A stretch of 64,000 nucleotides of DNA from Myxococcota bacterium (GCA_022072125.1 JAJVIH010000006.1:1-64000); one strand, 5' to 3'. Positions 1 through 64,000 are shown, counted from the first letter of the stretch. A program made the numbers and translations. Notes: generated from the letters alone by a model not told the origin.

Positions 1-381
1 GCCGCCGTAGGTGTCTTCGATATTCTCGCGGATGATGATCAGGTTCACGCCCGGGTAACGGATAGAGACTCCGGGAAGCGATCCCGACAGCCGCACGTTG
101 GCGAACAGGTCCAGCGCCTTGCGGATGGTGACATTCACGCTTTTGTGGCCCCCCGCGACCGGGGTGGTGGTTGGACCCTTGAGGGCGATGCCGTATTGAT
201 GGACCAGATCAATGGTTTCCTTCGGGCAGGCGTCGCCAACCTCCTGCAGGCAGGCCAGTCCCGCGCGGGCGGGGATCCATTCGATGGGCGCGCCGGAAAC
301 CGCGAAGATTTTCTTTACCGCGGCGCAGATTTCGGGGCCAATGCCATCGCCTTCAATCAGCACGATCTTGTGTGTGTCCAT
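1..381 (-). CDS. icd: Isocitrate dehydrogenase, NAD(P)-dependent, N-terminal 127 residues (runs off left edge)
   Basis: Oxidatively decarboxylates isocitrate in the TCA cycle. The minus strand is open from the ATG at 381 to the window edge. Visible motifs are EGDGIGPEI near the N-terminus (nucleotide-binding start of the beta-decarboxylating dehydrogenases), SVNVTIRKALDLFANVR (substrate-binding arginine segment) and RENIEDTYGG at the edge. The ENIED form resembles the Thermus/rickettsial type of isocitrate dehydrogenase more than isopropylmalate dehydrogenase, but the discriminating C-terminal part is outside the window. The start is supported by a purine-rich GGGGAAGG just upstream. The gene is divergent from the redox module starting at 673. 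The 291-base gap between them contains no gene I can support. Confidence 0.8.
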   Translation of the reverse strand, partial: MDTHKIVLIEGDGIGPEICAAVKKIFAVSGAPIEWIPARAGLACLQEVGDACPKETIDLVHQYGIALKGPTTTPVAGGHKSVNVTIRKALDLFANVRLSGSLPGVSIRYPGVNLIIIRENIEDTYGG

Positions 382-672
382 GTGCCTTCCCCTGTAAACC
401 CAGTATGTTTGAGCGGAATTTCGCCGGGAATTTGTCATTCCTTATATTCCCGCGCAACAAAAAAAACACCGTGGTCTGGAACACGGATCCTGGGAACTGA
501 CGCGCGCAGGCGATTTGGCCGGTGGTGACATCTGGCCGAAGGATGCATATGAAAGGATGATGGCTATGCGGGCGAGAGTCTGCAACGAATCTGGCGGGGA
601 CGCCGTATCTTCCAGACAGGGAGATTGCGCGGCTCCTGCCGATCCCATATCCGGTTTCGCAAGGGAGGAATC

Positions 673-1047
673 ATGGACAGGTTGTTGATCGCCATGGCCG
701 CCGCCGTGGCGCTGTTGTCCGCTTGCGGCGACAAGGAAGAACCATTCCAGCTTGCCGATGGAGGCGGCGCCGGAGATGCGGCGAGCGCCGGCGCCATCAC
801 CTGGGAGTTGAACGTCAAACCCTTTGTCGAGAAACATTGCCTGAGCTGTCATTCAGAGAAGAACCAGGGACCATCCCGCCTGGGCGCCCCTCCCGCCGTC
901 AATTTCAGCACGTATGAACAGGCGAAACAGAACGCCCCCGCCGGCAGCGCCGCCGTGCTGGCCGGACGCATGCCGCCGGGTGGAATTCCCCAGGGCGAAC
1001 GCGATATACTCCAGCGCTGGATCAACGCTGGATACCCCGAGAAATAA
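673..1047 (+). CDS. Small mono-haem cytochrome c lipoprotein
   Basis: A 124-residue exported electron-transfer protein. The signal peptide ends in a lipobox (LSAC, Cys18), so it should be membrane-anchored outside the cytoplasm. A single haem c site, CLSCH, lies at residues 56-60, and Met100 in GRMPPGG is a good candidate for the distal ligand. The start is fixed by AAGGGAGG immediately upstream of the ATG at 673; an upstream in-frame start would add residues before the signal peptide. It is the first gene of a tight run: 6 bases separate it from the barrel gene, which precedes the Rieske and DUF2231 genes. That context suggests it shuttles electrons within that envelope module. Haem attachment is secure; partner and substrate are inferred. 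Confidence 0.8.
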   Translation: MDRLLIAMAAAVALLSACGDKEEPFQLADGGGAGDAASAGAITWELNVKPFVEKHCLSCHSEKNQGPSRLGAPPAVNFSTYEQAKQNAPAGSAAVLAGRMPPGGIPQGERDILQRWINAGYPEK

Positions 1048-1053
1048 CCGGAT

Positions 1054-2073
1054 ATGAAAGACCATTTCCGCCGCGCCATTTGCTTGGCCCTGATCCTGTT
1101 GGTTCCGCCTGGCGCCGCCCTGGCGGAGGATGCCGCCGGCGTATCTCCTGCCGCCGGCGCCGCTCCATCCGCTGCCGGGGAGGAGGAAATCGAGACCATC
1201 GAGGAGGTGGAAACCCTCCAGCCCGATGGGGATGGCTCCAGTTCAAACGCCAGGGACTGGTTTTCGGACGCTTATCCATCCCTGGAGCGGGGCATCAACC
1301 TGCATCTGGCGCGCACCGTGCGGAAATATACCCTGCTGTTTTCGGTGGACCACCGCACCTATCAGCCGCTGACCAAAAATCCTTTCGAGGATTTCCTGGG
1401 TTTCGACTCGGGCAACCTGAAAATCGGATTGGGGTTGCGCTTTGGCGTGCTCGACTGGATGGACGTGGGGCTCTACCGCCTGAACGACGGCAAAACCGTC
1501 CCCTTCGACACCTATGAGTTCGACGCCAAATTCCGGGTGCTGAAACAGGATGGCCAGTTCCTCAATCTGGCGGTGCGGCCGGGGGTGACCCTGTTCACCC
1601 AGCGCAAGGGAGTGAAGGACTCCGTGGGGTTTTTCGGCCAGTTGTTGCTGGACCGCGTGTGGTTCAACCGGCTGACCACCGGAACCGGTCTGCTGTTCCA
1701 TTCCAATTCCACCAACGATGTGAAGAGCAACCTGGATGAGCGCTGGTCCATGGCGGTTCCCTTCGTGTTTGAATACCGCATCCTGGACTGGCTCGCGCTC
1801 AACTACGAAATGGCGGTGGCGGTGGCGGGGTATGGATCCAAATACGGCCAGGGCGGGCTCAAGGCCCCGTTTGTATTTGATGGAAGTCCGGTCAGCACAT
1901 TCAGCCCAATTTATTCAGGCGGAGTGAAGTTCATCACCAACCGCCATACCTTCGCCATTGTGGTTTCCAACAACCAGTTCATGACGGCCGATGGGGTTGT
2001 GGCGAATACTTGGCGCTGCTATGGTGAATCGGTGATTGGCTTTTCGATCACCCGCGAACTCGACTTCGACTGA
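1054..2073 (+). CDS. DUF5777-like outer-membrane beta-barrel protein
   Basis: A 339-residue protein with a cleavable signal peptide (hydrophobic core, cleavage near ALAEDA). An acidic linker at residues 43-53 (EEEIETIEEVE) is followed by a C-terminal region of alternating aromatic and polar strands typical of an outer-membrane barrel. Segments such as RTVRKYTLLFSVDHRTYQP and the FGVLDWMDVGLYR stretch resemble the DUF5777 barrel family; that name is from memory and needs a profile search. It sits between a haem c lipoprotein and a Rieske protein with 6- and 11-base spacers, which implies co-expression. It could be the outer-membrane component of an electron-transfer module. No haem motif is present in it. 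Confidence 0.65.
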   Translation: MKDHFRRAICLALILLVPPGAALAEDAAGVSPAAGAAPSAAGEEEIETIEEVETLQPDGDGSSSNARDWFSDAYPSLERGINLHLARTVRKYTLLFSVDHRTYQPLTKNPFEDFLGFDSGNLKIGLGLRFGVLDWMDVGLYRLNDGKTVPFDTYEFDAKFRVLKQDGQFLNLAVRPGVTLFTQRKGVKDSVGFFGQLLLDRVWFNRLTTGTGLLFHSNSTNDVKSNLDERWSMAVPFVFEYRILDWLALNYEMAVAVAGYGSKYGQGGLKAPFVFDGSPVSTFSPIYSGGVKFITNRHTFAIVVSNNQFMTADGVVANTWRCYGESVIGFSITRELDFD

Positions 2074-2084
2074 CAGGAGGCGTT

Positions 2085-2480
2085 ATGCCGTCACGGCGCG
2101 TGTTTTTGAAAATGGTGGGATTGGCGGCGGGCGCCGTTTCGCTGATTCCCGCCCGGCTGGCCCAGGCGAAAAAAGTGGGTCTGAAACTCGACAAGGTGGC
2201 GGAACTCCAGAAGGTGGGCGGATGGGCCATCGTACCCATCAAGGAAGAGACCGTGTTGCTGATCCGCGATGGAGAGGCCAGCATCCGGGCGATGACCGCC
2301 ATCTGCACCCACAAGAAATGCAAGGTCGCCTATCTGCCGGATGACAAGCGGATCCGCTGCAAATGCCACAAGTCGTTCTACGATCTCGACGGCAAGAACA
2401 CCGATGGTCCCGCGCCCGCGCCGCTGCGGCAGTTCAAGGCGGAGTTGCGCGGCGAGCAGATTGTGATTGACCTGGGTTGA
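2085..2480 (+). CDS. Rieske 2Fe-2S protein with Tat signal
   Basis: A 131-residue high-potential iron-sulphur protein. The N-terminus SRRVFLK is a twin-arginine motif followed by a hydrophobic segment (residues 11-24), so it should be folded in the cytoplasm and exported by Tat. The cluster ligands are Cys74 and His76 (CTH) and Cys92 and His95 (CKCH). Cys79 and Cys94 occupy the disulphide positions seen in cytochrome bc-type Rieske proteins. There is no cytochrome b gene nearby, so it is not part of an ordinary bc1 operon. It lies between the barrel gene (11 bases upstream) and the DUF2231 gene (22 bases downstream) and probably works with the haem c lipoprotein at 673. AGGAGG precedes the ATG. 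Confidence 0.88.
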   Translation: MPSRRVFLKMVGLAAGAVSLIPARLAQAKKVGLKLDKVAELQKVGGWAIVPIKEETVLLIRDGEASIRAMTAICTHKKCKVAYLPDDKRIRCKCHKSFYDLDGKNTDGPAPAPLRQFKAELRGEQIVIDLG

Positions 2481-2502
2481 ACCGGACAGGGGAGGCCGCG
2501 CC

Positions 2503-3183
2503 ATGACCCGTCATCTGTTGCTGGCCGTTTTCTTGATGATGCCGGCCGGGGCGGCGGCGCAAAACGCCGCTTCGCCCGCCCCCGCCGTGGAAGAGGTCAT
2601 CGAGGAAATCGAAGAGATAGAAGAAGTTGATCCAAAGGCGGGGGGCGCCGCGTCCTCCGCCGGGAAAGCTCCTCCGGCTGTGGCGCAGGAGGGAGGAGCC
2701 GCCAGTCCGGCGGAGAGCGCCCCGGCGAAGAAAGACCCTAAGGCGATGGATCTCAAGACCCTGCTGGGCCATTTGCATCCGGCGGTGGTGCATTTGCCCA
2801 TCGGCTGGCTGAATGTGCTGCTGATTCTCGAACTGCTGGCGCTGCTGCTCAAACGCCGTGAACTGGAACCGGCGGGTCTGTGGGTGCATGGCGTTCTGCT
2901 GGCCGGTTTTCCGCCTGCAATCATGTCGGGAATCATGCGCGAGGAGGAAATGGAACACCTCGGCTCTCTCGACAAGATGGCGGAAACCCATGAGCGCCTG
3001 ATGTTTATTGTGGCAGGGCTCTGCGTGGCCTCGTTCATCCTGCGTTTTGTGAAACGCCGGGAGTTCACCGGCGCGCCCAGGATCGTTTACCTTGTCATCC
3101 TGTTGGCCGCCGCCGGGGTCATGGCGTACTCGGGGCATATCGGCGGTGAAATGGTTTATGGAGAGGACCACCTGCCATTTTGA
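2503..3183 (+). CDS. DUF2231-type four-helix membrane protein with acidic linker
   Basis: A 226-residue membrane protein. After a signal segment (1-22) comes a low-complexity Ala/Pro/Glu linker with a run of EEIEEIEE (29-43). About four transmembrane helices follow, near 93-116, 123-144, 164-183 and 193-211. Histidines sit at helix ends (His90, 92, 97, 129, 163, 212), a pattern compatible with haem b binding, although that is inference. GHLHPAVVHLPIGW is characteristic of DUF2231. The start at 2503 is chosen because CAGGGGAGG lies just upstream; an earlier in-frame ATG would overlap the Rieske stop and precede the signal peptide. The stop overlaps the xseA start (TTGA), so the redox and xse genes form one transcription unit. 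Confidence 0.72.
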   Translation: MTRHLLLAVFLMMPAGAAAQNAASPAPAVEEVIEEIEEIEEVDPKAGGAASSAGKAPPAVAQEGGAASPAESAPAKKDPKAMDLKTLLGHLHPAVVHLPIGWLNVLLILELLALLLKRRELEPAGLWVHGVLLAGFPPAIMSGIMREEEMEHLGSLDKMAETHERLMFIVAGLCVASFILRFVKRREFTGAPRIVYLVILLAAAGVMAYSGHIGGEMVYGEDHLPF

Positions 3184-4643
3184 CCCGGGAAGCCATTTTT
3201 CAGACCAGCGGATCGCGCGGCAATGAAGGCGATGATCGCCGCATTCTGTCCGTCGGCGACCTGACCAGCGATCTCAAAGCCCTGCTGGAGCGGCAGTTCA
3301 GCCGCATCTGGCTGGCGGGCGAGATATCCAACTACACCCATCACCGCTCGGGTCACCGCTATTTTTCCCTCAAGGATGACCGCGCGCAGATTCGCGCCGT
3401 CATGTTCAGCAATTCAGGCGCGAAACTGAAATTTGAACCCGAAGACGGCATGGAGGTTGTCGTTCAGGGAAAGATCAGCGTCTATGAGCCACGCGGCGAA
3501 TACCAGATCATCGTCAACCAGATGGAGCCCCGGGGCGTCGGCGCGCTGGAACTGGCCTTCCGCCAACTCAAGGACAAGTTGGAGCGGGAAGGTCTGTTTG
3601 ATCCCGCGCGCAAACGCCCGCTGCCGCCCCATCCGCGCATCATCGGAATTGTGACCAGCCCCACTGGCGCGGTCGTACGCGACATCATCATGGTTTCACG
3701 CAAGCGGGATGCGGGGCAGCGGCTTTTGATTTGCCCGGCGCAGGTGCAGGGAACAGCCGCGAGTCCCGCCATTGTGGAGGCGATCGATCGCCTGTCCCGC
3801 GAGCCGGAGGTGGATATCATCATTGTCGCGCGCGGCGGCGGCTCGCTGGAAGATCTGTGGCCGTTCAACGAAGAGGCGGTGGTGCGCGCGGTGGCGGCGT
3901 GTCCAATTCCGGTTATCAGCGCGGTGGGGCATGAGACTGACTTCACACTCTGCGATTTCGCCGCCGATCTGCGCGCGCCGACGCCGTCCGCCGCCGCCGA
4001 GACGGCGGTGCGGGATCGCGCCGTGCTGCTGCGCGAAGCGGCTGCGCGCCGCCAGTTCCTGGCCAACGCCATGCGCGATATCCTCCAGCGCCGCCGGTTG
4101 AAATCCGCCATGCTGGCGCGCAGCCTGCATGATCCGCGCCGCATTCTGGAGACCTGGAGCCGCCGCATCCGCCAGACCCGCGATCGGCTGACCCAGATGA
4201 TTCTCTTCCGTCAGCGCCGGGCCGTGCAGGGGCTGCGTGGCCTGACCGAGGCCCTGGAGCGGCGGCATCCCGGCGTGATTCTCGCCCGGCAGCAGGAACA
4301 GCGGCGGCAGTTCCAGCAGCGTCTGGAGCGGCAAATGCGCCGCATCAACCAGGAAAGGCGGTTGCGGCAGGCCAGCCTGACCGCCCGGCTGGACGCCATG
4401 AGCCCGCTCAAGGTGCTGGGCCGCGGCTATGCGATCGCACTGCTCCTGCCGGAGCGGGAGTTGTTGACTACTTCCGATCAGGCGCGCGCCGGTGATCTGG
4501 TGGAAATCCGCCTGAACCGGGGCACGCTGACCGCGGAAGTGCTGGGGCGTGATGGCGAGTCCGCGGAGGCGGCGCAAAGGCCGGGTAAACCAGTCCGCAA
4601 GAAGGGCGGCGGCGATGGCCCTGATCAGGGCAATCTGTTTTGA
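3180..4643 (+). CDS. xseA: Exodeoxyribonuclease VII large subunit
   Basis: Catalytic subunit of the ExoVII nuclease, which degrades single-stranded DNA to oligonucleotides in the cytoplasm; it works with XseB encoded just downstream. The 487 residues are close to the family's normal length. An N-terminal OB-fold (about 22-118; LAGEISNY, SGHRYFSLKD) precedes the catalytic domain with RGGGSLEDLWPFN and GHETDFTLCDFAADLRAPTPS, then an Arg/Gln-rich coiled-coil region and the C-terminal LKVLGRGYAI block. The start is an uncommon TTG at 3180 that overlaps the DUF2231 stop by four bases (TTGA), with GGAGAGG upstream. This favours translational coupling. No in-frame ATG is placed to give a complete OB-fold. 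Confidence 0.95.
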   Translation: MTREAIFQTSGSRGNEGDDRRILSVGDLTSDLKALLERQFSRIWLAGEISNYTHHRSGHRYFSLKDDRAQIRAVMFSNSGAKLKFEPEDGMEVVVQGKISVYEPRGEYQIIVNQMEPRGVGALELAFRQLKDKLEREGLFDPARKRPLPPHPRIIGIVTSPTGAVVRDIIMVSRKRDAGQRLLICPAQVQGTAASPAIVEAIDRLSREPEVDIIIVARGGGSLEDLWPFNEEAVVRAVAACPIPVISAVGHETDFTLCDFAADLRAPTPSAAAETAVRDRAVLLREAAARRQFLANAMRDILQRRRLKSAMLARSLHDPRRILETWSRRIRQTRDRLTQMILFRQRRAVQGLRGLTEALERRHPGVILARQQEQRRQFQQRLERQMRRINQERRLRQASLTARLDAMSPLKVLGRGYAIALLLPERELLTTSDQARAGDLVEIRLNRGTLTAEVLGRDGESAEAAQRPGKPVRKKGGGDGPDQGNLF

Positions 4644-4654
4644 CGGAGCGATCC

Positions 4655-4927
4655 ATGGAGAAGAAAGACAAAAAGACACGGGAGAGCGGGCAGTCCCCCA
4701 CGTTTGAAGAGAGCATGAGCGAACTGGAAGATCTGGTGCGCTCGCTGGAAGCGGGCGGCGTGCCGCTGGACCAGGCGCTTCAGCTTTTCGAGCGCGGGGT
4801 GCGCTTGTCCCGCGAACTGGAGAAACGGCTGGCGGAAGCCGAGGCGCGGGTGGAAATCCTGCTGGCCAACGGCGACAAGGCGCCTTTCGATGAAAAGGCT
4901 CCCGGGCCGGGCGAAGGCGGCGGTTGA
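4655..4927 (+). CDS. xseB: Exodeoxyribonuclease VII small subunit
   Basis: Small helical partner of XseA. The 90-residue product carries the family core from TFEESMSELEDLVRSLEAG through LFERGVRLSRELEKRL, a predicted two-helix hairpin, with a short acidic/Gly tail. I start it at the ATG at 4655, which has a GGAG seven bases upstream. A TTG at 4640 overlapping the xseA stop is possible and would add five residues. It follows xseA directly, as in most bacteria, so stoichiometric co-expression is likely. Confidence 0.92.
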   Translation: MEKKDKKTRESGQSPTFEESMSELEDLVRSLEAGGVPLDQALQLFERGVRLSRELEKRLAEAEARVEILLANGDKAPFDEKAPGPGEGGG

Positions 4928-5092
4928 ACCTGGAAGCGCGGCGAATTTTACCTCCCGCGCGGCCCGTTCCGGCGCCGCGGCATGGCCTTTGCCGGTTTCC
5001 GGTTCTCATCGCGCGTCACCACCACCTGCCCGGCATGTTGATTCCGCGCCCGTGGATTATTTGAATGCGGGCGTCACCATCTGGAGACTGCG

Positions 5093-5401
5093 ATGAGCCG
5101 GATTAATCAGTTGCGCGAGTTCCTGTCCGCCGACCCCAGCGACGCCATGACCTGGTATCTGCTGGGCGGCGAGTACCGGAAAATCTCCGATCACGCCCAG
5201 GCGTCGGACGCCTACCGCCGGGCGGTGCAGGCGGATCCCGCTTATTCGGTCGCCTGGCAATCGCTGACTGAAAGCCTGCTGGAGTTGGGCGACAACGAGG
5301 CCGCCCGCGAAGCCGCAGCCCAGGGAATCGCCGCCGCCGAAAAGGCCGGTGATTTGATGCCCCTCAAACGCCTCAAGGAACTCGCCGCCCAACTGGGGTA
5401 G
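5093..5401 (+). CDS. Small TPR-repeat protein
   Basis: A 102-residue soluble protein with about two tetratricopeptide repeats: TWYLLGGEYRKISDHAQASDAYRRAVQADP near 20-49 and a second helix pair with LLELGDNEAAREAAAQG near 61-79. It has no signal peptide or membrane segment, so it is expected to be a cytoplasmic protein-protein adaptor. It lies 165 bases after xseB on the same strand and could be its own unit. Its partner is unknown. Confidence 0.7.
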   Translation: MSRINQLREFLSADPSDAMTWYLLGGEYRKISDHAQASDAYRRAVQADPAYSVAWQSLTESLLELGDNEAAREAAAQGIAAAEKAGDLMPLKRLKELAAQLG

Positions 5402-5541
5402 AGAAAACCCGCGTGGAAATTGAATCCGATGGCGCGCACGCTGGGCGCCGCCGATTCCTGCCGCTTTCGCTGGTCTTCCACGTCACCCCGGGGCGGCGAA
5501 GCGCCCATGGCGGATTGTTACGCCGTCAATCACCATTCGTT

Positions 5542-5574
5542 CTGAAAAACCAAAGGGCGGTCCGGAGACCGCCC
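5542..5574 (-). terminator. Rho-independent terminator of the nfuA-like gene
   Basis: A perfect 8-bp stem GGGCGGTC/GACCGCCC (5555-5562 and 5567-5574) with a 4-base loop. On the minus strand it is followed by TTTGGTTTTT, so it should end transcription of the gene that stops at 5603. Confidence 0.8.
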
Positions 5575-5602
5575 AAAGGCCCGTTGTCGCAGCAACAACA
5601 AC

Positions 5603-6163
5603 TCATACTGAGATGACGCCCTGGATTTCCGGAATCACCTCGCGCAGGCGGCTCTCAATGCCAATGCGCAGGGTGGCCGTGGATGATGGGCAACCCGAGC
5701 ACGAGCCCTTCATGTGCAGCAGCACCATGCCCTGTTCGTAGCCCTCGAAGGTGATGTCTCCGCCGTCCATGGCCACGGCCGGGCGGATCTCCGCGTCAAG
5801 AATCTCCCGGATCTTCGCTTCGATCTCGCTCATGTTGGCGGGAATTTCAGCGGCGGTCTTTTCCAGTTCCTTCACATGTTGGTCGCCGCTCTCGATATGC
5901 TTGCGGATGCAATCCATCACCGCGTCGCCAAGCACGCCCCAATCGCAGTCCGGCGTCTCGGTGATGGTGATGAAATCCGATCCGATGAAGACGCCGCCGA
6001 CGCCGGGCAGGGCCCAGAGTTTTTCCGCCAACGGAGAACCTTCGGCGGTTTCCTTTTTGGGAAAATCCCGGCCGCCAAACTCCATGAATTTGTGGTTGAC
6101 AATGAACTTGACCGTGCTCGGGTTCGGGGTTGGGGTAGGCCGGATAATGATTTTTTCGCTCAT
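5603..6163 (-). CDS. nfuA: NfuA/NifU-type Fe-S cluster carrier
   Basis: A cytoplasmic scaffold/carrier that receives Fe-S clusters and passes them to apoproteins. The 186 residues contain an Nfu N-terminal domain (PTPNPSTVKFIVN, about 8-95) and a C-terminal NifU-like thioredoxin-fold domain (about 115-186) with the cluster-binding CSGC at Cys155/Cys158. The ATG at 6163 is preferred because ACGGAG lies at good spacing upstream; a TTG at 6181 would add six residues. The symbol is by similarity: E. coli NfuA has a degenerate A-type N-domain, whereas this protein has the Nfu_N type found in mitochondria and many bacteria. It is a single-gene unit with its own terminator. Confidence 0.88.
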   Translation of the reverse strand: MSEKIIIRPTPTPNPSTVKFIVNHKFMEFGGRDFPKKETAEGSPLAEKLWALPGVGGVFIGSDFITITETPDCDWGVLGDAVMDCIRKHIESGDQHVKELEKTAAEIPANMSEIEAKIREILDAEIRPAVAMDGGDITFEGYEQGMVLLHMKGSCSGCPSSTATLRIGIESRLREVIPEIQGVISV

Positions 6164-6319
6164 GAGTTTTCTCCGTGGCAAAAGTGCCGTTACGGAATAT
6201 TTGGCTTATTTATAGTCTCCGCTCCCCTCAAGTCAATAGGAGGAAACTCAGGAGCAGGACCATTCCGTCCTTCCATGCGCCCCAGGGGTGGTGATTCGCC
6301 ACGAACAGGATGGAAGGCG

Positions 6320-7951
6320 ATGAAACGAGGCATTGACCGTCCGCGGATTCCCGGGCAGACAACCGGCATGGACTGGATGCGCCAGCATCACGGCGGAAAC
6401 CGGCGGGCGGGGGTGATCTCCTGGTTGCTGTGGTTTGCGTTTTTCGCCGTGCTGGCGCGTTACGCCTGGCGATCGCTTCCGCCCGGGCTCAATCATGCGT
6501 TGGGGCCCGACGGCGGTTTTTACCTGATGTACGCCATCAATGTGTTGCAGGGGCAAACACCTTACCAGGATTTTCTGGTGATGTATCCGCCCGGCGCCTT
6601 CTATTTCCACGCAGTCTGGCTTTCTCTCGAAGGGGGAACCTTGAACGGGATTGGCGTGCAGATGCTGTTGACGCATTTGGGCGCCGCCTTGTGCCTTTTC
6701 GCCCTGATCCAGCCGGTGGCGAGGGTCAGACGCGCCCTGTTGATCATCCCCGGCTATTTCATTCTCATCGCCCCATTCGAGGCGTGGTATCTGGTGCTGG
6801 AGCCAATCACCAATCTGTTCGGGCTGGCCGGACTGGCGGTGATTCAGCGTGGCTTGTGGGGGCCATCGGGGACCGGGCCATGGCGAAACCGCCCGCTCAA
6901 ACGCGATCTGATGTGGATTATTCCCGCCGGTCTGCTCTTCGGGGTGGCCGCCATGGTGAAGCAGGTGGGGTGGCTGTTTCCCCTGGCTGGAATGGTCTGT
7001 ATCCATGCGGTGATGGGATTCCATCGCGGCGCCATGCGGTGTTCCGGATCGCTTGCCGCTGCGGTGCTGTTCCCCTGGCTGGGATTTTTCGCTTCCCATC
7101 CGGGGGCGGTGGTTCCTTTTTTTGAACAGAACGTGCTTCTGCTGTTCCGTTACGCCGCGAACAAATCCGATCCCACGATCACAACCATGGACCATGCGCT
7201 GGATGTGGCCTGGGATCGCCGTTGGCTGTTTGTGTTGTGCGGACTTCCGCCGCTGGCGGAGGGGGTGCGCCTGCTCCGGGATCGCCGTTCGTGGACCATG
7301 ACGCCGCCGGCCTTTCTGGCGGTGCTGGCGGGAATGGGGTTGATGATGCTGGTCCCCACGCTGTTCCGTACTTATGGTCATTATGTGCTATATCCACTTC
7401 CTCCGGCGGTGGCCGGGTTGGTCTGGATTCTCCGCGAAAGCCGCCGCCGCGGCTGCCTGACACGGTTGGTGTTGCTGGGCTCCGCCCTCTACCTCTTTGC
7501 TCCATTTCCCGATCCATGGAGGCTGGCGGTAAAGGAATACCAGTTCAATTACTGGTCCACGCGGCACAAGGCCTGCTGGATGGCCGCTGCCATGGCGGGC
7601 CGGGGACCAGTGATGGTCTTGCCGGATGTCCCCAATTATACCTACCTCAGCAACCTGCGCAGCGGCTTCAACCGCTACTGGTTTCGCGCGGGAGATGATC
7701 CGGTGGGCGACGCCGCGTCCAGGCGCCTGCCCATCATCATGGTCAACCGCGGCAATCCATGGATTCCCGGCTTGCGCGCGGCGCTCCTCCGCCATGGCTA
7801 CTCCAGAACCGGGACGCGCGGAGATGACATCAGCATCTGGACCCCCGCCGGGATGGACCCCATTCCATCTCCCGGAGACGGTCCCGCATCCTGCGCGGGA
7901 ACGCTGTTTGAATCGCCGGAGGCCCGTCCCGTGGAACTGCGGGCGCGGTAG
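6320..7951 (+). CDS. Multi-spanning membrane glycosyltransferase of the GT-C/GT39 type
   Basis: A 543-residue inner-membrane protein with about ten hydrophobic helices. The first luminal loop contains LGPDGGFYLMYAINVLQGQ and the segment YQDFLVMYPPGAFYFH, the acidic-residue loop arrangement common to dolichyl/undecaprenyl-phosphate sugar transferases (PMT_2/GT39-like). It probably moves a sugar from a polyprenyl carrier onto a lipid or protein on the outer face; donor and acceptor are unknown. The open frame extends far upstream, but that part lies antisense to the nfuA-like gene. I start at the ATG at 6320; ATG codons at 6368 and 6377 are alternatives. It is convergent with the histidine kinase gene, separated by 18 bases. 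Confidence 0.7.
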   Translation: MKRGIDRPRIPGQTTGMDWMRQHHGGNRRAGVISWLLWFAFFAVLARYAWRSLPPGLNHALGPDGGFYLMYAINVLQGQTPYQDFLVMYPPGAFYFHAVWLSLEGGTLNGIGVQMLLTHLGAALCLFALIQPVARVRRALLIIPGYFILIAPFEAWYLVLEPITNLFGLAGLAVIQRGLWGPSGTGPWRNRPLKRDLMWIIPAGLLFGVAAMVKQVGWLFPLAGMVCIHAVMGFHRGAMRCSGSLAAAVLFPWLGFFASHPGAVVPFFEQNVLLLFRYAANKSDPTITTMDHALDVAWDRRWLFVLCGLPPLAEGVRLLRDRRSWTMTPPAFLAVLAGMGLMMLVPTLFRTYGHYVLYPLPPAVAGLVWILRESRRRGCLTRLVLLGSALYLFAPFPDPWRLAVKEYQFNYWSTRHKACWMAAAMAGRGPVMVLPDVPNYTYLSNLRSGFNRYWFRAGDDPVGDAASRRLPIIMVNRGNPWIPGLRAALLRHGYSRTGTRGDDISIWTPAGMDPIPSPGDGPASCAGTLFESPEARPVELRAR

Positions 7952-7969
7952 CGGCGAGATCAACTTCCT

Positions 7970-9811
7970 TCAGGCCGGATGATTGGCTCCGGTGTCTTCC
8001 AGCGCCACGCCATGCCAGCCGGGGAAGGGGAGTTGCACCGTCACCGTGGCGCCGATGTTGAGGCGGGATTTCAGGTCAATGATGCCGCCGTGTTCGTCCA
8101 CGATGCGTTTGCAGATGGCGAGGCCGAGGCCGGAGCCATGGCCATCCGCCTTGGTGGTGAAGTACGGGGTGAACAGCCGCGCCAGGGTCTGTTCATCCAT
8201 TCCCGACCCGGAATCGGCGACTTCGATAACCCGGAAGCCGTCGCCGGGGCTTTTGGGCACCAAATCCGTGTTGGTCCATAACCGGATGTCAATGCGCCCG
8301 CCGCGCGGCATGGCTTCGATGGAGTTTTTGATCAGGTTGTTGAGCACCTGGCTGATTTGACCGGGGTCGGCCAGAACCGTCTGGGGCTCCTCTGGCGCGG
8401 TGATGCTGAAGGCGATCATGGGGTTGGGTTCGCGATACGCACGCACCGCGTTTTCCACCGCCATGCGCAGGTCCAACTCCACGGGACGCGGTTTTGGCAA
8501 CCGCGCGAAGCGGCTGAATTCATCCACCAGCGAACGGATTTTCCGGACCTCGGCGAGAATGGTGCGGATGGAGTCATGCAGGATTTCCTCGAACAGCGGG
8601 TTGTTGGCCTGGAACTCGCCGCTTTCGCGCAGGCGGTTGTGTACGCGCAACACGTTTTCCGCGGAAAGCTGGATGGGGGTCAGCGGATTCCTGATCTCGT
8701 GGGCCATGCGCCGTGCGATGTCCTGCCAGGCGCCCAGCCGCTCCGCCGTCAGCAGGCGCTCCTGGTTTTCGCGGAGCCGGGCGGTCATTTCATTGATGCG
8801 TTTCGCAAGGGAGCCGATCTCGTCGCTCGAATCCACGGAAATCCGGACATCCAGGTCGCCCGCCGCAATCCGGGATGCGCCATCGGCAAGCTGTTTCAAA
8901 GGGCGGTGCAGCCAGACGTGGCCAATAATAACCGATACCACGATAGCCCCCACCAGCCCGATCAGGCCGACCTGGAGCAGCTTGATGATCAGTTCGGATC
9001 GCATTTGGGAAAAGGGTCCTTCGGAGATGGTCGCGTAGGCATGACCGGCCGCCGCGGATTGTCCGGAGAGCAGGGGCGTCATGCCCACCGCGTATAGTTC
9101 GCCCCTGTATTTGAAATGAGGGGTGTTTTTCTCCAGCCGGGAAATGACTTTCATCATGTCCCGCGCCCGCGCTTCATCTTCCAGCGTGGAGACCAGCAAT
9201 TCGCCCCGGGAGACCAGAAAGATGTCGGCGCCGGAAGCTTCGTGAAAATTCCAGGCGAGCTGGTTGATTTCCACGCCCAGCACAATCGCGCCCAGCAGTT
9301 CGCCTTCGCGCACGATGGGAGCGCTGAGTTTCAGCATGCGCACCCGGCGTCCCGCCACCTGTTCCTCGCCCAACTCCACGCGGACCTGGCGGCGGTTGAG
9401 CACGTTATCCAGGTCATTCAGGCTAGGCTCGCCAAAACGGCCGCGCTCATGGGCGCGGGCCAGCACCACCCCCTGCGCGTCCGTGATCTCCACCGCGTCC
9501 AGCCGGGAGATGCGCATCAGATTGACGCTCTGTTCAATCAGTTCGTCCTGTTCGAACTCGGCTTCGTCGCTGGCGTTGCCCAGCAGGAGCAGGATGTCCT
9601 CGTCGCTGGCGGCGCCGCTGGCGGCCTGGTTGAGGCGATCATGGAGAATCCGGTATTCATTATCAATCGCGCGCAGGGCGTCGGATACTCGCTGGCCGAT
9701 GATTTCCAGCGTCGTGTTCGAGAACAGGTTGTCCACCACCAAGCCGAGCAATAAGATCACCAGCGTAAGAAGTCCGGTGCTGGTCCACCAGAATTTGACG
9801 ATAAAATTCAT
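7970..9811 (-). CDS. NtrY-like membrane sensor histidine kinase
   Basis: A 613-residue sensor kinase. TM1 (about 10-29), a large extracytoplasmic sensor domain (30-275, dCache-like in size), TM2 (276-298), HAMP (299-352), HisKA with the phospho-acceptor His371 in RMAHEIRNPLTPIQ, and an HATPase with the N-box (NNLIKNSIEA), G1 (DSGSGMD) and G2 (GSGLGLAI). The RNPLTPIQLSAE context is typical of the NtrY group, which usually signals to NtrC-type regulators. It is the last gene of a three-gene minus operon and overlaps the binding-protein gene by four bases (ATGA). No response regulator is adjacent; the nearest NtrC-type gene is at 33575. The binding protein upstream may modulate it. Confidence 0.9.
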   Translation of the reverse strand: MNFIVKFWWTSTGLLTLVILLLGLVVDNLFSNTTLEIIGQRVSDALRAIDNEYRILHDRLNQAASGAASDEDILLLLGNASDEAEFEQDELIEQSVNLMRISRLDAVEITDAQGVVLARAHERGRFGEPSLNDLDNVLNRRQVRVELGEEQVAGRRVRMLKLSAPIVREGELLGAIVLGVEINQLAWNFHEASGADIFLVSRGELLVSTLEDEARARDMMKVISRLEKNTPHFKYRGELYAVGMTPLLSGQSAAAGHAYATISEGPFSQMRSELIIKLLQVGLIGLVGAIVVSVIIGHVWLHRPLKQLADGASRIAAGDLDVRISVDSSDEIGSLAKRINEMTARLRENQERLLTAERLGAWQDIARRMAHEIRNPLTPIQLSAENVLRVHNRLRESGEFQANNPLFEEILHDSIRTILAEVRKIRSLVDEFSRFARLPKPRPVELDLRMAVENAVRAYREPNPMIAFSITAPEEPQTVLADPGQISQVLNNLIKNSIEAMPRGGRIDIRLWTNTDLVPKSPGDGFRVIEVADSGSGMDEQTLARLFTPYFTTKADGHGSGLGLAICKRIVDEHGGIIDLKSRLNIGATVTVQLPFPGWHGVALEDTGANHPA

Positions 9812-11172
9812 GGTTCGGACGCCATCAGCCAGATATTTTCAATGGCGGGATGCCGGGTCTCGATTCCCCGCACCGAATCGCCCGCCAGCAACACCCGGCG
9901 CAATGTACACAGGGGGATTTCGACCGTGCCGCCCGGCGAATGGATATCCACCGCGCCAAATGGATCCATGGCGTTGCGGATCTCTCCGGCGCCCACGGTG
10001 ATGGCGATGTCGTATCCGCCGCTGGCCATGGCCTTGAGCCAGGCCGGACCGCTGGCGGTTTGCAGGCGCGTTTTGACGCCCACGTCCACCAGATTGACCT
10101 GAATGCGCTCGGCGATGCGGGTGAGCTGGTTTTCCTTGTTGGGGCCAAAAATTCCCGATGGCGTCAGGATGATGAATTCGCGGTCGAGCATGCGCGGCGC
10201 GGCGCGGCGCAGCCATTCCAGCGCGCCCTTGGGATCATAGGCGGGGCGGCCTTCCGGCGGTTCGCCGCGCCGGCGCAGGATGACCCGGGCGATGGATTCC
10301 CGGTCCACGGCGGTGTCGAGCAGCCGCGCCAGCACCATGGCGTCATCGCCGCGCAGCCGGGAAGACAGGCGCGCGCTGAAGCGGCGGCCCGGCAACTCCA
10401 TCTGGAATGGCGCGGCGAAGGCGATCAGACCGCCCACATAGAGCGCCGCGCGGTTGCGGCGCAATTCCGAGCGCGCGGCGGTTTCCCGCAGGCCGTGCCG
10501 GAGCAACAGGCTGTCCACATAAGGACGGCCCGCGAAATGACCGCGGTTGGCGACAAACAACATTTCCGCGCGGATGGCGGGAGAGCCCGGAGAAAACGCC
10601 CCGCAATAGGAAAACCGTTCCACCCCCTCGCCGCCGCTGGCGGGCAGGTAAATGCTGGCGCTGGCCTGCGCCAGGCGGGCCGGGAAATCCGGCGTCCGTT
10701 TCGTCAGGCGGATTTCCAGCAGGTGGCGTCCGGCGGCCCGCAAGCCCGTGACCCCGCCGGATTTCTGTTTCCACGCCTGATCCGCGCCGAGGATAAGCGA
10801 CAGAGGGCCATCGAGGCTCTCCATCCGCATCAGGGTTTTCTCCCACGCGGCCTTGACGTGGAACGCGGTCAGCGGTTCTTCATTGGTGAAGCGGACATCC
10901 TCGCGCAGGCGGACGCGCCAGTTTTGGGCGTCGCCTCTCGCCTCGGCGGCGACGGAAGGAATCACGGCGCCATCGGGTCCGGTTTCAAAGAGCCGGCAAT
11001 AGATCAGGCGGATGGCCAGGGCGTCGGTTTCGGTGCGCGCGCTCGCCGGGTCCAGGCTTTGCAGACCGCTGTCGGCGGCCACGGTGAGTTGCCCGCCGTA
11101 GATGGGCACCGGCGCGGCGCGGGCGGAGGCCGCGCACATCAGCAACACCATCGCCGTCAGCAACCGCGTCAC
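9808..11172 (-). CDS. Peptide/nickel-type ABC substrate-binding protein (SBP_bac_5)
   Basis: A 454-residue periplasmic ligand-binding protein. A Sec signal peptide (cleavage near ARAAP) is followed by the SBP_bac_5 fold: LQSLDPASARTETDALAIRLIY near the N-terminus, then WRVRLREDVRFTNEEPLTAFHVKAAWE, and late KENQLTRIAERIQVNLVDVGVK plus GGYDIAITV. It is rather short for the family (usually above 500), mainly in the C-terminal lobe. There are no permease or ATPase genes next to it. It is coupled by ATGA to the histidine kinase gene, so a sensory rather than a transport role is plausible. That role is inference. Confidence 0.78.
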   Translation of the reverse strand: MTRLLTAMVLLMCAASARAAPVPIYGGQLTVAADSGLQSLDPASARTETDALAIRLIYCRLFETGPDGAVIPSVAAEARGDAQNWRVRLREDVRFTNEEPLTAFHVKAAWEKTLMRMESLDGPLSLILGADQAWKQKSGGVTGLRAAGRHLLEIRLTKRTPDFPARLAQASASIYLPASGGEGVERFSYCGAFSPGSPAIRAEMLFVANRGHFAGRPYVDSLLLRHGLRETAARSELRRNRAALYVGGLIAFAAPFQMELPGRRFSARLSSRLRGDDAMVLARLLDTAVDRESIARVILRRRGEPPEGRPAYDPKGALEWLRRAAPRMLDREFIILTPSGIFGPNKENQLTRIAERIQVNLVDVGVKTRLQTASGPAWLKAMASGGYDIAITVGAGEIRNAMDPFGAVDIHSPGGTVEIPLCTLRRVLLAGDSVRGIETRHPAIENIWLMASEP

Positions 11173-11176
11173 CTGC

Positions 11177-12676
11177 TTATTTCCTCCATGCGGCGTCCAG
11201 CCTCAATACCTGATGAACCGTGTCCCCGGGCGCTCCGGTGATCACCAGCACACCGCCGCCCCGGTTGTCACGGATGGCGGCCAATTGGCGTACGGGCCGG
11301 GTCAGTCCCTGGCTCCAGGCCTGTGTAAAGGTTGACCCGTTCCATTCATAGATGGTGAGCCGGTCCGTATCCGCCGGAGCGTCGCCCGAAGTGGCGATGA
11401 TCTCCGCCATGCCGTCGCGATCGAGATCGGCGGTGACCAGACCGAATCCGTGCCGCTGGTCTGATTGCCAGACAACCTCTCCGCGCGGGTTTTGCACGCG
11501 GAGCTGACGTCCCAGGGTCAAAAACACCCATTCATTCAGTCCGGGACGGCGCACCGGCCCCACCGCCGCCTGGATGAATGGCGATGGAAACAGCGCGCCG
11601 AGATTGACCACGCGCACGCCATGCAGCACGAGGTTGCGGAAGGCGTAATTGCTGTTCTCCATCTGGGCGAAAACCGGATCGCCATCCAGTTCGGCGATTG
11701 GCGTTCCCCGTGGCCCGCGATCCTTCGGAGGACCAATGGAAGTTCCCGTCACTTCCATTTCCAGGCTTTCATGGGCGTCTCCCAACAACAGCTTTCCCGG
11801 GCCGCCCCCGGAACCCGGGACACAGGTCATATTGACCTGCCTTTCGCGGAAGCGCTGGTAAACACGCCGGTTTGCGCGGATATAGGACTCCACCACGGGG
11901 GTGAAGTGTCCGTTGTCAATGCGGTACAGGACCAGCCGGCCGTCATCAAGGAAGACAAACAATCCCGGAGGTCCCGGGCCGCCGGGATAGGGGGCGAACC
12001 CGGCCGCGTTAGCGGGCACGGCGCCGGCCGGCCGCAGGCGGTATTGCGAAGCGGCGTCCACATCGCCGGTGGAGGCCATCAACTCGCTCATCCCCGGGGC
12101 CGAGGCGGCGGCCAGTTCGTCAAGATAAATGGTCTTGCGTGATTGGACATCGTACACCGCCAGCCAGAGATAAATGATTCTGCCCCGCAGCCGGGCGCGG
12201 ATCTGCATGACCAGTTCGGCCCGGTGTTCCAGACCCAGTGGTTCGAGGTATTCCCAGGTCAGCGCGCCAAAAAACCAGGCGCTGGCCGGAAACGACGCAT
12301 GGGTGTCTTTCCGGCGGATCAGGGAGAAACGCCGATCCTTCCCCAGTTCGGCGTTCAGGCGTTCCGCCGCGAATTCCTGGAGCACCGCATTGGCGTTGGA
12401 GTCGGGCAGGGTTTCCACCAGCAGGATCCGCCGGGGCGCGGCCGATAGCTGTTCGGTCTGGATGGCGGCGGCGACCCGTTGGACCGCGTTGGAGGCCAGC
12501 ATATCCAGCGGACGGAACAGTTCCGCCGCCCCCAGGGCGTGGACCACTGGCTGCGGGGATTCAGGGGCCGGTTGCGCCATCAGGGTGGAAGGCAGGATCA
12601 AACACAGCGCCAGCCACAAGACCGCCATGGAGCGTTCGTGGGGGAAGAAGGGATTCCGGTGTGAAGGAGTTCTCAT
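11177..12676 (-). CDS. Secreted FlgO/CsgG-like protein with C-terminal FG-GAP-type repeats
   Basis: A 499-residue exported protein of unknown function. The hydrophobic signal segment lies near residues 17-34, ending STLMAQ. Residues 55-125 (ASNAVQRVAAAI, ILLVETLPDSNANAVLQEF) look like the FlgO/CsgG-type alpha/beta domain. The C-terminal half has a calcium-loop-like repeat, TADLDRDGMAEIIAT, which suggests an FG-GAP/VCBS propeller. Neither candidate start (12676, or the Met at 12628 directly before the signal core) has a clear ribosome site, so the start is uncertain. It is the first gene of the operon with the binding protein (4 bases downstream) and the kinase. Confidence 0.6.
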   Translation of the reverse strand: MRTPSHRNPFFPHERSMAVLWLALCLILPSTLMAQPAPESPQPVVHALGAAELFRPLDMLASNAVQRVAAAIQTEQLSAAPRRILLVETLPDSNANAVLQEFAAERLNAELGKDRRFSLIRRKDTHASFPASAWFFGALTWEYLEPLGLEHRAELVMQIRARLRGRIIYLWLAVYDVQSRKTIYLDELAAASAPGMSELMASTGDVDAASQYRLRPAGAVPANAAGFAPYPGGPGPPGLFVFLDDGRLVLYRIDNGHFTPVVESYIRANRRVYQRFRERQVNMTCVPGSGGGPGKLLLGDAHESLEMEVTGTSIGPPKDRGPRGTPIAELDGDPVFAQMENSNYAFRNLVLHGVRVVNLGALFPSPFIQAAVGPVRRPGLNEWVFLTLGRQLRVQNPRGEVVWQSDQRHGFGLVTADLDRDGMAEIIATSGDAPADTDRLTIYEWNGSTFTQAWSQGLTRPVRQLAAIRDNRGGGVLVITGAPGDTVHQVLRLDAAWRK

Positions 12677-12714
12677 GCGGCCACAACCAGTCCCGTTGTT
12701 TATAGCCGCGCCAG

Positions 12715-12749
12715 GGAAAAGAAAAACCCCGCCCTTTCCAGGCGGGGTT
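12715..12749 (-). terminator. Rho-independent terminator of the lipoprotein gene at 12773
   Basis: A 9-bp perfect stem AACCCCGCC/GGCGGGGTT (12725-12733 and 12741-12749) with a 7-base loop. On the minus strand it is followed by TTTTTCTTTTCC. It separates the lipoprotein gene from the three-gene operon downstream. Confidence 0.88.
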
Positions 12750-12772
12750 CAATGAACCGGTGGGGAGGGGGA

Positions 12773-13396
12773 TTACATCCCTTCCACCTTGCACTCGCCG
12801 CCAGCCGGGTTGTTGGCGCAACCCGCGTTCGCGGCCGGAATATTCTCGGTCTTTCCATCCGGGCAGGTGATGGTGATGGCGCCGGTGGAATCGCCTTTGA
12901 TGATCCACTTCTTGCCGTTGTAGCTGATTTCGGTCGTGGAGGTTCCGGAGCCGCCGCCCGCGCCGCCCGTGGCGTTGACAGTGGTTTTTCCGGTGTAGCA
13001 GGTCTTGCCGCCGCTGGAGTAGGTGGTGTCGGCGCCAGCGGACACGTTCACGTTCGGAACTTCTCCCGGCTTGATCTTGGTCGGGTCAATGCCCGAGGTG
13101 TTGACGCTGACCTTGGTTTCCGCCTTGGCCCCGTTGGCCCAGGTGACGGTGGAATTGCCGGTGGTCTTGTCCACCTTGACGGTGCAGGCCCCTTCAGGCT
13201 TGAAGCAGGTTCCCAGTTCGTTCAGACACGAATTGGTCAATACCTTGGGGTCTTCGCATTTGGTGGCCAGTTGCTGGGACTGGGAGGCGCCGCCGTCAGC
13301 CGTGGTTCCGCCATCGTTGGAGTTGCTGGAATCGCCACAGGCGGTCACAAAAAAGGCGCCCATGACAATCAGGGACAGGGTGATCAACTTCTGCAT
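12773..13396 (-). CDS. Putative lipoprotein, Thr/Gly/Asn-rich
   Basis: A 207-residue protein with a lipoprotein signal (hydrophobic core, lipobox VTAC at about Cys20) followed by a Ser/Asn/Asp/Gly linker. Seven further cysteines lie in the mature region in CEDPKVLTNSC, CFKPEGAC, GKTCYTG, ITCPDG and NAGCANN contexts, suggesting disulphides. I do not recognise a family. The start at 13396 is chosen because GGAGG lies ten bases upstream; an earlier in-frame Met would place the Shine-Dalgarno inside the gene. It is monocistronic: it has its own terminator downstream and diverges from the beta-helix gene at 13675. The 278-base divergent spacer shows no motif I can name. Confidence 0.65.
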   Translation of the reverse strand: MQKLITLSLIVMGAFFVTACGDSSNSNDGGTTADGGASQSQQLATKCEDPKVLTNSCLNELGTCFKPEGACTVKVDKTTGNSTVTWANGAKAETKVSVNTSGIDPTKIKPGEVPNVNVSAGADTTYSSGGKTCYTGKTTVNATGGAGGGSGTSTTEISYNGKKWIIKGDSTGAITITCPDGKTENIPAANAGCANNPAGGECKVEGM

Positions 13397-13674
13397 GGTG
13401 TGGGTTCCCTCCACAAGATAAAGGTTATATGGATCACGGCCGCCAGTAGCGCAAAACCAGCCGTGTGGGGGCCAATGCCATAATGAAGCCGGGAAATCAA
13501 ACCTGTATGCGATATTTGAGGGGGGGTGACCTGAAACGGGACACTTTCATGATGGAATAGGGGGATTGCTCCTGCGGACGGGAAGGAGTATCCGCTGCGG
13601 GCGCGGATTTTCAGCTTGCCGCGCCGCCGGGCGCCGTGGCGCGAACACGGGCCGTCATGGACGGGAGGTCAACC

Positions 13675-15447
13675 ATGCGGAACGAAACGATGTGGGTGAA
13701 TGTCCGGGATCATGGGGCCCATGGCGATGGCGAGGCCGACGACACCCCCGCGTTCCGCAAAGCCCTCGACGCCACTCCCGATGGCGGCGTGCTCTATATT
13801 CCTCCCTGCAAGGCTTTTTACCGGCTGCGCCTTGATTATCCGCATGGGGGCAATCTCCTCAAGGAATCGTTTCTGTTGCACAGGCGCAAATCGCTGACCA
13901 TCCGTGGTGATGGTTATGCATCCTTCCTGAAGGGAGTCATCGGAAAAACCGGTCAACCCGTTGTCGCCGAGGCGGTGATCGCCGGACATGATTGTGATCG
14001 CATCCGCATCACCGGCCTGCGTATCGAAGGCTGGTCGCCCGGCAAGGGTTACTTCGATGGCGTGGGCGTGCATATCCGCGGATGCCGGGACTGGATCGTG
14101 GATCATTGCTGGTTCACCGGCGACGGACGGGAAACCGGCGGAACCTGGGCCATTGGAGGGCACCGCTACCCGGACAACAAGGGCCAGGTGCTCAACGAGC
14201 GGGTGACCTTTGACTCCAATTCCGTGGTTGGGATGCGGCAGGGGATGTCCGGCATCAATTTTTGCCATCATCTGCGCGTCATTTACAACCAGGCGCGCGC
14301 CCTGCGGGGGGATCCGGACGGCAAGCAGAACGGCGCCCACTGCACCAAGATCGAGTATTCGGATGATGTGCTGATTCATGGCAATCATATTGAATACGGC
14401 CACGAAGACGCCCAGGTGGAAGGCGCCACGGCGTTTTCGGTGTGGCGCGGCCCGGGCGATTCCGGCGCGCCCGCCCGCCGCTGGATCATCACCAACAATG
14501 TGGTGGTCCGGCAGGGGCCATCCAATGGCAAGGGCGTGATTGTGGGCGGGAAGGTCGAGGACGTGATCATCGCCAACAACGCCATTCACGGCTGCAGAAT
14601 CGGCGTGCAGATCACCCAGGTCACTTCCCGCAACGTGATGATCACCGGCAACGCCATCTCCGGTTTCAACCAGTACGGGGTGCTGCTGGATCGTCCCAGC
14701 GGGCATGGAAACGAGGGAGTTTCGGTGTTGGGCAACAGCATCCGCTGCGCGGAGGCCAATCACGATCCGGCGCTGGCGGGGATTTATGGCAAGTTCGCCC
14801 GGGGCGCGCTGATCAGCGGCAACCTGCTGTGGGGGCCTGAAGAACCATCTTCCGCTTACAGCGCCGGGATTCGCATCTCCCAGTGCCGCGATATCCTGGT
14901 GCAGGGAAACCATATCCGCGGCCAATGGGGGAGGGCTGTCCATCTTCCCGGGGAAGCGGAGTCCGTTGATAACGTCATTCTTGGCAATCTCGCCGTGAAT
15001 CCGGCCCGGGAGCCCCTGGGGACCGGATTTGACGCCGTTTCTTCCGCCGCCGGGGATCGCAGCGCCGCCCACGTCAACCATGCGCACGGCGCATGGAAGA
15101 CGCCTTTCCGCCTGGGCGGCCCCTCCCTGCATGCGGAACTGAATACCGCCGCACCGCCGGTGCCGGTTCTTGAGGCGTCAGAGCGCCCGGTCTTGCCCGA
15201 AAACAGCGCCACCGCCCTGTTCCTCCTTCCGGATCCGGGTGAGGGTAAAACGCCCGTCCGCTTTCTGGAAGGAGGGCGCCCCGGCATGGTGATTCACCTG
15301 CAGGCCACCGCGCGCATCAAGATTGAAAAATCGCCCGCCCTGCGTCTGAAGAGCCCCCATGCCTTTGAAATGTCTCCCGGCGACACCCTGACTCTCGCCA
15401 TGTTCGAGCCGGGGGTTTGGACGGAACTCAGCCGGACGATGGTATGA
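13675..15447 (+). CDS. Right-handed beta-helix (pectate-lyase-3-like) protein without signal peptide
   Basis: A 590-residue protein. The N-terminus (VNVRDHGAHGDGEADDTPAFRKAL) is the Pectate_lyase_3/tailspike entry motif, followed by many short parallel-helix rungs with N-rich turns (NNVVVRQG, NNAIHGC, GNAISGF, GNHIRGQWG). A C-terminal 80-residue beta domain ends it. Such folds act as polysaccharide lyases, hydrolases or epimerases. No signal peptide is visible, which is odd for a polysaccharide-active enzyme. The start is set by GGGAGG six bases upstream of the ATG; an upstream in-frame GTG lacks a site. It stands alone, with no sugar-transport or phage genes nearby. Substrate unknown. Confidence 0.7.
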   Translation: MRNETMWVNVRDHGAHGDGEADDTPAFRKALDATPDGGVLYIPPCKAFYRLRLDYPHGGNLLKESFLLHRRKSLTIRGDGYASFLKGVIGKTGQPVVAEAVIAGHDCDRIRITGLRIEGWSPGKGYFDGVGVHIRGCRDWIVDHCWFTGDGRETGGTWAIGGHRYPDNKGQVLNERVTFDSNSVVGMRQGMSGINFCHHLRVIYNQARALRGDPDGKQNGAHCTKIEYSDDVLIHGNHIEYGHEDAQVEGATAFSVWRGPGDSGAPARRWIITNNVVVRQGPSNGKGVIVGGKVEDVIIANNAIHGCRIGVQITQVTSRNVMITGNAISGFNQYGVLLDRPSGHGNEGVSVLGNSIRCAEANHDPALAGIYGKFARGALISGNLLWGPEEPSSAYSAGIRISQCRDILVQGNHIRGQWGRAVHLPGEAESVDNVILGNLAVNPAREPLGTGFDAVSSAAGDRSAAHVNHAHGAWKTPFRLGGPSLHAELNTAAPPVPVLEASERPVLPENSATALFLLPDPGEGKTPVRFLEGGRPGMVIHLQATARIKIEKSPALRLKSPHAFEMSPGDTLTLAMFEPGVWTELSRTMV

Positions 15448-15571
15448 ACGGGAACTCCGGGCCGGCGGAATCCCCCTCCATCGGCCCGATTACCGATATG
15501 GACACCCCCGCGCCAGGTAGTATAGTGGAGGCCCTGAGGGTGCAAGTTCAGGTCCCGACCGAGGAAATCCC

Positions 15572-17824
15572 ATGATGTCAACATCCGCGCGTTTCCGGGC
15601 AACAACCTTATTCTCCGCCCTGTTCATCGTGGCCTCGCTGGGCGTCACGGGATGCGGAGATTCCAATCCACCCGGAGCGGGGGATGCCACGGATGGCGGC
15701 GCGGGCCGCGCGGACGCCGGGAAAGGCAAGGATGCCGGGACGGCGAGTCCAGAGGATGGGCTGTTTCTTTCCATCGCCGGAAGGGCCCGGCTCAACGTGC
15801 GCCCCAAGGAGGAAATTCCCCTCACCGCGTTGTTGTTCCGCAGCGAGGAAGGACCGGTCAGCGGCGAGGAACTGGAATTTGAATTTGTCGGTGATGATCA
15901 CCAGGACGCCGTCCTCTCGGAGGGCGTTGGCCTCACCAATGACGAAGGTTTTGGGACCGTCACCCTGACCGCTCCCTCCAAGCCCGCGAAATTCCAGGTG
16001 GAAGTGCGTCACAAAGGCGTGGCGGAGCCGGTTTATTTTTCGATCACCGTCAACCCGGTGGTGAAGACGCTCTCCATCATCGGCGCGAATGAGATCAACG
16101 CCTTCACCCGCCAGCGCATCGTGCTCAACGCCAAGCTGGTGGACAGCGAGCAGAAGGCCGTTCCCAACGAGGAAATCCGTTTTGAAATCGCCGGCGGAGG
16201 CGGAGACGCCAAACTGAGCCCGGAAAAGGATCGTTCCGCCGTGACCGGCCGCGTCTCCACCAGCCTGGAGACAGGCACGGTTCCGTTTGATTACACCATC
16301 AAGGTATCCACCCAGGATGCGCCGTCGGTTCAGGTCATTGTGCGGGTGAAAGAGCGCCAGGGCAACGCATCCGGATGCCAGAGCACGGCGGATTGTTCGC
16401 AGGGGCTGATTTGCCAGAACAACTCCTGTGTGCCTCAGGAAGATAACAAGGGTTGCCAGGGCGATGGCGATTGCCCCGCCGGCTTCAAATGCAAGGCCGG
16501 CCCCGACAAGGGCGTGTGCGAACCGGAAAAGCAGGGCGCGGGATGTGTTTACGACACCGATTGCCCGAAGGATGAATACTGCGACACGGGAACCTGCAGG
16601 CCGATTCCCGCCGACGTGAGCAAGGAAATCCCCTGCGATGCGGATGACAAATGCCCCAAGGGTTTTGTGTGCATCCAGGAAAAATGCGTGTGGGACAACC
16701 GCAACAGCCCCGATCCCACCAAGCCGGTTTTTGATCCGGATGCGGGCTTCGGCGGCGACCCAGGTGATGGCGGTGGAAATCCCGTCAATCCCAACGACCC
16801 CGACGGCGGGTTTGGCGCGGGCGACGCGGGCGGCAAGCCTCCCTGCGTGCTTGACAAGGATTGCCCCAACGGCAACGTCTGCGACACAGGAAAATGCGTC
16901 CAGCCGCCGCCGCCGGAAGTTCCCGATATTTCAGGCTTGTGGAACACCTATCACGAGTTTGATCTGCGCAATGCGTTGCTTGGCTTTCCCAAGCTGGCGG
17001 GTCCCCTCGATTTCGTGGATCAGGTCTTCAAGAACGGCATCAACCTGGGCAAGATTCCGCTGATTGGCGGCGTGTTGTCCGGAATGATCAATAATTTCAT
17101 CAACCAGTACATCCCCCCGTGGGTGAAGAAACTGGTGTCGGGTCTGAACGCCATCGCCAATATCCTTCAGGCCATGCGGGTGGAAGGAGAGATGGTCTTG
17201 CAGCACGAGAACCCCCGCACCATCGTCACGGGCTCCGAGATATGGAAGTCCATTGTGATGTACTGGATTGAGCAGTGTCCGCTGGGCAGGAAGGATCCGA
17301 ACTTCCCGAGTTGCGCCGAGGTGGACGTGGTGGTCCAGGATATCGGCCTGCAGGTCAAGGAGCAGAACAAGATCCGCGGCGTGATCAGCGGCCACACGGT
17401 GACCTTCGATGAACGCAAGGTCGAGTGGGAGGTCAAGAAGCTGATCAAGTACGTGATTGACATGGTGGTGCAGGCGGTCGCGGGCTACAACACGCTGGAA
17501 GAGGCGATTGTGGATTTGATTGACTGCGACGCCATCGAACAGGAGATCAACAACATCGCCCAGAACTTCGGATTCAAGGGCAGCATTCCGGTGAAGGCGG
17601 CGTGCGAAGGCGCCAAACGGACCATCGCCCAGCAGGTCGGACAGGCCATTGCGGGTATTGGGGTCAGTTGGAGCACGCTGGAATTCGCCGGTTACGCCAC
17701 CATCATTGACGACGGCGCCCAGCCGATTCCCTATGGCGTCGAACTCAAGGACGGCAAGTGGAACGGCAAGATCAAAATCATCTCCAGCGGCAAGCTGACT
17801 GGCACCTGGAAGGCTGAACGCTAG
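15572..17824 (+). CDS. Large surface lipoprotein with Ig-like and Cys-knot modules
   Basis: A 750-residue exported lipoprotein (lipobox VTGC near residue 27, then an Asp/Ala/Gly linker). Residues about 60-255 look like two Ig-like domains (EEIPLTALLFR, TVTLTAPSKPAKFQVEV, QRIVLNAKLVDSEQK). Then come roughly five short Cys modules of the form C-x-D-x-DCP-x-G-x-C (for example STADCSQGLICQ, GDGDCPAGFKC, DTDCPKDEYCDTGTC, DKDCPNGNVCDTGKC) separated by Pro/Gly/Asp linkers. The C-terminal 270 residues form a helix-rich domain I do not recognise. This architecture is common among secreted proteins of Myxococcota-like bacteria. It is a single-gene unit ended by the terminator at 17853. Confidence 0.65.
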   Translation: MMSTSARFRATTLFSALFIVASLGVTGCGDSNPPGAGDATDGGAGRADAGKGKDAGTASPEDGLFLSIAGRARLNVRPKEEIPLTALLFRSEEGPVSGEELEFEFVGDDHQDAVLSEGVGLTNDEGFGTVTLTAPSKPAKFQVEVRHKGVAEPVYFSITVNPVVKTLSIIGANEINAFTRQRIVLNAKLVDSEQKAVPNEEIRFEIAGGGGDAKLSPEKDRSAVTGRVSTSLETGTVPFDYTIKVSTQDAPSVQVIVRVKERQGNASGCQSTADCSQGLICQNNSCVPQEDNKGCQGDGDCPAGFKCKAGPDKGVCEPEKQGAGCVYDTDCPKDEYCDTGTCRPIPADVSKEIPCDADDKCPKGFVCIQEKCVWDNRNSPDPTKPVFDPDAGFGGDPGDGGGNPVNPNDPDGGFGAGDAGGKPPCVLDKDCPNGNVCDTGKCVQPPPPEVPDISGLWNTYHEFDLRNALLGFPKLAGPLDFVDQVFKNGINLGKIPLIGGVLSGMINNFINQYIPPWVKKLVSGLNAIANILQAMRVEGEMVLQHENPRTIVTGSEIWKSIVMYWIEQCPLGRKDPNFPSCAEVDVVVQDIGLQVKEQNKIRGVISGHTVTFDERKVEWEVKKLIKYVIDMVVQAVAGYNTLEEAIVDLIDCDAIEQEINNIAQNFGFKGSIPVKAACEGAKRTIAQQVGQAIAGIGVSWSTLEFAGYATIIDDGAQPIPYGVELKDGKWNGKIKIISSGKLTGTWKAER

Positions 17825-17852
17825 CCCATCAGCCCGCATTTGCGTTCTCTCC

Positions 17853-17886
17853 ACACGGCCTCCTCCGGGAGGCCGTGTGTTTTTCC
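17853..17886 (+). terminator. Rho-independent terminator
   Basis: An 11-bp perfect stem ACACGGCCTCC/GGAGGCCGTGT (17853-17863 and 17868-17878) with a TCCG loop, followed by GTTTTTCC. It ends transcription of the Cys-knot lipoprotein gene 29 bases after its stop. Confidence 0.92.
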
Positions 17887-17970
17887 TGTCCGGATGGTTA
17901 GACTGGCCGGAGAGCCCGCGCGGACAATCCTGTTCCCGGGGGCGAAACAATTCAGACCCGGAGCGCCGGA

Positions 17971-18486
17971 ATGTATGTGACATGGGGCAGGCAGGAACCT
18001 GCCGGTGATCTTCTCTCCAGTCTGCTGGCGTGCCATGAGCGCATCCGCGGCTTCGTCAACCTCGCCGTGACCATTGGCGAACGGCCCGATTCGTCCGCGG
18101 AAGAGACCATGGAGGCGAGTCTCCGTTGCGAACGCTATTTCCGCGAGGCGTTGCCCCTGCACGTGGCAGACGAGGAGTCCAGCATTCTGCCAAGGCTCCG
18201 GGGCAAACACCCGGATCTCGACGCCGCGCTTGAAACCATGCACTCCCAGCATGCGGAGCATGAGCCACTGCTGGCGGAATTTCTGGAGAAGCTGCGGCGT
18301 GTCCATGCCGCGCCTGGGGATGCTCCGCTCCGGGAGCCGCTGCGTTTGATGGCGTTGCGGCTGCGGGACGAGTTCGGACGCCATCTTTCCATCGAGGAGG
18401 AAGTCATCTTTCCCGGGCTGGAGCGCTGGCTCGACGCGGCGGAACGCGCGCAAATCCTCGCGGAAATCCGTCAGCGGCGCGATTGA
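17971..18486 (+). CDS. Hemerythrin-like HHE domain protein
   Basis: A 171-residue cytoplasmic four-helix protein with candidate di-iron ligands in each helix: His22 (CHERIRGF), His64 with Glu68/69 (HVADEESSI), His94/His97 (HSQHAEHE) and His138 with Glu142/143 (HLSIEEEVIFP). HHE proteins bind oxygen or nitric oxide, or repair iron centres. This one lacks the ScdA_N domain found in the relative at 44477. It lies between a strong upstream terminator and a convergent gene, so it is probably monocistronic. The physiological ligand is not evident. Confidence 0.82.
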   Translation: MYVTWGRQEPAGDLLSSLLACHERIRGFVNLAVTIGERPDSSAEETMEASLRCERYFREALPLHVADEESSILPRLRGKHPDLDAALETMHSQHAEHEPLLAEFLEKLRRVHAAPGDAPLREPLRLMALRLRDEFGRHLSIEEEVIFPGLERWLDAAERAQILAEIRQRRD

Positions 18487-18589
18487 ACCGCCCGTCCGCG
18501 GCTGATGCTTCCGCCGGCCGGGACCATATCTCCGCCGTGAACAAAAGCGGAGGGAGCCGGCGCTGAAACCGGAGCCGGGGGGCGCAAAG

Positions 18590-20488
18590 TCATTTCACCG
18601 GAAGTTCCCATTCGAGGCGATGACCGCCGCCGTGGCGCAGCAGCCGGACGGGAATGCGCAGGTGCAGGCGCGCTGGTTCGCACAGTGAGGAATCGCCGCT
18701 GTCACAGAGCACCAGTGAAATGCGGGCCACCAGTTCGGATTCCACCCGGTCCGCGGGCAAATCCGCCACCTGGCAGGATATCGGCAGGGTTTGCAGGGGT
18801 CCGCCTTCACAGATCAGATGAATGGACTCCTCCGCCGTTGAAAACAAATCCGGACGGCGCGAGACCTCGAGATCCACGTGCAGGGGGGATCCGGCCGCGA
18901 ATTTTTTGCCTTCCGGCGCCTGCAGCCTGAGCAGGATATCTCCCCCGCCGGGGGCCAGCCCTTCGCTTTCCCCAAGCCGCAACAATTGGCTGAACCAGGA
19001 CACGGTTCCGGCCGGGGGCGCCGCGCCGCCGGAGCGGCTGTTCCATGCGCCATTCCGGGGAACGGGCGCTCCCGTGATGACGACCTCTTCCATCAGGCCG
19101 TGGCGCACCCGCACCACCTGGTGGGCGTTGGTGTCGGCGATGATCCACGAACCGTCCGCCTCGATCTGGATGGACGCCGGTTCGTGCAGTCCGGCGAGCC
19201 GGGTTTCGCTGCGCACCACGCCTTCGCGGAGGAAACGGATTTTGCCATTGTAGGTGTCGGCCACCAGCACGCCGCCCTCGATGGCGGCCACGCCCAGGGC
19301 GTGCTGCAGGCGGGTGGTCATGGCGCCGCCGTCCGCGTCCCCGAAATCGAAGAGCCCCGTTCCCACCAGCGTGGAGACCTCGTCGCGGTCCAGGTCAATC
19401 ACCCGCACGGCGCTGGTCTCGCTGTCCGCCACATAGAGTTTGCCATTGCGATGGGACAGGCCGGATGGTTGCGCCCATGCGCTTTTCGCCACCGGACCAT
19501 CCGCCAGCGACTCCGCGCCCGTGCCGGCGTAGACTTCAATTTCTCCCGCCGCGGGCCAGAACCGCCAGATTTGGTGGCTGCCCGCCATGGCCACGTAAAT
19601 CACATCATCCACCGCACACAGGTCCCACGGCGAACGCAGCGGCGTGGATAGCGCGTGGCCCCGGCCCCGCACGATTTCGCGGCCCAGTTCACCGGTTCCC
19701 GCGACCGTGCTGACCACGCCGGCGGCCGGGTCGAATTTGCGCAGCAGGTGATTGCGCGTGTCGGCGATGAAGAGCGCGCCATTCCACCAACAGGTTCCCT
19801 GCGGATCGTCAAAACAGGCTTCGGCGGCGGGGCCGTCTTTCCATCCGCGCAATCCGCCGCCCACGGCGTGCTCCACCGTTCCATCGCGTGAACAGATCAA
19901 CACCCGGTGATGTCCGCTGTCGCTGATGACCAGTCCGCCATTGGGAGCAGCGGAGACCTTGCCGGGGTAGTTCAGGGTCCGTTCGCTGGCGGCTGGCGTG
20001 CAGGGAAGCGCGGGCGGCCCGGAGTTCAGGGTTCCCGCGGCGCGGGCGCGGGCCAGTTCCCCGCGGATGAACTCCTCCAGGATGCGCGGATCCGGTTCGC
20101 CCGGCGCCACCGCGGCGAGCGAGCCGTCGGGCCGGATGATCACCAACGTCGGCCAGGAACGCACGCCGTAACGCGACCAGATGTCCATATCGTCATCCAC
20201 CGCCACCGGGTGGGCGATTCCATGGCGCCCAATCGCCTCGCGGATGCGCGCCGGATCGCGTTCGGCGTCGAACTTGCCGCTATGCACGCCAATGACCACC
20301 ACGGGATCGCCGGCGAATTTCTCCTCCATCTCCCGCAGCACCGGCAGCACATGCATGCAGTTGATGCAGCAGTAGGTCCAGAAGTCGAGAATGACGAGGT
20401 TGCCCCGCAGTTCGCGGAGCGTGAGCGGACGGTCCACGTTCAGCCAGGCGAGGGCGGTGTTGAGTTCGGGGGCGCGTATGCGTTCCAT
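18590..20488 (-). CDS. Thioredoxin-like domain fused to an NHL beta-propeller (NHLRC2-like)
   Basis: A 632-residue protein. The N-terminal thioredoxin fold (1-150) has the redox motif C-I-N-C at Cys41-Cys44, preceded by another Cys (FWTYCCINC), and ILDFWTYC as in TlpA/NHLRC2 proteins. A six-bladed NHL propeller follows (about 170-480; NYPGKVSAAPNGGLVISDSGHHRV, LYVADSETSAVRVID), then an Ig-like C-terminal domain (about 530-632). No signal peptide is visible, so it is probably cytoplasmic. It starts 6 bases after the PPK2 stop and is probably co-transcribed with it. The redox partner and role are unknown. Confidence 0.8.
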   Translation of the reverse strand: MERIRAPELNTALAWLNVDRPLTLRELRGNLVILDFWTYCCINCMHVLPVLREMEEKFAGDPVVVIGVHSGKFDAERDPARIREAIGRHGIAHPVAVDDDMDIWSRYGVRSWPTLVIIRPDGSLAAVAPGEPDPRILEEFIRGELARARAAGTLNSGPPALPCTPAASERTLNYPGKVSAAPNGGLVISDSGHHRVLICSRDGTVEHAVGGGLRGWKDGPAAEACFDDPQGTCWWNGALFIADTRNHLLRKFDPAAGVVSTVAGTGELGREIVRGRGHALSTPLRSPWDLCAVDDVIYVAMAGSHQIWRFWPAAGEIEVYAGTGAESLADGPVAKSAWAQPSGLSHRNGKLYVADSETSAVRVIDLDRDEVSTLVGTGLFDFGDADGGAMTTRLQHALGVAAIEGGVLVADTYNGKIRFLREGVVRSETRLAGLHEPASIQIEADGSWIIADTNAHQVVRVRHGLMEEVVITGAPVPRNGAWNSRSGGAAPPAGTVSWFSQLLRLGESEGLAPGGGDILLRLQAPEGKKFAAGSPLHVDLEVSRRPDLFSTAEESIHLICEGGPLQTLPISCQVADLPADRVESELVARISLVLCDSGDSSLCEPARLHLRIPVRLLRHGGGHRLEWELPVK

Positions 20489-20494
20489 CGGTTT

Positions 20495-21220
20495 CTATTT
20501 CGCGGATTTGAGGGCCTGCACCACGGTCTGAAGCACTTTCAGCCGCCCGTTCCATTTACGCTCCGAGGAGATGGCGCGCCAGGGGGCGTTTTCCGTGTGG
20601 GTTTCGCGGAACATGTCATTGACTGCTTTTTCGTAGTGGCTCCATTTCTTCCGGTTGCGCCAGTCCTCACCGGTGATTTTCCACTGCTTGAGCGGGTCTG
20701 CTTCACGCAGCTTGAAGCGCTTGAGCTGCTCCTGCTTGCTGATGTGCAGGAATATCTTCGCCACAATGGCGCCGTCGTCGGTCATCCAGCGTTCGAACTC
20801 ACGGATTTCCCGGTAGGCGCGCGTCCATTCCTTTTCCGGGGCGAATTTCTCCACGCGCTCCACCAGCACACGGCCGTACCAGCTCCGGTCGAAGATGGCG
20901 ATGCATCCGGGCTCCGGGAGCTTGTGGAAGAAACGCCAGAGGTAATGATGCCGTTTCTCCTCCTGCGTGGGGGCGCCGATGGGATGCACGTGGCAGCCGC
21001 GCGGGTCGAGTCTTTCCGTCAGCCGGCGGATGCTGCCGCCCTTGCCGGCGGCGTCCCATCCTTCAAAGACGATAATGGCCCTGCGCCGGCCGTGGAACAG
21101 GCGGATCTGCTCCACCAGCATCTGCTTCTGCAGGTCCTTGAGTTCTGCTTCGTAGGCGTCCTTGCCGGGGACTTCTTCCTTCAGATTCACATTGTCCAGA
21201 TGCGGCGTCTCGTTCACCAT
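20495..21220 (-). CDS. ppk2: Polyphosphate kinase 2 family, polyphosphate:nucleotide phosphotransferase
   Basis: A 241-residue single-domain PPK2 that transfers phosphate between polyphosphate and nucleotides. Walker A (FEGWDAAGKGGSIRR, residues 52-66) and Walker B/lid (IFDRSWYGRVLVERV, 109-123) are intact, with the WKITGEDWRNR family segment later. Nucleotide preference (AMP versus ADP/GDP) cannot be told from the sequence by eye. The start at 21220 is fixed by GAGGAGG upstream; the longer open frame (to 21382) runs into the promoter region. The thioredoxin/NHL gene follows after 6 bases. It diverges from the MBL-fold gene at 21455. Confidence 0.88.
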   Translation of the reverse strand: MVNETPHLDNVNLKEEVPGKDAYEAELKDLQKQMLVEQIRLFHGRRRAIIVFEGWDAAGKGGSIRRLTERLDPRGCHVHPIGAPTQEEKRHHYLWRFFHKLPEPGCIAIFDRSWYGRVLVERVEKFAPEKEWTRAYREIREFERWMTDDGAIVAKIFLHISKQEQLKRFKLREADPLKQWKITGEDWRNRKKWSHYEKAVNDMFRETHTENAPWRAISSERKWNGRLKVLQTVVQALKSAK

Positions 21221-21296
21221 CTGATCCTCCTCGGCGCGGGGCTGAATGAATACAAATTGTAACACCCCCATGACGCCGGTTCCACAGCGAAAGGCG

Positions 21297-21325
21297 TTGA
21301 CGGAAAATTTTCGTTTCTGTGTGAT
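21297..21325 (+). promoter_or_regulatory. Possible sigma-70 promoter for the MBL-fold gene
   Basis: TTGACG (21297-21302), a 17-base spacer and TGTGAT (21320-21325), in the AT-rich divergent spacer between ppk2 and the MBL-fold gene. The -10 matches only 4 of 6, so this is tentative. Confidence 0.28.
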
Positions 21326-21454
21326 TTTTCGCTTGCCACGGTGATGGGGGAGATGCATATTGTTTATAGTGCAGTAATTCAATCAGAGTGATGTCCGGTC
21401 AGGGTTTTGTGTTCCGGCCAGTTCAATAGCACGCAACATTTGGTGAGGCGGGCG

Positions 21455-22057
21455 ATGGGTCTAAAACAGATTTCCAGCCGGGTTTGGATGTGGCAGGTCT
21501 TCAATGAAGAGCGGATGTACAATTTCAACTCGTGGTGTCTGAAACTGGACCAGGGGTTGGTCATCATTGATCCGCTGCGCTTGGAGGAAGAAGATCTCAC
21601 CCGCATCGCGGCGCTGGGACCGGTTCTGTCCATCATCATTACCAACCGCGACCACAGGCGTCAGGCCTGGCGGTTCAAACAGCGATTTGGCGCGCCCATT
21701 CTGTGCCATCAGGACGACGCCGCCAGCATGGATATCCCCGTGGACGGGACCTTCCGGAATGGCGAACGTCTATATGACTCCCTGCAGGTGATTCAGGTGC
21801 CGCACTCGAAGTCACCCGGAGAAAGCGCCATCTATTGGGCGGATGAGAAATCGCTGTTCGTCGGCGATTCCATCATCGCCGATCCGCCGGGCAAGCTGCG
21901 GTTGCTTCCGCCGTACAAATATCCCGACCCGGACAAGGCCCGTGAGGGGGTTCGCGTGCTCAAGGGGTTGGAAGTTCAGCGTTTTCTGCCCGGGGATGGC
22001 GAGCCGATTTTGGAGTCCGCTCAGGAAGTGCTGGGAAACTTCCTCGCCGCATCCTGA
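21455..22057 (+). CDS. Metallo-beta-lactamase-fold protein with reduced metal motif
   Basis: A 200-residue cytoplasmic protein with the alternating strands of an MBL fold (WMWQVFNEERMYNFNSWCLK, then LVIIDPLR). In place of the usual HxHxDH it has TNRDH, so only part of the metal site is present. A later FVGDSIIADPPGKL matches the GD motif region of MBL proteins. It may be a non-hydrolytic or differently liganded member. The Met at 21455 begins the fold, although the upstream site is weak. The next open segment (22160-22546) continues in the same frame after a single TGA stop; see that entry. Confidence 0.6.
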   Translation: MGLKQISSRVWMWQVFNEERMYNFNSWCLKLDQGLVIIDPLRLEEEDLTRIAALGPVLSIIITNRDHRRQAWRFKQRFGAPILCHQDDAASMDIPVDGTFRNGERLYDSLQVIQVPHSKSPGESAIYWADEKSLFVGDSIIADPPGKLRLLPPYKYPDPDKAREGVRVLKGLEVQRFLPGDGEPILESAQEVLGNFLAAS

Positions 22058-22159
22058 GCGGTTCGATCAAGCGGGGATGCTTCCATCATTCAGCCGCCGG
22101 ACGAACAGGAAGCCGCAAGCAATGCATCCATCAATTGGAGCGATTGGCCGCCTCTCCGG

Positions 22160-22546
22160 TTGAAGGGGTTGCGGCCGGTTCTGGCCTTCGTGCTGCTGGT
22201 ATGCTCCGGACTCATGCTCATCGGGTTGGCCGGTCCCACCTTTGGCCCGGTCCTCGCCGCCGCCGCCTTGCTGTCTTCCCTGTCCTGGCTGGTTCCCACC
22301 CATTGGAGCGCGGACGTCCGCGGCGTCACGCAGTTCCGCCTGGGGATGCGTCAGACGGAACCCTGGGAACGGTTCTCCGGCCTGGCCGTGGAAGAGGGCC
22401 GCATGATCCTGCTGCGGCATCCCATGGCGGGGGTCTTGCGCGGCCATCTGGTCATCCGGCCCGGGAAATTTTCTGAAGACTTGGTGAAGCTGGCTGCCCG
22501 TCAGGGTGTGGGAGTCAAATCCGCAAACGCGAAGCCCGCCTCCTGA
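22160..22546 (+). CDS. Small membrane protein of unknown function (start uncertain)
   Basis: About 128 residues with two adjacent hydrophobic helices (VLAFVLLVCSGLMLIGLAG and VLAAAALLSSLSWLV) and a soluble C-terminal part. The only standard start is a TTG at 22160 with no Shine-Dalgarno. The frame is open and looks coding (PPDEQEAAS, NWSDWPPLRL) for a further 34 codons upstream, directly back to the TGA that ends the MBL-fold gene in the same frame. So the real start may be non-canonical, or the two may once have been one protein. Family not recognised. Confidence 0.45.
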   Translation: MKGLRPVLAFVLLVCSGLMLIGLAGPTFGPVLAAAALLSSLSWLVPTHWSADVRGVTQFRLGMRQTEPWERFSGLAVEEGRMILLRHPMAGVLRGHLVIRPGKFSEDLVKLAARQGVGVKSANAKPAS

Positions 22547-22828
22547 GCCCGTCCCCTGACATTCCTGTCACGGGAACTGTCATATGTAACCAATTGATAA
22601 TCCGCATGTTTATAGGTGGAGTGCGGACCTCCCTCAGAAACCTGATGTGTCAGTCCGTCAAAGCCAGCCCGTGAGGCTTGTCACTTCCACCCGGCGTTGC
22701 TCCCTGGCGGAAATAAAAATCGTTAAAAATCAATATTTTACATTTCGTGTCACGGAAGCCATCGAATTGGCATTGTTTTTGAATATATTCAGGTCAGGAA
22801 CCAGGAGGTTCGAGGAGAGATTCAAGCC

Positions 22829-24433
22829 ATGCCTGCCCCGATTTCACATACTCCCAGTCATCTGCTGCTGTTCAGCGATGTTCATCTGGGCGAACACCTG
22901 AAGGAGGGGGCTTCCTTCGGAACGTTGCGCAACGCCATCCGCAAGGATGAACGGCTGGTGCAACTGGTCCGCCACTATCGCCTGAATCCGCGCGCGGACA
23001 TGCCGTGGAAGCTCATCCTGAACGGCGACATCATTGATTTTCCGGCCATCACCGCCCGGCCCCGGGGGGCTGACGCCCATACCCTCACCAGCGAGGAACG
23101 CGAATTTGGCCCCTCCAGCCGGGAGTCTTCGGCGCTATTCAAATTGCGGCTGGTCATGAAGCACCACCACCGCGTGTTCCGCGAGTTGGCGCGCTTTGTT
23201 CTGGCGGGAAACGAACTGGTGTATATCCGCGGCAATCACGACGTGGAAATGTACTGGCCCTCGCTCAAACAGGCGTTCGCTGATGGACTGGTCCGTCTTG
23301 CGCTGGAAGAGAGCAGTTCCGCGGATGAGGAGGCCCTGCGCCGGCGCATCGGCTTCCGCGACTGGTTCTACCACGAGCCGGGCCTGATTTACGTCGAACA
23401 TGGGCAGCAATACGACGAATACACCAGCTTTGATTCCCAACTGGAGCCGCGCCATCCGGAAGACCCCGGGGATCTGGATTTGCCTGCTTCCCACGGTCCG
23501 CTGCGCTACATCGCCAACCAGCACCAGATTGACTCCCACGACATGGATAGCTGGAACGCGAAGGATTATTTCCTGTGGGTTCTGAACATGGGTCTGAAGC
23601 GCCAGGTGGGATTGGCGGCGGCCTATTTCACCACCATCTTCCGCCAGTGCTGGGGATTGATTCGCCGGGCCCCGCAGCGGGAGCGCAATCTTCGCGTGTA
23701 TCGGGCCCGCCACCAGCAATTGCTGGCGGAAGAGGCGGAGCGGCAGGGCATGAATCCCGAACAACTCCGCGCCATTGACTCCCTGCGCAAACGGCCCGCC
23801 GGATACAACGTGCTGGGCATCTTCACCATGCTCTGCACGGACAAGGTGGCGTTGCCGATGATCGGCGGATTGCTGGCCCTGGGGGCCATGCTGCTCCATC
23901 AATCATGGGCGATCCGCATCGGTTTGATGCTGATCACGGCGGTGGCCTCGGTATTGACGGGCTACTTCCTGTCGGCGTGGCGCGACTCCCATATGCCTCC
24001 CAAACTGCGCCAGGCGGCCGGGCAAATCGCCGGCATCCTGGATGTGCAATGGATTGTGATGGGGCATTCCCACGCCGCCGAGGAAGCGGTTTTCGCCGGC
24101 GGGCAGACCCGTTATATCAACCTGGGACATTGCATCCCTGATTCCTCGTCGCCGCTGACCCATTTGATCATCAGCCCGGGGCGCATCAGCACGTACCGGT
24201 TCCGCAGCTTCCTCACGGTTTCCCAGGCGCGGGTACGCCGCCAGCTTGAGTTGATTCAGGCTTTTGGCCAGCAGATCAAGGGGTTGTGCGAACCCGGCCA
24301 GGCGGCGATGGACATGACCCGGCAGGCGCTGGATAAAAGCCGCGAGGCGCTGGCCGGTCTGGCCCAACAAGGCATGGTGGAACTCCGCCGGGATGTGAAA
24401 GCCAGCACGCCTTCACCCTGCGATGGGGAATAA
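22829..24433 (+). CDS. Calcineurin-like metallophosphoesterase with inserted membrane hairpin
   Basis: A 534-residue phosphoesterase. All di-metal motifs are present: D17-V-H19, G66-D67, G135-N-H-D138, His191 (VEHG) and G412-H-S-H415. Between His191 and the final GHSH there is a long insertion holding two hydrophobic helices (about 343-358 and 362-384), so the catalytic domain should sit on the cytoplasmic membrane. LpxH-like enzymes are smaller and lack this insertion; the substrate is unknown. The start is the ATG at 22829 after a GAGGAGAG. The 282-base upstream gap is AT-rich but holds no gene I can support. Confidence 0.8.
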   Translation: MPAPISHTPSHLLLFSDVHLGEHLKEGASFGTLRNAIRKDERLVQLVRHYRLNPRADMPWKLILNGDIIDFPAITARPRGADAHTLTSEEREFGPSSRESSALFKLRLVMKHHHRVFRELARFVLAGNELVYIRGNHDVEMYWPSLKQAFADGLVRLALEESSSADEEALRRRIGFRDWFYHEPGLIYVEHGQQYDEYTSFDSQLEPRHPEDPGDLDLPASHGPLRYIANQHQIDSHDMDSWNAKDYFLWVLNMGLKRQVGLAAAYFTTIFRQCWGLIRRAPQRERNLRVYRARHQQLLAEEAERQGMNPEQLRAIDSLRKRPAGYNVLGIFTMLCTDKVALPMIGGLLALGAMLLHQSWAIRIGLMLITAVASVLTGYFLSAWRDSHMPPKLRQAAGQIAGILDVQWIVMGHSHAAEEAVFAGGQTRYINLGHCIPDSSSPLTHLIISPGRISTYRFRSFLTVSQARVRRQLELIQAFGQQIKGLCEPGQAAMDMTRQALDKSREALAGLAQQGMVELRRDVKASTPSPCDGE

Positions 24434-24851
24434 TTCCCTTCCCCGCCGCGATCCGGATGGCATATGAGTCTTCCCGGTCCGCTTTCATTGGACCCGTTCA
24501 GCCGGACCGGACAAGGGCGGGCGATTTCACATCACAAGCTGGTAGATCATCGCCGCGCCCCTGCGCCAGTCTGATTTGAGGCCGTTTTCATTGGTCATGG
24601 GGCAAAAATGGATTCCGCCATATACGTGTGAAGCGGCTTCCTGGCGGAGTGCGTCCGGCCGTCATTGCGGAAACCTCCGGCGGCAGGGCGGCCGCGGCCG
24701 TCTTTATACGCCGTTCTGGCTGGTCCCCTCCCGGTTGACGCCCGGCGGGGAATTGACCGGTTTGTCTGGCCGATGACAGCTTGCCCACCGGTGGATTGCG
24801 GTGAGCCGGCCCGCAATCCAGCCATATTTTCGCGGCGGAATATCGAAATCG
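24434..24851. other. Gene-free convergent spacer with one strong inverted repeat
   Basis: 418 bases between convergent genes. The only structure I see is a perfect 9-bp inverted repeat GGATTGCGG/CCGCAATCC (24793-24801 and 24811-24819, 9-base loop). On the + strand it is followed by AGCCATATTTT, so it might act as a weak terminator for the phosphoesterase gene. Short open frames here have no ribosome site and no recognisable composition. Confidence 0.4.
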
Positions 24852-27800
24852 TTATTTCCGGGGCTTGATTCGCGCCAGAACGGCGTCGCCGATGCACTCG
24901 CCCCCGTGGAAACCTTCTTCATTGGCCATGCGGGTGTGGATGCCGCCGTAAAGCCGGGAAGTCGAGGCTTCCTTCGCCGCCTTATAGACGGATTCAAAGG
25001 TCCGGTCGCCCAGGCCAAGCGGTCTGCGGGTGCGATCCGTGAAGGGACCCGCCGGGATATACTTCGGCAGGATGCGCGTCATCGATCCCGACATCGTGGA
25101 GTGTCCCGATGTGAAGTCGGGGAAGGGAGGCGTGCGGATATAGGGTTCCCAGCGCTTGTCAATATAGCGCTCGATGTAGGTCTCCGGACGTATGGTATAA
25201 TATTTGTACTTGGTTGCCCAGGACGAAATGACGGTATCCGCCAGCGCGATGGATATCATCGCCTGTACTTCGAGCGCCTTGTCAATCATCCATTTCTGGT
25301 CGCGGACGAACTGGGCCATCAACTCCAGCCAGTGACCGGCGGGAGTTGAGGTATGGCCGGGATTGTCTGCCCAGAAGGTGGCGATGTGGCGCTGTTCGGC
25401 GTTCAGGTTCTGGTGAACATCGTACACCTCTTTCATCTGTGCGTAGTACGGTGATTTGGGATCGGTGGAGAACGGAAAGGGCAGCTTGGGCATGCACTCC
25501 TCGCCATCCTTGAGGGCGAAGGTGCGCAGCTTGCCCCAGTGCGGTTCAAGCGGGGCCTGCTTGTTCTTGTCGCGCCCCGTCGCCTCCCAGGCGGACTCAT
25601 CCCCCTTCACGCTGAAGCGGTAATTCTGGGAGCGGTACATCAGGTAGCCATCCTTGTTGGCCCACGCCACCACGGCCGCCGCGATCTTGTCGCCGTGCTC
25701 CGCCCCGCGTTCAATCACATGCTGGGGCACGCCCGCCTTGGCCTGTTCCTGGCGGATGGCGTCGCGCAGCCCTGCCATTTCGACGCGGCTGTTGTGGCAG
25801 ACGAAACTGCTCAGTCCTTCATATACCGCGGTGGCGGCGTAAATGCCCGCCGTCATGCAATCCAGGTCCTTGCCCGCTTGCGGAACCGTCAGTCCTTTCA
25901 ACTGCGGCGCCAGCGATTGCATGTCCGGGAAATCATGCACCATCGCCTCGTACATGGCGATGGAGGTATAGGCGAAGATACGCGTTGCGTTTGGCGGGAA
26001 ATGGGCGTCCTCGGCGGTGCGTTCCGCCAGCACGTCAATCCAGCGGGCGACCAGTTCGCCGGATTTGTCCATCATCATGGGTTTGGGGGCCATGGGCGCG
26101 GGCGGCCTGCGCAACACGGGGCGCACCAGCAACGGCTTGCCGTCAATGGTGATCCGCAGGCGTGCATAGTTGCGATCCGCCGCCACCGTGAATTCGCGGA
26201 AGGCGGAGCCATCGGACGCGGTCTGAACTTCGCCCGCCCATTTCACATGCGGAGATTCGACGGCCACCACGGCCTTGCGCAACTCGCCACGCTCGTCCCG
26301 GGGAAAAACCGTGATGCGGTATTTGTGGGCGGAATCCGCCTTCAACTCCGCATCCACCAGTTCCACCAATTTCGGCTCCACGTAGGTTTGCCGGGTGGGC
26401 AGCTTGATGGGGCCGGGAATCAACTGGGTATAACCCGAAGGCCAGCGGATGCGGATTTCATCCAGGCTGGAGACATCGCCGGCGGTGATTTCGGTTTCCA
26501 AGGGGTTGCTTGATCCGGTGCTGCCGCCAGTGGTGATGTCGCGGCGGTGGATGATCCCGCCCGCCTTCGCGATGATCACCGCGCCCACGCCGTCGCGGTT
26601 GCTGGTGGTTCCGGTGAGTTTGATGCGGATGAAATTCTGGTTCTTGTGCTGGATGTCATTCTTGATGACCGAAATGGGGGCCAGCAGGTTGGCGGTCATG
26701 TAATCGGTGTCGCCGTCGCCGTCGAAATCAGCGTAGGTGGTTCCGCGGCCCTGGAAGTCAATGACCTCGCGGGGCAACACGCCCTTGGCCGCGTTGGCGA
26801 ACATGTTGGTTTTGGTGTTGCGCCACAGTTCGTCCGGCTGGTGGCAGTCCGTGGGGAAAAGCCAGCCGTTGACCGAGTGGATATCCACCCGGCCGTCGCG
26901 GTCGTAATCCATCGGCTGGAGCGCCCAGGTGATGAGCACGCGGCGTCCCGGTTGCAGGTCCAGCGTGGCGTTGCATTCAACCGCATGAAAGCTGGTGGTT
27001 TTGTCAATCTGCTGTTCGGTTTCCTTGACGTCTTCATGGGTCAACGCCTCGGGCTCCACATTGAATTTGCCCTTGTCGTTGATGAAGTAGGGATTCTGCG
27101 TCCAGAACATGCCCAGGGCGAGGTCCAGATCGCCATCGTGATCATAATCGTTGGCGGCGATGGCCATGGTGCTGCTGTCAATTTCATCCAGCGAATGGCC
27201 TTCCGGAACATTGACGGACTCCTTCATCACCTCCTTGTATGCGACGCCAGGATCGTCGAAATCCTGTTTGGTCTGGCGGAAGAGATGGTCAAAATGTTTC
27301 TGCACGCCGAGTTTGCCATGCTGCCGCGTGACCGCTTCCAGCGCGGCGAAGTCGGTGCCATTCCAGATTTCCGGCACGCCGTCGTCGTCAATATCCACCG
27401 GCAGGGCCACCCATGCGGAAGCCTTTTTCGCGGGGAAGAGATCGCCCGGCGGAAGCTCTTCAAAGCGGAAGCCGCCGCGGTTCAGGAACAGGCGCGGGGT
27501 GGGCAGCCAGGATTCGTTCACCATTTCCGTCCGCAGGAACCCATTGGCGAGTTGTTCAAAGTTCCAGTCAGCGGTGTAGTTGGAAAAGAAGATGTCGAGC
27601 AGTCCGTCGCCGTCGGCGTCGAAGACCGCCGCGTGACGGGTGTTGTTGGAGTCACGGTCGAAGCTGTTGAGGTGGCTGCGGTTGGCGAATTTCATTCCGC
27701 CAAGGTTTTCGAAGATATAGTCGCGCCCCTGACCGGCGATGACCAGGTCCGGGTCGCCATCGTTGTCCATGTCCGCCGCGGTCGCGCCCGCGCCGTAGAT

Positions 27801-28184
27801 AACGGCGGCGAGCCCCGAGTCCATGGTGATCTCTTCAAACTTCCAGTCGCCATTGTTGCGATACAGCGCCGCCGGGCGATAGCCCCCAGGGGCGAACACA
27901 TCCACATCGCCATCGCCGTCAAAATCCGCCGAGGCGAGGCCCGGGCCGAACATGGTGGTGATGATCTGGGGATGACCCTCCGGGGTTTTGAATCCGATTT
28001 CCGTGGTGATGTCGCGGAAACCGCTCTGTATTTCCCCGGGTTTTCCTTCCATGCCAGGTCCGGATGGCGTCATCATATCGCCTTTGCCGGCGGCGGACTC
28101 TTCCTTGGATTTGCACCCAGCGAACGCCGCCATCACCAACGCCACGAACACCAGACCATTCAGGCCCAGATCGCCTTTTTTCAT
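24852..28184 (-). CDS. Lipoprotein fusing FG-GAP/ASPIC-UnbV repeats to a vanadium haloperoxidase-type domain
   Basis: A 1110-residue lipoprotein (lipobox AFAGC near residue 23). Residues about 45-480 are FG-GAP/VCBS propeller repeats with calcium loops (ADFDGDGDVDVFAPGG, ADMDNDGDPDLVIAG, FDADGDGLLDIFFS). About 500-600 is an ASPIC/UnbV domain (SNRDGVGAVIIAKAGG, EIRIRWPSGYTQ). About 690-1105 is a PAP2/vanadium haloperoxidase domain in which every vanadate-binding position is filled: Lys992, Arg999 (K-x6-RP), Ser1026-Gly-His1028 (SGH), Arg1077 and His1083 (SRLYGGIH). It could act as a haloperoxidase or a phosphatase outside the cytoplasm. The Met at 28184 begins the signal peptide; GGAAGGG lies upstream. 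It is monocistronic. Confidence 0.85.
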   Translation of the reverse strand: MKKGDLGLNGLVFVALVMAAFAGCKSKEESAAGKGDMMTPSGPGMEGKPGEIQSGFRDITTEIGFKTPEGHPQIITTMFGPGLASADFDGDGDVDVFAPGGYRPAALYRNNGDWKFEEITMDSGLAAVIYGAGATAADMDNDGDPDLVIAGQGRDYIFENLGGMKFANRSHLNSFDRDSNNTRHAAVFDADGDGLLDIFFSNYTADWNFEQLANGFLRTEMVNESWLPTPRLFLNRGGFRFEELPPGDLFPAKKASAWVALPVDIDDDGVPEIWNGTDFAALEAVTRQHGKLGVQKHFDHLFRQTKQDFDDPGVAYKEVMKESVNVPEGHSLDEIDSSTMAIAANDYDHDGDLDLALGMFWTQNPYFINDKGKFNVEPEALTHEDVKETEQQIDKTTSFHAVECNATLDLQPGRRVLITWALQPMDYDRDGRVDIHSVNGWLFPTDCHQPDELWRNTKTNMFANAAKGVLPREVIDFQGRGTTYADFDGDGDTDYMTANLLAPISVIKNDIQHKNQNFIRIKLTGTTSNRDGVGAVIIAKAGGIIHRRDITTGGSTGSSNPLETEITAGDVSSLDEIRIRWPSGYTQLIPGPIKLPTRQTYVEPKLVELVDAELKADSAHKYRITVFPRDERGELRKAVVAVESPHVKWAGEVQTASDGSAFREFTVAADRNYARLRITIDGKPLLVRPVLRRPPAPMAPKPMMMDKSGELVARWIDVLAERTAEDAHFPPNATRIFAYTSIAMYEAMVHDFPDMQSLAPQLKGLTVPQAGKDLDCMTAGIYAATAVYEGLSSFVCHNSRVEMAGLRDAIRQEQAKAGVPQHVIERGAEHGDKIAAAVVAWANKDGYLMYRSQNYRFSVKGDESAWEATGRDKNKQAPLEPHWGKLRTFALKDGEECMPKLPFPFSTDPKSPYYAQMKEVYDVHQNLNAEQRHIATFWADNPGHTSTPAGHWLELMAQFVRDQKWMIDKALEVQAMISIALADTVISSWATKYKYYTIRPETYIERYIDKRWEPYIRTPPFPDFTSGHSTMSGSMTRILPKYIPAGPFTDRTRRPLGLGDRTFESVYKAAKEASTSRLYGGIHTRMANEEGFHGGECIGDAVLARIKPRK

Positions 28185-28343
28185 CTTGGTCACCCTTCCC
28201 TGGAGTCTACCCTGTCGTTCCCAGATCAATTAAGCATCCCCCCAACGGCCTTGGAGAGTCAACTTCCGGTGAATCCGGGATTATTGGTATGAAAATGGGG
28301 AAAAATAAGGGTGACTGACGGCGGCGCCCGCTTGCCGGAGCCG

Positions 28344-29747
28344 TCACCACTTCAGCAGGGCGGCGGTCCGGCAGGCGGTGCGCCATGCGTCATCAATTAC
28401 ATCAGGCATGCCGATGCCACGATACGAGAAGCCGGTGAAATACAACCCCCAGTGCCGGGCGGCCTCCTCCTCCACCGCGCCCACCCGGTCCAGATGGCCC
28501 AGTTCGTATGCGGGCAACGCTTCCCGCCAGCGGTGGACGTGCGTGGCGGCGGGCTCGCCGCGGACGCCCAGCAATCCCCGCAGTTCGCCATGAGCGAGTT
28601 CGATGATTTTGTCATCGAGCAGATCCACACGGCCCGGATCATTGGCGCCGCCCAGGAAGACGCGGATGGAGACGTTCCCGCGCGGCGCCCGGCCTGCGAA
28701 CAACTCCGAACTGAACAGCGCGCCAAGAAACGGACGTTTTTCACGCGGCGGATTGAGAAAGCCAAAACCATCCAGCGGATGTTCCACCTGCTGCCGTGTG
28801 TACGCCAGGTGCGCGGTCGCCACCGGAATGAAATTGATTCCCGCCAGCTTGTCGAGGCTCCGCGGCAATAGTTCCGCCATCATTTCCGCGGCGGCGTTGG
28901 CGGGCAGGGCCATGATCACCACGTCGTATTCCAGTTCCTCTCCGGAAAGCGTGGCGAGGATGAATTTTCCCGCATCGTTTTTGCGCACCCAGGTGATGCG
29001 GGTGGAATAGCGGATGCACCCCTCCAGCGCCTCCGCAAGGCTGCGTGGCAGGGTTTCCAGGCCGCCGCGAAAGGAGATCATTCCGCGTTTGATTTTCGTG
29101 GCGGGCGGGTAGGGGATGGCGTTCACACCGCTTTCCTCTCCCTGTTTTTTCCGGGCCATCCGGCGGAGCAGGGCCAGGCGGCCTTCCGTCAGCGGCGCAA
29201 GCCGTGGAAATGACGCCGCGAACGACAGCCGTTCCGAGTCGCCCGCATGGATGCCGGAGACGAAGGGCTGGATCAGCATGTCGGTCGCTTCCGGTCCCAG
29301 CACCCGGCGGAACCAGGCGTCCACGCTGATGTCCTCCCGCGCCTTGAGCGGAGCGGCGGCGAGTCCGGCGGCCGCCCGCAACAGCCCGCGTTTGGAGAGC
29401 GCTTGCGTGCTCGCCAGTTCCGCCGGGCTGGAAGGCAACTGGCGCAAGGCGCCGTCGCGCAGAATCCAGCGGCGCTTGGCTTCCGGGCGGGCGTATTCCA
29501 CCAGATCGGGAATACCGGCCAGCGACAGCAGCACATTGAGCGATTCACGTCCGGCCAGCATGGATTCGGGACCCAACTCCCAGGCGTAGCCATCCCGCGT
29601 GAACGTGCGGATACGCCCGCCGGGGCGATTCGACTCCTCGAAGACGGTCAGGTCCACGGGACGCTGGCGCGCGCGCGACAGGTGGTCGAGAAAAACCGCG
29701 GTGGAGAGTCCCGCCAGTCCGGCGCCGATGATGGCCACGCGAGGCAT
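28344..29747 (-). CDS. hemY: Protoporphyrinogen/coproporphyrinogen oxidase, FAD-dependent
   Basis: A late haem-synthesis flavoenzyme that oxidises the porphyrinogen ring. The 467 residues begin with an FAD dinucleotide fold (VAIIGAGLAGLSTAVFL) followed by EESNRPGGRIRTF and ELGPESML, the substrate-pocket region of the HemY/PPO family, and end with GLYFTGFSYRGIGMPDVI, the C-terminal FAD motif. Whether it prefers protoporphyrinogen or coproporphyrinogen cannot be decided from motifs. With hemN and hemE upstream, protoporphyrinogen is likelier. It is the last gene of the hemA-E-N-Y operon, 8 bases after hemN. Confidence 0.9.
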   Translation of the reverse strand: MPRVAIIGAGLAGLSTAVFLDHLSRARQRPVDLTVFEESNRPGGRIRTFTRDGYAWELGPESMLAGRESLNVLLSLAGIPDLVEYARPEAKRRWILRDGALRQLPSSPAELASTQALSKRGLLRAAAGLAAAPLKAREDISVDAWFRRVLGPEATDMLIQPFVSGIHAGDSERLSFAASFPRLAPLTEGRLALLRRMARKKQGEESGVNAIPYPPATKIKRGMISFRGGLETLPRSLAEALEGCIRYSTRITWVRKNDAGKFILATLSGEELEYDVVIMALPANAAAEMMAELLPRSLDKLAGINFIPVATAHLAYTRQQVEHPLDGFGFLNPPREKRPFLGALFSSELFAGRAPRGNVSIRVFLGGANDPGRVDLLDDKIIELAHGELRGLLGVRGEPAATHVHRWREALPAYELGHLDRVGAVEEEAARHWGLYFTGFSYRGIGMPDVIDDAWRTACRTAALLKW

Positions 29748-29755
29748 TGCAACAC

Positions 29756-31135
29756 CTATATCGTGCGGGAAAACATGGGTTTGTCCGCGGGCTTGCGCGG
29801 CAGATAGGCGTCAAACACCATGCAGATATTCCGCATCACCAGTCTTCCCATGCCAGTGATACGGAGACCGTGGTCATTCACGGCGAGCAGGCCGTCGTCC
29901 ACGAACTCCCGCAGGCGCGCCAGTTCGCCGGCGAACACAGCTTGAAAATCCTCGCCAAACCGTTCGCGGTAGGCGCCGAAAGACAATTCGCCATCGCACA
30001 TCAGCCGCAGGATCACCCAGCGGCGGCGTTCGTCGTCCGGGCCGCGGCGAAACCCGCGCCCGGTGGCGAACCCTCCGGAATCCACCGCATGGTAATAATC
30101 TTTCAGTTTGTGGTGATTTTGCGCGAAACTGCCCGCGATCTCCGAGATGGAACTGACGCCCAACCCCAGCAGGTTGTCCGACCGGATGGTGGTATAGCCC
30201 ATGAAATTGCGGTGCAGGCCCTGGTTTTCCAGGGCCTGGCCGAGGTCGTCGCCGGCCCGCGCGAAATGATCCATGCCGATGGGCAGGAATCCTGCTTCCG
30301 TGAACAGATGGTAAGCCGCCATGTACAGCCGGATTTTTTCCTGGGGTCCGGGCAGCGCATCCACCGGGATTTTGTTCTGGTGCGGATTCATCCACGGCAC
30401 ATGGGCGTAGCTGTACATGGCCAGGCGTCCCGGCCCCAGGCCGATGACGGCGCGAATGGTCCCGGAAAAACTCTCCACGGTCTGATAGGGCAGCCCATAC
30501 ACCAGGTCGAGGTTGATGCTGCGGTAGCCCAGTTCTTTCGCGCGCTGCATCAGCGCTTCGGTTTCGGCGATGGATTGCACGCGGTTGATGGCTTTTTGAA
30601 CCGCCGGGGTGAAATCCTGCACGCCAAAGGAGATGCGGGAGAATCCGCGTTCCCGCAGCACTTCCAGGTGTTCGCGGCGGGTCACCGCCGGATCGGCCTC
30701 GACGGAGCTTTCGTGGCCTGGCGCGAAATGGAACGCGGATTGCAACATGTCCGTCAGGCGGGCGAGTTGCGCGGGCGTCAGAAAGGTGGGGGTGCCGCCG
30801 CCGAAATGAAGCTGGACGATCTGTTTGTTTTCCAGCCGGGGACGGTAGGCGGCGATTTCCCTTTCGACCGCATCCAGGTAGTGGTCCTTGGCGCTGTCGC
30901 GCGAAGTGACCATGGAGTTGCAGGCGCAGAAAGAGCACATTTCCCGGCAGAAAGGCACGTGAACGTACAGCGCCACGCCGTTGTGTCCGCTGGCTTGCAG
31001 CTCATCCAGGGCGCGCGACATGCCCTCCGCGCCAAAATCCATCTTCCATACCGGCGCGGTTGGATAGCTGGTGTAGCGCGGGCCGGGGCGATCGTATTTC
31101 AGCAACAACTGTTCGTTGACTTCAAACGGTTTCAT
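29756..31135 (-). CDS. hemN: Oxygen-independent coproporphyrinogen III oxidase
   Basis: A radical-SAM enzyme that decarboxylates coproporphyrinogen III without oxygen. The 459 residues match the family length. The cluster motif is C63-x3-C67-x2-C70 with a further Cys72 (PFCREMCSFCAC), the arrangement of true HemN rather than HemW. YDRPGPRYTSYPTA at the N-terminus and the GGGTPTF motif are also HemN hallmarks. Its start overlaps the end of hemE by 14 bases. An anaerobic HemN with an FAD-type HemY suggests haem synthesis across oxygen levels. Confidence 0.95.
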   Translation of the reverse strand: MKPFEVNEQLLLKYDRPGPRYTSYPTAPVWKMDFGAEGMSRALDELQASGHNGVALYVHVPFCREMCSFCACNSMVTSRDSAKDHYLDAVEREIAAYRPRLENKQIVQLHFGGGTPTFLTPAQLARLTDMLQSAFHFAPGHESSVEADPAVTRREHLEVLRERGFSRISFGVQDFTPAVQKAINRVQSIAETEALMQRAKELGYRSINLDLVYGLPYQTVESFSGTIRAVIGLGPGRLAMYSYAHVPWMNPHQNKIPVDALPGPQEKIRLYMAAYHLFTEAGFLPIGMDHFARAGDDLGQALENQGLHRNFMGYTTIRSDNLLGLGVSSISEIAGSFAQNHHKLKDYYHAVDSGGFATGRGFRRGPDDERRRWVILRLMCDGELSFGAYRERFGEDFQAVFAGELARLREFVDDGLLAVNDHGLRITGMGRLVMRNICMVFDAYLPRKPADKPMFSRTI

Positions 31136-32198
31136 GGCGCGAGCCAGCCGCTTTCCACGGGTATTCCTTCACGGCGCGGACAAATTCCGCCACGTTTTCC
31201 TCCGGGGTTCCAGGCAAGACGCCGTGTCCCAGGTTGATGATCAGCCCGTGCGGATCGCCGTCCAGGCTGTTGAAAGCCCGGGTCATTTCCTCCCGCACGC
31301 GGAAAGGCGCCGCGAACAGCATGGCCGGGTCGAAATTGCCCTGGACCGCCACGCTGGCGGGCAATGCCGCGCGGTATTCCGCCAAGCCCACCCGCCAGTC
31401 AGCCGATACCGCTTGCGGCCTGCTTTCCAGCATGGACTCCAGCAACGACCAGGTTCCCCGCGCGAACAGAATAACCGGCTTTCCGGTTTTCGCCACCGCT
31501 TCCACGATTGCATTCAGGTAGGGAAGGTTGAAGCGCCGGTAGTGCTCCACCGGGAACAGGTCGGCGTGGGAGGAAAAAATCTGCACCGCGTCGGCGCCCG
31601 CTTCGATTTGCATCAACAGATGATCGGTGATCAGCGGGGTCAGGCGGTCCAGCAGGGCGTGAACCAGATCGGGGTTGGAGTACATCATCGCCCGGGCGCG
31701 GTTAAAATGGTGGGAGGAACCGCCTTCGGCCGCATAGGCGAACAGGGTCATGGGCGAACCGGCGAATCCAAGCAGCGCTTTCTCCTCGCCCAGTTCCTTG
31801 CGGACCAGGCGCATGGCCTGGGCGACATATCCCAGGTCTTTTCCAGCATCGGGGACGCGCAAGCGGGACAGATCGCTGGAGTCTTTCACGGCCCATTCAA
31901 AACGAGGCCCGGCTTCGGTGAATTGCAGCGGCAGACCCATGGCCTCCAGCGGCATCAGGATATCGGAAAAGATGATCGCCGCGTCCATGCCGAAAGCGTG
32001 GATGGGTTGCATGGTCACTTCCAGCGCCGCCTCGGGGATTTTGCACAGGTCCATGAACGAATAACGCTGCCGCAGTTTCTGGTACGCGGCCATGTAACGG
32101 CCCGCCTGGCGCATCAGCCATACGGGAGGACGATCCACGGGTTGGGCGCGGCAGGCGTTGAGAAAGCGCCGCCGGGAATCCAGGGCGGGGGCGTTCAT
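31122..32198 (-). CDS. hemE: Uroporphyrinogen decarboxylase
   Basis: Decarboxylates the four acetate side chains of uroporphyrinogen III to give coproporphyrinogen III in the cytoplasm. The 358 residues include the substrate-binding PVWLMRQAGRYMAAYQ (signature PxWxMRQAGR), FSDILMPLEAMG and the late LGHGVLPGTPEENV. It overlaps hemA by four bases (ATGA) and hemN by 14, consistent with one translationally coupled operon. Confidence 0.97.
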   Translation of the reverse strand: MNAPALDSRRRFLNACRAQPVDRPPVWLMRQAGRYMAAYQKLRQRYSFMDLCKIPEAALEVTMQPIHAFGMDAAIIFSDILMPLEAMGLPLQFTEAGPRFEWAVKDSSDLSRLRVPDAGKDLGYVAQAMRLVRKELGEEKALLGFAGSPMTLFAYAAEGGSSHHFNRARAMMYSNPDLVHALLDRLTPLITDHLLMQIEAGADAVQIFSSHADLFPVEHYRRFNLPYLNAIVEAVAKTGKPVILFARGTWSLLESMLESRPQAVSADWRVGLAEYRAALPASVAVQGNFDPAMLFAAPFRVREEMTRAFNSLDGDPHGLIINLGHGVLPGTPEENVAEFVRAVKEYPWKAAGSRHETV

Positions 32199-33508
32199 GA
32201 CGCCTGTTTGACAGGGCTGGGCAAGGAGGCGGCGATCCGGCTGTCAAATTCGCGGATGATGTCCAGCGGATGCACGCGGTCTCCGGTGGAGGACCGCCCG
32301 CCCGACACCAGCGCGGCGCGGATGGCGATGGTTTGCTCATGTTTGAGCTTGTTGTAGGCGGAGCGCAGATCGCGGGAGAGCGTGCGGCGTGCGGCTTCAT
32401 CCCCGGGGAAGGCGGGGCTGGCGGTGATGCGCCGGTATTCGGCCTCCCAGGCCGCGTCGAAATGGGCGCGCAGGGTGGCGATCAGATCCGCCTTGGCGCG
32501 AATGTGATCGCGGCGCCGGACTTCGTCAATCGAATCGCAAACCACCGCGGAGGCGTGCTGGGCGGCCTGTTCGCGGCGCAACCGGTGGCCAGCGGCGATG
32601 CGCTCCAAGTGGAAGATGCCGCAGTATTTCACCGGGCTGACCGATCCCTTCGGCTCTCCGAAATTGCCGGGAAGACCCAGATCAACCACCATCAGCGGCA
32701 ACAGGTTGCGCCGGCGCCGGGCCAGCGTGTCGCAAGGGATGATTTCTCCGCCCGAAATGGCGCCGATCACACCGTCCGCCACGTGGGGGGAGGCCAGCCA
32801 GTCGTTGAGCGGCATGTAGACCGCGCCGGCCTGACGGGCCAACGCCTGCCCGCGTTCCGCGCCGCGGTTGACCACCATGGCGATGCGCAACCCCGCCCGG
32901 CGGGCTTCTTCCACCACGGCTTCGGCCATGCCGCCCGCGCCGATCAGGACAATGTCGCCTTTCAGGCCGTGTTCGCGGATATGCTGCGCCAGGGCGGAAA
33001 CCGCCAGGCTGGACAATCCCACCCGGCCCGCGCCGATACCTGATTCACAACGGGCGTTGCGGGCGGTGCGCAGGGAGGTCTGGAAGGCGCGGTGCAGCAC
33101 CTTGCCCGCGGTTCCGGCGGTGATGGCCGTCTTGTACGCTTCCCGCACTTGCCCCAGAATCTGCGGCTCGCCAATCGCCATGGATTCCAGACCAGAGGCG
33201 ACCCGGCAGAGCCAGTGCAGGGCGTCGAAGCCATGAAAATGCAACGCCTGGTTTTCCGGGGAACGCACGCCTTCGGGCAGCAGGAAACGCTCCACCTCGG
33301 CGCACAGCCACGAGCTTTCCCGCGGGGAGGCGGTGAAGATGATTTCCACCCGGTTGCAGGTGACCAGCACCGCCAACTCCCGGAAGGAAAACCGCTCGCT
33401 CAACCGGCTCAACCCTTCCTGCATGGAGGTCACCCGGGCATGCACGGACTCAAACACGCCCCGTTGGTGCGTTCTGAAGTTCCAGCTTAGCAGGTGAAGG
33501 GTTTCCAT
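32195..33508 (-). CDS. hemA: Glutamyl-tRNA reductase
   Basis: First committed enzyme of C5-pathway tetrapyrrole synthesis; reduces glutamyl-tRNA to glutamate-1-semialdehyde. The 437 residues carry the catalytic Cys51 in LVTCNRVEIIF, the GEPQILGQVREAY motif and the NADPH-binding VLIGAGGMAEAVV, with a helical dimerisation domain at the end. It is the first gene of hemA-E-N-Y; hemB, hemC and hemL are not in the window. It diverges from the sigma-54 activator at 33575 with only 66 bases between the starts, so their promoters must overlap. Confidence 0.96.
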   Translation of the reverse strand: METLHLLSWNFRTHQRGVFESVHARVTSMQEGLSRLSERFSFRELAVLVTCNRVEIIFTASPRESSWLCAEVERFLLPEGVRSPENQALHFHGFDALHWLCRVASGLESMAIGEPQILGQVREAYKTAITAGTAGKVLHRAFQTSLRTARNARCESGIGAGRVGLSSLAVSALAQHIREHGLKGDIVLIGAGGMAEAVVEEARRAGLRIAMVVNRGAERGQALARQAGAVYMPLNDWLASPHVADGVIGAISGGEIIPCDTLARRRRNLLPLMVVDLGLPGNFGEPKGSVSPVKYCGIFHLERIAAGHRLRREQAAQHASAVVCDSIDEVRRRDHIRAKADLIATLRAHFDAAWEAEYRRITASPAFPGDEAARRTLSRDLRSAYNKLKHEQTIAIRAALVSGGRSSTGDRVHPLDIIREFDSRIAASLPSPVKQAS

Positions 33509-33574
33509 ATCCTCGCCGTTTGTCCCGCATCCTTATATAGTGAAACGGCCCCGCCGGTGTGTCATGGGTTTGTC

Positions 33575-34969
33575 ATGGATAAGGATAACCTGACCGATAA
33601 TGGGCCGGATCGTGCGTCCATCCTGATCGTGGACGACGATCCCGCCAATGTGGAGAGCCTGACCCGCGTGCTTGAACACGAGGGATACCGGGTGCGGGGG
33701 GCCTCATCCGGCGCGGAAGCCCTGGAAAAGCTGCGCGCCGCCCCGGCGGATGTGGTGATTGTGGATTTGATGATGCCCGGCATGAGCGGTTTGGAGTTGA
33801 TGAAGGCCTGCCGCCACATCAGCCCGGACAGCCTGGTCATCATGATCACCGCCTACGGCGCCGTGGATATCGCGGTGAAGGCCATGAAGGAGGGCGCCCA
33901 CGATTTCATCACCAAGCCCGTCAAGCGAATGACGGTGGTCAAGGCGGTCCGTCAGGCGCTGGAGAAACGCGAACTGGTGATCGAAAACCGCGAACTCAGG
34001 GCGCGCCTGGTGTCCGATTCAAAACAGCCCATCGTCGGCGCCAGCGAGGCCATCCGCAAGATGATGGCCACCATCGCCCAGGCGGCGCCCGCCCGCGCGA
34101 CGGTTCTGCTGATTGGCGAAAGCGGCAGCGGCAAGGAACTGGCGGCGCGCGCCCTGCACGCCATGTCGGCGCGTCCCGAAGGTCCATTCGTCGCCATCAA
34201 CTGCGGGGCCCTGCCAGAAGGCATTCTCGAAGCGGAATTGTTCGGCTACGAAAAAGGAGCCTTTACCGGGGCCATCTCCCGGCGCGAGGGGTTGTTCGAG
34301 CGGGCGAGCGGCGGAACCCTGTTTCTCGATGAGGTGGGCGAACTTTCTCCCAATGTCCAGGTCAGGCTGCTCCGCGCGCTGCAGGAAGGAGAGATCACCC
34401 GCCTGGGCGGCCGGGAGCCCATTCAGGTGGACGTGCGCGTGATCGCCGCGACCCACCGCGATCTGGCCGCGGATGTCCGTTCGGGCCGGTTCCGGGAGGA
34501 TTTGTTTTACCGCCTGAATGTCATCCAGATACGCACGCCCCCGCTGCGCGAACGCGGCGAGGATATCCCCCTGCTGGTGGACCACTTCATCATCCGCCAT
34601 TGCGCGCGCAACCAGCGGCCCCGCAAGGGCATTGATCAGGACGCCATGGCGGCGTTGCAGCGCTATTCCTGGCCCGGCAATGTGCGTGAACTGGAGAACA
34701 CCATCGAGCGGGCGGTGGTGCTGGGGGTTTCCCCCAATATCACGCTCGCGGATTTGCCGGAGAATATCGCCAGCGCGCCAGTCACCACTGACGGCTACCT
34801 GCGCATCAAACCCGGCACGCCGCTGGCGGAGGTGGAACGCATGCTGATCCACGAAACCTTGCGCCTGACCCAGGGCGATAAAAGCCTGGCCGCTCATTTG
34901 CTGGGCATCACCAGCCGGACCATTTACCGCAAGCTGGAGAGCGAGCGCGAACCGCCCGAGGGGGAATAA
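33575..34969 (+). CDS. NtrC-family sigma-54-dependent response regulator
   Basis: A 464-residue transcription activator: receiver domain (about 15-130, phospho-acceptor Asp64 in [12 protein letters not shown], conserved Lys in FITKPVKR), AAA+ domain with Walker A GESGSGKE, the sigma-54 contact GAFTGA, Walker B (FLDEVGEL) and the arginine-finger region, and a Fis-type helix-turn-helix at the end ([18 protein letters not shown]). It should activate sigma-54 promoters when phosphorylated. No kinase gene is adjacent; the NtrY-like kinase at 7970 is a candidate partner. The start is the ATG before the receiver domain; an in-frame upstream extension lacks a site. Confidence 0.93.
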
Positions 34970-35065
34970 TGCCTGCCGGATTCCGGCGCCAATCGCCATC
35001 CGGAACGGCGCGGCGGCAGGCGCCCCAGCGAACCGGGATCGTCCTTCAAGGGCAGGCGAACTGAA

Positions 35066-35794
35066 ATGAATTCCGGAATTTCCGCGAATGGCGTCCGGTC
35101 GTTGCTGCGCAGGGTGTTTCCGGCCGCGTGTCCGGTTTGCGGAGGGGTGGCGGAAGAGACCCCGCTGTACCCAGTCTGCCGGCAATGCCAGGGAGATTTG
35201 CCGTTGCTTCCCCCGGAACATTGCAGGATATGCGCGGAGCCGGGGAGATATTCCGGCGGCGCGTGCGAGGTCTGCGCCGCCGATCCGCCGCCTTTTGAAG
35301 CGGTGCTGACCCGTCACCTCTACAGCGGATCGGTGATGGGCGCGGTGCGGGCGTTCAAATACGCCGGCCACCCCGAACTGGCGCGGGCGCTGGCCCGCAT
35401 GATCGCCCCCGCGGTCATGGAGTCCGGCGGACGCTGGGATGGCGTGGTTCCCATGCCGCTGCATTGGCTGGCGCTGTTCCGGCGGGGCTACAACCAGTCC
35501 CATCTGGTGGCGCGGGTCCTCGCCGCGGAATGCGGACTCAGCTTCTGGCCAGGCCGGCTGGAGCGCATCCGCCGCACGCAGGCGCAGGCCGGGCTGGATA
35601 GGGAGGCGCGGGCGCGCAATGTCCTCTCCGCCTTTCGCGCCGCCATGAATTTGCCGGCTGGAAGCCGCATTCTGCTGGTGGACGACGTGGTGACCACCGG
35701 CGCCACCGCACGCGCCGCGGCCCGCGCCCTGCTGGAAGGGGGGGCCGGATCGGTCTCCGTCGCCGCCATCGCCCGCGCCCCTACTCTGTTTTGA
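35066..35794 (+). CDS. comF: ComF-family phosphoribosyltransferase-like protein
   Basis: A 242-residue cytoplasmic protein. Two N-terminal CxxC pairs (CPVCGG and CRQCQ, then CRICAE and CEVCAA) form a likely zinc finger. A type I PRTase fold follows, with VVPMPLHWLALFRRGYNQS and the PRPP loop ILLVDDVVTTGATA. ComF proteins support DNA uptake and related recombination steps in competent bacteria, but most genomes carry a copy without known competence. It ends 14 bases inside the convergent mscS-type gene. Confidence 0.9.
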   Translation: MNSGISANGVRSLLRRVFPAACPVCGGVAEETPLYPVCRQCQGDLPLLPPEHCRICAEPGRYSGGACEVCAADPPPFEAVLTRHLYSGSVMGAVRAFKYAGHPELARALARMIAPAVMESGGRWDGVVPMPLHWLALFRRGYNQSHLVARVLAAECGLSFWPGRLERIRRTQAQAGLDREARARNVLSAFRAAMNLPAGSRILLVDDVVTTGATARAAARALLEGGAGSVSVAAIARAPTLF

Positions 35795-36848
35795 TGTTGT
35801 TCACATACAGCGTCTGGGTAGGGTAGGCGAACTCAATCCCGTGTTCCCGCAACAGGCGGACAACGGCGAAGTTGACCTCCTGCTGCTTGTCCATGAACAC
35901 CGCGTAATCGGGGGATTCCACCCAGTACACCAGTTCAAAATTCAGCGAGGACGCTCCAAACTCCTTGAAATGGGCGCGGTCGAAGCGCACCAGTTCCTTG
36001 CCTTCCGCCGCTTGTTTCAGCAGGCCGGGAAGCATCCGCAATTTCTCCGGCGGCGTCTGGTACACCACGCCAATCAGGTGAACCGCGCGCCGCTCTTTCA
36101 GCCGCTGAAAATTGCGGATGCGGCTCTTCAGGAGGTCGGCGTTGGACATCACCAATTGCTCGCCGGAGATCGCCCGGACCCGCGTGGTCTTCAGCCCCAC
36201 GTGCTCCACCGTGCCAATGAATGTATCCACCATGATGACATCGCCGACCACGAAGGGCCGGTCCAACACGATGGACAGCGACGCCAGCAGATCGCCCAGA
36301 ATATTCTGCACCGCGAGGGCGACCGCGATGCCGCCGACGCCCAGACCTGTCACCAGCGCCGTGATATTGACCCCCAGATTCGAGAGCACCACCAGGAATA
36401 CAGCCGTCCATAACGCGACCCGTCCGACGAATCCCAGCAGGTTGATCATGGTGCCGCGGGATGGGTCCGCTTCCTCGCCGGAATGGTGATCAACAAAAAA
36501 ATTTATCGTCGCCGTGATCCACAAACCTGACTGGATGATCACCACGATCAGAATGACCTGGGAGAGAATCGCCTCCGCCCGTTCGGGGAATCGCAGGTAC
36601 GCCAGGGCGGGGTACGCCGCGATCGTCAGTTGGAAAAACATCCTGGTTTTGGAAATGCTGTCGTAGATGGCGTCGTCCAGCAGGGTGCTGGTGGATTCGG
36701 CGATCTTCTTGAGCCTGCCAATCACCACTTTCCGGATGATGATGAGCAGGGCGATGCTCGCCGCGAAAATGCCCAGCGCATGCAGCCAGTCCCGCAGCGG
36801 GTTGCCAAGGACGGAGTAATTCCAAAATTCTCCGGACAGCCAGTTCAT
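35781..36848 (-). CDS. MscS-family mechanosensitive channel
   Basis: A 355-residue inner-membrane channel. Hydrophobic helices lie near 22-40, 75-95 and 130-150, followed by the pore helix with a Gly/Ala-rich repeat (LVTGLGVGGIAVALAVQNILGDLLASLSI), which is the TM3 signature. The beta domain (FVVGDVIMVDTFIGTVEHVGLKTTRVR) and a C-terminal cytoplasmic domain complete it. It releases solutes on hypo-osmotic shock. Its 3' end overlaps the comF 3' end by 14 bases. Confidence 0.93.
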   Translation of the reverse strand: MNWLSGEFWNYSVLGNPLRDWLHALGIFAASIALLIIIRKVVIGRLKKIAESTSTLLDDAIYDSISKTRMFFQLTIAAYPALAYLRFPERAEAILSQVILIVVIIQSGLWITATINFFVDHHSGEEADPSRGTMINLLGFVGRVALWTAVFLVVLSNLGVNITALVTGLGVGGIAVALAVQNILGDLLASLSIVLDRPFVVGDVIMVDTFIGTVEHVGLKTTRVRAISGEQLVMSNADLLKSRIRNFQRLKERRAVHLIGVVYQTPPEKLRMLPGLLKQAAEGKELVRFDRAHFKEFGASSLNFELVYWVESPDYAVFMDKQQEVNFAVVRLLREHGIEFAYPTQTLYVNNIKTE

Positions 36849-36935
36849 GGACGTTCCCTTCGTATCGAAGGCGTTTGCCAGGAAATTCGCGGCTCATTAA
36901 ATTGCGGGCATGAAGCCATTACCCGGGATTCTTGC

Positions 36936-37430
36936 ATGTTGACCTTCCGCCGCAAAATTGTTTCCACATTCATGGTGAGCGTGATGTCCTTTTTCCTGCT
37001 GTCGGCAGGCGGGGACACATTCCATGTAGTGGGCGCCGATGAATATCAGGACATCATTCGAGGATTCAAAGGCAAGCCCGCCCTGGTCTTCCTGTGGGCG
37101 ACTTGGTGCGGCTGGTGCCGCCGGGAGATGCCCCATATCCGCACCATCGCCGCCGAGATGAAGGGGCGAGTTCACATGCTTGGCGTGTCGCTGGATGATC
37201 CGGATTCCGCCGGGGATGTGGAGGAGTTTGTCCGCGGGCAGAAACTGGATTTCCGCCAGGTCATCGCCAACCCGGAATCCGTGGGGGAACTCCGCGACGC
37301 GATTGATCCGTACTGGAGCGGGGGCATTCCGGCGTTGTTCATCTACACCAAATCGGGTTTTCGCACGATCAGCCTGTATGGATATTCCACAGCCGGAGAA
37401 ATCCGCGCCGGACTGAAGAAGGTGTTGTAA
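36936..37430 (+). CDS. TlpA/ResA-like exported thioredoxin
   Basis: A 164-residue thiol-disulphide protein facing the periplasm. Its N-terminal hydrophobic segment (about 8-25) is a signal or anchor. The redox centre is Cys58-Gly-Trp-Cys61 (ATWCGWCRREM), with the cis-proline loop in GIPALFIY. The longer upstream open frame is antisense to mscS and is not used. It lies 205 bases before the CBS gene on the same strand. It may serve cytochrome c maturation or general thiol reduction; no specific partner is evident. Confidence 0.82.
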   Translation: MLTFRRKIVSTFMVSVMSFFLLSAGGDTFHVVGADEYQDIIRGFKGKPALVFLWATWCGWCRREMPHIRTIAAEMKGRVHMLGVSLDDPDSAGDVEEFVRGQKLDFRQVIANPESVGELRDAIDPYWSGGIPALFIYTKSGFRTISLYGYSTAGEIRAGLKKVL

Positions 37431-37635
37431 ATCCCGGGAATTGGCGAGCGGTTTCATGTCGCGTCCCGTGAGTTGTCCGCGGCGCGTTCTGTGATGCATT
37501 CCCTGCATCCGGAAGTCCGGTTTGCCACGGCCCAGACGGCGGCCGGACGAAGAAAAGGCGTGGCGGACGCCGTTCGCCGGATAAAGCGCCCGGCCCCGCT
37601 TGCCCCGGAGACGGACCTTTGTTACGCATTCACCC

Positions 37636-39012
37636 ATGCATGACACAGGCGCCACGGAAAATGTCCTCAAACTGATTGGCCGCACGCCAATCGTTGAAGT
37701 GAAATCATTCGACACGGGGCTGTGCAGGCTCTTTATCAAACTGGAAAGCCAGAATCCCGGCGGGTCCATCAAGGATCGCATCGGGCTTTCCATGATTGAA
37801 GCCGCGGAGCGGGAGGGAAAAATCGGGCCGGGCTCCACGCTGATCGAGGCGACGGCGGGCAATACCGGGTTGGCCCTCACCCTGGTGGCGCGCCAGAAGG
37901 GCTATCGCATCATCCTGGTGATCCCGGACAAGATGAGCCAGGAGAAGGTCTTTCACCTCAAGGCCCTGGGCGCCGAGGTGATCTGGACCCGTTCCGATGT
38001 GGGCAAGGGGCATCCGGATTACTACCAGGACCTGGCGGAAAAAATCGCCGCCAGCACGCCGAAGTCGTTCTACGTCAACCAGTTCAACAATCCCGCCAAT
38101 CCGTTGGCCCACTACCTGACCACCGGGCCGGAAATCCTGGAGCAGATGGGGGGCAGGGTGGACGCCGTTGTTTGCGGCGTCGGTTCCGGCGGCACCATCA
38201 CGGGATTGAGCCGTTTCTTCGCGGAGAAGTCTCCATCCACCGAAATGGTTCTGGCTGATCCCGTGGGGTCCATTCTGGCCGACTGGGTGAATACGGGCCG
38301 TCATGGCGAAGCGGGCTCCTGGGTGGTGGAGGGCATCGGCGAGGATTTTATCCCTCCGATCTCCGATCTGAGCCGCGTGAAGAAAGGCTATTACGTCTCC
38401 GACGCGGAAAGCCTGCGGACAGCCCGCCAGTTGTTGCGCGGCGACGGCGTGCTGGCGGGTTCGTCGTCAGGAACGTTGCTGGCCGCGGCCATCAAGTATT
38501 GCAAGGAACAGACGGATCCCAAACGGGTGGTCACTTTCGCCTGCGACAGCGGCAACAAGTACCTGTCCAAGATGTTCAACGACTTCTGGATGCAGGATCA
38601 GGGCTTTCTGGAACGGGAAACCCATGGCGATCTGCGCGATCTGATTTCACGCCGTCACGATCAGCGTTCGGTGGCCTGCGTGGCCCCGGGCGATACGCTC
38701 ATGCGCAGCTACAACCTGATGAAAATGAACGACGTATCGCAACTCCCGGTGATGGAGAACGATCGGATCATTGGCATCATTGATGAATCGGACGTGCTGC
38801 TGGCGGTCAGCAACGATGAAGCCCTCTTCCGCAGCCCGGTGCGCGACTTCATGAGCCGCAATCTGCTTACGTTGAAGCCAGGCGACAGCATGAAGGAACT
38901 GACCAAGGTATTGAACGCGGGAATGGTGGCGATTGTCTGCGATGGACCTCAATTCCTGGGGTTGGTCACACGCATTGATCTGCTCAATCACCTGCGCCGG
39001 AGCGTGAGATAG
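37636..39012 (+). CDS. Cystathionine beta-synthase with CBS domain pair
   Basis: Joins homocysteine and serine (or acts as an O-acetylserine-type synthase) with PLP. The 458 residues contain Lys46 in NPGGSIKDRIG, the substrate loop EATAGNTGLA, the PLP-phosphate loop GVGSGGTITG and a C-terminal pair of CBS modules (about 335-458; MKMNDVSQLPVMENDRIIG) that usually bind adenosyl ligands. The CBS pair favours cystathionine synthase over plain cysteine synthase. The start is the ATG directly before the fold. The next gene, a cystathionine lyase/synthase, begins 3 bases later, giving a reverse-transsulfuration pair. Confidence 0.88.
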   Translation: MHDTGATENVLKLIGRTPIVEVKSFDTGLCRLFIKLESQNPGGSIKDRIGLSMIEAAEREGKIGPGSTLIEATAGNTGLALTLVARQKGYRIILVIPDKMSQEKVFHLKALGAEVIWTRSDVGKGHPDYYQDLAEKIAASTPKSFYVNQFNNPANPLAHYLTTGPEILEQMGGRVDAVVCGVGSGGTITGLSRFFAEKSPSTEMVLADPVGSILADWVNTGRHGEAGSWVVEGIGEDFIPPISDLSRVKKGYYVSDAESLRTARQLLRGDGVLAGSSSGTLLAAAIKYCKEQTDPKRVVTFACDSGNKYLSKMFNDFWMQDQGFLERETHGDLRDLISRRHDQRSVACVAPGDTLMRSYNLMKMNDVSQLPVMENDRIIGIIDESDVLLAVSNDEALFRSPVRDFMSRNLLTLKPGDSMKELTKVLNAGMVAIVCDGPQFLGLVTRIDLLNHLRRSVR

Positions 39013-39015
39013 TTC

Positions 39016-40167
39016 ATGAAGAAACGGCTTGAAACCCTGGCCATCCACGCCGGGCAGAAACCCGATCCGGTTACCGGCGCCATCATGACGCCCGTATACC
39101 TGACATCCACCTACGTTCAGGATGGTCCGGGCGAGCACAAGGGATACGAATATTCGCGCACCCACAACCTGACGCGCTTCGCGCTGGAAGACAACATCGC
39201 GGCGCTGGAAGGCGGCAAATACGGCTTCGCCTTCGCCTCCGGCCTTGCGGCCATGACGACGTTGCTGCACACGCTCAGGAGCGGCGACCATGTGATCTGC
39301 TGCGATGATGTGTATGGCGGCACCTACCGGTTGTTCGACAAGGTGCTGACCCACATGGGGCTGCAATTCACCTTCGCCGATCTGGCCAATCCGGCGGCGC
39401 TGGAGCAGCATATCCGTCCCAATACCCGCATGTTGTGGCTGGAAAGCCCCACCAATCCGCTGCTCAAGGTGCTGGATATCGAGGCGTTGGCCTCCCGGGC
39501 GGCGGCGCGCGGGCTGCTGACGGTGGTGGACAACACCTTCATGAGTCCGTACTGGCAAAATCCCCTGGACTTGGGTGCGGATGTGGTGGTGCATTCCACG
39601 ACCAAGTTCATCAACGGCCATTCCGATGTGGTGGGCGGGGTCATTGTCACCAGCAAGGATGATCTGGCCCAGCGGTTGAAGTTTCTGCAGAACGCCATCG
39701 GCGCCATTCCCGGACCGCTGGATTGTTTCCTGGTGCTGCGCGGCGTGAAGACCCTGCCCGTGCGCATGAAGCAGCACGAGGAGAACGCCCATGCGGTGGC
39801 GCAATTCCTGGAGGGGCATCCGCAGGTCAGCCGGGTCATTTACCCTGGGCTCCCAGGTCATCCTCAGCATGAATTGGCGAAACGGCAGGCGCGTGGCTTT
39901 GGCGGCATGATCTCGTTTGATCTCAAGGGCGGCCTGGAGAGCGCCCGCCGTTTTCTGAAAACGGTGAGGATTTTCGCCTGCGCTGAAAGCCTGGGCGGCG
40001 TGGAAAGCCTGATCGAGCATCCGGCCATCATGACCCACGCCAGCATTGAAAAACCCAAACGCGAGGCGTTGGGGATCACCGACGGCCTGATCCGGGTATC
40101 GGTGGGCATTGAAAACGCGGATGATTTGATTGACGATTTGAAAGCAGGTTTCGCCGCCGCCGCGTAA
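39016..40167 (+). CDS. Cystathionine gamma-lyase/gamma-synthase (Cys/Met metabolism PLP enzyme)
   Basis: A 383-residue PLP enzyme. The PLP lysine is Lys197 in HSTTKFINGHSDVVGG. Other family marks are GYEYSRTHNLTRFALE, FASGLAAM, WLESPTNPLLKV and SLGGVESLIEHPA. Lyase, synthase and homocysteine-forming members share these motifs. Direct linkage to a CBS gene favours the gamma-lyase step, making cysteine from cystathionine. That is inference from context. Confidence 0.88.
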   Translation: MKKRLETLAIHAGQKPDPVTGAIMTPVYLTSTYVQDGPGEHKGYEYSRTHNLTRFALEDNIAALEGGKYGFAFASGLAAMTTLLHTLRSGDHVICCDDVYGGTYRLFDKVLTHMGLQFTFADLANPAALEQHIRPNTRMLWLESPTNPLLKVLDIEALASRAAARGLLTVVDNTFMSPYWQNPLDLGADVVVHSTTKFINGHSDVVGGVIVTSKDDLAQRLKFLQNAIGAIPGPLDCFLVLRGVKTLPVRMKQHEENAHAVAQFLEGHPQVSRVIYPGLPGHPQHELAKRQARGFGGMISFDLKGGLESARRFLKTVRIFACAESLGGVESLIEHPAIMTHASIEKPKREALGITDGLIRVSVGIENADDLIDDLKAGFAAAA

Positions 40168-40293
40168 AACGGCCCATCCAAAAATTCTTGCGGGGCTTTC
40201 CCGGCGGCCTGTTTGCGCGGGACGGGAATGGAAGCGCGGCGCAGGCCGTCCGCCAGCGGCGTGGGGAAGGCCGGAACCATCCCGGCGGCGGGA

Positions 40294-40821
40294 TCAAAAC
40301 AGGTCGAGTTTCATCTTGCCCAGGTCCTTGACCATCTGGACATAATCCGCGTTGAAGACCAGCGTCCCTTCCTCCACCTGAATCTGGTAAAACTCCTTGC
40401 CGGAGTTGAGCAGGTCCGAAACGCGCGGCGCCGGCGTATTGTCATCCAGCGCCATGATGCCAAGATGGACATCCCCGGTGGCGAAAACGACCCGCACCTG
40501 ATGCATGGGAGTCATTTCCGGGTCGGGGTCTTCCACCCCGAGCGTTTCCATTTCCGGACGGGGGATGAACACCCACACGGTCAGTTTCTTGTTGACGATG
40601 TCGAGGTCGTCCTTGTCCGCATGCCGGAAAGGGATGAAGCGTTTTCCCGAGTTGAACATCTCGATGGGATGTTCAGGTCCGGGGTGGACGGGCGAGGCCC
40701 GTGAAACAATGATGGATCCGTTGAATTCCTGCCCCCGGCTGTCGCGCATGACGCATTTGACCTCGACAGTGGGGCGGTAGGCCGTACGCAAGAATTCAAC
40801 GACTGCAGGGTCTTGACTCAT
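40294..40821 (-). CDS. Pilus-operon protein with an internally duplicated domain
   Basis: A 175-residue soluble protein of unknown function. It consists of two related modules (about 17-86 and 106-168). Each has a strand-rich start (VEVKCVMRD and VRVVFATGD), a block EMFNSGKRFIPF (55-66) or SDLLNSGKEFYQI (135-147), and a closing VNKK or FNADYVQMV segment. The second module resembles DUF6812 from memory. It overlaps the upstream pilT-type gene by four bases (ATGA) and ends the operon, so a role in pilus motor control or assembly is likely but unproven. Confidence 0.6.
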   Translation of the reverse strand: MSQDPAVVEFLRTAYRPTVEVKCVMRDSRGQEFNGSIIVSRASPVHPGPEHPIEMFNSGKRFIPFRHADKDDLDIVNKKLTVWVFIPRPEMETLGVEDPDPEMTPMHQVRVVFATGDVHLGIMALDDNTPAPRVSDLLNSGKEFYQIQVEEGTLVFNADYVQMVKDLGKMKLDLF

Positions 40822-41909
40822 GCTGTCGCCTCCTGGGCATGGGCTGGAGGAATGTAGCCCAGCACCTTGGCCATATTATCCCGATCCGCCGCCCGCTCGT
40901 ATGCCAGTTCCTTCGTGATCCGGTTTTCCCTGGCGTGCTTTTCCAGCGCCATGTCCATGGTCTGCATGCCAAGCTGAATGCCGGTCTGAATCATCGAGGG
41001 AATCTGGTAGGTCTTGCCTTCCCGGATCAGGTTGGCGATGGCCGATGTGCTGACCAGGATTTCGTGCGCCGCCACGCGCGTGCGCCCATCCGCGGTGCGC
41101 AGCAACTGTTGGGTGATAATCCCCGCCAGGCTTTCCGCAAGCATGCCGCGCACCTGACCCTGCTGGTTGGCGGGAAATGAATTGACGATGCGGTCCACGG
41201 TTTCCGCGACGGAGTTCGTGTGAACCGTGGCCATGACCAGGATGCCGAAACTCGCCGCCGCGATGGCCTGCTGCATGGTTTCTATGCCGCGCAACTCGCC
41301 GACCAGGATGACATCCGGGTCTTCGCGCACGGCGGAACGGATGGCGGTGGCGAAATCCGGAACGTCCGCGCCGATCTCCCGGTGGGTGATGCGGGACTTG
41401 AACGGCATATGAACAAACTCCACCGGGTCTTCGATGGTGAGAATATGCCCATGCCGGTTGCGGTTGATGTTGTCAATCATCGCCGCCAGGGTGGTGGATT
41501 TGCCCGAACCGGTGGGGCCGGTCACCAGAATCAGTCCTTGCTTCAGTTTGGAGAGCCGGTGGATGGCTGGCGGGCAATTGAGGTCTTCCAGCGACTGGAT
41601 GCGCGAGGGAATGATCCGGAACACCGCCGCGATGCCGGTCTGCTTCATGAAGATATTGCCGCGGAAGCGCGCCACCTTGCCAAACTGGTGGGAGAAATCC
41701 ATTTCCAGATTCTTGCGGAAGGTTTTCTGCCCCTCTTCATCCAGCAGTTCAAACAGCATGGCCTCCATTTCATCGGGGCCGATGGCCGGCCTGTCCAGGG
41801 CCACCAGATCGCCGTTTTTCCGGATATAGGGCGGCGCCCCGGACGCTAGGTGGATGTCGCTGCCCTGCATGTCAATCAGCGCGTTGAATATCCAGTCTAT
41901 CCGGTTCAT
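40818..41909 (-). CDS. Type IV pilus retraction ATPase, PilT/PilU type
   Basis: A 363-residue hexameric motor ATPase that powers pilus retraction. It has the N-terminal PAS-like domain (GSDIHLASGAPPYIRKNGDL), Walker A GPTGSGKSTT, the Asp box (TIEDPVEFVH), Walker B (VILVGELRGIETM) and the His box (ATVHTNS). The Walker B segment has ELRG where PilT commonly has EMRD, so it may be nearer PilU. It shares one base with the preceding pilT-like gene and overlaps the downstream duplicated-domain gene by four. Confidence 0.9.
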   Translation of the reverse strand: MNRIDWIFNALIDMQGSDIHLASGAPPYIRKNGDLVALDRPAIGPDEMEAMLFELLDEEGQKTFRKNLEMDFSHQFGKVARFRGNIFMKQTGIAAVFRIIPSRIQSLEDLNCPPAIHRLSKLKQGLILVTGPTGSGKSTTLAAMIDNINRNRHGHILTIEDPVEFVHMPFKSRITHREIGADVPDFATAIRSAVREDPDVILVGELRGIETMQQAIAAASFGILVMATVHTNSVAETVDRIVNSFPANQQGQVRGMLAESLAGIITQQLLRTADGRTRVAAHEILVSTSAIANLIREGKTYQIPSMIQTGIQLGMQTMDMALEKHARENRITKELAYERAADRDNMAKVLGYIPPAHAQEATA

Positions 41910-43804
41910 CAGTGCCTCTTCTGCGGCTGGGCGGCCGCCGGGGGCGTTTTCTTGGCGGCCAGTTCTTCCTGCATGCGCAACATCTTGAGCAGCCGCGGGG
42001 AATCGCGCGCCACGTCCAGGGCGGATTGCTCCGTGATGCGTTTGTCGCGGACAAGCTGCACCAGATAATCGTCAAGCTGGCACATGCCCAGCGCCCGGGA
42101 GCGCTCGATCAACTGCGGCACCTGGAAGACCTTGTCCTCGCGGATCAGGTTGGCCAGGGAAGGCGTGCCAATCAGGATTTCCAGCGCCGGGATCATGGTT
42201 TTGCCGTCTGGCATGGGGATCAGGCGCTGGGTGAGAACGCCCTTGAGCACGGTGGATAGCGTGATGCGGATCTGCGGTTGTTCGTTGGGAGGGAAGGAGT
42301 CAATCAGGCGCTCGATGGTTTTGTGCGCCGAGGAGGTGTTCATGGTGGCCAGAACCAGGTGGCCGGTTTCCGCGGCGTGAATGGCCATTTCGATGGTGTC
42401 ATGATCCCGCAAGTCGCCGACCACGATGATGTCCGGGTCCTCGCGAAGGGCCGAACGCAGGGCGTTGGAAAAAGCCAGGGTGTGTCGGCCAAGTTCGCGC
42501 TGGCTGACTATTGCGCGTCCCACCGGATAGACATACTCAATGGGGTCTTCCACCGTGATGATGTGGTGGGGACGGGTCATGTTGAGCTGGTTGACCAGCG
42601 CGGCCAGCGTGGTGGTCTTTCCACTGCCGGTGGGGCCGGTCACCAGCACGATGCCCTTGTGGTGTTCCACCATTGCGCGCAGGGAGCCCGGCAGATTGAG
42701 CTGGGACAGTTCGGGCACGCTGGCGGGAATGCAGCGGAAAGTCCCATTCAGGCCATTGCGGGAATGGCTGACATTGCCGCGGAACCGTCCGACCCGCGAG
42801 ACTTCGTAGCTGAAGTCGCAGTTGCCGCGCTCGATCAGCATCTTGCGCATGGGCTCGGTCAGAATCTCCATCAGGAGTTCCTGACAGTAGGCGGGCTCCA
42901 TCGGCTCGGCCCCCACGGGTATGACCAGCTGACCGCAGATGCGCATCTTCGGCTCTTCGCCCGAGATGATGTGCAGGTCCGTGGCGTTGGCTTTTCGCGC
43001 CTGCGCCAGCAGGGGGATGATCCGCGCCTGCGACATCGGGCGATCCGCCGCGCCGGGGATCGCCGCCATGGTCAGGGTCGAGCGGCCCTTGGGCTGATGT
43101 CCCCTCATCTCGCGGGAGGGCCTCGCCTGGGCGGCGGGAGTTCCCCTCCGCTGGGCCGGCGGCGGCGCATGGGCTGTTTGCTCAATCTCCATTCCCTGGT
43201 TCGCCACGGCGGGATTCAATGGCGCCACATAAGGAACTGGAGCGGCCGGCTGGGGCGGGTTGAGAGGGGCTACATAAGGAACTGGCGCCGGCGGCTGAGG
43301 GGCGGGCGGTTGTGGCGGATTGAGCGGCGCCACGTACGGCGTCTGCGCCGGCTGCGGATTCATGGGCGCCACGTAGGGGGTGTTCACCGAAATCACCGGC
43401 GCGGGAACCACCGGCGGCGCGGCGGTATTGATATGGGATGGCGGTCTGACGCCCGCCGCGACGGGTCCTGGAGGGGTCGGGCCGCCGCCCGATGATCCTC
43501 CAGCGGGCGCCTTGCGGAAGCGCGACCGGCTTTCTCCCTGATGGCGTCGGACGCTGACCTCGATTTTTCCCACGCCTTCCAACTCGTATATCCAGTCCGC
43601 CTCGGCCTGGCTGATCAGCTTGTGTTCGTGGTCTCCCGCGATTTCGGAACACAGCGACAGCACGTCATCATTGGAGAGCGTGGTGGAAGAGAGTGGGAGA
43701 ACCCGTTTGCCCTGCAGCATGACCGGCATTTTTCCGGCGACCAGAAAAATATCGTTGACCGCAGGGTCGTTCAGGTATTTCAGGTAGTTGTCTATCCGCG
43801 CCAT
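41909..43804 (-). CDS. PilT-like ATPase with extra N-terminal domain and proline-rich repeat linker
   Basis: A 631-residue motor ATPase, about 270 residues longer than PilT. Residues 1-90 (NDIFLVAGKMPVMLQGKRVLPL) look like a degenerate copy of the PilT N-domain. A Pro-rich linker (about 95-260) carries four PYVAP-L/M-NP repeats. A full PilT core follows: N-domain (ATDLHIISGEEPKMRICGQL), Walker A GPTGSGKTTT, Asp box (TVEDPIEYVY), Walker B (IIVVGDLRDHDTI) and the ATMNTSSAHKT box, where the usual His is replaced by Asn. The start at 43804 is the first ATG after the receiver gene; its ribosome site is weak. Confidence 0.82.
   Translation of the reverse strand: MARIDNYLKYLNDPAVNDIFLVAGKMPVMLQGKRVLPLSSTTLSNDDVLSLCSEIAGDHEHKLISQAEADWIYELEGVGKIEVSVRRHQGESRSRFRKAPAGGSSGGGPTPPGPVAAGVRPPSHINTAAPPVVPAPVISVNTPYVAPMNPQPAQTPYVAPLNPPQPPAPQPPAPVPYVAPLNPPQPAAPVPYVAPLNPAVANQGMEIEQTAHAPPPAQRRGTPAAQARPSREMRGHQPKGRSTLTMAAIPGAADRPMSQARIIPLLAQARKANATDLHIISGEEPKMRICGQLVIPVGAEPMEPAYCQELLMEILTEPMRKMLIERGNCDFSYEVSRVGRFRGNVSHSRNGLNGTFRCIPASVPELSQLNLPGSLRAMVEHHKGIVLVTGPTGSGKTTTLAALVNQLNMTRPHHIITVEDPIEYVYPVGRAIVSQRELGRHTLAFSNALRSALREDPDIIVVGDLRDHDTIEMAIHAAETGHLVLATMNTSSAHKTIERLIDSFPPNEQPQIRITLSTVLKGVLTQRLIPMPDGKTMIPALEILIGTPSLANLIREDKVFQVPQLIERSRALGMCQLDDYLVQLVRDKRITEQSALDVARDSPRLLKMLRMQEELAAKKTPPAAAQPQKRH
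43211..43379 (-). repeat. Four imperfect PYVAPLNP-coding repeats
   Basis: Four 23-24 base segments (about 43211-43234, 43257-43279, 43317-43339, 43357-43379) encode PYVAP-L/M-NP, separated by Pro/Gln/Ala linkers of unequal length. They lie in the linker of the PilT-like protein. Confidence 0.75.
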
Positions 43805-43856
43805 AAGATTTGCTTGATTTTGGGCAGTTACGCCCGCGGAGTCAACGTAAAGGGTT

Positions 43857-44234
43857 TTATCCCGCCGCGGGAGCGTGCAGCAGGCGCGCGACAGTCTGAA
43901 GCAGAAGGTCGCGGGTGAAAGGTTTGACCAGGTATTCATTGGCGCCTTGCCGCTTGCCCCAGAAGACATCGGCCTCCTCGCCCTTGGATGTCACCATCAC
44001 CACCGGAATGGCCTTGGACGCCTGCATGGACTTCAGATCGCGGCAGACCTGGTATCCATTCTTTTTCGGCATCAGAATATCCAGGATGATCAAATCGGGT
44101 TTCCGGCTCAGGGCCAACTCCTCGGCTTCAATGCCATCGTACGCCATGATCACCAGATAACCCGCGGGCTCCAGAATGCGCCGGAAAATCTCCAGTTCGG
44201 TGCGTGAATCGTCCGCCACAAGAATCGTCGCCAA
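43857..44234 (-). CDS. Single-domain response regulator, PilH/CheY-like
   Basis: A 125-residue receiver-only protein with acidic pocket Asp8-Asp9, phospho-acceptor Asp52 in LIILDILMPKKNGY, the signalling Thr/Ser (MVTSKG) and the conserved Lys in YLVKPFTRD. It is the first gene of the pilus-motor operon (two pilT-type genes and the duplicated-domain gene follow). This suggests it controls twitching like PilG/PilH. The 242 bases upstream should hold the operon promoter, but I cannot identify one. Confidence 0.85.
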   Translation of the reverse strand: MATILVADDSRTELEIFRRILEPAGYLVIMAYDGIEAEELALSRKPDLIILDILMPKKNGYQVCRDLKSMQASKAIPVVMVTSKGEEADVFWGKRQGANEYLVKPFTRDLLLQTVARLLHAPAAG

Positions 44235-44476
44235 GTTCTTACCTCGCGCAAAGGCAGGCCAGCGGCGGAATCTTGCCCGGAACCCGTTCCGGGCGCAATC
44301 CCGGGCGGCGTCAAAATTGTTTCATGAGGATTGAATCACGCCGCGCCGGATGGGCTCGCCGGATGGAGCGGAAAGAGAGGGCGAAAATCACCCCCCAAAC
44401 AACCACGAGATTGTCAGGGGGTTGCACGCGGAAAGGAGGGGAGCGGCCTTACCGCGGTTTTCAGGCTGATCCGCGC

Positions 44477-45145
44477 TCAGTTTTCCCGGAGCGCGCGCGG
44501 AAAGAGGATGTTGTTTTCGAGGTGAATATGCTCCATCAGTTCCTTCTCCAGCCGTGCGAGTTCGTCATAAAGCGTGCGCCAGGTTGCGCAGGCTTCGGGC
44601 GGCGGCACGAAGTCCCTAGTCAGGGTGCGGGTGCGTCTGAGATTTTCCCCGTGGGCGTCGTGCTCCCGCATCATCACCATCACCGGCCCGCCCAGCATCT
44701 CTCCTCGTTTTCCCGACAAAATGGCGGGGAACAGCACATGTTCCTCCTTGGCCATATGATTCATGAGTTCCCCCTGGATGTTGCGAATATGCGCGGTGAG
44801 TCCGACCGGACAGGCGCTTTTCTCGCCATGAACCCGCTCGACTTTTCCGGCGGCGGCGATCAGACCCTCCAGTTGTTGGGGGAGCGGGTTGTGGTAGCGT
44901 TTCATGATATGCTGAATCACTTCCTCCAGCGGACGGTTTTGCCAGTCTTCCGGAGAAGGCCGCCGTTGCGAGGCCGATTCCAGGTCGGCGATAACCTGTT
45001 CCAGCCGGACGCCGGCCCGCTCGCACGAATCCGCCAGACTGCGCCTGCCGCCGCAGCAGAAATCCAGTTGATAACGAAGGAGCACCCCGCGGGTTTCGGG
45101 GCCGGTGGCGGCGATATCGCCCAGGGTGGATAGCGGATTGATCAT
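44477..45145 (-). CDS. Iron-sulphur cluster repair di-iron protein (RIC/ScdA/YtfE)
   Basis: Repairs Fe-S centres damaged by nitric oxide or peroxide. The 222 residues begin with the ScdA_N domain (TGPETRGVLLRYQLDFCCGG, Cys30-Cys31) and continue with a hemerythrin-like di-iron domain whose ligands lie in IMKRYHNPLP, HMAKEEHVLFP, REHDAHGE and HIHLENNILFP. The start is fixed by AAGGAGG before the ATG at 45145; the longer frame upstream is not supported. It is divergent from the symporter gene with an FNR-like palindrome in the spacer. Confidence 0.92.
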   Translation of the reverse strand: MINPLSTLGDIAATGPETRGVLLRYQLDFCCGGRRSLADSCERAGVRLEQVIADLESASQRRPSPEDWQNRPLEEVIQHIMKRYHNPLPQQLEGLIAAAGKVERVHGEKSACPVGLTAHIRNIQGELMNHMAKEEHVLFPAILSGKRGEMLGGPVMVMMREHDAHGENLRRTRTLTRDFVPPPEACATWRTLYDELARLEKELMEHIHLENNILFPRALREN

Positions 45146-45498
45146 GGTTGCCTCCTTGGCTGATGACCGCGGTTGACTGAGCGCGGCCGGAACGCGCGGG
45201 CGCATCATCAAGGGCGGAACTTTGGCCGCCGGAGACCACGCACGGCGCGCATCCGCACACTGCGATACTCCCATCATTGTTGATGTGAGGTTATTCACCG
45301 AGGCCATTCGCCGGGGGTGAAAAATCCGCCGCGATCCAGATGTTCATGCGGTATTTTACATCAATCTCCAGCCGCTTCCATCTCCTTGACTGGGATCAAG
45401 GCTTGCTCTAATCAACCAGTCGCTCCGGCCGCGAGAAGCGGGGACTTGACACTAGGCCGGGGACTCCACATCACCAACAGACGGAAAGCCTTCCATAT
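45146..45498. other. Divergent spacer between RIC and symporter genes
   Basis: 353 gene-free bases. It holds the FNR/DNR-like palindrome described separately and a TTGACA at 45446-45451 with no convincing -10. No small gene or RNA is apparent. Confidence 0.6.
45384..45401. promoter_or_regulatory. FNR/DNR-type operator (CCTTGA-N6-TCAAGG)
   Basis: A perfect palindrome with 6-bp arms: CCTTGA (45384-45389), CTGGGA, TCAAGG (45396-45401). The core TTGAC-N4-ATCAA is one base from the FNR/DNR consensus TTGAT-N4-ATCAA. It lies 98 bases before the symporter start and about 240 before the RIC start. Control by an oxygen- or NO-sensing CRP/FNR regulator is expected; the regulator is not in the window. 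Confidence 0.6.
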
Positions 45499-46962
45499 AT
45501 GATCAACTGGCAAGTTGTCGCGCTCTTTGGCTATCTCGCGGTTCAGCTCGTCATTGGCATCATCCTGTCGCGCCGGGCGATCGCCACCGAGGAGGATTAC
45601 GTGGTTGGCGGGCGCAGCCTGGGATATCCGCGGGCTTCCTTCACCATCTTCGCCACCTGGTTTGGGGCGGAGACCTGCATTGGTTCATCGGGCAACGTCT
45701 GGGAGAACGGACTGGGCAACAGTGTGGCCGAGCCGTTCGGTTTTACGATTTGTCTGCTGGTCATGGCGTTTTTCTTCGCTTCCCGCCTGTGGAAACTCAA
45801 GCTCACCACCCTCGCGGATCTGTTCCGCCGCCGCTATTCGCCGGTGGTGGAGAAGGTGGCGGTCTTTACCTTTGTCCCCGCCTCCTTGATGTGGGCCGCT
45901 GGGCAATTGCTGGCGTTTGGCAATGTGCTGTCCACCATCACCACGTTCACCGTCGCCGACGCCATGGTGCTTTCACTGGCGATCGCCGTGGCCTACACCT
46001 CCATTGGCGGGTTGCTGGCCAACGCCACCATTGATGTGATGCAGGGCATCACGATTTTCATTGGTCTGTTTCTGGTGTTGTGGTTCGTGATGGCCGATGC
46101 GGGGGGAGTATCCGCATCGCTGGCCATGATCAAACCCGAACAGATTCATCTCTTTCCGTCAGATTATTCCGCGCTGGAACATATGGAGCGCTGGATCATT
46201 CCAATTCTCGGATCGGCGGTGCAATCCGAACTGGTGGCGCGCGTCATCGCCGCCCGTTCCCCCGTGGTGGCGCGCGGCTCCACCATGATCGCCGCCGGAT
46301 TTTATTTCTGCGCCGGGTTCATGCCCGCGCTCGTGGGATTGATCACCGCCCATACCGTCAAGCATCTGGACCGCTCCGAGCAGATTTTGCCCACGGTCGC
46401 CCGTGATCATCTGCATTCCTTCTTTTTCATCATCTTCATTGGGGCGATTGTGGCGGCGATTCTGTCCACCATCAACGCCTGTCTGCTGACGGCGTCTTCG
46501 ATGCTGGCGCATAACGTGGTGCTGCCATTCCGCAAGCATCATGTCTCCGAGAAGGACAAGGTCTGGCTGGTGCGCGCCTGTCTGTTGGGTTGCGGCATTC
46601 TGGCGCTCGGGCTCGCCTATCAGAACGAAAATGTCTACCGGATCGTGCTGGAGTCCTCGGCCATTGGCACGGCCGGGTCCTTCACCGTGGTGGCGTTCGC
46701 CCTGTATTCGCGGATTGGCGGGAACGCCTCGGCGCTGGCCTCGCTGATCTCCGGAATGGTGTTTTATCCCTTCCTGAAATGGGGAGTGCCAGGGTTGGCG
46801 GAGTGGGGCGTGCTGCCTGCGGAATCCTCCGTCGCCGCTCCGTTCCTGTTCACGCTGGTGATTTGCGCTGGCGCCTATATGCTGACAGCCCACATCACGG
46901 GCGAATGGCGGTCGAAAGGTTACGAAGACTGGAAGGATCCATCCGTCGAGCCGGCGCATTGA
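45499..46962 (+). CDS. Sodium:solute symporter (SSS family)
   Basis: A 487-residue inner-membrane transporter with about 13 helices. The early YVVGGRSLGYPRASFTIFATWFG segment and the repeated Gly/Ser-rich first helices identify the SSF (PutP/PanF-like) family. Substrate cannot be told; family members move proline, pantothenate, sugars or carboxylates with sodium. Its start is the ATG at 45499. The FNR-like operator upstream and the divergent RIC gene suggest expression under low oxygen or nitrosative stress. Confidence 0.9.
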   Translation: MINWQVVALFGYLAVQLVIGIILSRRAIATEEDYVVGGRSLGYPRASFTIFATWFGAETCIGSSGNVWENGLGNSVAEPFGFTICLLVMAFFFASRLWKLKLTTLADLFRRRYSPVVEKVAVFTFVPASLMWAAGQLLAFGNVLSTITTFTVADAMVLSLAIAVAYTSIGGLLANATIDVMQGITIFIGLFLVLWFVMADAGGVSASLAMIKPEQIHLFPSDYSALEHMERWIIPILGSAVQSELVARVIAARSPVVARGSTMIAAGFYFCAGFMPALVGLITAHTVKHLDRSEQILPTVARDHLHSFFFIIFIGAIVAAILSTINACLLTASSMLAHNVVLPFRKHHVSEKDKVWLVRACLLGCGILALGLAYQNENVYRIVLESSAIGTAGSFTVVAFALYSRIGGNASALASLISGMVFYPFLKWGVPGLAEWGVLPAESSVAAPFLFTLVICAGAYMLTAHITGEWRSKGYEDWKDPSVEPAH

Positions 46963-47185
46963 TTTTCCGGGTAGTTTCCAGGTTGACGTGATTCTCCCGC
47001 CCTCAGCGGATGACGGAGAACCACCGGCTGTTTCAGATATCCACCTGGCGCCAACCGGATCGCCGGGCAGGATAATTCTCCTGCTGTCTCTTCTCATGAG
47101 AAGGACGAGACGGAATTCCGTTTGAACTGGCGTCACCGCAATCGTTTTTGAACCGCTTTGGCGCGGCACGGTCCATGAATGGCTG

Positions 47186-47213
47186 TTGACATGGCATATT
47201 CAATGAATAAATA
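47186..47213 (+). promoter_or_regulatory. Possible sigma-70 promoter of the cytochrome c peroxidase gene
   Basis: A perfect TTGACA (47186-47191) in a distinctly AT-rich stretch, with a weak TAAATA 16 bases later (47208-47213). It lies 43-70 bases before the start codon. The -10 is poor, so confidence is limited. Confidence 0.35.
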
Positions 47214-47255
47214 AATTCTAGTTTTTGAATTGATCTAAAACATTAGGAGATAACG

Positions 47256-48341
47256 ATGCGTTTCACTGCCATTTCCTTGATTTCATTGCTGATTGTGGCT
47301 TGCACCAACACCGGGCCGGCCACCCCGCCATCCTCAACCCCTGCCCCAACCCAGACAGGAGCCACCCAGCAAGCGCTGGAAGTCAACAAGGCGGCTTACG
47401 ACATGTTCAAGCCGTTGCCTGCCAATTTTGACGCCAGCGGCAACCCCTGGTCTGAGCCCAAGGCCGAACTGGGCCGCATGCTCTACTTCGAAAAGCGCCT
47501 GTCCAAAAACCAGGATGTGAGTTGCAACTCCTGCCACGGCCTGACCAACTTTGGCGTGGACAACAAAAAAACATCTCCGGGCCACAATGGGCGGCTGGGC
47601 GCCCGCAATTCGCCGTCGGTATTCAACGCCGCGGGTCATGTGGCCCAGTTCTGGGACGGCCGCGCCCCCACGGTGGAGGAGCAGGCGAAGGGTCCCATTC
47701 TCAACCCGGTGGAGATGGCCATGCCAAGCGAAGCGGCGGTGCTGGCGGTGCTCAAATCCATGCCTGAATATGTGAAGGCTTTTGAAGCGGCTTTCCCCGG
47801 GGAGAAAGACCCGGTGACCTACGACAACCTGGGCAAGGCGATTGGCGCCTTCGAGCGCCGTTTGGTCACTCCTTCCCGTTTCGACAAATTCCTCGCCGGC
47901 GACAAGAACGCGCTGACCGTGGAAGAGAAGGCCGGATTGAACAAGTTTATCGAGGTCAATTGCACCATGTGCCACAGCGGGGCTCTGGCGGGCGGCGGCA
48001 TGTTCATGAAGCTGGGTTTGATGGTTCCCTGGCCGGACAACAAGGACCTGGGCCGTTACGAAATCACCAAAAACGAGGCGGATAAAGGGGTGTTCAAGGC
48101 GCCCAGTCTGCGTAATGTGGAAAAGACCGGCCCGTATTTTCATGATGGTTCCGTGCAGACCCTGGAAGATGCGATCCGCCTGATGGCCAAACACCAGCTC
48201 AACAAGGATCTGAAACCAGACGAGATCGCCTCCATCGCGGCGTTTCTGAAGAGCATGACCGGTGAAATTCCCGCCGCCCTCATCCGCGAACCGGTATTGC
48301 CCGCCAGCACGGACAAAACCCCGAAACCCGATCCCGGTTGA
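47256..48341 (+). CDS. Di-haem cytochrome c peroxidase lipoprotein
   Basis: A periplasmic or envelope peroxidase of the CcpA/MauG family that reduces hydrogen peroxide with cytochrome electrons. The 361 residues start with a lipoprotein signal (IVAC, Cys16) and a Thr/Pro linker. Haem motifs are CNSCH (Cys90-His94) and CTMCH (Cys236-His240). FWDGRAPTVEEQAKGPILNPVEM and the late FKAPSLRNVEKTGPYFHDGS are family blocks. TTAGGAGA precedes the ATG. It forms an oxidative-stress group with the RIC gene. A lipid anchor is a small departure from soluble CcpA. Confidence 0.93.
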   Translation: MRFTAISLISLLIVACTNTGPATPPSSTPAPTQTGATQQALEVNKAAYDMFKPLPANFDASGNPWSEPKAELGRMLYFEKRLSKNQDVSCNSCHGLTNFGVDNKKTSPGHNGRLGARNSPSVFNAAGHVAQFWDGRAPTVEEQAKGPILNPVEMAMPSEAAVLAVLKSMPEYVKAFEAAFPGEKDPVTYDNLGKAIGAFERRLVTPSRFDKFLAGDKNALTVEEKAGLNKFIEVNCTMCHSGALAGGGMFMKLGLMVPWPDNKDLGRYEITKNEADKGVFKAPSLRNVEKTGPYFHDGSVQTLEDAIRLMAKHQLNKDLKPDEIASIAAFLKSMTGEIPAALIREPVLPASTDKTPKPDPG

Positions 48342-48580
48342 TCCGGGGCGCGGGCGTGGGATCCAGTTTTCCAGCGTTTGAGGGCGTTCCCTGATCCGGA
48401 ACCGGCGCAACAGGCCGGTTTCCATCATCGGCCATGCCGGAGTTCAGTCCTGCGCGGCAATGTCAGGAACAGAGGCATATTGACAGATGTGCGGGTATTG
48501 TTTTTTCCACCGCGGAATTGAAATCCACGGATGTGGTCTGTAGATTCCCCGGCAGTTTGAGCGCTTCGCCCGGGAATTTC

Positions 48581-50860
48581 ATGCCAGCTTGCTTCCGTTT
48601 ATTCTTCCGGCCCGCCAATCAGATATCCTGGCTGTTGCTGATCGCGGGCGCCCTGCTTGCCGCGTGCAGCGCTGATTTTGGAGTGGATGGCCGGCAGTTC
48701 ACCTGTCAGTCCGATGGCGATTGCGGCGCGGGGTGGCAGTGCATCGAAGGCGCCTGTTACGAGGAAGGCAAGGGGCCGCAGGATATCCCGGATGGTTCGG
48801 TCGGGGCCAACTGCACCTTCAACAACGATTGCGAAAGTAACAATTGTATCGAAGGCCGCTGCGCTCCCGCCGCTTCGGTCGAGGATGCGGGACCGGCTGA
48901 ATCAGGTCCACAGGACGCCTGCAAGCCCAATTGCGCGGGGAAGAATTGTGGTCCGGATGGATGCGGCGGCCAATGCGGCCAGTGCAAAGCTGGAGAGGCA
49001 TGCGCCAGCGGGGTTTGCAAAACCTCCTGCCAGCCATCCTGCGAAGGGAAAAAATGCGGGGATGACGGCTGCGGCGGGAGTTGCGGAACCTGTGCGGACG
49101 GAGAGGCCTGCGAATCAGGGGCGTGCAAATGCATGCCCAAATGCGCGCGTCCGGAATGCGGGGCGGGGGGATGCAAATGCGGCCCGGATGGATGCGGCGG
49201 CCAGTGCGGAATTTGTCCGGGCAAGTCGGAATGCAAGGCCGCCACCGGACAATGCGAGGAAATCCGGCAGCGCGATTGCACCAACCGGGAATGCGGCGAT
49301 GACGGCGTGGGCGGAAGCTGCGGAACCTGCTCCGCCGGTCTGGAGTGCAATTCCAACGGCAAATGTGTTCCGCCGCCCTGTCAGCCGGATGAGCCGGGTT
49401 TTGGCATCCCCAGCAAGGGCAATGGTCCGCTGCCGGGCTTCTCGGTCCGGTTTGGCCTTCCCGTGCGCGCCTTGACGGGACTCGACGCTGCCGGGCGTTA
49501 TCCGGAATCCAAAACGCCCGTGCTGTTTTCCGGAAATACCGTGGAGGCATTTCTGAGCGTGGATGGATCAGTCTACCGGTTTGAAGGCAAGGACCTGATC
49601 ACGGCGCGCGTTTCGCCGATTCTGTCGGTGTTGAGACCCGGCGCCGGGGCTGATCCCGACAAGGATCGCGTATTGCCCATCCATGTCCGGGGAGGCGGCG
49701 CCGCGCGTATTCTCTTCTACGATGGCGCCACCAACCGCGACAACGCCAGCCTGAAAGCCAACCAATTTCTGTATTCATTTATGCGCGCGGTCAGCGCCGA
49801 CGGCGGCGTCAATTTTTCCAATCGCATCCACGTGGTGACCACGGAAGGGACGCCGGACTTCAAAAATCCCGCTCAACCAAGCCATTTCGGCGCCGGGACC
49901 GGAACCATCCATGAAACGGATCGCTACCTCTTCCTTTATTATGTGGATTTCGACGCGCCAAGGCCGGGGATTTACGCGGCGCGCGCCTGCGTGTCGTCTG
50001 GAGGGGATCGCGGCGCCTGGCGCAAATATATCGGCGGCGGGTTCAAGGCGGCGGCGGTGAAGGAAAACGCCTATACTCCTTCGGAGCCGGGCGATCCCCT
50101 CGTGGTGTTTGGGGCGGGCGAGCGCGAATGGAACCCCATCCTGAGCGAGAACAGCTACCTGGGCGTGTACACCCTCATCACCGGAGACGACAAAGGCTTG
50201 TGGATGCGGGTCAGCCGCGACGCCATCAACTGGGGCGCCAGGGAACGGATCATGGAGCATTGGCCCGCCGAGGATCACACCATCCGCATCGCCAATGCGT
50301 CATTGTACCACCCGGAGAATTACCAGCACCACACGCTGGCCAGGAATGCCCGCCTGCTGGTGAGCGCATCCGCCGATGGATTCATGCAGCCCATTCCGGG
50401 CGCCCGGCCGTGGTTGATGGACATGGAACTGGTGGCGTTTGGCGAACAGCCGGTGTCATTGCCGCAAATCACCCTGACCCAGTACAAAAACGCGGCGACC
50501 GGAGAATTATGGCCTGCTACAGCCACGTCCATCGCGGATCACTCCACGGACCTGGTGCTGGGGCGCATTCATCAGGGACCGGCGCTCAATACCGCCGTGT
50601 TATACGATTGCCTGCGCTATGGGGCGGACCATTTTCCCTCGCGGAAAAGCAACTGCGAACTGGAGGGCGCCCGGGTCCGCGGCGTGCTGGGGTATATCTA
50701 CCCCGAACCCAGCCGGGGCGGGCTGATTCCGGTGTATCGCTGCTATCTGGAACTTCCGGGCGACGCGCGGGATCATTTCCTGTCGCTCACGGAATGCAAT
50801 GGAGAGAACGGCCGCAAACCCGACAAACTCCTGGGCTATATTGATCTGGCCGCGCCATAG
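48581..50860 (+). CDS. Surface lipoprotein with tandem CGxDGCGGxCG knots and C-terminal repeat domain
   Basis: A 759-residue lipoprotein (lipobox LLAAC) with early Cys modules (CQSDGDCGAGWQC, CTFNNDCESNNC). Four tandem knots follow, built around CGPDGCGGQCGQC, CGDDGCGGSCGTC, CGPDGCGGQCGIC and CGDDGVGGSCGTC; the last has lost one Cys. The middle part (about 300-640) looks like a five-bladed propeller of the glycosidase/sialidase type. The last 90 residues (VYRCYLELPGDARDHFLSLTECNG) resemble DUF5648-type modules. Function unknown, probably surface binding. I start at the Met at 48581, which begins the signal peptide; the frame is open 49 codons further upstream without a site. Confidence 0.65.
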   Translation: MPACFRLFFRPANQISWLLLIAGALLAACSADFGVDGRQFTCQSDGDCGAGWQCIEGACYEEGKGPQDIPDGSVGANCTFNNDCESNNCIEGRCAPAASVEDAGPAESGPQDACKPNCAGKNCGPDGCGGQCGQCKAGEACASGVCKTSCQPSCEGKKCGDDGCGGSCGTCADGEACESGACKCMPKCARPECGAGGCKCGPDGCGGQCGICPGKSECKAATGQCEEIRQRDCTNRECGDDGVGGSCGTCSAGLECNSNGKCVPPPCQPDEPGFGIPSKGNGPLPGFSVRFGLPVRALTGLDAAGRYPESKTPVLFSGNTVEAFLSVDGSVYRFEGKDLITARVSPILSVLRPGAGADPDKDRVLPIHVRGGGAARILFYDGATNRDNASLKANQFLYSFMRAVSADGGVNFSNRIHVVTTEGTPDFKNPAQPSHFGAGTGTIHETDRYLFLYYVDFDAPRPGIYAARACVSSGGDRGAWRKYIGGGFKAAAVKENAYTPSEPGDPLVVFGAGEREWNPILSENSYLGVYTLITGDDKGLWMRVSRDAINWGARERIMEHWPAEDHTIRIANASLYHPENYQHHTLARNARLLVSASADGFMQPIPGARPWLMDMELVAFGEQPVSLPQITLTQYKNAATGELWPATATSIADHSTDLVLGRIHQGPALNTAVLYDCLRYGADHFPSRKSNCELEGARVRGVLGYIYPEPSRGGLIPVYRCYLELPGDARDHFLSLTECNGENGRKPDKLLGYIDLAAP

Positions 50861-50980
50861 CGCTCCGCGGCATGCGCCGGTAAATGGATGACGCCGCCTT
50901 CATTTGTTTCCGGGCTGACGAGCCGGCGAGCCCCCGGCCCATCAGGCCGAAGTCCCGTGATCGGCGTATCCTTCAATCAG

Positions 50981-51730
50981 TCAGTAATATTCAAATGAAG
51001 TGTGTCCGGGCAGGATTTGCACCACCCAGTTTTCGGGATCGTCATACCCAAAGACTTTGGAGGTCCCCAAATCGCGGGCGAACGGGAAGAGCCAGGAAAA
51101 GTCGCGCAGGAAAAAATCAAGGAATGAGAACACCTTGGTGCTGAATCCCGTTTCCGCCGCCAGCGACGCCCGCAGGCGCATGTGAATCTTGCGGATTTGC
51201 AGCACCTCCACCACGATCTTGTTGCCGCCCCCGAAGGTGCGGTGGATGGGCGCGGTTTTGATGTCCGGGTAGTTGATCTCGATCTCCACCTCGCGGCGGC
51301 TCCATGGACTGCCGGTCTCGGAGATATTCCACCACAGGCGGCCCAGCCTCTCGCCCAGAGGGCGTTTGCGTGGGTCCACCCAGCGGTATTTGGCTTCCGG
51401 ACCCAGCCAGTTCCAGGCGTCGTACAAATCGCCGTCGGGTTCAAACAGGTTATTCAGGGGCCGGCAGAACTGGGCGTTCACCGGCTGGGTCAACAGGCGG
51501 CGGGAGGAGCGATCCAGGCCGGCGTTTTCCGCCACCTCCAGCGCCCGTTCGCGCGAGACCGCCGCCCGGAAAGCCACACGGATTTTGTCGCGGTCCTTGA
51601 ACGCATCGAGCCAGTCGCCAATCACATCCTCGGCGTTTTCAATGCTCCGGGCGCATACAAACTGCAACAGCCATAGCAGCAGCCAGATGACTCCCAAATA
51701 CCATGACAATGTCCGGACCTTCCGGATCAC
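50981..51730 (-). CDS. Membrane-anchored protein of unknown function
   Basis: A 249-residue protein with one N-terminal helix (WYLGVIWLLLWLLQFVCA, about 10-27) and a hydrophilic mature part rich in Trp and Arg. It is probably exported and anchored by the N-terminus. No family recognised. It overlaps the upstream DUF192 gene by four bases (ATGA) and ends a three-gene minus unit (52975 to 50981). The 120 bases downstream hold no clear terminator. Confidence 0.55.
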   Translation of the reverse strand: MIRKVRTLSWYLGVIWLLLWLLQFVCARSIENAEDVIGDWLDAFKDRDKIRVAFRAAVSRERALEVAENAGLDRSSRRLLTQPVNAQFCRPLNNLFEPDGDLYDAWNWLGPEAKYRWVDPRKRPLGERLGRLWWNISETGSPWSRREVEIEINYPDIKTAPIHRTFGGGNKIVVEVLQIRKIHMRLRASLAAETGFSTKVFSFLDFFLRDFSWLFPFARDLGTSKVFGYDDPENWVVQILPGHTSFEYY

Positions 51731-52314
51731 GGCGCCACACCCGGAATATCCTTCATGTCAACCAGTGAGCCGGCCGTGACACCCAGCTTTTCCGCATGCC
51801 CGCCGTTGATTTCCAGAACGTAGCGGCTGGGCGCGTTAATGGATCGGGAGGTTTCCGTCAGGGGCTCCGCGTTGGCGATCACTCCGGCGACCTTGCGATC
51901 CCGGCCGATGAATACCATGTCGAGGGGAATCAGGGTGTTCTTCATCCAGAAAGTCTGGATGTCATCGTAATCATAGATGAACAGCATGCCCTGGTTTTCC
52001 GGCAATGATTTGCGGTGCATCAGACCGGTGCGCTGTTGGTCTTCCGTGATCGCCAACTCCACCTGAAACCGGACCTTGGCGCCGCCGGGAATATGGATGG
52101 TCAGCGGAAACAACCCGCTCCTGGTTTCAGGCGGAGGAGAGGGAGGAATTTCCGTCCGCGCGGCGGAGGTTGCCGGAGTATCCGCGACGGGAGCGGACGG
52201 CGCATCCAGGTGAGCGGGTTGCACGGGGCCGGTGGTGCGGGGTGGCGCGGCGTTGCATCCGCCCAGCAGCGCCAGCAGGATGATCAACCGGTGGAACAGT
52301 GGAGCGGCTTTCAT
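51727..52314 (-). CDS. DUF192 lipoprotein
   Basis: A 195-residue lipoprotein (lipobox LGGC near residue 19) with a Pro/Ala/Thr linker and a C-terminal DUF192 beta-barrel domain: ITEDQQRTGLMHRKSLP, GMLFIYDYDDIQTFWMKNT, LIPLDMVFIG. The family's biochemical role is unsettled. The start is the Met at 52314 before the signal peptide, with GGAG upstream; a longer upstream frame overlaps the neighbouring lipoprotein gene and is rejected. It is coupled by ATGA to the membrane-anchored gene downstream. Confidence 0.8.
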   Translation of the reverse strand: MKAAPLFHRLIILLALLGGCNAAPPRTTGPVQPAHLDAPSAPVADTPATSAARTEIPPSPPPETRSGLFPLTIHIPGGAKVRFQVELAITEDQQRTGLMHRKSLPENQGMLFIYDYDDIQTFWMKNTLIPLDMVFIGRDRKVAGVIANAEPLTETSRSINAPSRYVLEINGGHAEKLGVTAGSLVDMKDIPGVAP

Positions 52315-52357
52315 GACGGTGGTTTCTCCGGGGCGCGTCCTTCCCGGCTCAAGAGGA

Positions 52358-52975
52358 CTAGGGCTTGTCTTCGGCGCCCTTGTCCTCCGGTCCGGCGTCG
52401 GCGGCGCCGGAATCGGCGGGAGTGACATCCTCGCCGCCGCCCGTGTCAGCGGGTTCTCCGGCATCCTCTTCTTCCCCGCCCGTGTCCTTGGTTGTTCCAG
52501 CATCCCGGGCAGCGCCCGCATCCCGTGTGGCTCCCGCGTCGCGGGTGGTTCCGGCGTCACGGCGCCCGCCATCGGCGGTTCCCCCGTCCTCCACGCCGGT
52601 GGAGGGGTTGTCTATGGCCGGAGCATTGGGATTGACGCAGAATTTTTTGCCGGCGAATTCGGAATTGAAGCCTTCAAACGCCACGTCTTCGCTGGTGACG
52701 ACCACTTCGCATTTCCAGCCTTCGGTGCATTGTTCAGCGGTCTGGCATTCCCGGCTGCAGTAGGGGACTGAAGGCTTGACGCCCACTGGCGTGGACAGAC
52801 AGTAGAATCCAGGGCATTGCTGGACCGTCCGCAGGATGGTCGCCTCGCCGGGACGGGGAGGGGTGAGAAGGTCGCAGTCCGTGGTTGGCTGGCCCGAGCA
52901 TGCGCCAAGACACAGGATGGTCATCCATCCCATCGCCAAGGGAATCAGTCGCGGGGAAACGGCGAAGTTCAGCAT
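52358..52975 (-). CDS. Cys-containing lipoprotein with RDAG-repeat tail
   Basis: A 205-residue lipoprotein (lipobox LGAC, Cys26). The mature part has eight Cys in paired spacing (DCDLL, QQCPGFYC, PYCSREC, EQCTEGWKC, KKFCVN), a likely disulphide-bonded head. The tail is an Asp/Gly/Thr/Ala-rich region with four RDAG-type repeats, presumably a flexible stalk. No family recognised. It heads the minus unit containing the DUF192 gene, 43 bases downstream. Confidence 0.6.
   Translation of the reverse strand: MLNFAVSPRLIPLAMGWMTILCLGACSGQPTTDCDLLTPPRPGEATILRTVQQCPGFYCLSTPVGVKPSVPYCSRECQTAEQCTEGWKCEVVVTSEDVAFEGFNSEFAGKKFCVNPNAPAIDNPSTGVEDGGTADGGRRDAGTTRDAGATRDAGAARDAGTTKDTGGEEEDAGEPADTGGGEDVTPADSGAADAGPEDKGAEDKP
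52478..52561 (-). repeat. 18-base repeats coding R-D-A-G-x-x
   Basis: Residues 139-166 of the lipoprotein consist of four six-residue units (RDAGTT, RDAGAT, RDAGAA, RDAGTT) and a degenerate fifth (KDTG), each 18 bases long with diverged third positions. Confidence 0.7.
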
Positions 52976-52999
52976 GCTTTTGCTCCAGACCCTTCAATG

Positions 53000-53018
53000 A
53001 ACCAGAAAAGTTCTGGTT
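53000..53018. repeat. Short perfect inverted repeat
   Basis: AACCAGAA/TTCTGGTT with a three-base loop, in the 125-base spacer between ffh and the lipoprotein gene, about 25 bases before the lipoprotein start. It is too close to the start to judge whether it is an operator, an mRNA hairpin or part of a terminator. Confidence 0.4.
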
Positions 53019-53071
53019 CCATAACGAAATCATGCTTCCGGTGGCAAGAAAAATCCATCGGGCGGTTGGAC

Positions 53072-53098
53072 CATGTCCCGGCGGCCGGCCGGGACATG
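53072..53098 (-). terminator. Strong hairpin directly after ffh, without a T-run
   Basis: An 11-bp perfect stem CATGTCCCGGC/GCCGGGACATG (53072-53082 and 53088-53098) two bases after the ffh stop. The minus strand downstream is TCCAACC, not a T-tract, so it may be a processing or stability hairpin rather than an intrinsic terminator. Confidence 0.45.
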
Positions 53099-53100
53099 CC

Positions 53101-54675
53101 CTATTTCCGTTTGCGGGATTTTTTCCGGGATTCTTTTTCCTGCTTGCGTTTGGCCTTGCGGCGGGCGTCCAGTTCTTTTTGACGCTGCTTGTCATGAGCC
53201 CCGCCGCCCCCCCGCAGGGAGATTTCCCGCGTCTGCGGTTCCATGGCGGCCATGGCTTCTTCCGGGTCGAAACCAAAGAGTTCCTGCAGGTTGAGCCCCG
53301 CCAGGTCCTTCAGTTTGCCCAATTGGCTCAGCCCGGGAAGTTTGCCCAGAATGCCCGGTCCCTGCTGACCCATGGCGTCGAAGACCTGCCGCATCATATT
53401 GAATTTTTTCAGCAGTTCCCGGACTTCAAACTCCTTGTGACCGCTGCCTTTGGCGATGCGGCGGATGCGGGAGTCGTCAATGATTTTCGGGTATTTCCGC
53501 TCGCTCATGGTCATGGAGCGGATCATGGACTCGGCCCTGCGGAACTCGGATTCGGCGATGGCGCCGCCCTCGGGAATCTGGGCGGACATGAAGGGAATCT
53601 TTTCAAACAGGTCCTGCGCCGGACCCAGCGAGCGCAGCATGCCGATCTGTTGCAGGAAGTCTTCAAAATTGAAGCGGCCCGAGAGCATGCGCTCGGCGCC
53701 TTTTTCCGCCTCTTCGATATCCACCACGGACTCGAAGTCCTTGACCAGGCCGACGATATCGCCCATGCCGAGGATGCGGCTGGCCAGACCTTCCGGACGG
53801 AATTCATCGAGCCGGTCCATGGATTCGCCCATGCCCACGAATTTGATGGGCACGCCGGTCACTTCCTTGATGGACAACGCCGCGCCGCCGCGGGCGTCGC
53901 CGTCCAGCTTGGTCAGGATCGTCCCGGTCAGCGGGATACGGCTTTTGAACCCGGCCGCGGTTTTCACGGCGTCCTGGCCGATCATGGCGTCACAGACCAG
54001 GAAGATGTTGTGCGGATTGGTGAGCTGGATGATGGACTCCAGTTCGGCCATCAATTCATCGTCAATCGCCAGCCGTCCCGCCGTGTCGAAGATGAGGACA
54101 TCGGCCTGATAACCGCGCGCTTCCTTCAAAGCCTGCGCGCACAAGTCTGGCGGCGCCGTCCCGGGTTTGGCGAAGACCGGCACGCCCGCCCGCTGGCCCA
54201 GCTTCTGGAGCTGATCAATCGCGGCGGGCCGGTAAATATCCGCCGCGACCAGCAAGGGGCGTTTCCCTTCCTTTTTCAGTTTGGATGCGAGTTTGCCCGT
54301 GGTGGTGGTTTTGCCGCTGCCTTGCAGGCCGATCATCATGATGATCGCCGGTCCGCCGCGGGGATAGACCAACGAGGTATCCACCGGCCCCATCAGGGCG
54401 CATAACTCGTCGTAACAGGCCTTGATGAAATGGTCGCCCGGAGTGACCGCGATTTTTTTTCCGGAGGTATCCGCTTTCAGCCGGACCACTTCGCCCAGGG
54501 TTTTTTCCTTGACCCGTTGCAGGAAGGTCTTGACGACCTGGAACTGGACATCCGCTTCCAGCAGCGACACCCGGACATCGCGCAGGGCCTCGTCAATATT
54601 GGCTTCGGTGATTTCAGCCTTGCCGCTGAAGCGGTTGGCCGCCGCCTGAAAGCCTTTTGTCAGCGTTTCCAGCAT
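53101..54675 (-). CDS. ffh: Signal recognition particle protein Ffh
   Basis: GTPase that binds 4.5S RNA and targets nascent membrane proteins to FtsY. The 524 residues hold the N-domain (1-90), G-domain with Walker A GLQGSGKTTTTGKLA, DTAGRL and TKLDGDARGGAALS, and the Met-rich M-domain with the RNA-binding DSRIRRIAKGSG. The tail is unusually long and basic (last about 30 residues, KQRQKELDARRKAKRK-like). The start is the Met at 54675. It lies 10 bases after the parvulin-type gene on the same strand. Confidence 0.96.
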   Translation of the reverse strand: MLETLTKGFQAAANRFSGKAEITEANIDEALRDVRVSLLEADVQFQVVKTFLQRVKEKTLGEVVRLKADTSGKKIAVTPGDHFIKACYDELCALMGPVDTSLVYPRGGPAIIMMIGLQGSGKTTTTGKLASKLKKEGKRPLLVAADIYRPAAIDQLQKLGQRAGVPVFAKPGTAPPDLCAQALKEARGYQADVLIFDTAGRLAIDDELMAELESIIQLTNPHNIFLVCDAMIGQDAVKTAAGFKSRIPLTGTILTKLDGDARGGAALSIKEVTGVPIKFVGMGESMDRLDEFRPEGLASRILGMGDIVGLVKDFESVVDIEEAEKGAERMLSGRFNFEDFLQQIGMLRSLGPAQDLFEKIPFMSAQIPEGGAIAESEFRRAESMIRSMTMSERKYPKIIDDSRIRRIAKGSGHKEFEVRELLKKFNMMRQVFDAMGQQGPGILGKLPGLSQLGKLKDLAGLNLQELFGFDPEEAMAAMEPQTREISLRGGGGAHDKQRQKELDARRKAKRKQEKESRKKSRKRK

Positions 54676-54685
54676 GGGAACGCGA

Positions 54686-55678
54686 TCAGGGAGTGGGGGA
54701 AGCGGCCGGGGTGGGCGGCTTGCGGCCCTGCATGGCTTCAACCCGGGCTTCCATGACTTCCGGCTTCAGGCGCTCTTTCAGGTTCTTCATCAATTCCGTG
54801 TACAGCTTGATGCGCTCATGGCCCTGCATCTGGACCTTCAGGGTCTTTTTGGCTTCATCGAAGGACTTCGACTCCGGCTGGTAACGGTTCTCCAGACGGA
54901 TGATGTGGAAGCCCAGCGAACTCTGGATTGGACCCGCCATCTGCCCTTTCTTCTGGAGTTTGAAACCTTCGCGGGAGACATAAGGGCGCTGATCCGCCGC
55001 CAGCGGTCCCAGGTCTCCGCCCCGGTCCTTCGTAAAGGTGTCGCGGGAATGTTGTTTGCACAACTCGGCCCATTTGTCCGGGGACTTGCGCAATTCGGCC
55101 ATGACCTTGTTGGCCAGGTCCTTCTCCGTGGCGTCAAACTGGATGTGGCTCAGGTGGACGCGCGCGGGCAGGTTGAATTGGGAGAGGTGGTCGTCATAGT
55201 ACTTCTTCATGTCCGCATCGCTGACTTCCGGAACCTTGGAGTAAACCTCCTTCATCAGTTCTTCCTGCAGGACGCGGCGGCGGTACTCATCCAGCTTCGC
55301 CTTGATGTCGGGGCGCTTGTCAAAACCCTTTTCCGTGGCTTCGTGGACGATCAGGGACTGCTCGACCAGGTGCCGCAGGATATTCTTGCGTCCATCTGGG
55401 GTGGCTGAGATTTCCGGCGGGTAGCGTTCAAATTCATTTTTCAGATCATCTTCGGTGATGATCTGCCCGCCAATCCGGGCGACAGCGTTGGAAGGCAGGG
55501 CGACCGGTCCGGCTTCATTGGCGGGAGCGGCGGCGCCGGTGCTGGTGGCGGGTTCGCTCATTGGAGTGTCCGTCTTCGCGGGTTTGGAAGGCTCCTCAGC
55601 CGGTTTTTTATCGCATCCCAGACAAAGGGGGGCGGCCAGGGCGAGAACGGACAGGACAATGCGGTTAATCTTGAACAT
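54686..55678 (-). CDS. Parvulin-type peptidyl-prolyl isomerase lipoprotein (PrsA/SurA-like)
   Basis: A 330-residue extracytoplasmic folding factor. It has a lipoprotein signal (LCLGC, Cys22), an Ala/Pro/Glu linker, a SurA-like N-terminal helical domain (ITEDDLKNEFERYP, RHLVEQSLIVHEATEKG), a rotamase domain (about 170-270; RVHLSHIQF, DRGGDLGPLAADQ, SSLGFHIIRLENR) and a helical tail. It overlaps the upstream propeller-protein gene by 14 bases and precedes ffh by 10. The three genes link targeting, folding and a surface protein. Confidence 0.9.
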   Translation of the reverse strand: MFKINRIVLSVLALAAPLCLGCDKKPAEEPSKPAKTDTPMSEPATSTGAAAPANEAGPVALPSNAVARIGGQIITEDDLKNEFERYPPEISATPDGRKNILRHLVEQSLIVHEATEKGFDKRPDIKAKLDEYRRRVLQEELMKEVYSKVPEVSDADMKKYYDDHLSQFNLPARVHLSHIQFDATEKDLANKVMAELRKSPDKWAELCKQHSRDTFTKDRGGDLGPLAADQRPYVSREGFKLQKKGQMAGPIQSSLGFHIIRLENRYQPESKSFDEAKKTLKVQMQGHERIKLYTELMKNLKERLKPEVMEARVEAMQGRKPPTPAASPTP

Positions 55679-57089
55679 GGGATTTCCTCAGGCGGATGCG
55701 TGCGGTCAGGACCGCGGCCACGAGAGCGGCTATCCAGCCGCGAAAACCGTTGCGGGCAGGCGCGGTGTCGCAGCCGCAGCCTTCTTCATCCGTGGAATCC
55801 TTGCCGGAGGCGGAAGCGCGCCCCCCATCCACTCCGGGGAATTGTGGATTGGGGCCGCCATCCTGCCCGGGGCCGCCGCCCGCGGCAGGACCGCCCGGCG
55901 ACGAACAGTCTTTCACCTTGCCCGCGTTGGGCTGGTTCACCGGAGCATCGCGGGTCCAGCGCGCCACCAGAAAACGGTCGCCGCCAATCCAGCAGCGGTT
56001 GGCGTTGGGGCAGGTGAGCGACAGCACCGCGACCGCCGCGCCCACGCCGCCTCCCATCATGGTCATGTATTCAGGATCGGGTTGCCAAGTGGCGCCGCCG
56101 TCGCCAGAGCGGAAAACCCCGCCCAGGGGGGTGCCCTGGTTGTCAGGGTAAATCTTGTTGCCGGTCAGGATCAGTTCCCCCGGTCCCAGCGCATGCAGCC
56201 CGGTGATGCTGTTGAGGGTCTCCTGGGCTTTCCGGCCAAAGACTTCATATTCAATGGGCGCCAGCGATGTGGAGAGCGATTTCCAGCTTTTTCCGCCATC
56301 GCTGGTGGCGTGGAACTGGGGCGAGCCGCTGGAGTCCACGCCGGCGGCGTACCCAGTGGAGCAATCGTAAAAATGAACAATGGCGTCGCCAATGGGCAGG
56401 GTGGAGAGGACCGCCCAGGTTTTACCGCCATCGCCGGACTGAAGGATGGTGGTTGGCGTGGTGGCTGGCGCGTTGGCGTCCGGCTTGGGCGGGTGGCCCC
56501 ATGCGAATCCGTTGGATGCGGAGACGAACTGCACCCCCGCCATGTCAATGGTTTGCCCGGTTTCGGCGAGCGTCCACTTTCGTCCATCGGTGGTGAGGGC
56601 GATCTTGCCGCCCCGTGACCCCGCCCAGCCGTGGGAAGCGTCCAGCATGAATATGGTGGTAAAAACGCTTCCACGCGGCAACAGGCCCGATGCGGCTTCC
56701 GCAAAGTTGGCGCCGCCGTCGGTGGAGAGCAGGATTTGCCCGCGCAGCGTATCCACCCCGTAAGCGGTCGCCGGAGCGGAAAAATCAATCGAGCGGATGA
56801 CGTTGGGAATACGCCCGCCGCCGGGCACCGTGGAGTTGGACCAGCTTCCGCCGCCGTCGGTTGAAAATTTGACCACGGGTGTCTGGCCCGAAGCCGAAGC
56901 CTCCGCGCCGGCCAGAATCACATTGTTTTCGGAGCCCGCGGCCACTTCGAGAACAAAATTCCCGTTGGCGGGCTTGGATAACTGCTTTTCCCAACGGGCT
57001 TCAGCACGTCCGGCCGCCGCCAGCGCCAGAATGCCGGCGGCGCCGAGCGAGACACGCTGCAGGGTGCGAATGGGGTTTGTCTGTTGCAT
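55665..57089 (-). CDS. Secreted BNR/Ycf48-like beta-propeller with MYXO-CTERM-like tail
   Basis: A 474-residue exported protein (signal to about residue 30, cleaving near GRAEA). The body is a propeller with Asp-box repeats (KFSTDGGGSWSNST, LLSTDGGANFAEA, TSDGGKSWKSL, FRSGDGGATWQ), as in sialidase/Ycf48-type proteins; the catalytic sialidase residues are not evident. The last 40 residues are a Cys-containing linker (GCGCDTAP), one hydrophobic helix (WIAALVAAVLTA) and a basic end (RIRLRK), the pattern of a MYXO-CTERM sorting signal. It is preceded by a good promoter at 57129. Confidence 0.7.
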   Translation of the reverse strand: MQQTNPIRTLQRVSLGAAGILALAAAGRAEARWEKQLSKPANGNFVLEVAAGSENNVILAGAEASASGQTPVVKFSTDGGGSWSNSTVPGGGRIPNVIRSIDFSAPATAYGVDTLRGQILLSTDGGANFAEAASGLLPRGSVFTTIFMLDASHGWAGSRGGKIALTTDGRKWTLAETGQTIDMAGVQFVSASNGFAWGHPPKPDANAPATTPTTILQSGDGGKTWAVLSTLPIGDAIVHFYDCSTGYAAGVDSSGSPQFHATSDGGKSWKSLSTSLAPIEYEVFGRKAQETLNSITGLHALGPGELILTGNKIYPDNQGTPLGGVFRSGDGGATWQPDPEYMTMMGGGVGAAVAVLSLTCPNANRCWIGGDRFLVARWTRDAPVNQPNAGKVKDCSSPGGPAAGGGPGQDGGPNPQFPGVDGGRASASGKDSTDEEGCGCDTAPARNGFRGWIAALVAAVLTARIRLRKSHVQD

Positions 57090-57128
57090 CGGATGCAGGG
57101 ATGTTCTCCCCCCAAAAAAGCGGCGGAC

Positions 57129-57156
57129 AATATATAGAGGCGGGCCCCGGGGTCAA
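57129..57156 (-). promoter_or_regulatory. Sigma-70-type promoter of the propeller/PPIase/ffh operon
   Basis: On the minus strand TTGACC (57156-57151), a 16-base spacer and TATATT (57134-57129). The predicted transcript start lies about 32 bases before the start codon at 57089. It probably drives three genes including ffh. Confidence 0.6.
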
Positions 57157-57342
57157 GAAACACACGGGATGCGGCGTTGAAAGCCAGGAAAGGAGGCTTT
57201 CCGGATCGCAGTGGACGCGCGCGGGCGCCACGGCCATGCAGGCGGACTCCGCGAATCCGCTGAACGACACGGCCCGCACATACGCCAGGTCTTCCCGGTA
57301 AAGACTCATGCTGGATACTCCGCCCGGCGGCGCGGCGATTGA

Positions 57343-58530
57343 TCAGCCCCGGCCTGCCAATTCCATGGATAACCCCGCCAGCGCCCCGCCCAGCACCAGC
57401 CAGGTGGTGTTGACCCTGAAACGGAAAAGCAGCAGCGCCGCGGCCGCGGCAATTCCCGCGCTGAATCCATCCACGATCGCGGTGCGGGCAAGCTGGAGGC
57501 TCACCGCCGCCATCAGCGCCAGCGAGGCCAGGTTAACCCCATCCAGAAACGCACTGGCGCCGGGGGATTGACGGATCCGGGGAATCAGCGGGCCGCTGAG
57601 GGCGACGAATATGAAGGCCGGCAGGAATATCCCCACGGTGGCGAGCGCGGCGCCGGCGGGCCCCGCAAGCACATAGCCGATAAACGTGGCGGTGGTGAAC
57701 ACCGGTCCCGGGGTGAGTTGCCCCACCGCAATGGCGTCCAGCAACTGGGCGCTGGTCATCCACCCCAGCCGATCCACCAGATCGGCGCGCAGAAACGCCA
57801 GCAGCACGTAGCCGCTTCCATACAGCACCGATCCGGTTTTCAGGAACACCCAGAACAGCGAGGGAAGGGTGATGGAACTGGCGGCGCCCATGGTTCCAAG
57901 CGCCGCGGCGGGCCCAAACGGCGCCAGGGATTTCAGTTCGCCCGCGCCAGACGGCCTGATCACCCGTCCCGCCAGCGCCGCCGCCAATCCCGCTCCCAGC
58001 AACAGGAGCAACTCATGTACGCCCCACAGCGCCAGGAACAGGCATATCCCCGCCACGATTTTTGATCGCGCGGATGGGGCGGCGGAGCGGGTCAGCATCC
58101 AGACGGCCTGTGCAATCACCGCCAGCATGACGGGTTTCACCCCAAACAGCAGCCATTCGGCGGTGGGGGTCTTGCCGCTCCCCACATAGAGCCACGCCAA
58201 CACGCTGGTGATCGCCGCCGCCGGCAGGATGAACGCAGCGCCGGCGGTCAGCAGTCCGGCCATGCCCCGCCGCTCCCTGCCGATATGAATGGCCATTTCG
58301 GTGGAGTTGGGACCGGGGATGAGATTGACCGCCCCCAGCAGATCAAGAAATTGCGCTTCGCCGAGCCATCGCCTGCGCGCCACCACTTCCTCGCGCATCA
58401 TGGCGATATGCGCCGCCGGGCCGCCGAAGGATGTGGCCCCCAGCCGGAAGAAGAGCCGCCACAACTCCCACAGCGTGGTGGGCCGGTTCTCCGCCGCAGG
58501 AGATTCATCAGGGGATTGCGATTCGGACAT
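57343..58530 (-). CDS. chrA: Chromate transporter, ChrA family
   Basis: A 395-residue inner-membrane exporter made of two homologous halves. The first begins LFFRLGATSFGGPAAHIAMM with NLIPGPNSTEMAIHIG; the second has FLRADLVDRLGWMTSAQLLDAIAVGQLTPGP. Both GGP/PGP signature loops are present, so a two-domain chromate efflux protein is expected. It is divergent from arsM with a 162-base spacer holding an inverted repeat. Chromate specificity is by family, not shown here. Confidence 0.92.
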   Translation of the reverse strand: MSESQSPDESPAAENRPTTLWELWRLFFRLGATSFGGPAAHIAMMREEVVARRRWLGEAQFLDLLGAVNLIPGPNSTEMAIHIGRERRGMAGLLTAGAAFILPAAAITSVLAWLYVGSGKTPTAEWLLFGVKPVMLAVIAQAVWMLTRSAAPSARSKIVAGICLFLALWGVHELLLLLGAGLAAALAGRVIRPSGAGELKSLAPFGPAAALGTMGAASSITLPSLFWVFLKTGSVLYGSGYVLLAFLRADLVDRLGWMTSAQLLDAIAVGQLTPGPVFTTATFIGYVLAGPAGAALATVGIFLPAFIFVALSGPLIPRIRQSPGASAFLDGVNLASLALMAAVSLQLARTAIVDGFSAGIAAAAALLLFRFRVNTTWLVLGGALAGLSMELAGRG

Positions 58531-58559
58531 GGCGTTCCGGAGGAAAGCGGAGAGTCAAA

Positions 58560-58597
58560 CCGCCGCCACAATATATACGGCGGCGGGCCATGTACAT
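58560..58597. promoter_or_regulatory. Inverted repeats in the chrA/arsM divergent spacer
   Basis: CCGCCGCC (58560-58567) and GGCGGCGG (58579-58586) flank the AT-rich ACAATATATAC, followed by the perfect palindrome ATGTACAT (58590-58597). The TATATA core may be a -10 for chrA and the arms an operator. No regulator gene is adjacent except the sigma factor at 59529. Confidence 0.4.
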
Positions 58598-58692
58598 ATC
58601 AAATGACCGGGAAGGGGCGAATCCAGTCCGATGCGAAAAAATTCCGCATCCTTTTTCCCCGGGCGGCGTCTTTCTGGTCAGGAGGTAATCAC

Positions 58693-59532
58693 ATGAACCA
58701 ACCCAACTCATTGACCAAAGAAGATATCCGCAAGGCTGTCCGCGATTTTTATGGCCGCGTCGCCCAGTCCGGCGGCGATGTCCAGACCATCACCGGATGT
58801 TGCGGCCCCAGTGCGCAATCCAGCCTCAAACTCGGCTATTCCCCCGGTGATCTGGCCGCCGCGCCAGAGGGCTCCAACATGGGGCTCGGGTGCGGCAATC
58901 CACAGGCGATCGCTTCCCTCGGACCAGGCGAAACGGTCCTGGACCTGGGGTCCGGCGGCGGGTTCGACTGCTTCCTGGCGGCGAAACAAGTCGGTTCCGC
59001 GGGCATGGTGATCGGCGTGGATATGACGCCGGAGATGATTGCGAAGGCGCGGGCCAACGCCGCAAAAGCCGGTGTATCCAATGTGGAGTTCCGGCTGGGA
59101 GAGATCGAACACCTTCCCGTGGAGGATGAAAGCGTGGATGTCATCCTGTCCAACTGTGTGATCAACCTCAGCCCGGACAAGGAGAAGGTGTTCCGGGAGG
59201 CGTTCCGGGCGCTCAAGCCGGGGGGGCGTCTCGCCATCTCCGATGTGGTGGCGACCGGTCAATTGCCCCCGGAGGCGATGCAGGAGATCGCGGCGTTGAC
59301 CGGATGCGCCGGGGGCGCGGGGGATGTATCCACGCTGCGCCGGTTGCTGGAGAACGCGGGCTTTGAGAAAATCCGCATCACACCCCGTCCGGAAAGCCGC
59401 GAGTTCATCCGGGAGTGGATGCCGGGTCTTGGTGTGGAGGATTATGTCGCCTCGGCCAGCATCGAGGCGGTGAAGCCGGGGGCAGGCAGTTGCTGCGCGA
59501 CCTCCTGTTGCGGCGGAAAGGATTTGGCATGA
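58693..59532 (+). CDS. arsM: Arsenite methyltransferase
   Basis: A SAM-dependent methylase that converts As(III) to methylated arsenicals. The 279 residues have the SAM loop LDLGSGGGFDCFLA (83-96) and the conserved thiols: Cys36-Cys37 (ITGCCGPS), Cys67 (GLGCGNP), Cys155 (LSNCVINLS) and Cys205 (LTGCAGGAG). A Cys-rich end (SCCATSCCGG) follows. The start is set by a strong AGGAGG before the ATG at 58693. The sigma-factor start overlaps its stop (ATGA), so both are made together. Confidence 0.95.
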   Translation: MNQPNSLTKEDIRKAVRDFYGRVAQSGGDVQTITGCCGPSAQSSLKLGYSPGDLAAAPEGSNMGLGCGNPQAIASLGPGETVLDLGSGGGFDCFLAAKQVGSAGMVIGVDMTPEMIAKARANAAKAGVSNVEFRLGEIEHLPVEDESVDVILSNCVINLSPDKEKVFREAFRALKPGGRLAISDVVATGQLPPEAMQEIAALTGCAGGAGDVSTLRRLLENAGFEKIRITPRPESREFIREWMPGLGVEDYVASASIEAVKPGAGSCCATSCCGGKDLA

Positions 59533-60107
59533 TCGCTCCGGAAGCACGCGGCGCCTGGCGCGACTTGGAGATTCGCATTCGCCGTTACGCCGCGCGCCGC
59601 GTGCCGCCCGGCGACTTGGATGATGTGACGCAGGAAATTTTCCTGCGTCTCGTCAAGGGGATGGATAGCCTTCGCAATGAGCAGAGCTTCGGACCGTGGG
59701 TGTACCAGGTGGCGCACAACACCATCGCCGATTTTCACCGGGCCCGGTTCCGGCGTGGCGAAACCGGCGGGGAGACAACCGGAGAGGCGGATGATCTTCC
59801 GGGCGGCGAGGAGGAAAACCAGGCGGAGCAGGAAGTGGCGGGCTTTGTCGTTCCGTTTTTGGCCGCGTTGCCCCCGCCATACCGGGAAGCCCTGACGCTG
59901 GTGGATCTGCAAGGCATGACCCAGGGAGACGCCGCGGAGTTGGTGGGGATTTCCCTTCCCGGCATGAAGTCGCGGGTGCGGCGCGGGCGTCAGATGCTGA
60001 AGGAATCCATTGAGGCGTGTTGCCGCATCGCCGTGGATTCGCGGGGCCGGGTGATGGATGTGGAAGCCCGTTCCGATGGTGTTCTCCCCGGCGAATGCTG
60101 CAATTAA
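59529..60107 (+). CDS. sigZ: ECF-type sigma factor, SigZ-like
   Basis: A 192-residue sigma factor with region 2 (LDDVTQEIFLRLVKGMDSLR, WVYQVAHNTIADFHRAR) and region 4 (LPPPYREALTLVDLQGMTQGDAAELVGISLPGMKSRVRRGRQ). It ends in a Cys-containing tail (EACCRIAVDSRGRV and terminal GECCN), a feature of the SigZ group that might respond to metals or thiols. No anti-sigma gene follows. Its start overlaps the arsM stop by four bases. Confidence 0.88.
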   Translation: MIAPEARGAWRDLEIRIRRYAARRVPPGDLDDVTQEIFLRLVKGMDSLRNEQSFGPWVYQVAHNTIADFHRARFRRGETGGETTGEADDLPGGEEENQAEQEVAGFVVPFLAALPPPYREALTLVDLQGMTQGDAAELVGISLPGMKSRVRRGRQMLKESIEACCRIAVDSRGRVMDVEARSDGVLPGECCN

Positions 60108-60150
60108 CGCCGTGAATATCCGCCCCGCGGCGGCCACGGGGTTCCCGGAT

Positions 60151-60918
60151 TTATTTCTTCAACCGCGCCCGGGTTTTTTCGCTGGTGAGTTCGCGCAGGA
60201 CATCGTTGGCGATCTGGCGCGCCGCCCGGATTTCCGCCGTTCCGCCGCGTTCTCCGCCCGCGCGATGATTGGCCCTGGCGAGAAGATCGCGGGCGATTTC
60301 CGTCATCGCCTGATTGAGTTTGCGGTTCCTTTTCCCGGTGTTGCGCAGGGCCCAACTCACCGCTTTGCGGACAAAATTCCGTTCATCGAAAGCCCACTGG
60401 ATGCTTTCTCCAAGCAGGTCAATGAACCGGTCATCCGGGGCTGTTTTGTCGTGCATGGCCAGCGCCGCGGCCAGCGCGAATCCAGCCCGTTTTTCCCATT
60501 CGCCGGTTCGCCGCATCCACTCCGCGGCTTTGCTCCAGGCGTACGGCGTGCGGTCAAACAGATTCATGCAGGCCTGGTCGCACAAATCCCATGAGTTGAA
60601 CCCGGCAATCCAGCTTTCCATCTGCGCTTCGGTGACTTCGCGCGGATTGTCCACAAAACAGGCGAGCAGCCTCGCTTCGTGTTTGCCGGTGTCCCACAAG
60701 GCCAGGGCCAGTTGATGATCGCGGCCCAGGCCCTTTGCATATTTGCGGAGAGCGTTGACGGAAACGCCAAAGGCGTTTTGCGTATTGATGCCATAGCGGG
60801 CCATCCCAATCCGGTTTTCCTTGCTGCCCATGGCGCTCAGGTCGCGCAGGATTTTCTTGATCCGCTGATCCGGGGCGCCGGGTGAGGGGTGTGCGGTGGA
60901 GGCTGTTTTCCGCGCCAT
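60151..60918 (-). CDS. DNA alkylation repair protein, AlkD-like
   Basis: A 255-residue all-helical HEAT-like repeat glycosylase family member that removes alkylated bases. The family pattern is seen in ARYGINTQNAFGVSVNALRKYAK, WDTGKHEARLLACFVDNP, FNSWDLCDQACMNLF and ERNFVRKAVSWALRNTGKRN. The catalytic Asp/Trp set of AlkD probably lies in SWDLCDQ, but I cannot confirm all residues. It follows ogt by 18 bases, so both alkylation-repair genes are likely co-expressed. It is convergent with sigZ. Confidence 0.88.
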   Translation of the reverse strand: MARKTASTAHPSPGAPDQRIKKILRDLSAMGSKENRIGMARYGINTQNAFGVSVNALRKYAKGLGRDHQLALALWDTGKHEARLLACFVDNPREVTEAQMESWIAGFNSWDLCDQACMNLFDRTPYAWSKAAEWMRRTGEWEKRAGFALAAALAMHDKTAPDDRFIDLLGESIQWAFDERNFVRKAVSWALRNTGKRNRKLNQAMTEIARDLLARANHRAGGERGGTAEIRAARQIANDVLRELTSEKTRARLKK

Positions 60919-60936
60919 GTCCTGCTCCGCGGGCGA

Positions 60937-61476
60937 TCACCCTTCCAGGGTCAGGGCGGTTTGCCGCCAACTCGGGGAAGGTTCCGTCAGGCCGGAAATC
61001 CGCCGTTCATGTTCGAGCAGCCATTGTTTGATAGGCAATCCGCCGCCATAACCAGTGAGTTCTCCGCTGGAGCCGATCACCCGGTGGCAGGGAATGATGA
61101 TGGCGATGGGATTGCGTCCGTTGGCCGCCCCCACCGCGCGAACGGCGTCCGGATTGCCGATCTCCCGCGCCAGCCAGGCGTAGCTTCTGGTTTCGCCGAA
61201 GGGGATGGCGAGCAACTGTCTCCAGACCCTTGACTGGAACTCCGTGCCGCGCGGATCGAGCGGAACCTCGAACCGCTGGAGTTCGCCGCGGAACCAGGCG
61301 TTCAACTCCCGCGCCGCCTGTTGGAGGATGGGATGCTCCTCCGCGTGGACAAACCTGGTGCTTGTGCTGGCTTTCTCGTTGGGAAATAGCACTTTGCTCA
61401 GACCATGCGTGCTGGCTTCAAGGGTGAGCAGCCCCAATGGGGAAGGCAAGGTGGTATGACAATCCATATGGGCCAT
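60937..61476 (-). CDS. ogt: Methylated-DNA-[protein]-cysteine S-methyltransferase
   Basis: A suicide repair protein that accepts O6-methyl groups from guanine. The 179 residues carry the acceptor Cys130 in PCHRVIGSSGELTGYGGG and the helix-turn-helix region (FGETRSYAWLAREIGNPDAVRAVG). The N-domain is the short Ogt type with no Ada regulatory part. The start may be the Met at 61476 or the Met at 61467. It leads the two-gene unit with the AlkD-like gene. Confidence 0.95.
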   Translation of the reverse strand: MAHMDCHTTLPSPLGLLTLEASTHGLSKVLFPNEKASTSTRFVHAEEHPILQQAARELNAWFRGELQRFEVPLDPRGTEFQSRVWRQLLAIPFGETRSYAWLAREIGNPDAVRAVGAANGRNPIAIIIPCHRVIGSSGELTGYGGGLPIKQWLLEHERRISGLTEPSPSWRQTALTLEG

Positions 61477-61713
61477 GTCCTGCGAAACAGATGTTCACCC
61501 ACGCTAACATGGGGAGGCGTTTATTGTCACCCCTCGTGTCCAGCCGGCCGGCGAATGCCCGCGTAATTCAATGTGGAGTTGCAGGGATGGGTGCTGGTGA
61601 TTGCCGTGTTCCGCCGGTGAACCATTCCGGCCGCCAGGGAAACGGACCATGCAGGTTCACATCCGCGGGGTGATCATGCGGAACGGGAAGTGACAAATGG
61701 GAGACAAATTCAG

Positions 61714-61733
61714 CCCGTCCTGGCGGGGACGGG
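61714..61733 (-). terminator. Hairpin next to the kinase-gene stop codon
   Basis: A 7-bp stem CCCGTCC/GGACGGG (61714-61720 and 61727-61733) begins at the base after the kinase stop. The minus strand continues CTGAATTTG, a poor T-run, so intrinsic termination is uncertain. Confidence 0.4.
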
Positions 61734-64000
61734 TTACTTCCTCACCGGCGCGACGGAAGGCGGCGCGTCGCTGATGATGGGGGGAAGTTCGATGCGTTTG
61801 TACACGCCCGACTGCGCGAACTCCCTGTGCAGGGTTTCCATGTCGGAAATGGAACGCCCGTAGAAGGTTTCAAAGGCCGCGCTGACGGATTGAGGCGCCT
61901 CGTTTTCGTTTCCCTTGAGCAGCGCCAGCATCTGGAACAACCGTTCGCGCGAACCCAACCGCACCAGCCAGGTCACCATGCCATGGGCCTGGGCGTAGGG
62001 ATGCGAGGTCGAGCCCGCGAAGATGGATCGCAGCACTTGCAGACTGACAATATGCGCATTGGCGTCTTTCCAGGGGCCGGAATAGGGTTCCAGCCCGGGA
62101 TCCTGCAGGTGCAGGGCCATTCCCTCGATCAGCCATACCGGCGCGGATGGTCCGCTGATATTGATGATCAATGCCTGGGCGAGCTGGTGTTTCAGCCGTT
62201 TCGCCAGGGTGTCATCGAACAGGGTTTTGCCTGTGACCACGAATACGGGACCCGTGGCGGGATCCAGTTGATCCCATTCCCAGTCATGTTCTTTCCAGGG
62301 GCGGTTGCCGTGAATCTGGAAGGAGAATGGCTCGAAACGTCCGCTGGGAACCGCTTTCATCAGATTGTCCAGCGCCAGCTTCATGCGCATCTGGATGGTG
62401 TCGCGCAAGGTGTCGGGTACGGCCCCGGTATAGGTCAGCCGGATGGTTCCATGGCTGGTTTGCAGTTCGCTTTTTTCCTCCAGTTCGACGCCGAAGAGCT
62501 TGATCAGTTCCAGCACTTCGTTGTCCTTGCCCATGTTGGCGTAGAGGATGTTGATCAGTTCCCGCGCACGTTTGAGATCGCCCGCCATGCCCGCGGCGCG
62601 CGCGAGGGAAAGCATGACGCCGTTGTTCCTGGGTTTGAGCATCAACGCCTGTTCCAGCGTCTCCACGGCATCCTTGTGGCGGTTCATGGCCATCAGCGCC
62701 TTGCCTTCCAGCCGGAAGATGTCGGCGTCGTTGACGCCCTGGCCCCGCACCAGCTTGGCGACGATATTGGCCTGTTCAAAATTCTTTTCGCGCACCAGCC
62801 GGCGCATGATGTCGCGCGAGGATTTGGCGATGTCTTCCTTCACCACCGAGGACTTTCCGCCCAGGATGGCGGCCCTGTCGTAATGGGAGAAGGCGTCTTC
62901 GTACCGGCCTTCATCCAGCGCAGCGTGGGCGCTGGCGAACTCCTCGCGCATCAATTGATCGGGGTTCTTGCGCAGGAAAAACCACCATCCTGCTCCCCCC
63001 AGCGCGGCGATCAGCACAATCGCCAGCGGAATCAGCGGGCTGATTTTCCGCGCGGCGGCGTTGTTGGTCCCGCCAGCCGGAAAACGCAGGGAGCCCGCCA
63101 TGGAAGCCTGCCGCGACACCACCGGCATGGAAGGCATGACGCCGGTGGCGGGTTTCGGGCCCGTGCGCGCGGGTGATTTGAAGACAACGGGGTTGGTGAA
63201 CTTCGGCAGTCCCTTGGCGGCGGTGAGTTGGGTTTCGGCGCCCAGCAGGTGAAAGGTCTCCTGCACGCCGCGGGCCTCCTGGTAGAGCAGGCCGCGCGCG
63301 ATCATGGTGGGCATGTTGCGGATCATCGCCTCGACCTGCGCGCGATCCTTGCGCATGTACGAGATCAGGTACTGAGAGGTTTTGGCCGGACCATCGGCGC
63401 CGTGAAAACCCTTGAGCTGGACATCAAAACTGGTCAGGAAATTGTCCGGATTCAGGCGCGAGCCGCACAGCGGACATTTGCCGTCCATGGAGGGGACGTT
63501 CGCCTTGTCCTGGGAGCACCAGACAATGCCCGACTGGACAAAATCCGGATGATTCAGCCGCACCTGATCAAGCTGGAAGAGAATGTCTTCGTAGGTGCGC
63601 GGGCGTTCGCCTACCGATTTGGACATCATGTTTTCGCACAGCCGCGACAGAATCGCCGGGAACTGTGGAACGCGCGCGCTCAGGATGGGCACCGGCTCCA
63701 CGATATGTTTGCGCATGACCTCTTCCGGGCTGTTGCCCTCATAGGGTCTGACGCCCAGCAGCATCTCGTAGAAACTGACGCCCAGCGCATAAATGTCGGC
63801 GCGGTGGTCGCAGCGCTCGCCCTGAATCTGTTCCGGGGCGGCGTAGTAGGGGGTGCCGCCGAAGCCCAGGGTTTCCCGCCCCCGGCCGCGGGTCAGCACT
63901 TCCGCCAGGCCAAAGTCAAGCAGTTTGACGGTGTCCATGGCGGTGATGACCACGTTTCCCGGCTTGACATCGCGGTGGTACACTCCCTTCTGGCGCGCGC
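61734..64000 (-). CDS. Eukaryotic-type Ser/Thr protein kinase with C-terminal peptidase-MA-like domain (N-terminus outside window)
   Basis: The last 755 residues of a membrane kinase. Visible parts are the catalytic loop HRDVKPGNV, DFG (KLLDFGLA), the activation segment end YAAPEQIQGE and helical C-lobe; a zinc-ribbon-like linker (VWCSQDK...CPLCGSRL); one membrane helix (LIPLAIVLIAALGGAGWWFF); TPR-like helices (ALDEGRYEDAFSHYDRAAIL, NRHKDAVETLEQAL); and an extracytoplasmic domain. The last resembles gluzincin MA domains (WLIEGMALHLQ), but the HExxH position reads HQLAQ, so it is probably inactive. The frame is open to the right edge, so the start is not in the window. Confidence 0.85.
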   Translation of the reverse strand, partial: ARQKGVYHRDVKPGNVVITAMDTVKLLDFGLAEVLTRGRGRETLGFGGTPYYAAPEQIQGERCDHRADIYALGVSFYEMLLGVRPYEGNSPEEVMRKHIVEPVPILSARVPQFPAILSRLCENMMSKSVGERPRTYEDILFQLDQVRLNHPDFVQSGIVWCSQDKANVPSMDGKCPLCGSRLNPDNFLTSFDVQLKGFHGADGPAKTSQYLISYMRKDRAQVEAMIRNMPTMIARGLLYQEARGVQETFHLLGAETQLTAAKGLPKFTNPVVFKSPARTGPKPATGVMPSMPVVSRQASMAGSLRFPAGGTNNAAARKISPLIPLAIVLIAALGGAGWWFFLRKNPDQLMREEFASAHAALDEGRYEDAFSHYDRAAILGGKSSVVKEDIAKSSRDIMRRLVREKNFEQANIVAKLVRGQGVNDADIFRLEGKALMAMNRHKDAVETLEQALMLKPRNNGVMLSLARAAGMAGDLKRARELINILYANMGKDNEVLELIKLFGVELEEKSELQTSHGTIRLTYTGAVPDTLRDTIQMRMKLALDNLMKAVPSGRFEPFSFQIHGNRPWKEHDWEWDQLDPATGPVFVVTGKTLFDDTLAKRLKHQLAQALIINISGPSAPVWLIEGMALHLQDPGLEPYSGPWKDANAHIVSLQVLRSIFAGSTSHPYAQAHGMVTWLVRLGSRERLFQMLALLKGNENEAPQSVSAAFETFYGRSISDMETLHREFAQSGVYKRIELPPIISDAPPSVAPVRK

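Follow-up and report, generated by a model that had tools for sequence, protein, structure and literature searches.

The question raised by this locus is whether one bacterial gene joins a calcium-loop propeller of the FG-GAP/UnbV kind to a vanadium haloperoxidase (VHPO), and what such a combination would do at the cell surface. In the window, i.e. the whole stretch of 64,000 nt of Myxococcota DNA that was analysed, the gene lies on the minus strand (24852..28184 including the stop) and forms a single open frame of 1110 codons from an ATG start without an internal stop. An earlier note, made from the sequence alone, had proposed a propeller/UnbV-haloperoxidase fusion at this position, and with one intact frame of 1110 residues and both halves matched to families this fusion turns out to be real. 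The reading we prefer, to which we assign a probability of slightly below 60%, is a lipid-anchored extracytoplasmic VHPO on a CRTAC1-type scaffold, as the one-chain form of a recurrent surface partnership.

The ATG at 28184 is preceded by a purine-rich GGGAAGG about 9 nt upstream; the protein would be longer by 15 residues if translation began at an in-frame TTG at 28229. The translated N-terminus, MKKGDLGLNGLVFVALVMAAFAG-C24-KSKEE, read by eye, consists of a putative signal peptide (residues 1-23) and a putative lipobox cysteine, C24, followed by Lys at +2 (28113..28184, minus strand), and F-A-G-C at residues 21-24 fits a permissive lipobox. At the level of this motif, the lipoprotein anchor suggested before is plausible, and the fusion protein is a predicted lipoprotein, probably of the outer membrane.

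For the N-terminal half, a FG-GAP/CRTAC1-type beta-propeller (26640..27962, minus strand) is indicated by the Pfam family FG-GAP_3, which passes its cut-off in five stretches (1.9e-31), and by seven Asp-rich loops of the Ca2+ type that begin at residues 87, 140, 191, 266, 346, 428 and 488. A UnbV/ASPIC domain follows (PF07593; residues 532-589, 26418..26591, minus strand), again above its cut-off (29.0 bits vs 23.4; 9.9e-7), so that seven FG-GAP loops are followed by UnbV/ASPIC, as in CRTAC1. The AlphaFold2 model of residues 40-610 (mean pLDDT 76, pTM 0.83) is in line with this assignment, with murine CRTAC1 (9etn) as the best PDB match at 8.6e-24 and the next match only at 4e-8. The linker (residues 600-705; 26070..26387, minus strand) is Pro-rich at its end, has no family match and is perhaps a small beta-sandwich; in the model of residues 590-1110, pLDDT is mostly <50 for residues 590-700 and mostly >90 for the VHPO part.

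The VHPO domain (residues 710-1105; 24870..26057, minus strand) matches ZgVIPO1, the vanadium iodoperoxidase of Zobellia galactanivorans (4cit/4usz), at 3.3e-59 in a phmmer search against the PDB, and since the match extends over the whole C-terminal half, the VHPO assignment is not due to chance. A Foldseek search with the predicted domain also placed 4usz/4cit on top (TM 0.89, 4e-27), followed by bacterial and fungal chloroperoxidases. Sequence match and predicted fold together support the haloperoxidase reading of the earlier note. In the tree, a long branch leads to the window VHPO, which splits off basally to the Bacteroidota/ZgVIPO1 clade and falls outside every clade member sampled.

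Alignment with 4cit and 44 relatives locates the vanadate-binding residues at 24936..25211 (minus strand). Lys992, Arg999, Ser1026, His1028, Arg1077 and His1083, all named before, are indeed present and shared with 4cit, and Gly1027, also common to 4cit, completes the set of seven ligands, which VHPOs carry in three motifs. The ZgVIPO1 numbering used here (Tyr263, Trp321, Asp322, Phe353) is presumably that of Fournier et al. in 2014 and was anchored via the vanadate ligands. Trp321 and Phe353 are kept. The features that mark the ZgVIPO1 clade, an entrance loop of the type NPY...GHxMFATKKITPGGHW and a WDEK motif, are missing from the window domain: the active-site entrance loop NPGHTSTPAGHW (residues 941-953; 25326..25364, minus strand) is 12 residues shorter than in ZgVIPO1, with the position of Tyr263 gone, and WATK replaces WDEK, with Ala990 in place of Asp322. 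Because of the deletion in the loop and the exchange of Asp322 for Ala, iodide specificity is not transferable from ZgVIPO1, and the assignment of this specificity by homology was dropped. In an algal enzyme study of 2026, the residues governing halide preference are described as largely unknown (PMC13198595). Judged from predicted fold and aligned residues, halide oxidation by the window enzyme is likely, if unproven. Since the nearest characterised relative is an iodoperoxidase, iodide chemistry is no less probable than the chloride or bromide chemistry of defence; defence or signal disruption, the roles put forward in the earlier note, are possible.

The same divergence could also mean that the domain, a VHPO homologue binding vanadate or phosphate, catalyses another reaction, such as a NapH3-like rearrangement or dephosphorylation by an apo-form, with the propeller delivering the substrate. 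NapH3 (PDB 8cxl), one of the vanadate-binding VHPO homologues known to lack haloperoxidase activity and not to halogenate, and a phosphate-trapped apo-chloroperoxidase are both among the fold matches, and the exchange of Asp322, the shortened loop and the long branch in the tree fit this explanation as well. Against it stand Trp321, Phe353 and the full set of seven ligands, and the closest fold by far is that of ZgVIPO1, an iodoperoxidase whose activity was reportedly proven by Fournier and co-workers in 2014. We therefore regard another reaction as rather unlikely, and a haloperoxidase on a CRTAC1-type scaffold as the better account of the enzyme half.

The gene context of related enzymes is the second source of evidence. 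The earlier statement that propeller and enzyme normally occur as distinct proteins is correct and, at the same time, incomplete, as in the nearest VHPO clade they are often encoded by tandem neighbour genes. Among the 80 best VHPO relatives, which were picked by similarity to the window protein, 71 loci had enough sequence, and 29 of these carry an FG-GAP/UnbV lipoprotein gene at most 1 kb upstream on the same strand, with a gap of -24 to +11 nt to the VHPO gene in eleven cases; a downstream FG-GAP/UnbV gene within 1 kb was found in none of the 60 loci of this set that were tested. Since this first set had been selected by similarity to the window protein, an evenly drawn one was added, with another 40 VHPO loci taken along the ranking obtained from 396 evenly drawn Bacteroidota genomes. 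Half of the VIPO-like VHPOs in this sample (18/36) have an FG-GAP/UnbV gene upstream within 1 kb on the same strand and 1/36 has one downstream, and in about six more evenly drawn loci such a gene lies a few kb upstream. No FG-GAP/UnbV neighbour was seen for the distant VHPOs (0/16; 0/5 for the distant ones of the evenly drawn sample). The background is low, with 3-17 UnbV genes per genome, or about one per 0.6 Mb, in 12 genomes; in two genomes (G201, G204), a comparison of coordinates showed that the UnbV genes are all arranged in tandem at the VHPO locus. Several loci show the order SusC, SusD, one or two FG-GAP/UnbV genes and VHPO, with SusC and SusD identified by Pfam. Outside the Bacteroidota, plasmid 2 of Gemmatirosa kalamazoonensis (Gemmatimonadota; L172 5270-14105) carries a gene for a stand-alone VHPO lipoprotein between two FG-GAP/UnbV genes; this plasmid is 1 Mb in size and its record is without annotation.

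In about half of the VIPO clade, the VHPO gene stands without an FG-GAP/UnbV gene next to it, which means that such a partner can be dispensed with. Nevertheless, the gene order suggests that FG-GAP/UnbV proteins and VHPOs may work together, and as both are neighbours elsewhere, the fusion in the window is a classic sign of a functional partnership. Based on the recurrent upstream FG-GAP/UnbV genes in the nearest VHPO clade, the window protein probably represents this surface partnership in a single chain and not a random pairing.

Two further contexts were noted at the Bacteroidota loci. A protein of about 307 aa with an N-terminal hydrophobic segment recurs before or after the VHPO genes (L055 6897-7817, L117 9255-10175, L122 9265-10179, L107 9302-10255), and its L055 copy has no Pfam match. 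In many Flavobacteriaceae, the VHPO gene has a constant position, flanked by queG-like and malic enzyme/ruvA/sprA genes, without an FG-GAP/UnbV neighbour (L063, L064, L066, L068, L085, L119, L130), which makes up a second conserved VHPO context.

That the halves were joined by chance, with the propeller as a generic adhesin or anchor that is functionally unconnected to the enzyme, has to be weighed at this point, and there is precedent for a VHPO joined to other surface modules. On the Rhizobium etli plasmid pRetNXC12e (L174 182-8695), a protein of >2800 aa, annotated merely as Ig-like domain-containing protein, has a VHPO-like domain mid-chain among bacterial Ig-like repeats (Big_13), and a propeller could be attached to the domain in the same way as these unrelated modules; in addition, the propeller in the window is not of the operon-partner type. 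As FG-GAP/UnbV-VHPO tandem genes recur in two other phyla far above background, we consider a chance joining improbable.

The type of the propeller is informative about the origin of the fusion. The N-terminal part scores 242 bits with the profile of Myxococcota CRTAC1 proteins, 208 bits with the short Bacteroidota type and 124 bits with the long operon type, and it aligns in one piece to the Myxococcota CRTAC1-like and the short Bacteroidota profiles. In the tree, the long operon type forms a clade of its own without the window propeller (100/100), while by the AU test (p 0.23) a sister relation of the window propeller and this Bacteroidota type is not rejected. Taken together, an origin by merger of a Bacteroidota operon is unsupported. 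Since the window propeller is of the short CRTAC1 type of its own phylum and not of the long double type, the fusion appears to have arisen independently, probably by pairing with a related module and not by a merger of the Bacteroidota operon.

No second CRTAC1-VHPO fusion was found in 195 Myxococcota genomes, 396 Bacteroidota genomes, the 80 closest loci, plasmids and viral contigs. The VHPO frames in the 396 Bacteroidota genomes are all <600 aa, and a 944-aa frame in one genome (G167), considered as a further fusion, was traced to GC-rich DNA that happens to be open upstream of an ordinary VHPO. From 84,980 genomes scanned, the best 80 VHPO relatives are all Bacteroidota proteins of 32-37% identity, none of them fused (0/80), and this list of the best 80 covers Bacteroidota only. 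Within the Myxococcota, the remaining VHPOs are only remotely similar (22-37% identity), and an FG-GAP/UnbV neighbour was absent from all 11 of their loci examined together with flanking DNA. A viral origin was rejected, as the viral contigs yielded no relatives. In the open-access literature, we found no paper that links a haloperoxidase with FG-GAP, UnbV or CRTAC1, or with SusD and Bacteroidetes, and none that links VHPO with Myxococcota; by this measure, the CRTAC1-VHPO fusion and the strong FG-GAP/UnbV-VIPO gene pairing appear to be new, with each half belonging to a known family.

The host genome is a Myxococcota genome of 3.97 Mb in 78 contigs (95.8% complete, 0.01% contamination), and the relatives compared share only the phylum with it, so that it represents a lineage without close relatives. 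Its place in this phylum is supported by MYXO-CTERM sequences, which occur in 47 of the 58 Myxococcota genomes sampled, with 17 in the host genome, and in none of the 14 control genomes. The neighbours of the fusion gene are genes for haem biosynthesis and housekeeping functions, and neither SusC/SusD nor halide genes lie beside it. Directly upstream, the same strand carries consecutive genes of the hemG, hemN, hemE and hemA type (28347-33508, minus strand), and with a gap of about 160 nt between hemG and the fusion gene co-transcription is possible; a functional link to haem was discarded, as nothing beyond adjacency speaks for it. Another combination of enzyme and propeller is encoded at 18593-20488 (minus strand), where a 632-aa protein has a thioredoxin-like domain followed by an NHL-repeat propeller.

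The earlier note had also offered an acid phosphatase as an alternative, and a secreted enzyme of the PAP2 superfamily would indeed use the identical set of ligands. The Pfam PAP2 match stays below its cut-off (19.2 bits, and 19-24 bits overall, vs 27.2), and the domain is not the compact fold of ~220 residues typical for these phosphatases: the helical bundle of the predicted structure is the bigger one of VHPOs, and the match to ZgVIPO1 runs end to end over about 395 residues, including N-terminal helices that are absent from phosphatases. In Foldseek, the best acid phosphatase reached only 1.7e-3 over ~210 columns, far below the VHPOs and in comparison to 4e-27 for the iodoperoxidase. According to the modelled structure, the domain is more likely to descend from a haloperoxidase than from a phosphatase, and we consider the phosphatase alternative very improbable. 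An artefact, be it a chimeric contig or a frame joined in error, for which one could cite the 78 contigs and the lack of a second fusion copy, is practically negligible, as the 1110 codons are uninterrupted, contamination is 0.01%, the identity to anything found is only 29-39%, and the equal GC3 of the two halves (0.780 and 0.780), in the range of the neighbouring genes (0.76-0.82), argues against an assembly chimera.

For the lipid-anchored haloperoxidase on a CRTAC1-type scaffold, the following mode of action can be envisaged. The protein would be anchored by its lipobox cysteine in a membrane, presumably the outer membrane, and the seven-bladed calcium-loop propeller together with UnbV could act as a binding or docking module for a partner, a surface or a substrate. 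According to its fold and residues, the VIPO-type domain would bind vanadate and oxidise a halide at the expense of H2O2, with iodide and bromide as the most likely substrates; the resulting hypohalous acid would be produced beside the anchored surface.

In this context, the iodine accumulation of marine flavobacteria deserves attention. Iodine uptake in Arenibacter C-21 is driven by H2O2 and needs oxygen, glucose as the H2O2 source and calcium; its genome encodes at least five ZgVIPO1 homologues, and the genes responsible for iodine uptake were not identified there (PMC5064120). In Zobellia, vIPO3 is expressed more strongly on brown algae (PMC9296495). An uptake of this kind would fit a haloperoxidase at the surface, accompanied by lipoproteins with calcium-loop propellers and, in Bacteroidota, by SusC-SusD. 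It is tempting to speculate that a dedicated surface system for halide oxidation and uptake is made up of FG-GAP/UnbV lipoproteins and VIPO-type haloperoxidases, in Bacteroidota with import by SusC-SusD, that this system underlies the H2O2- and calcium-dependent accumulation, and that the window protein is the compact one-chain enzyme unit of it in Myxococcota; as a whole, we hold this scenario to be quite doubtful. The locus of haloperoxidase, calcium-loop propeller lipoproteins and SusC-SusD import pair is in any case a testable candidate and would make bacterial iodine accumulation accessible to genetics. Environmental bacteria, moreover, frequently have UnbV/FG-GAP lipoproteins, for which the literature searched yielded no function. 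The fusion and the gene pair recurring in two other phyla lead to the hypothesis that many such lipoproteins assist a vanadium haloperoxidase at the cell surface.

Four known systems come closest to the window protein. With the CRTAC1 family (9etn and bacterial FG-GAP/UnbV proteins) it shares propeller and UnbV/ASPIC in identical order, with an identity of 15% to 9etn and up to 29% to the bacterial proteins, whereas CRTAC1-family proteins of such length lack the enzyme domain of the fusion. ZgVIPO1 aligns over the whole VHPO domain (36% identity) with all vanadate residues, Trp321 and Phe353 kept, but is a stand-alone enzyme, while the window VHPO domain is fused to a propeller. The Rhizobium etli protein is similar in that a VHPO-like domain is embedded in a large predicted surface protein; its partners are Ig-like repeats instead of FG-GAP/UnbV, and its VHPO is more distant. 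The SusC-SusD-FG-GAP/UnbV-VHPO loci of Bacteroidota, finally, contain both kinds of protein in identical DNA order, with lipoprotein-type N-termini in those read. In contrast to the window, these loci include SusC/SusD and encode the two parts as separate genes, and their FG-GAP/UnbV proteins of about 1100 aa have a second propeller region after UnbV.
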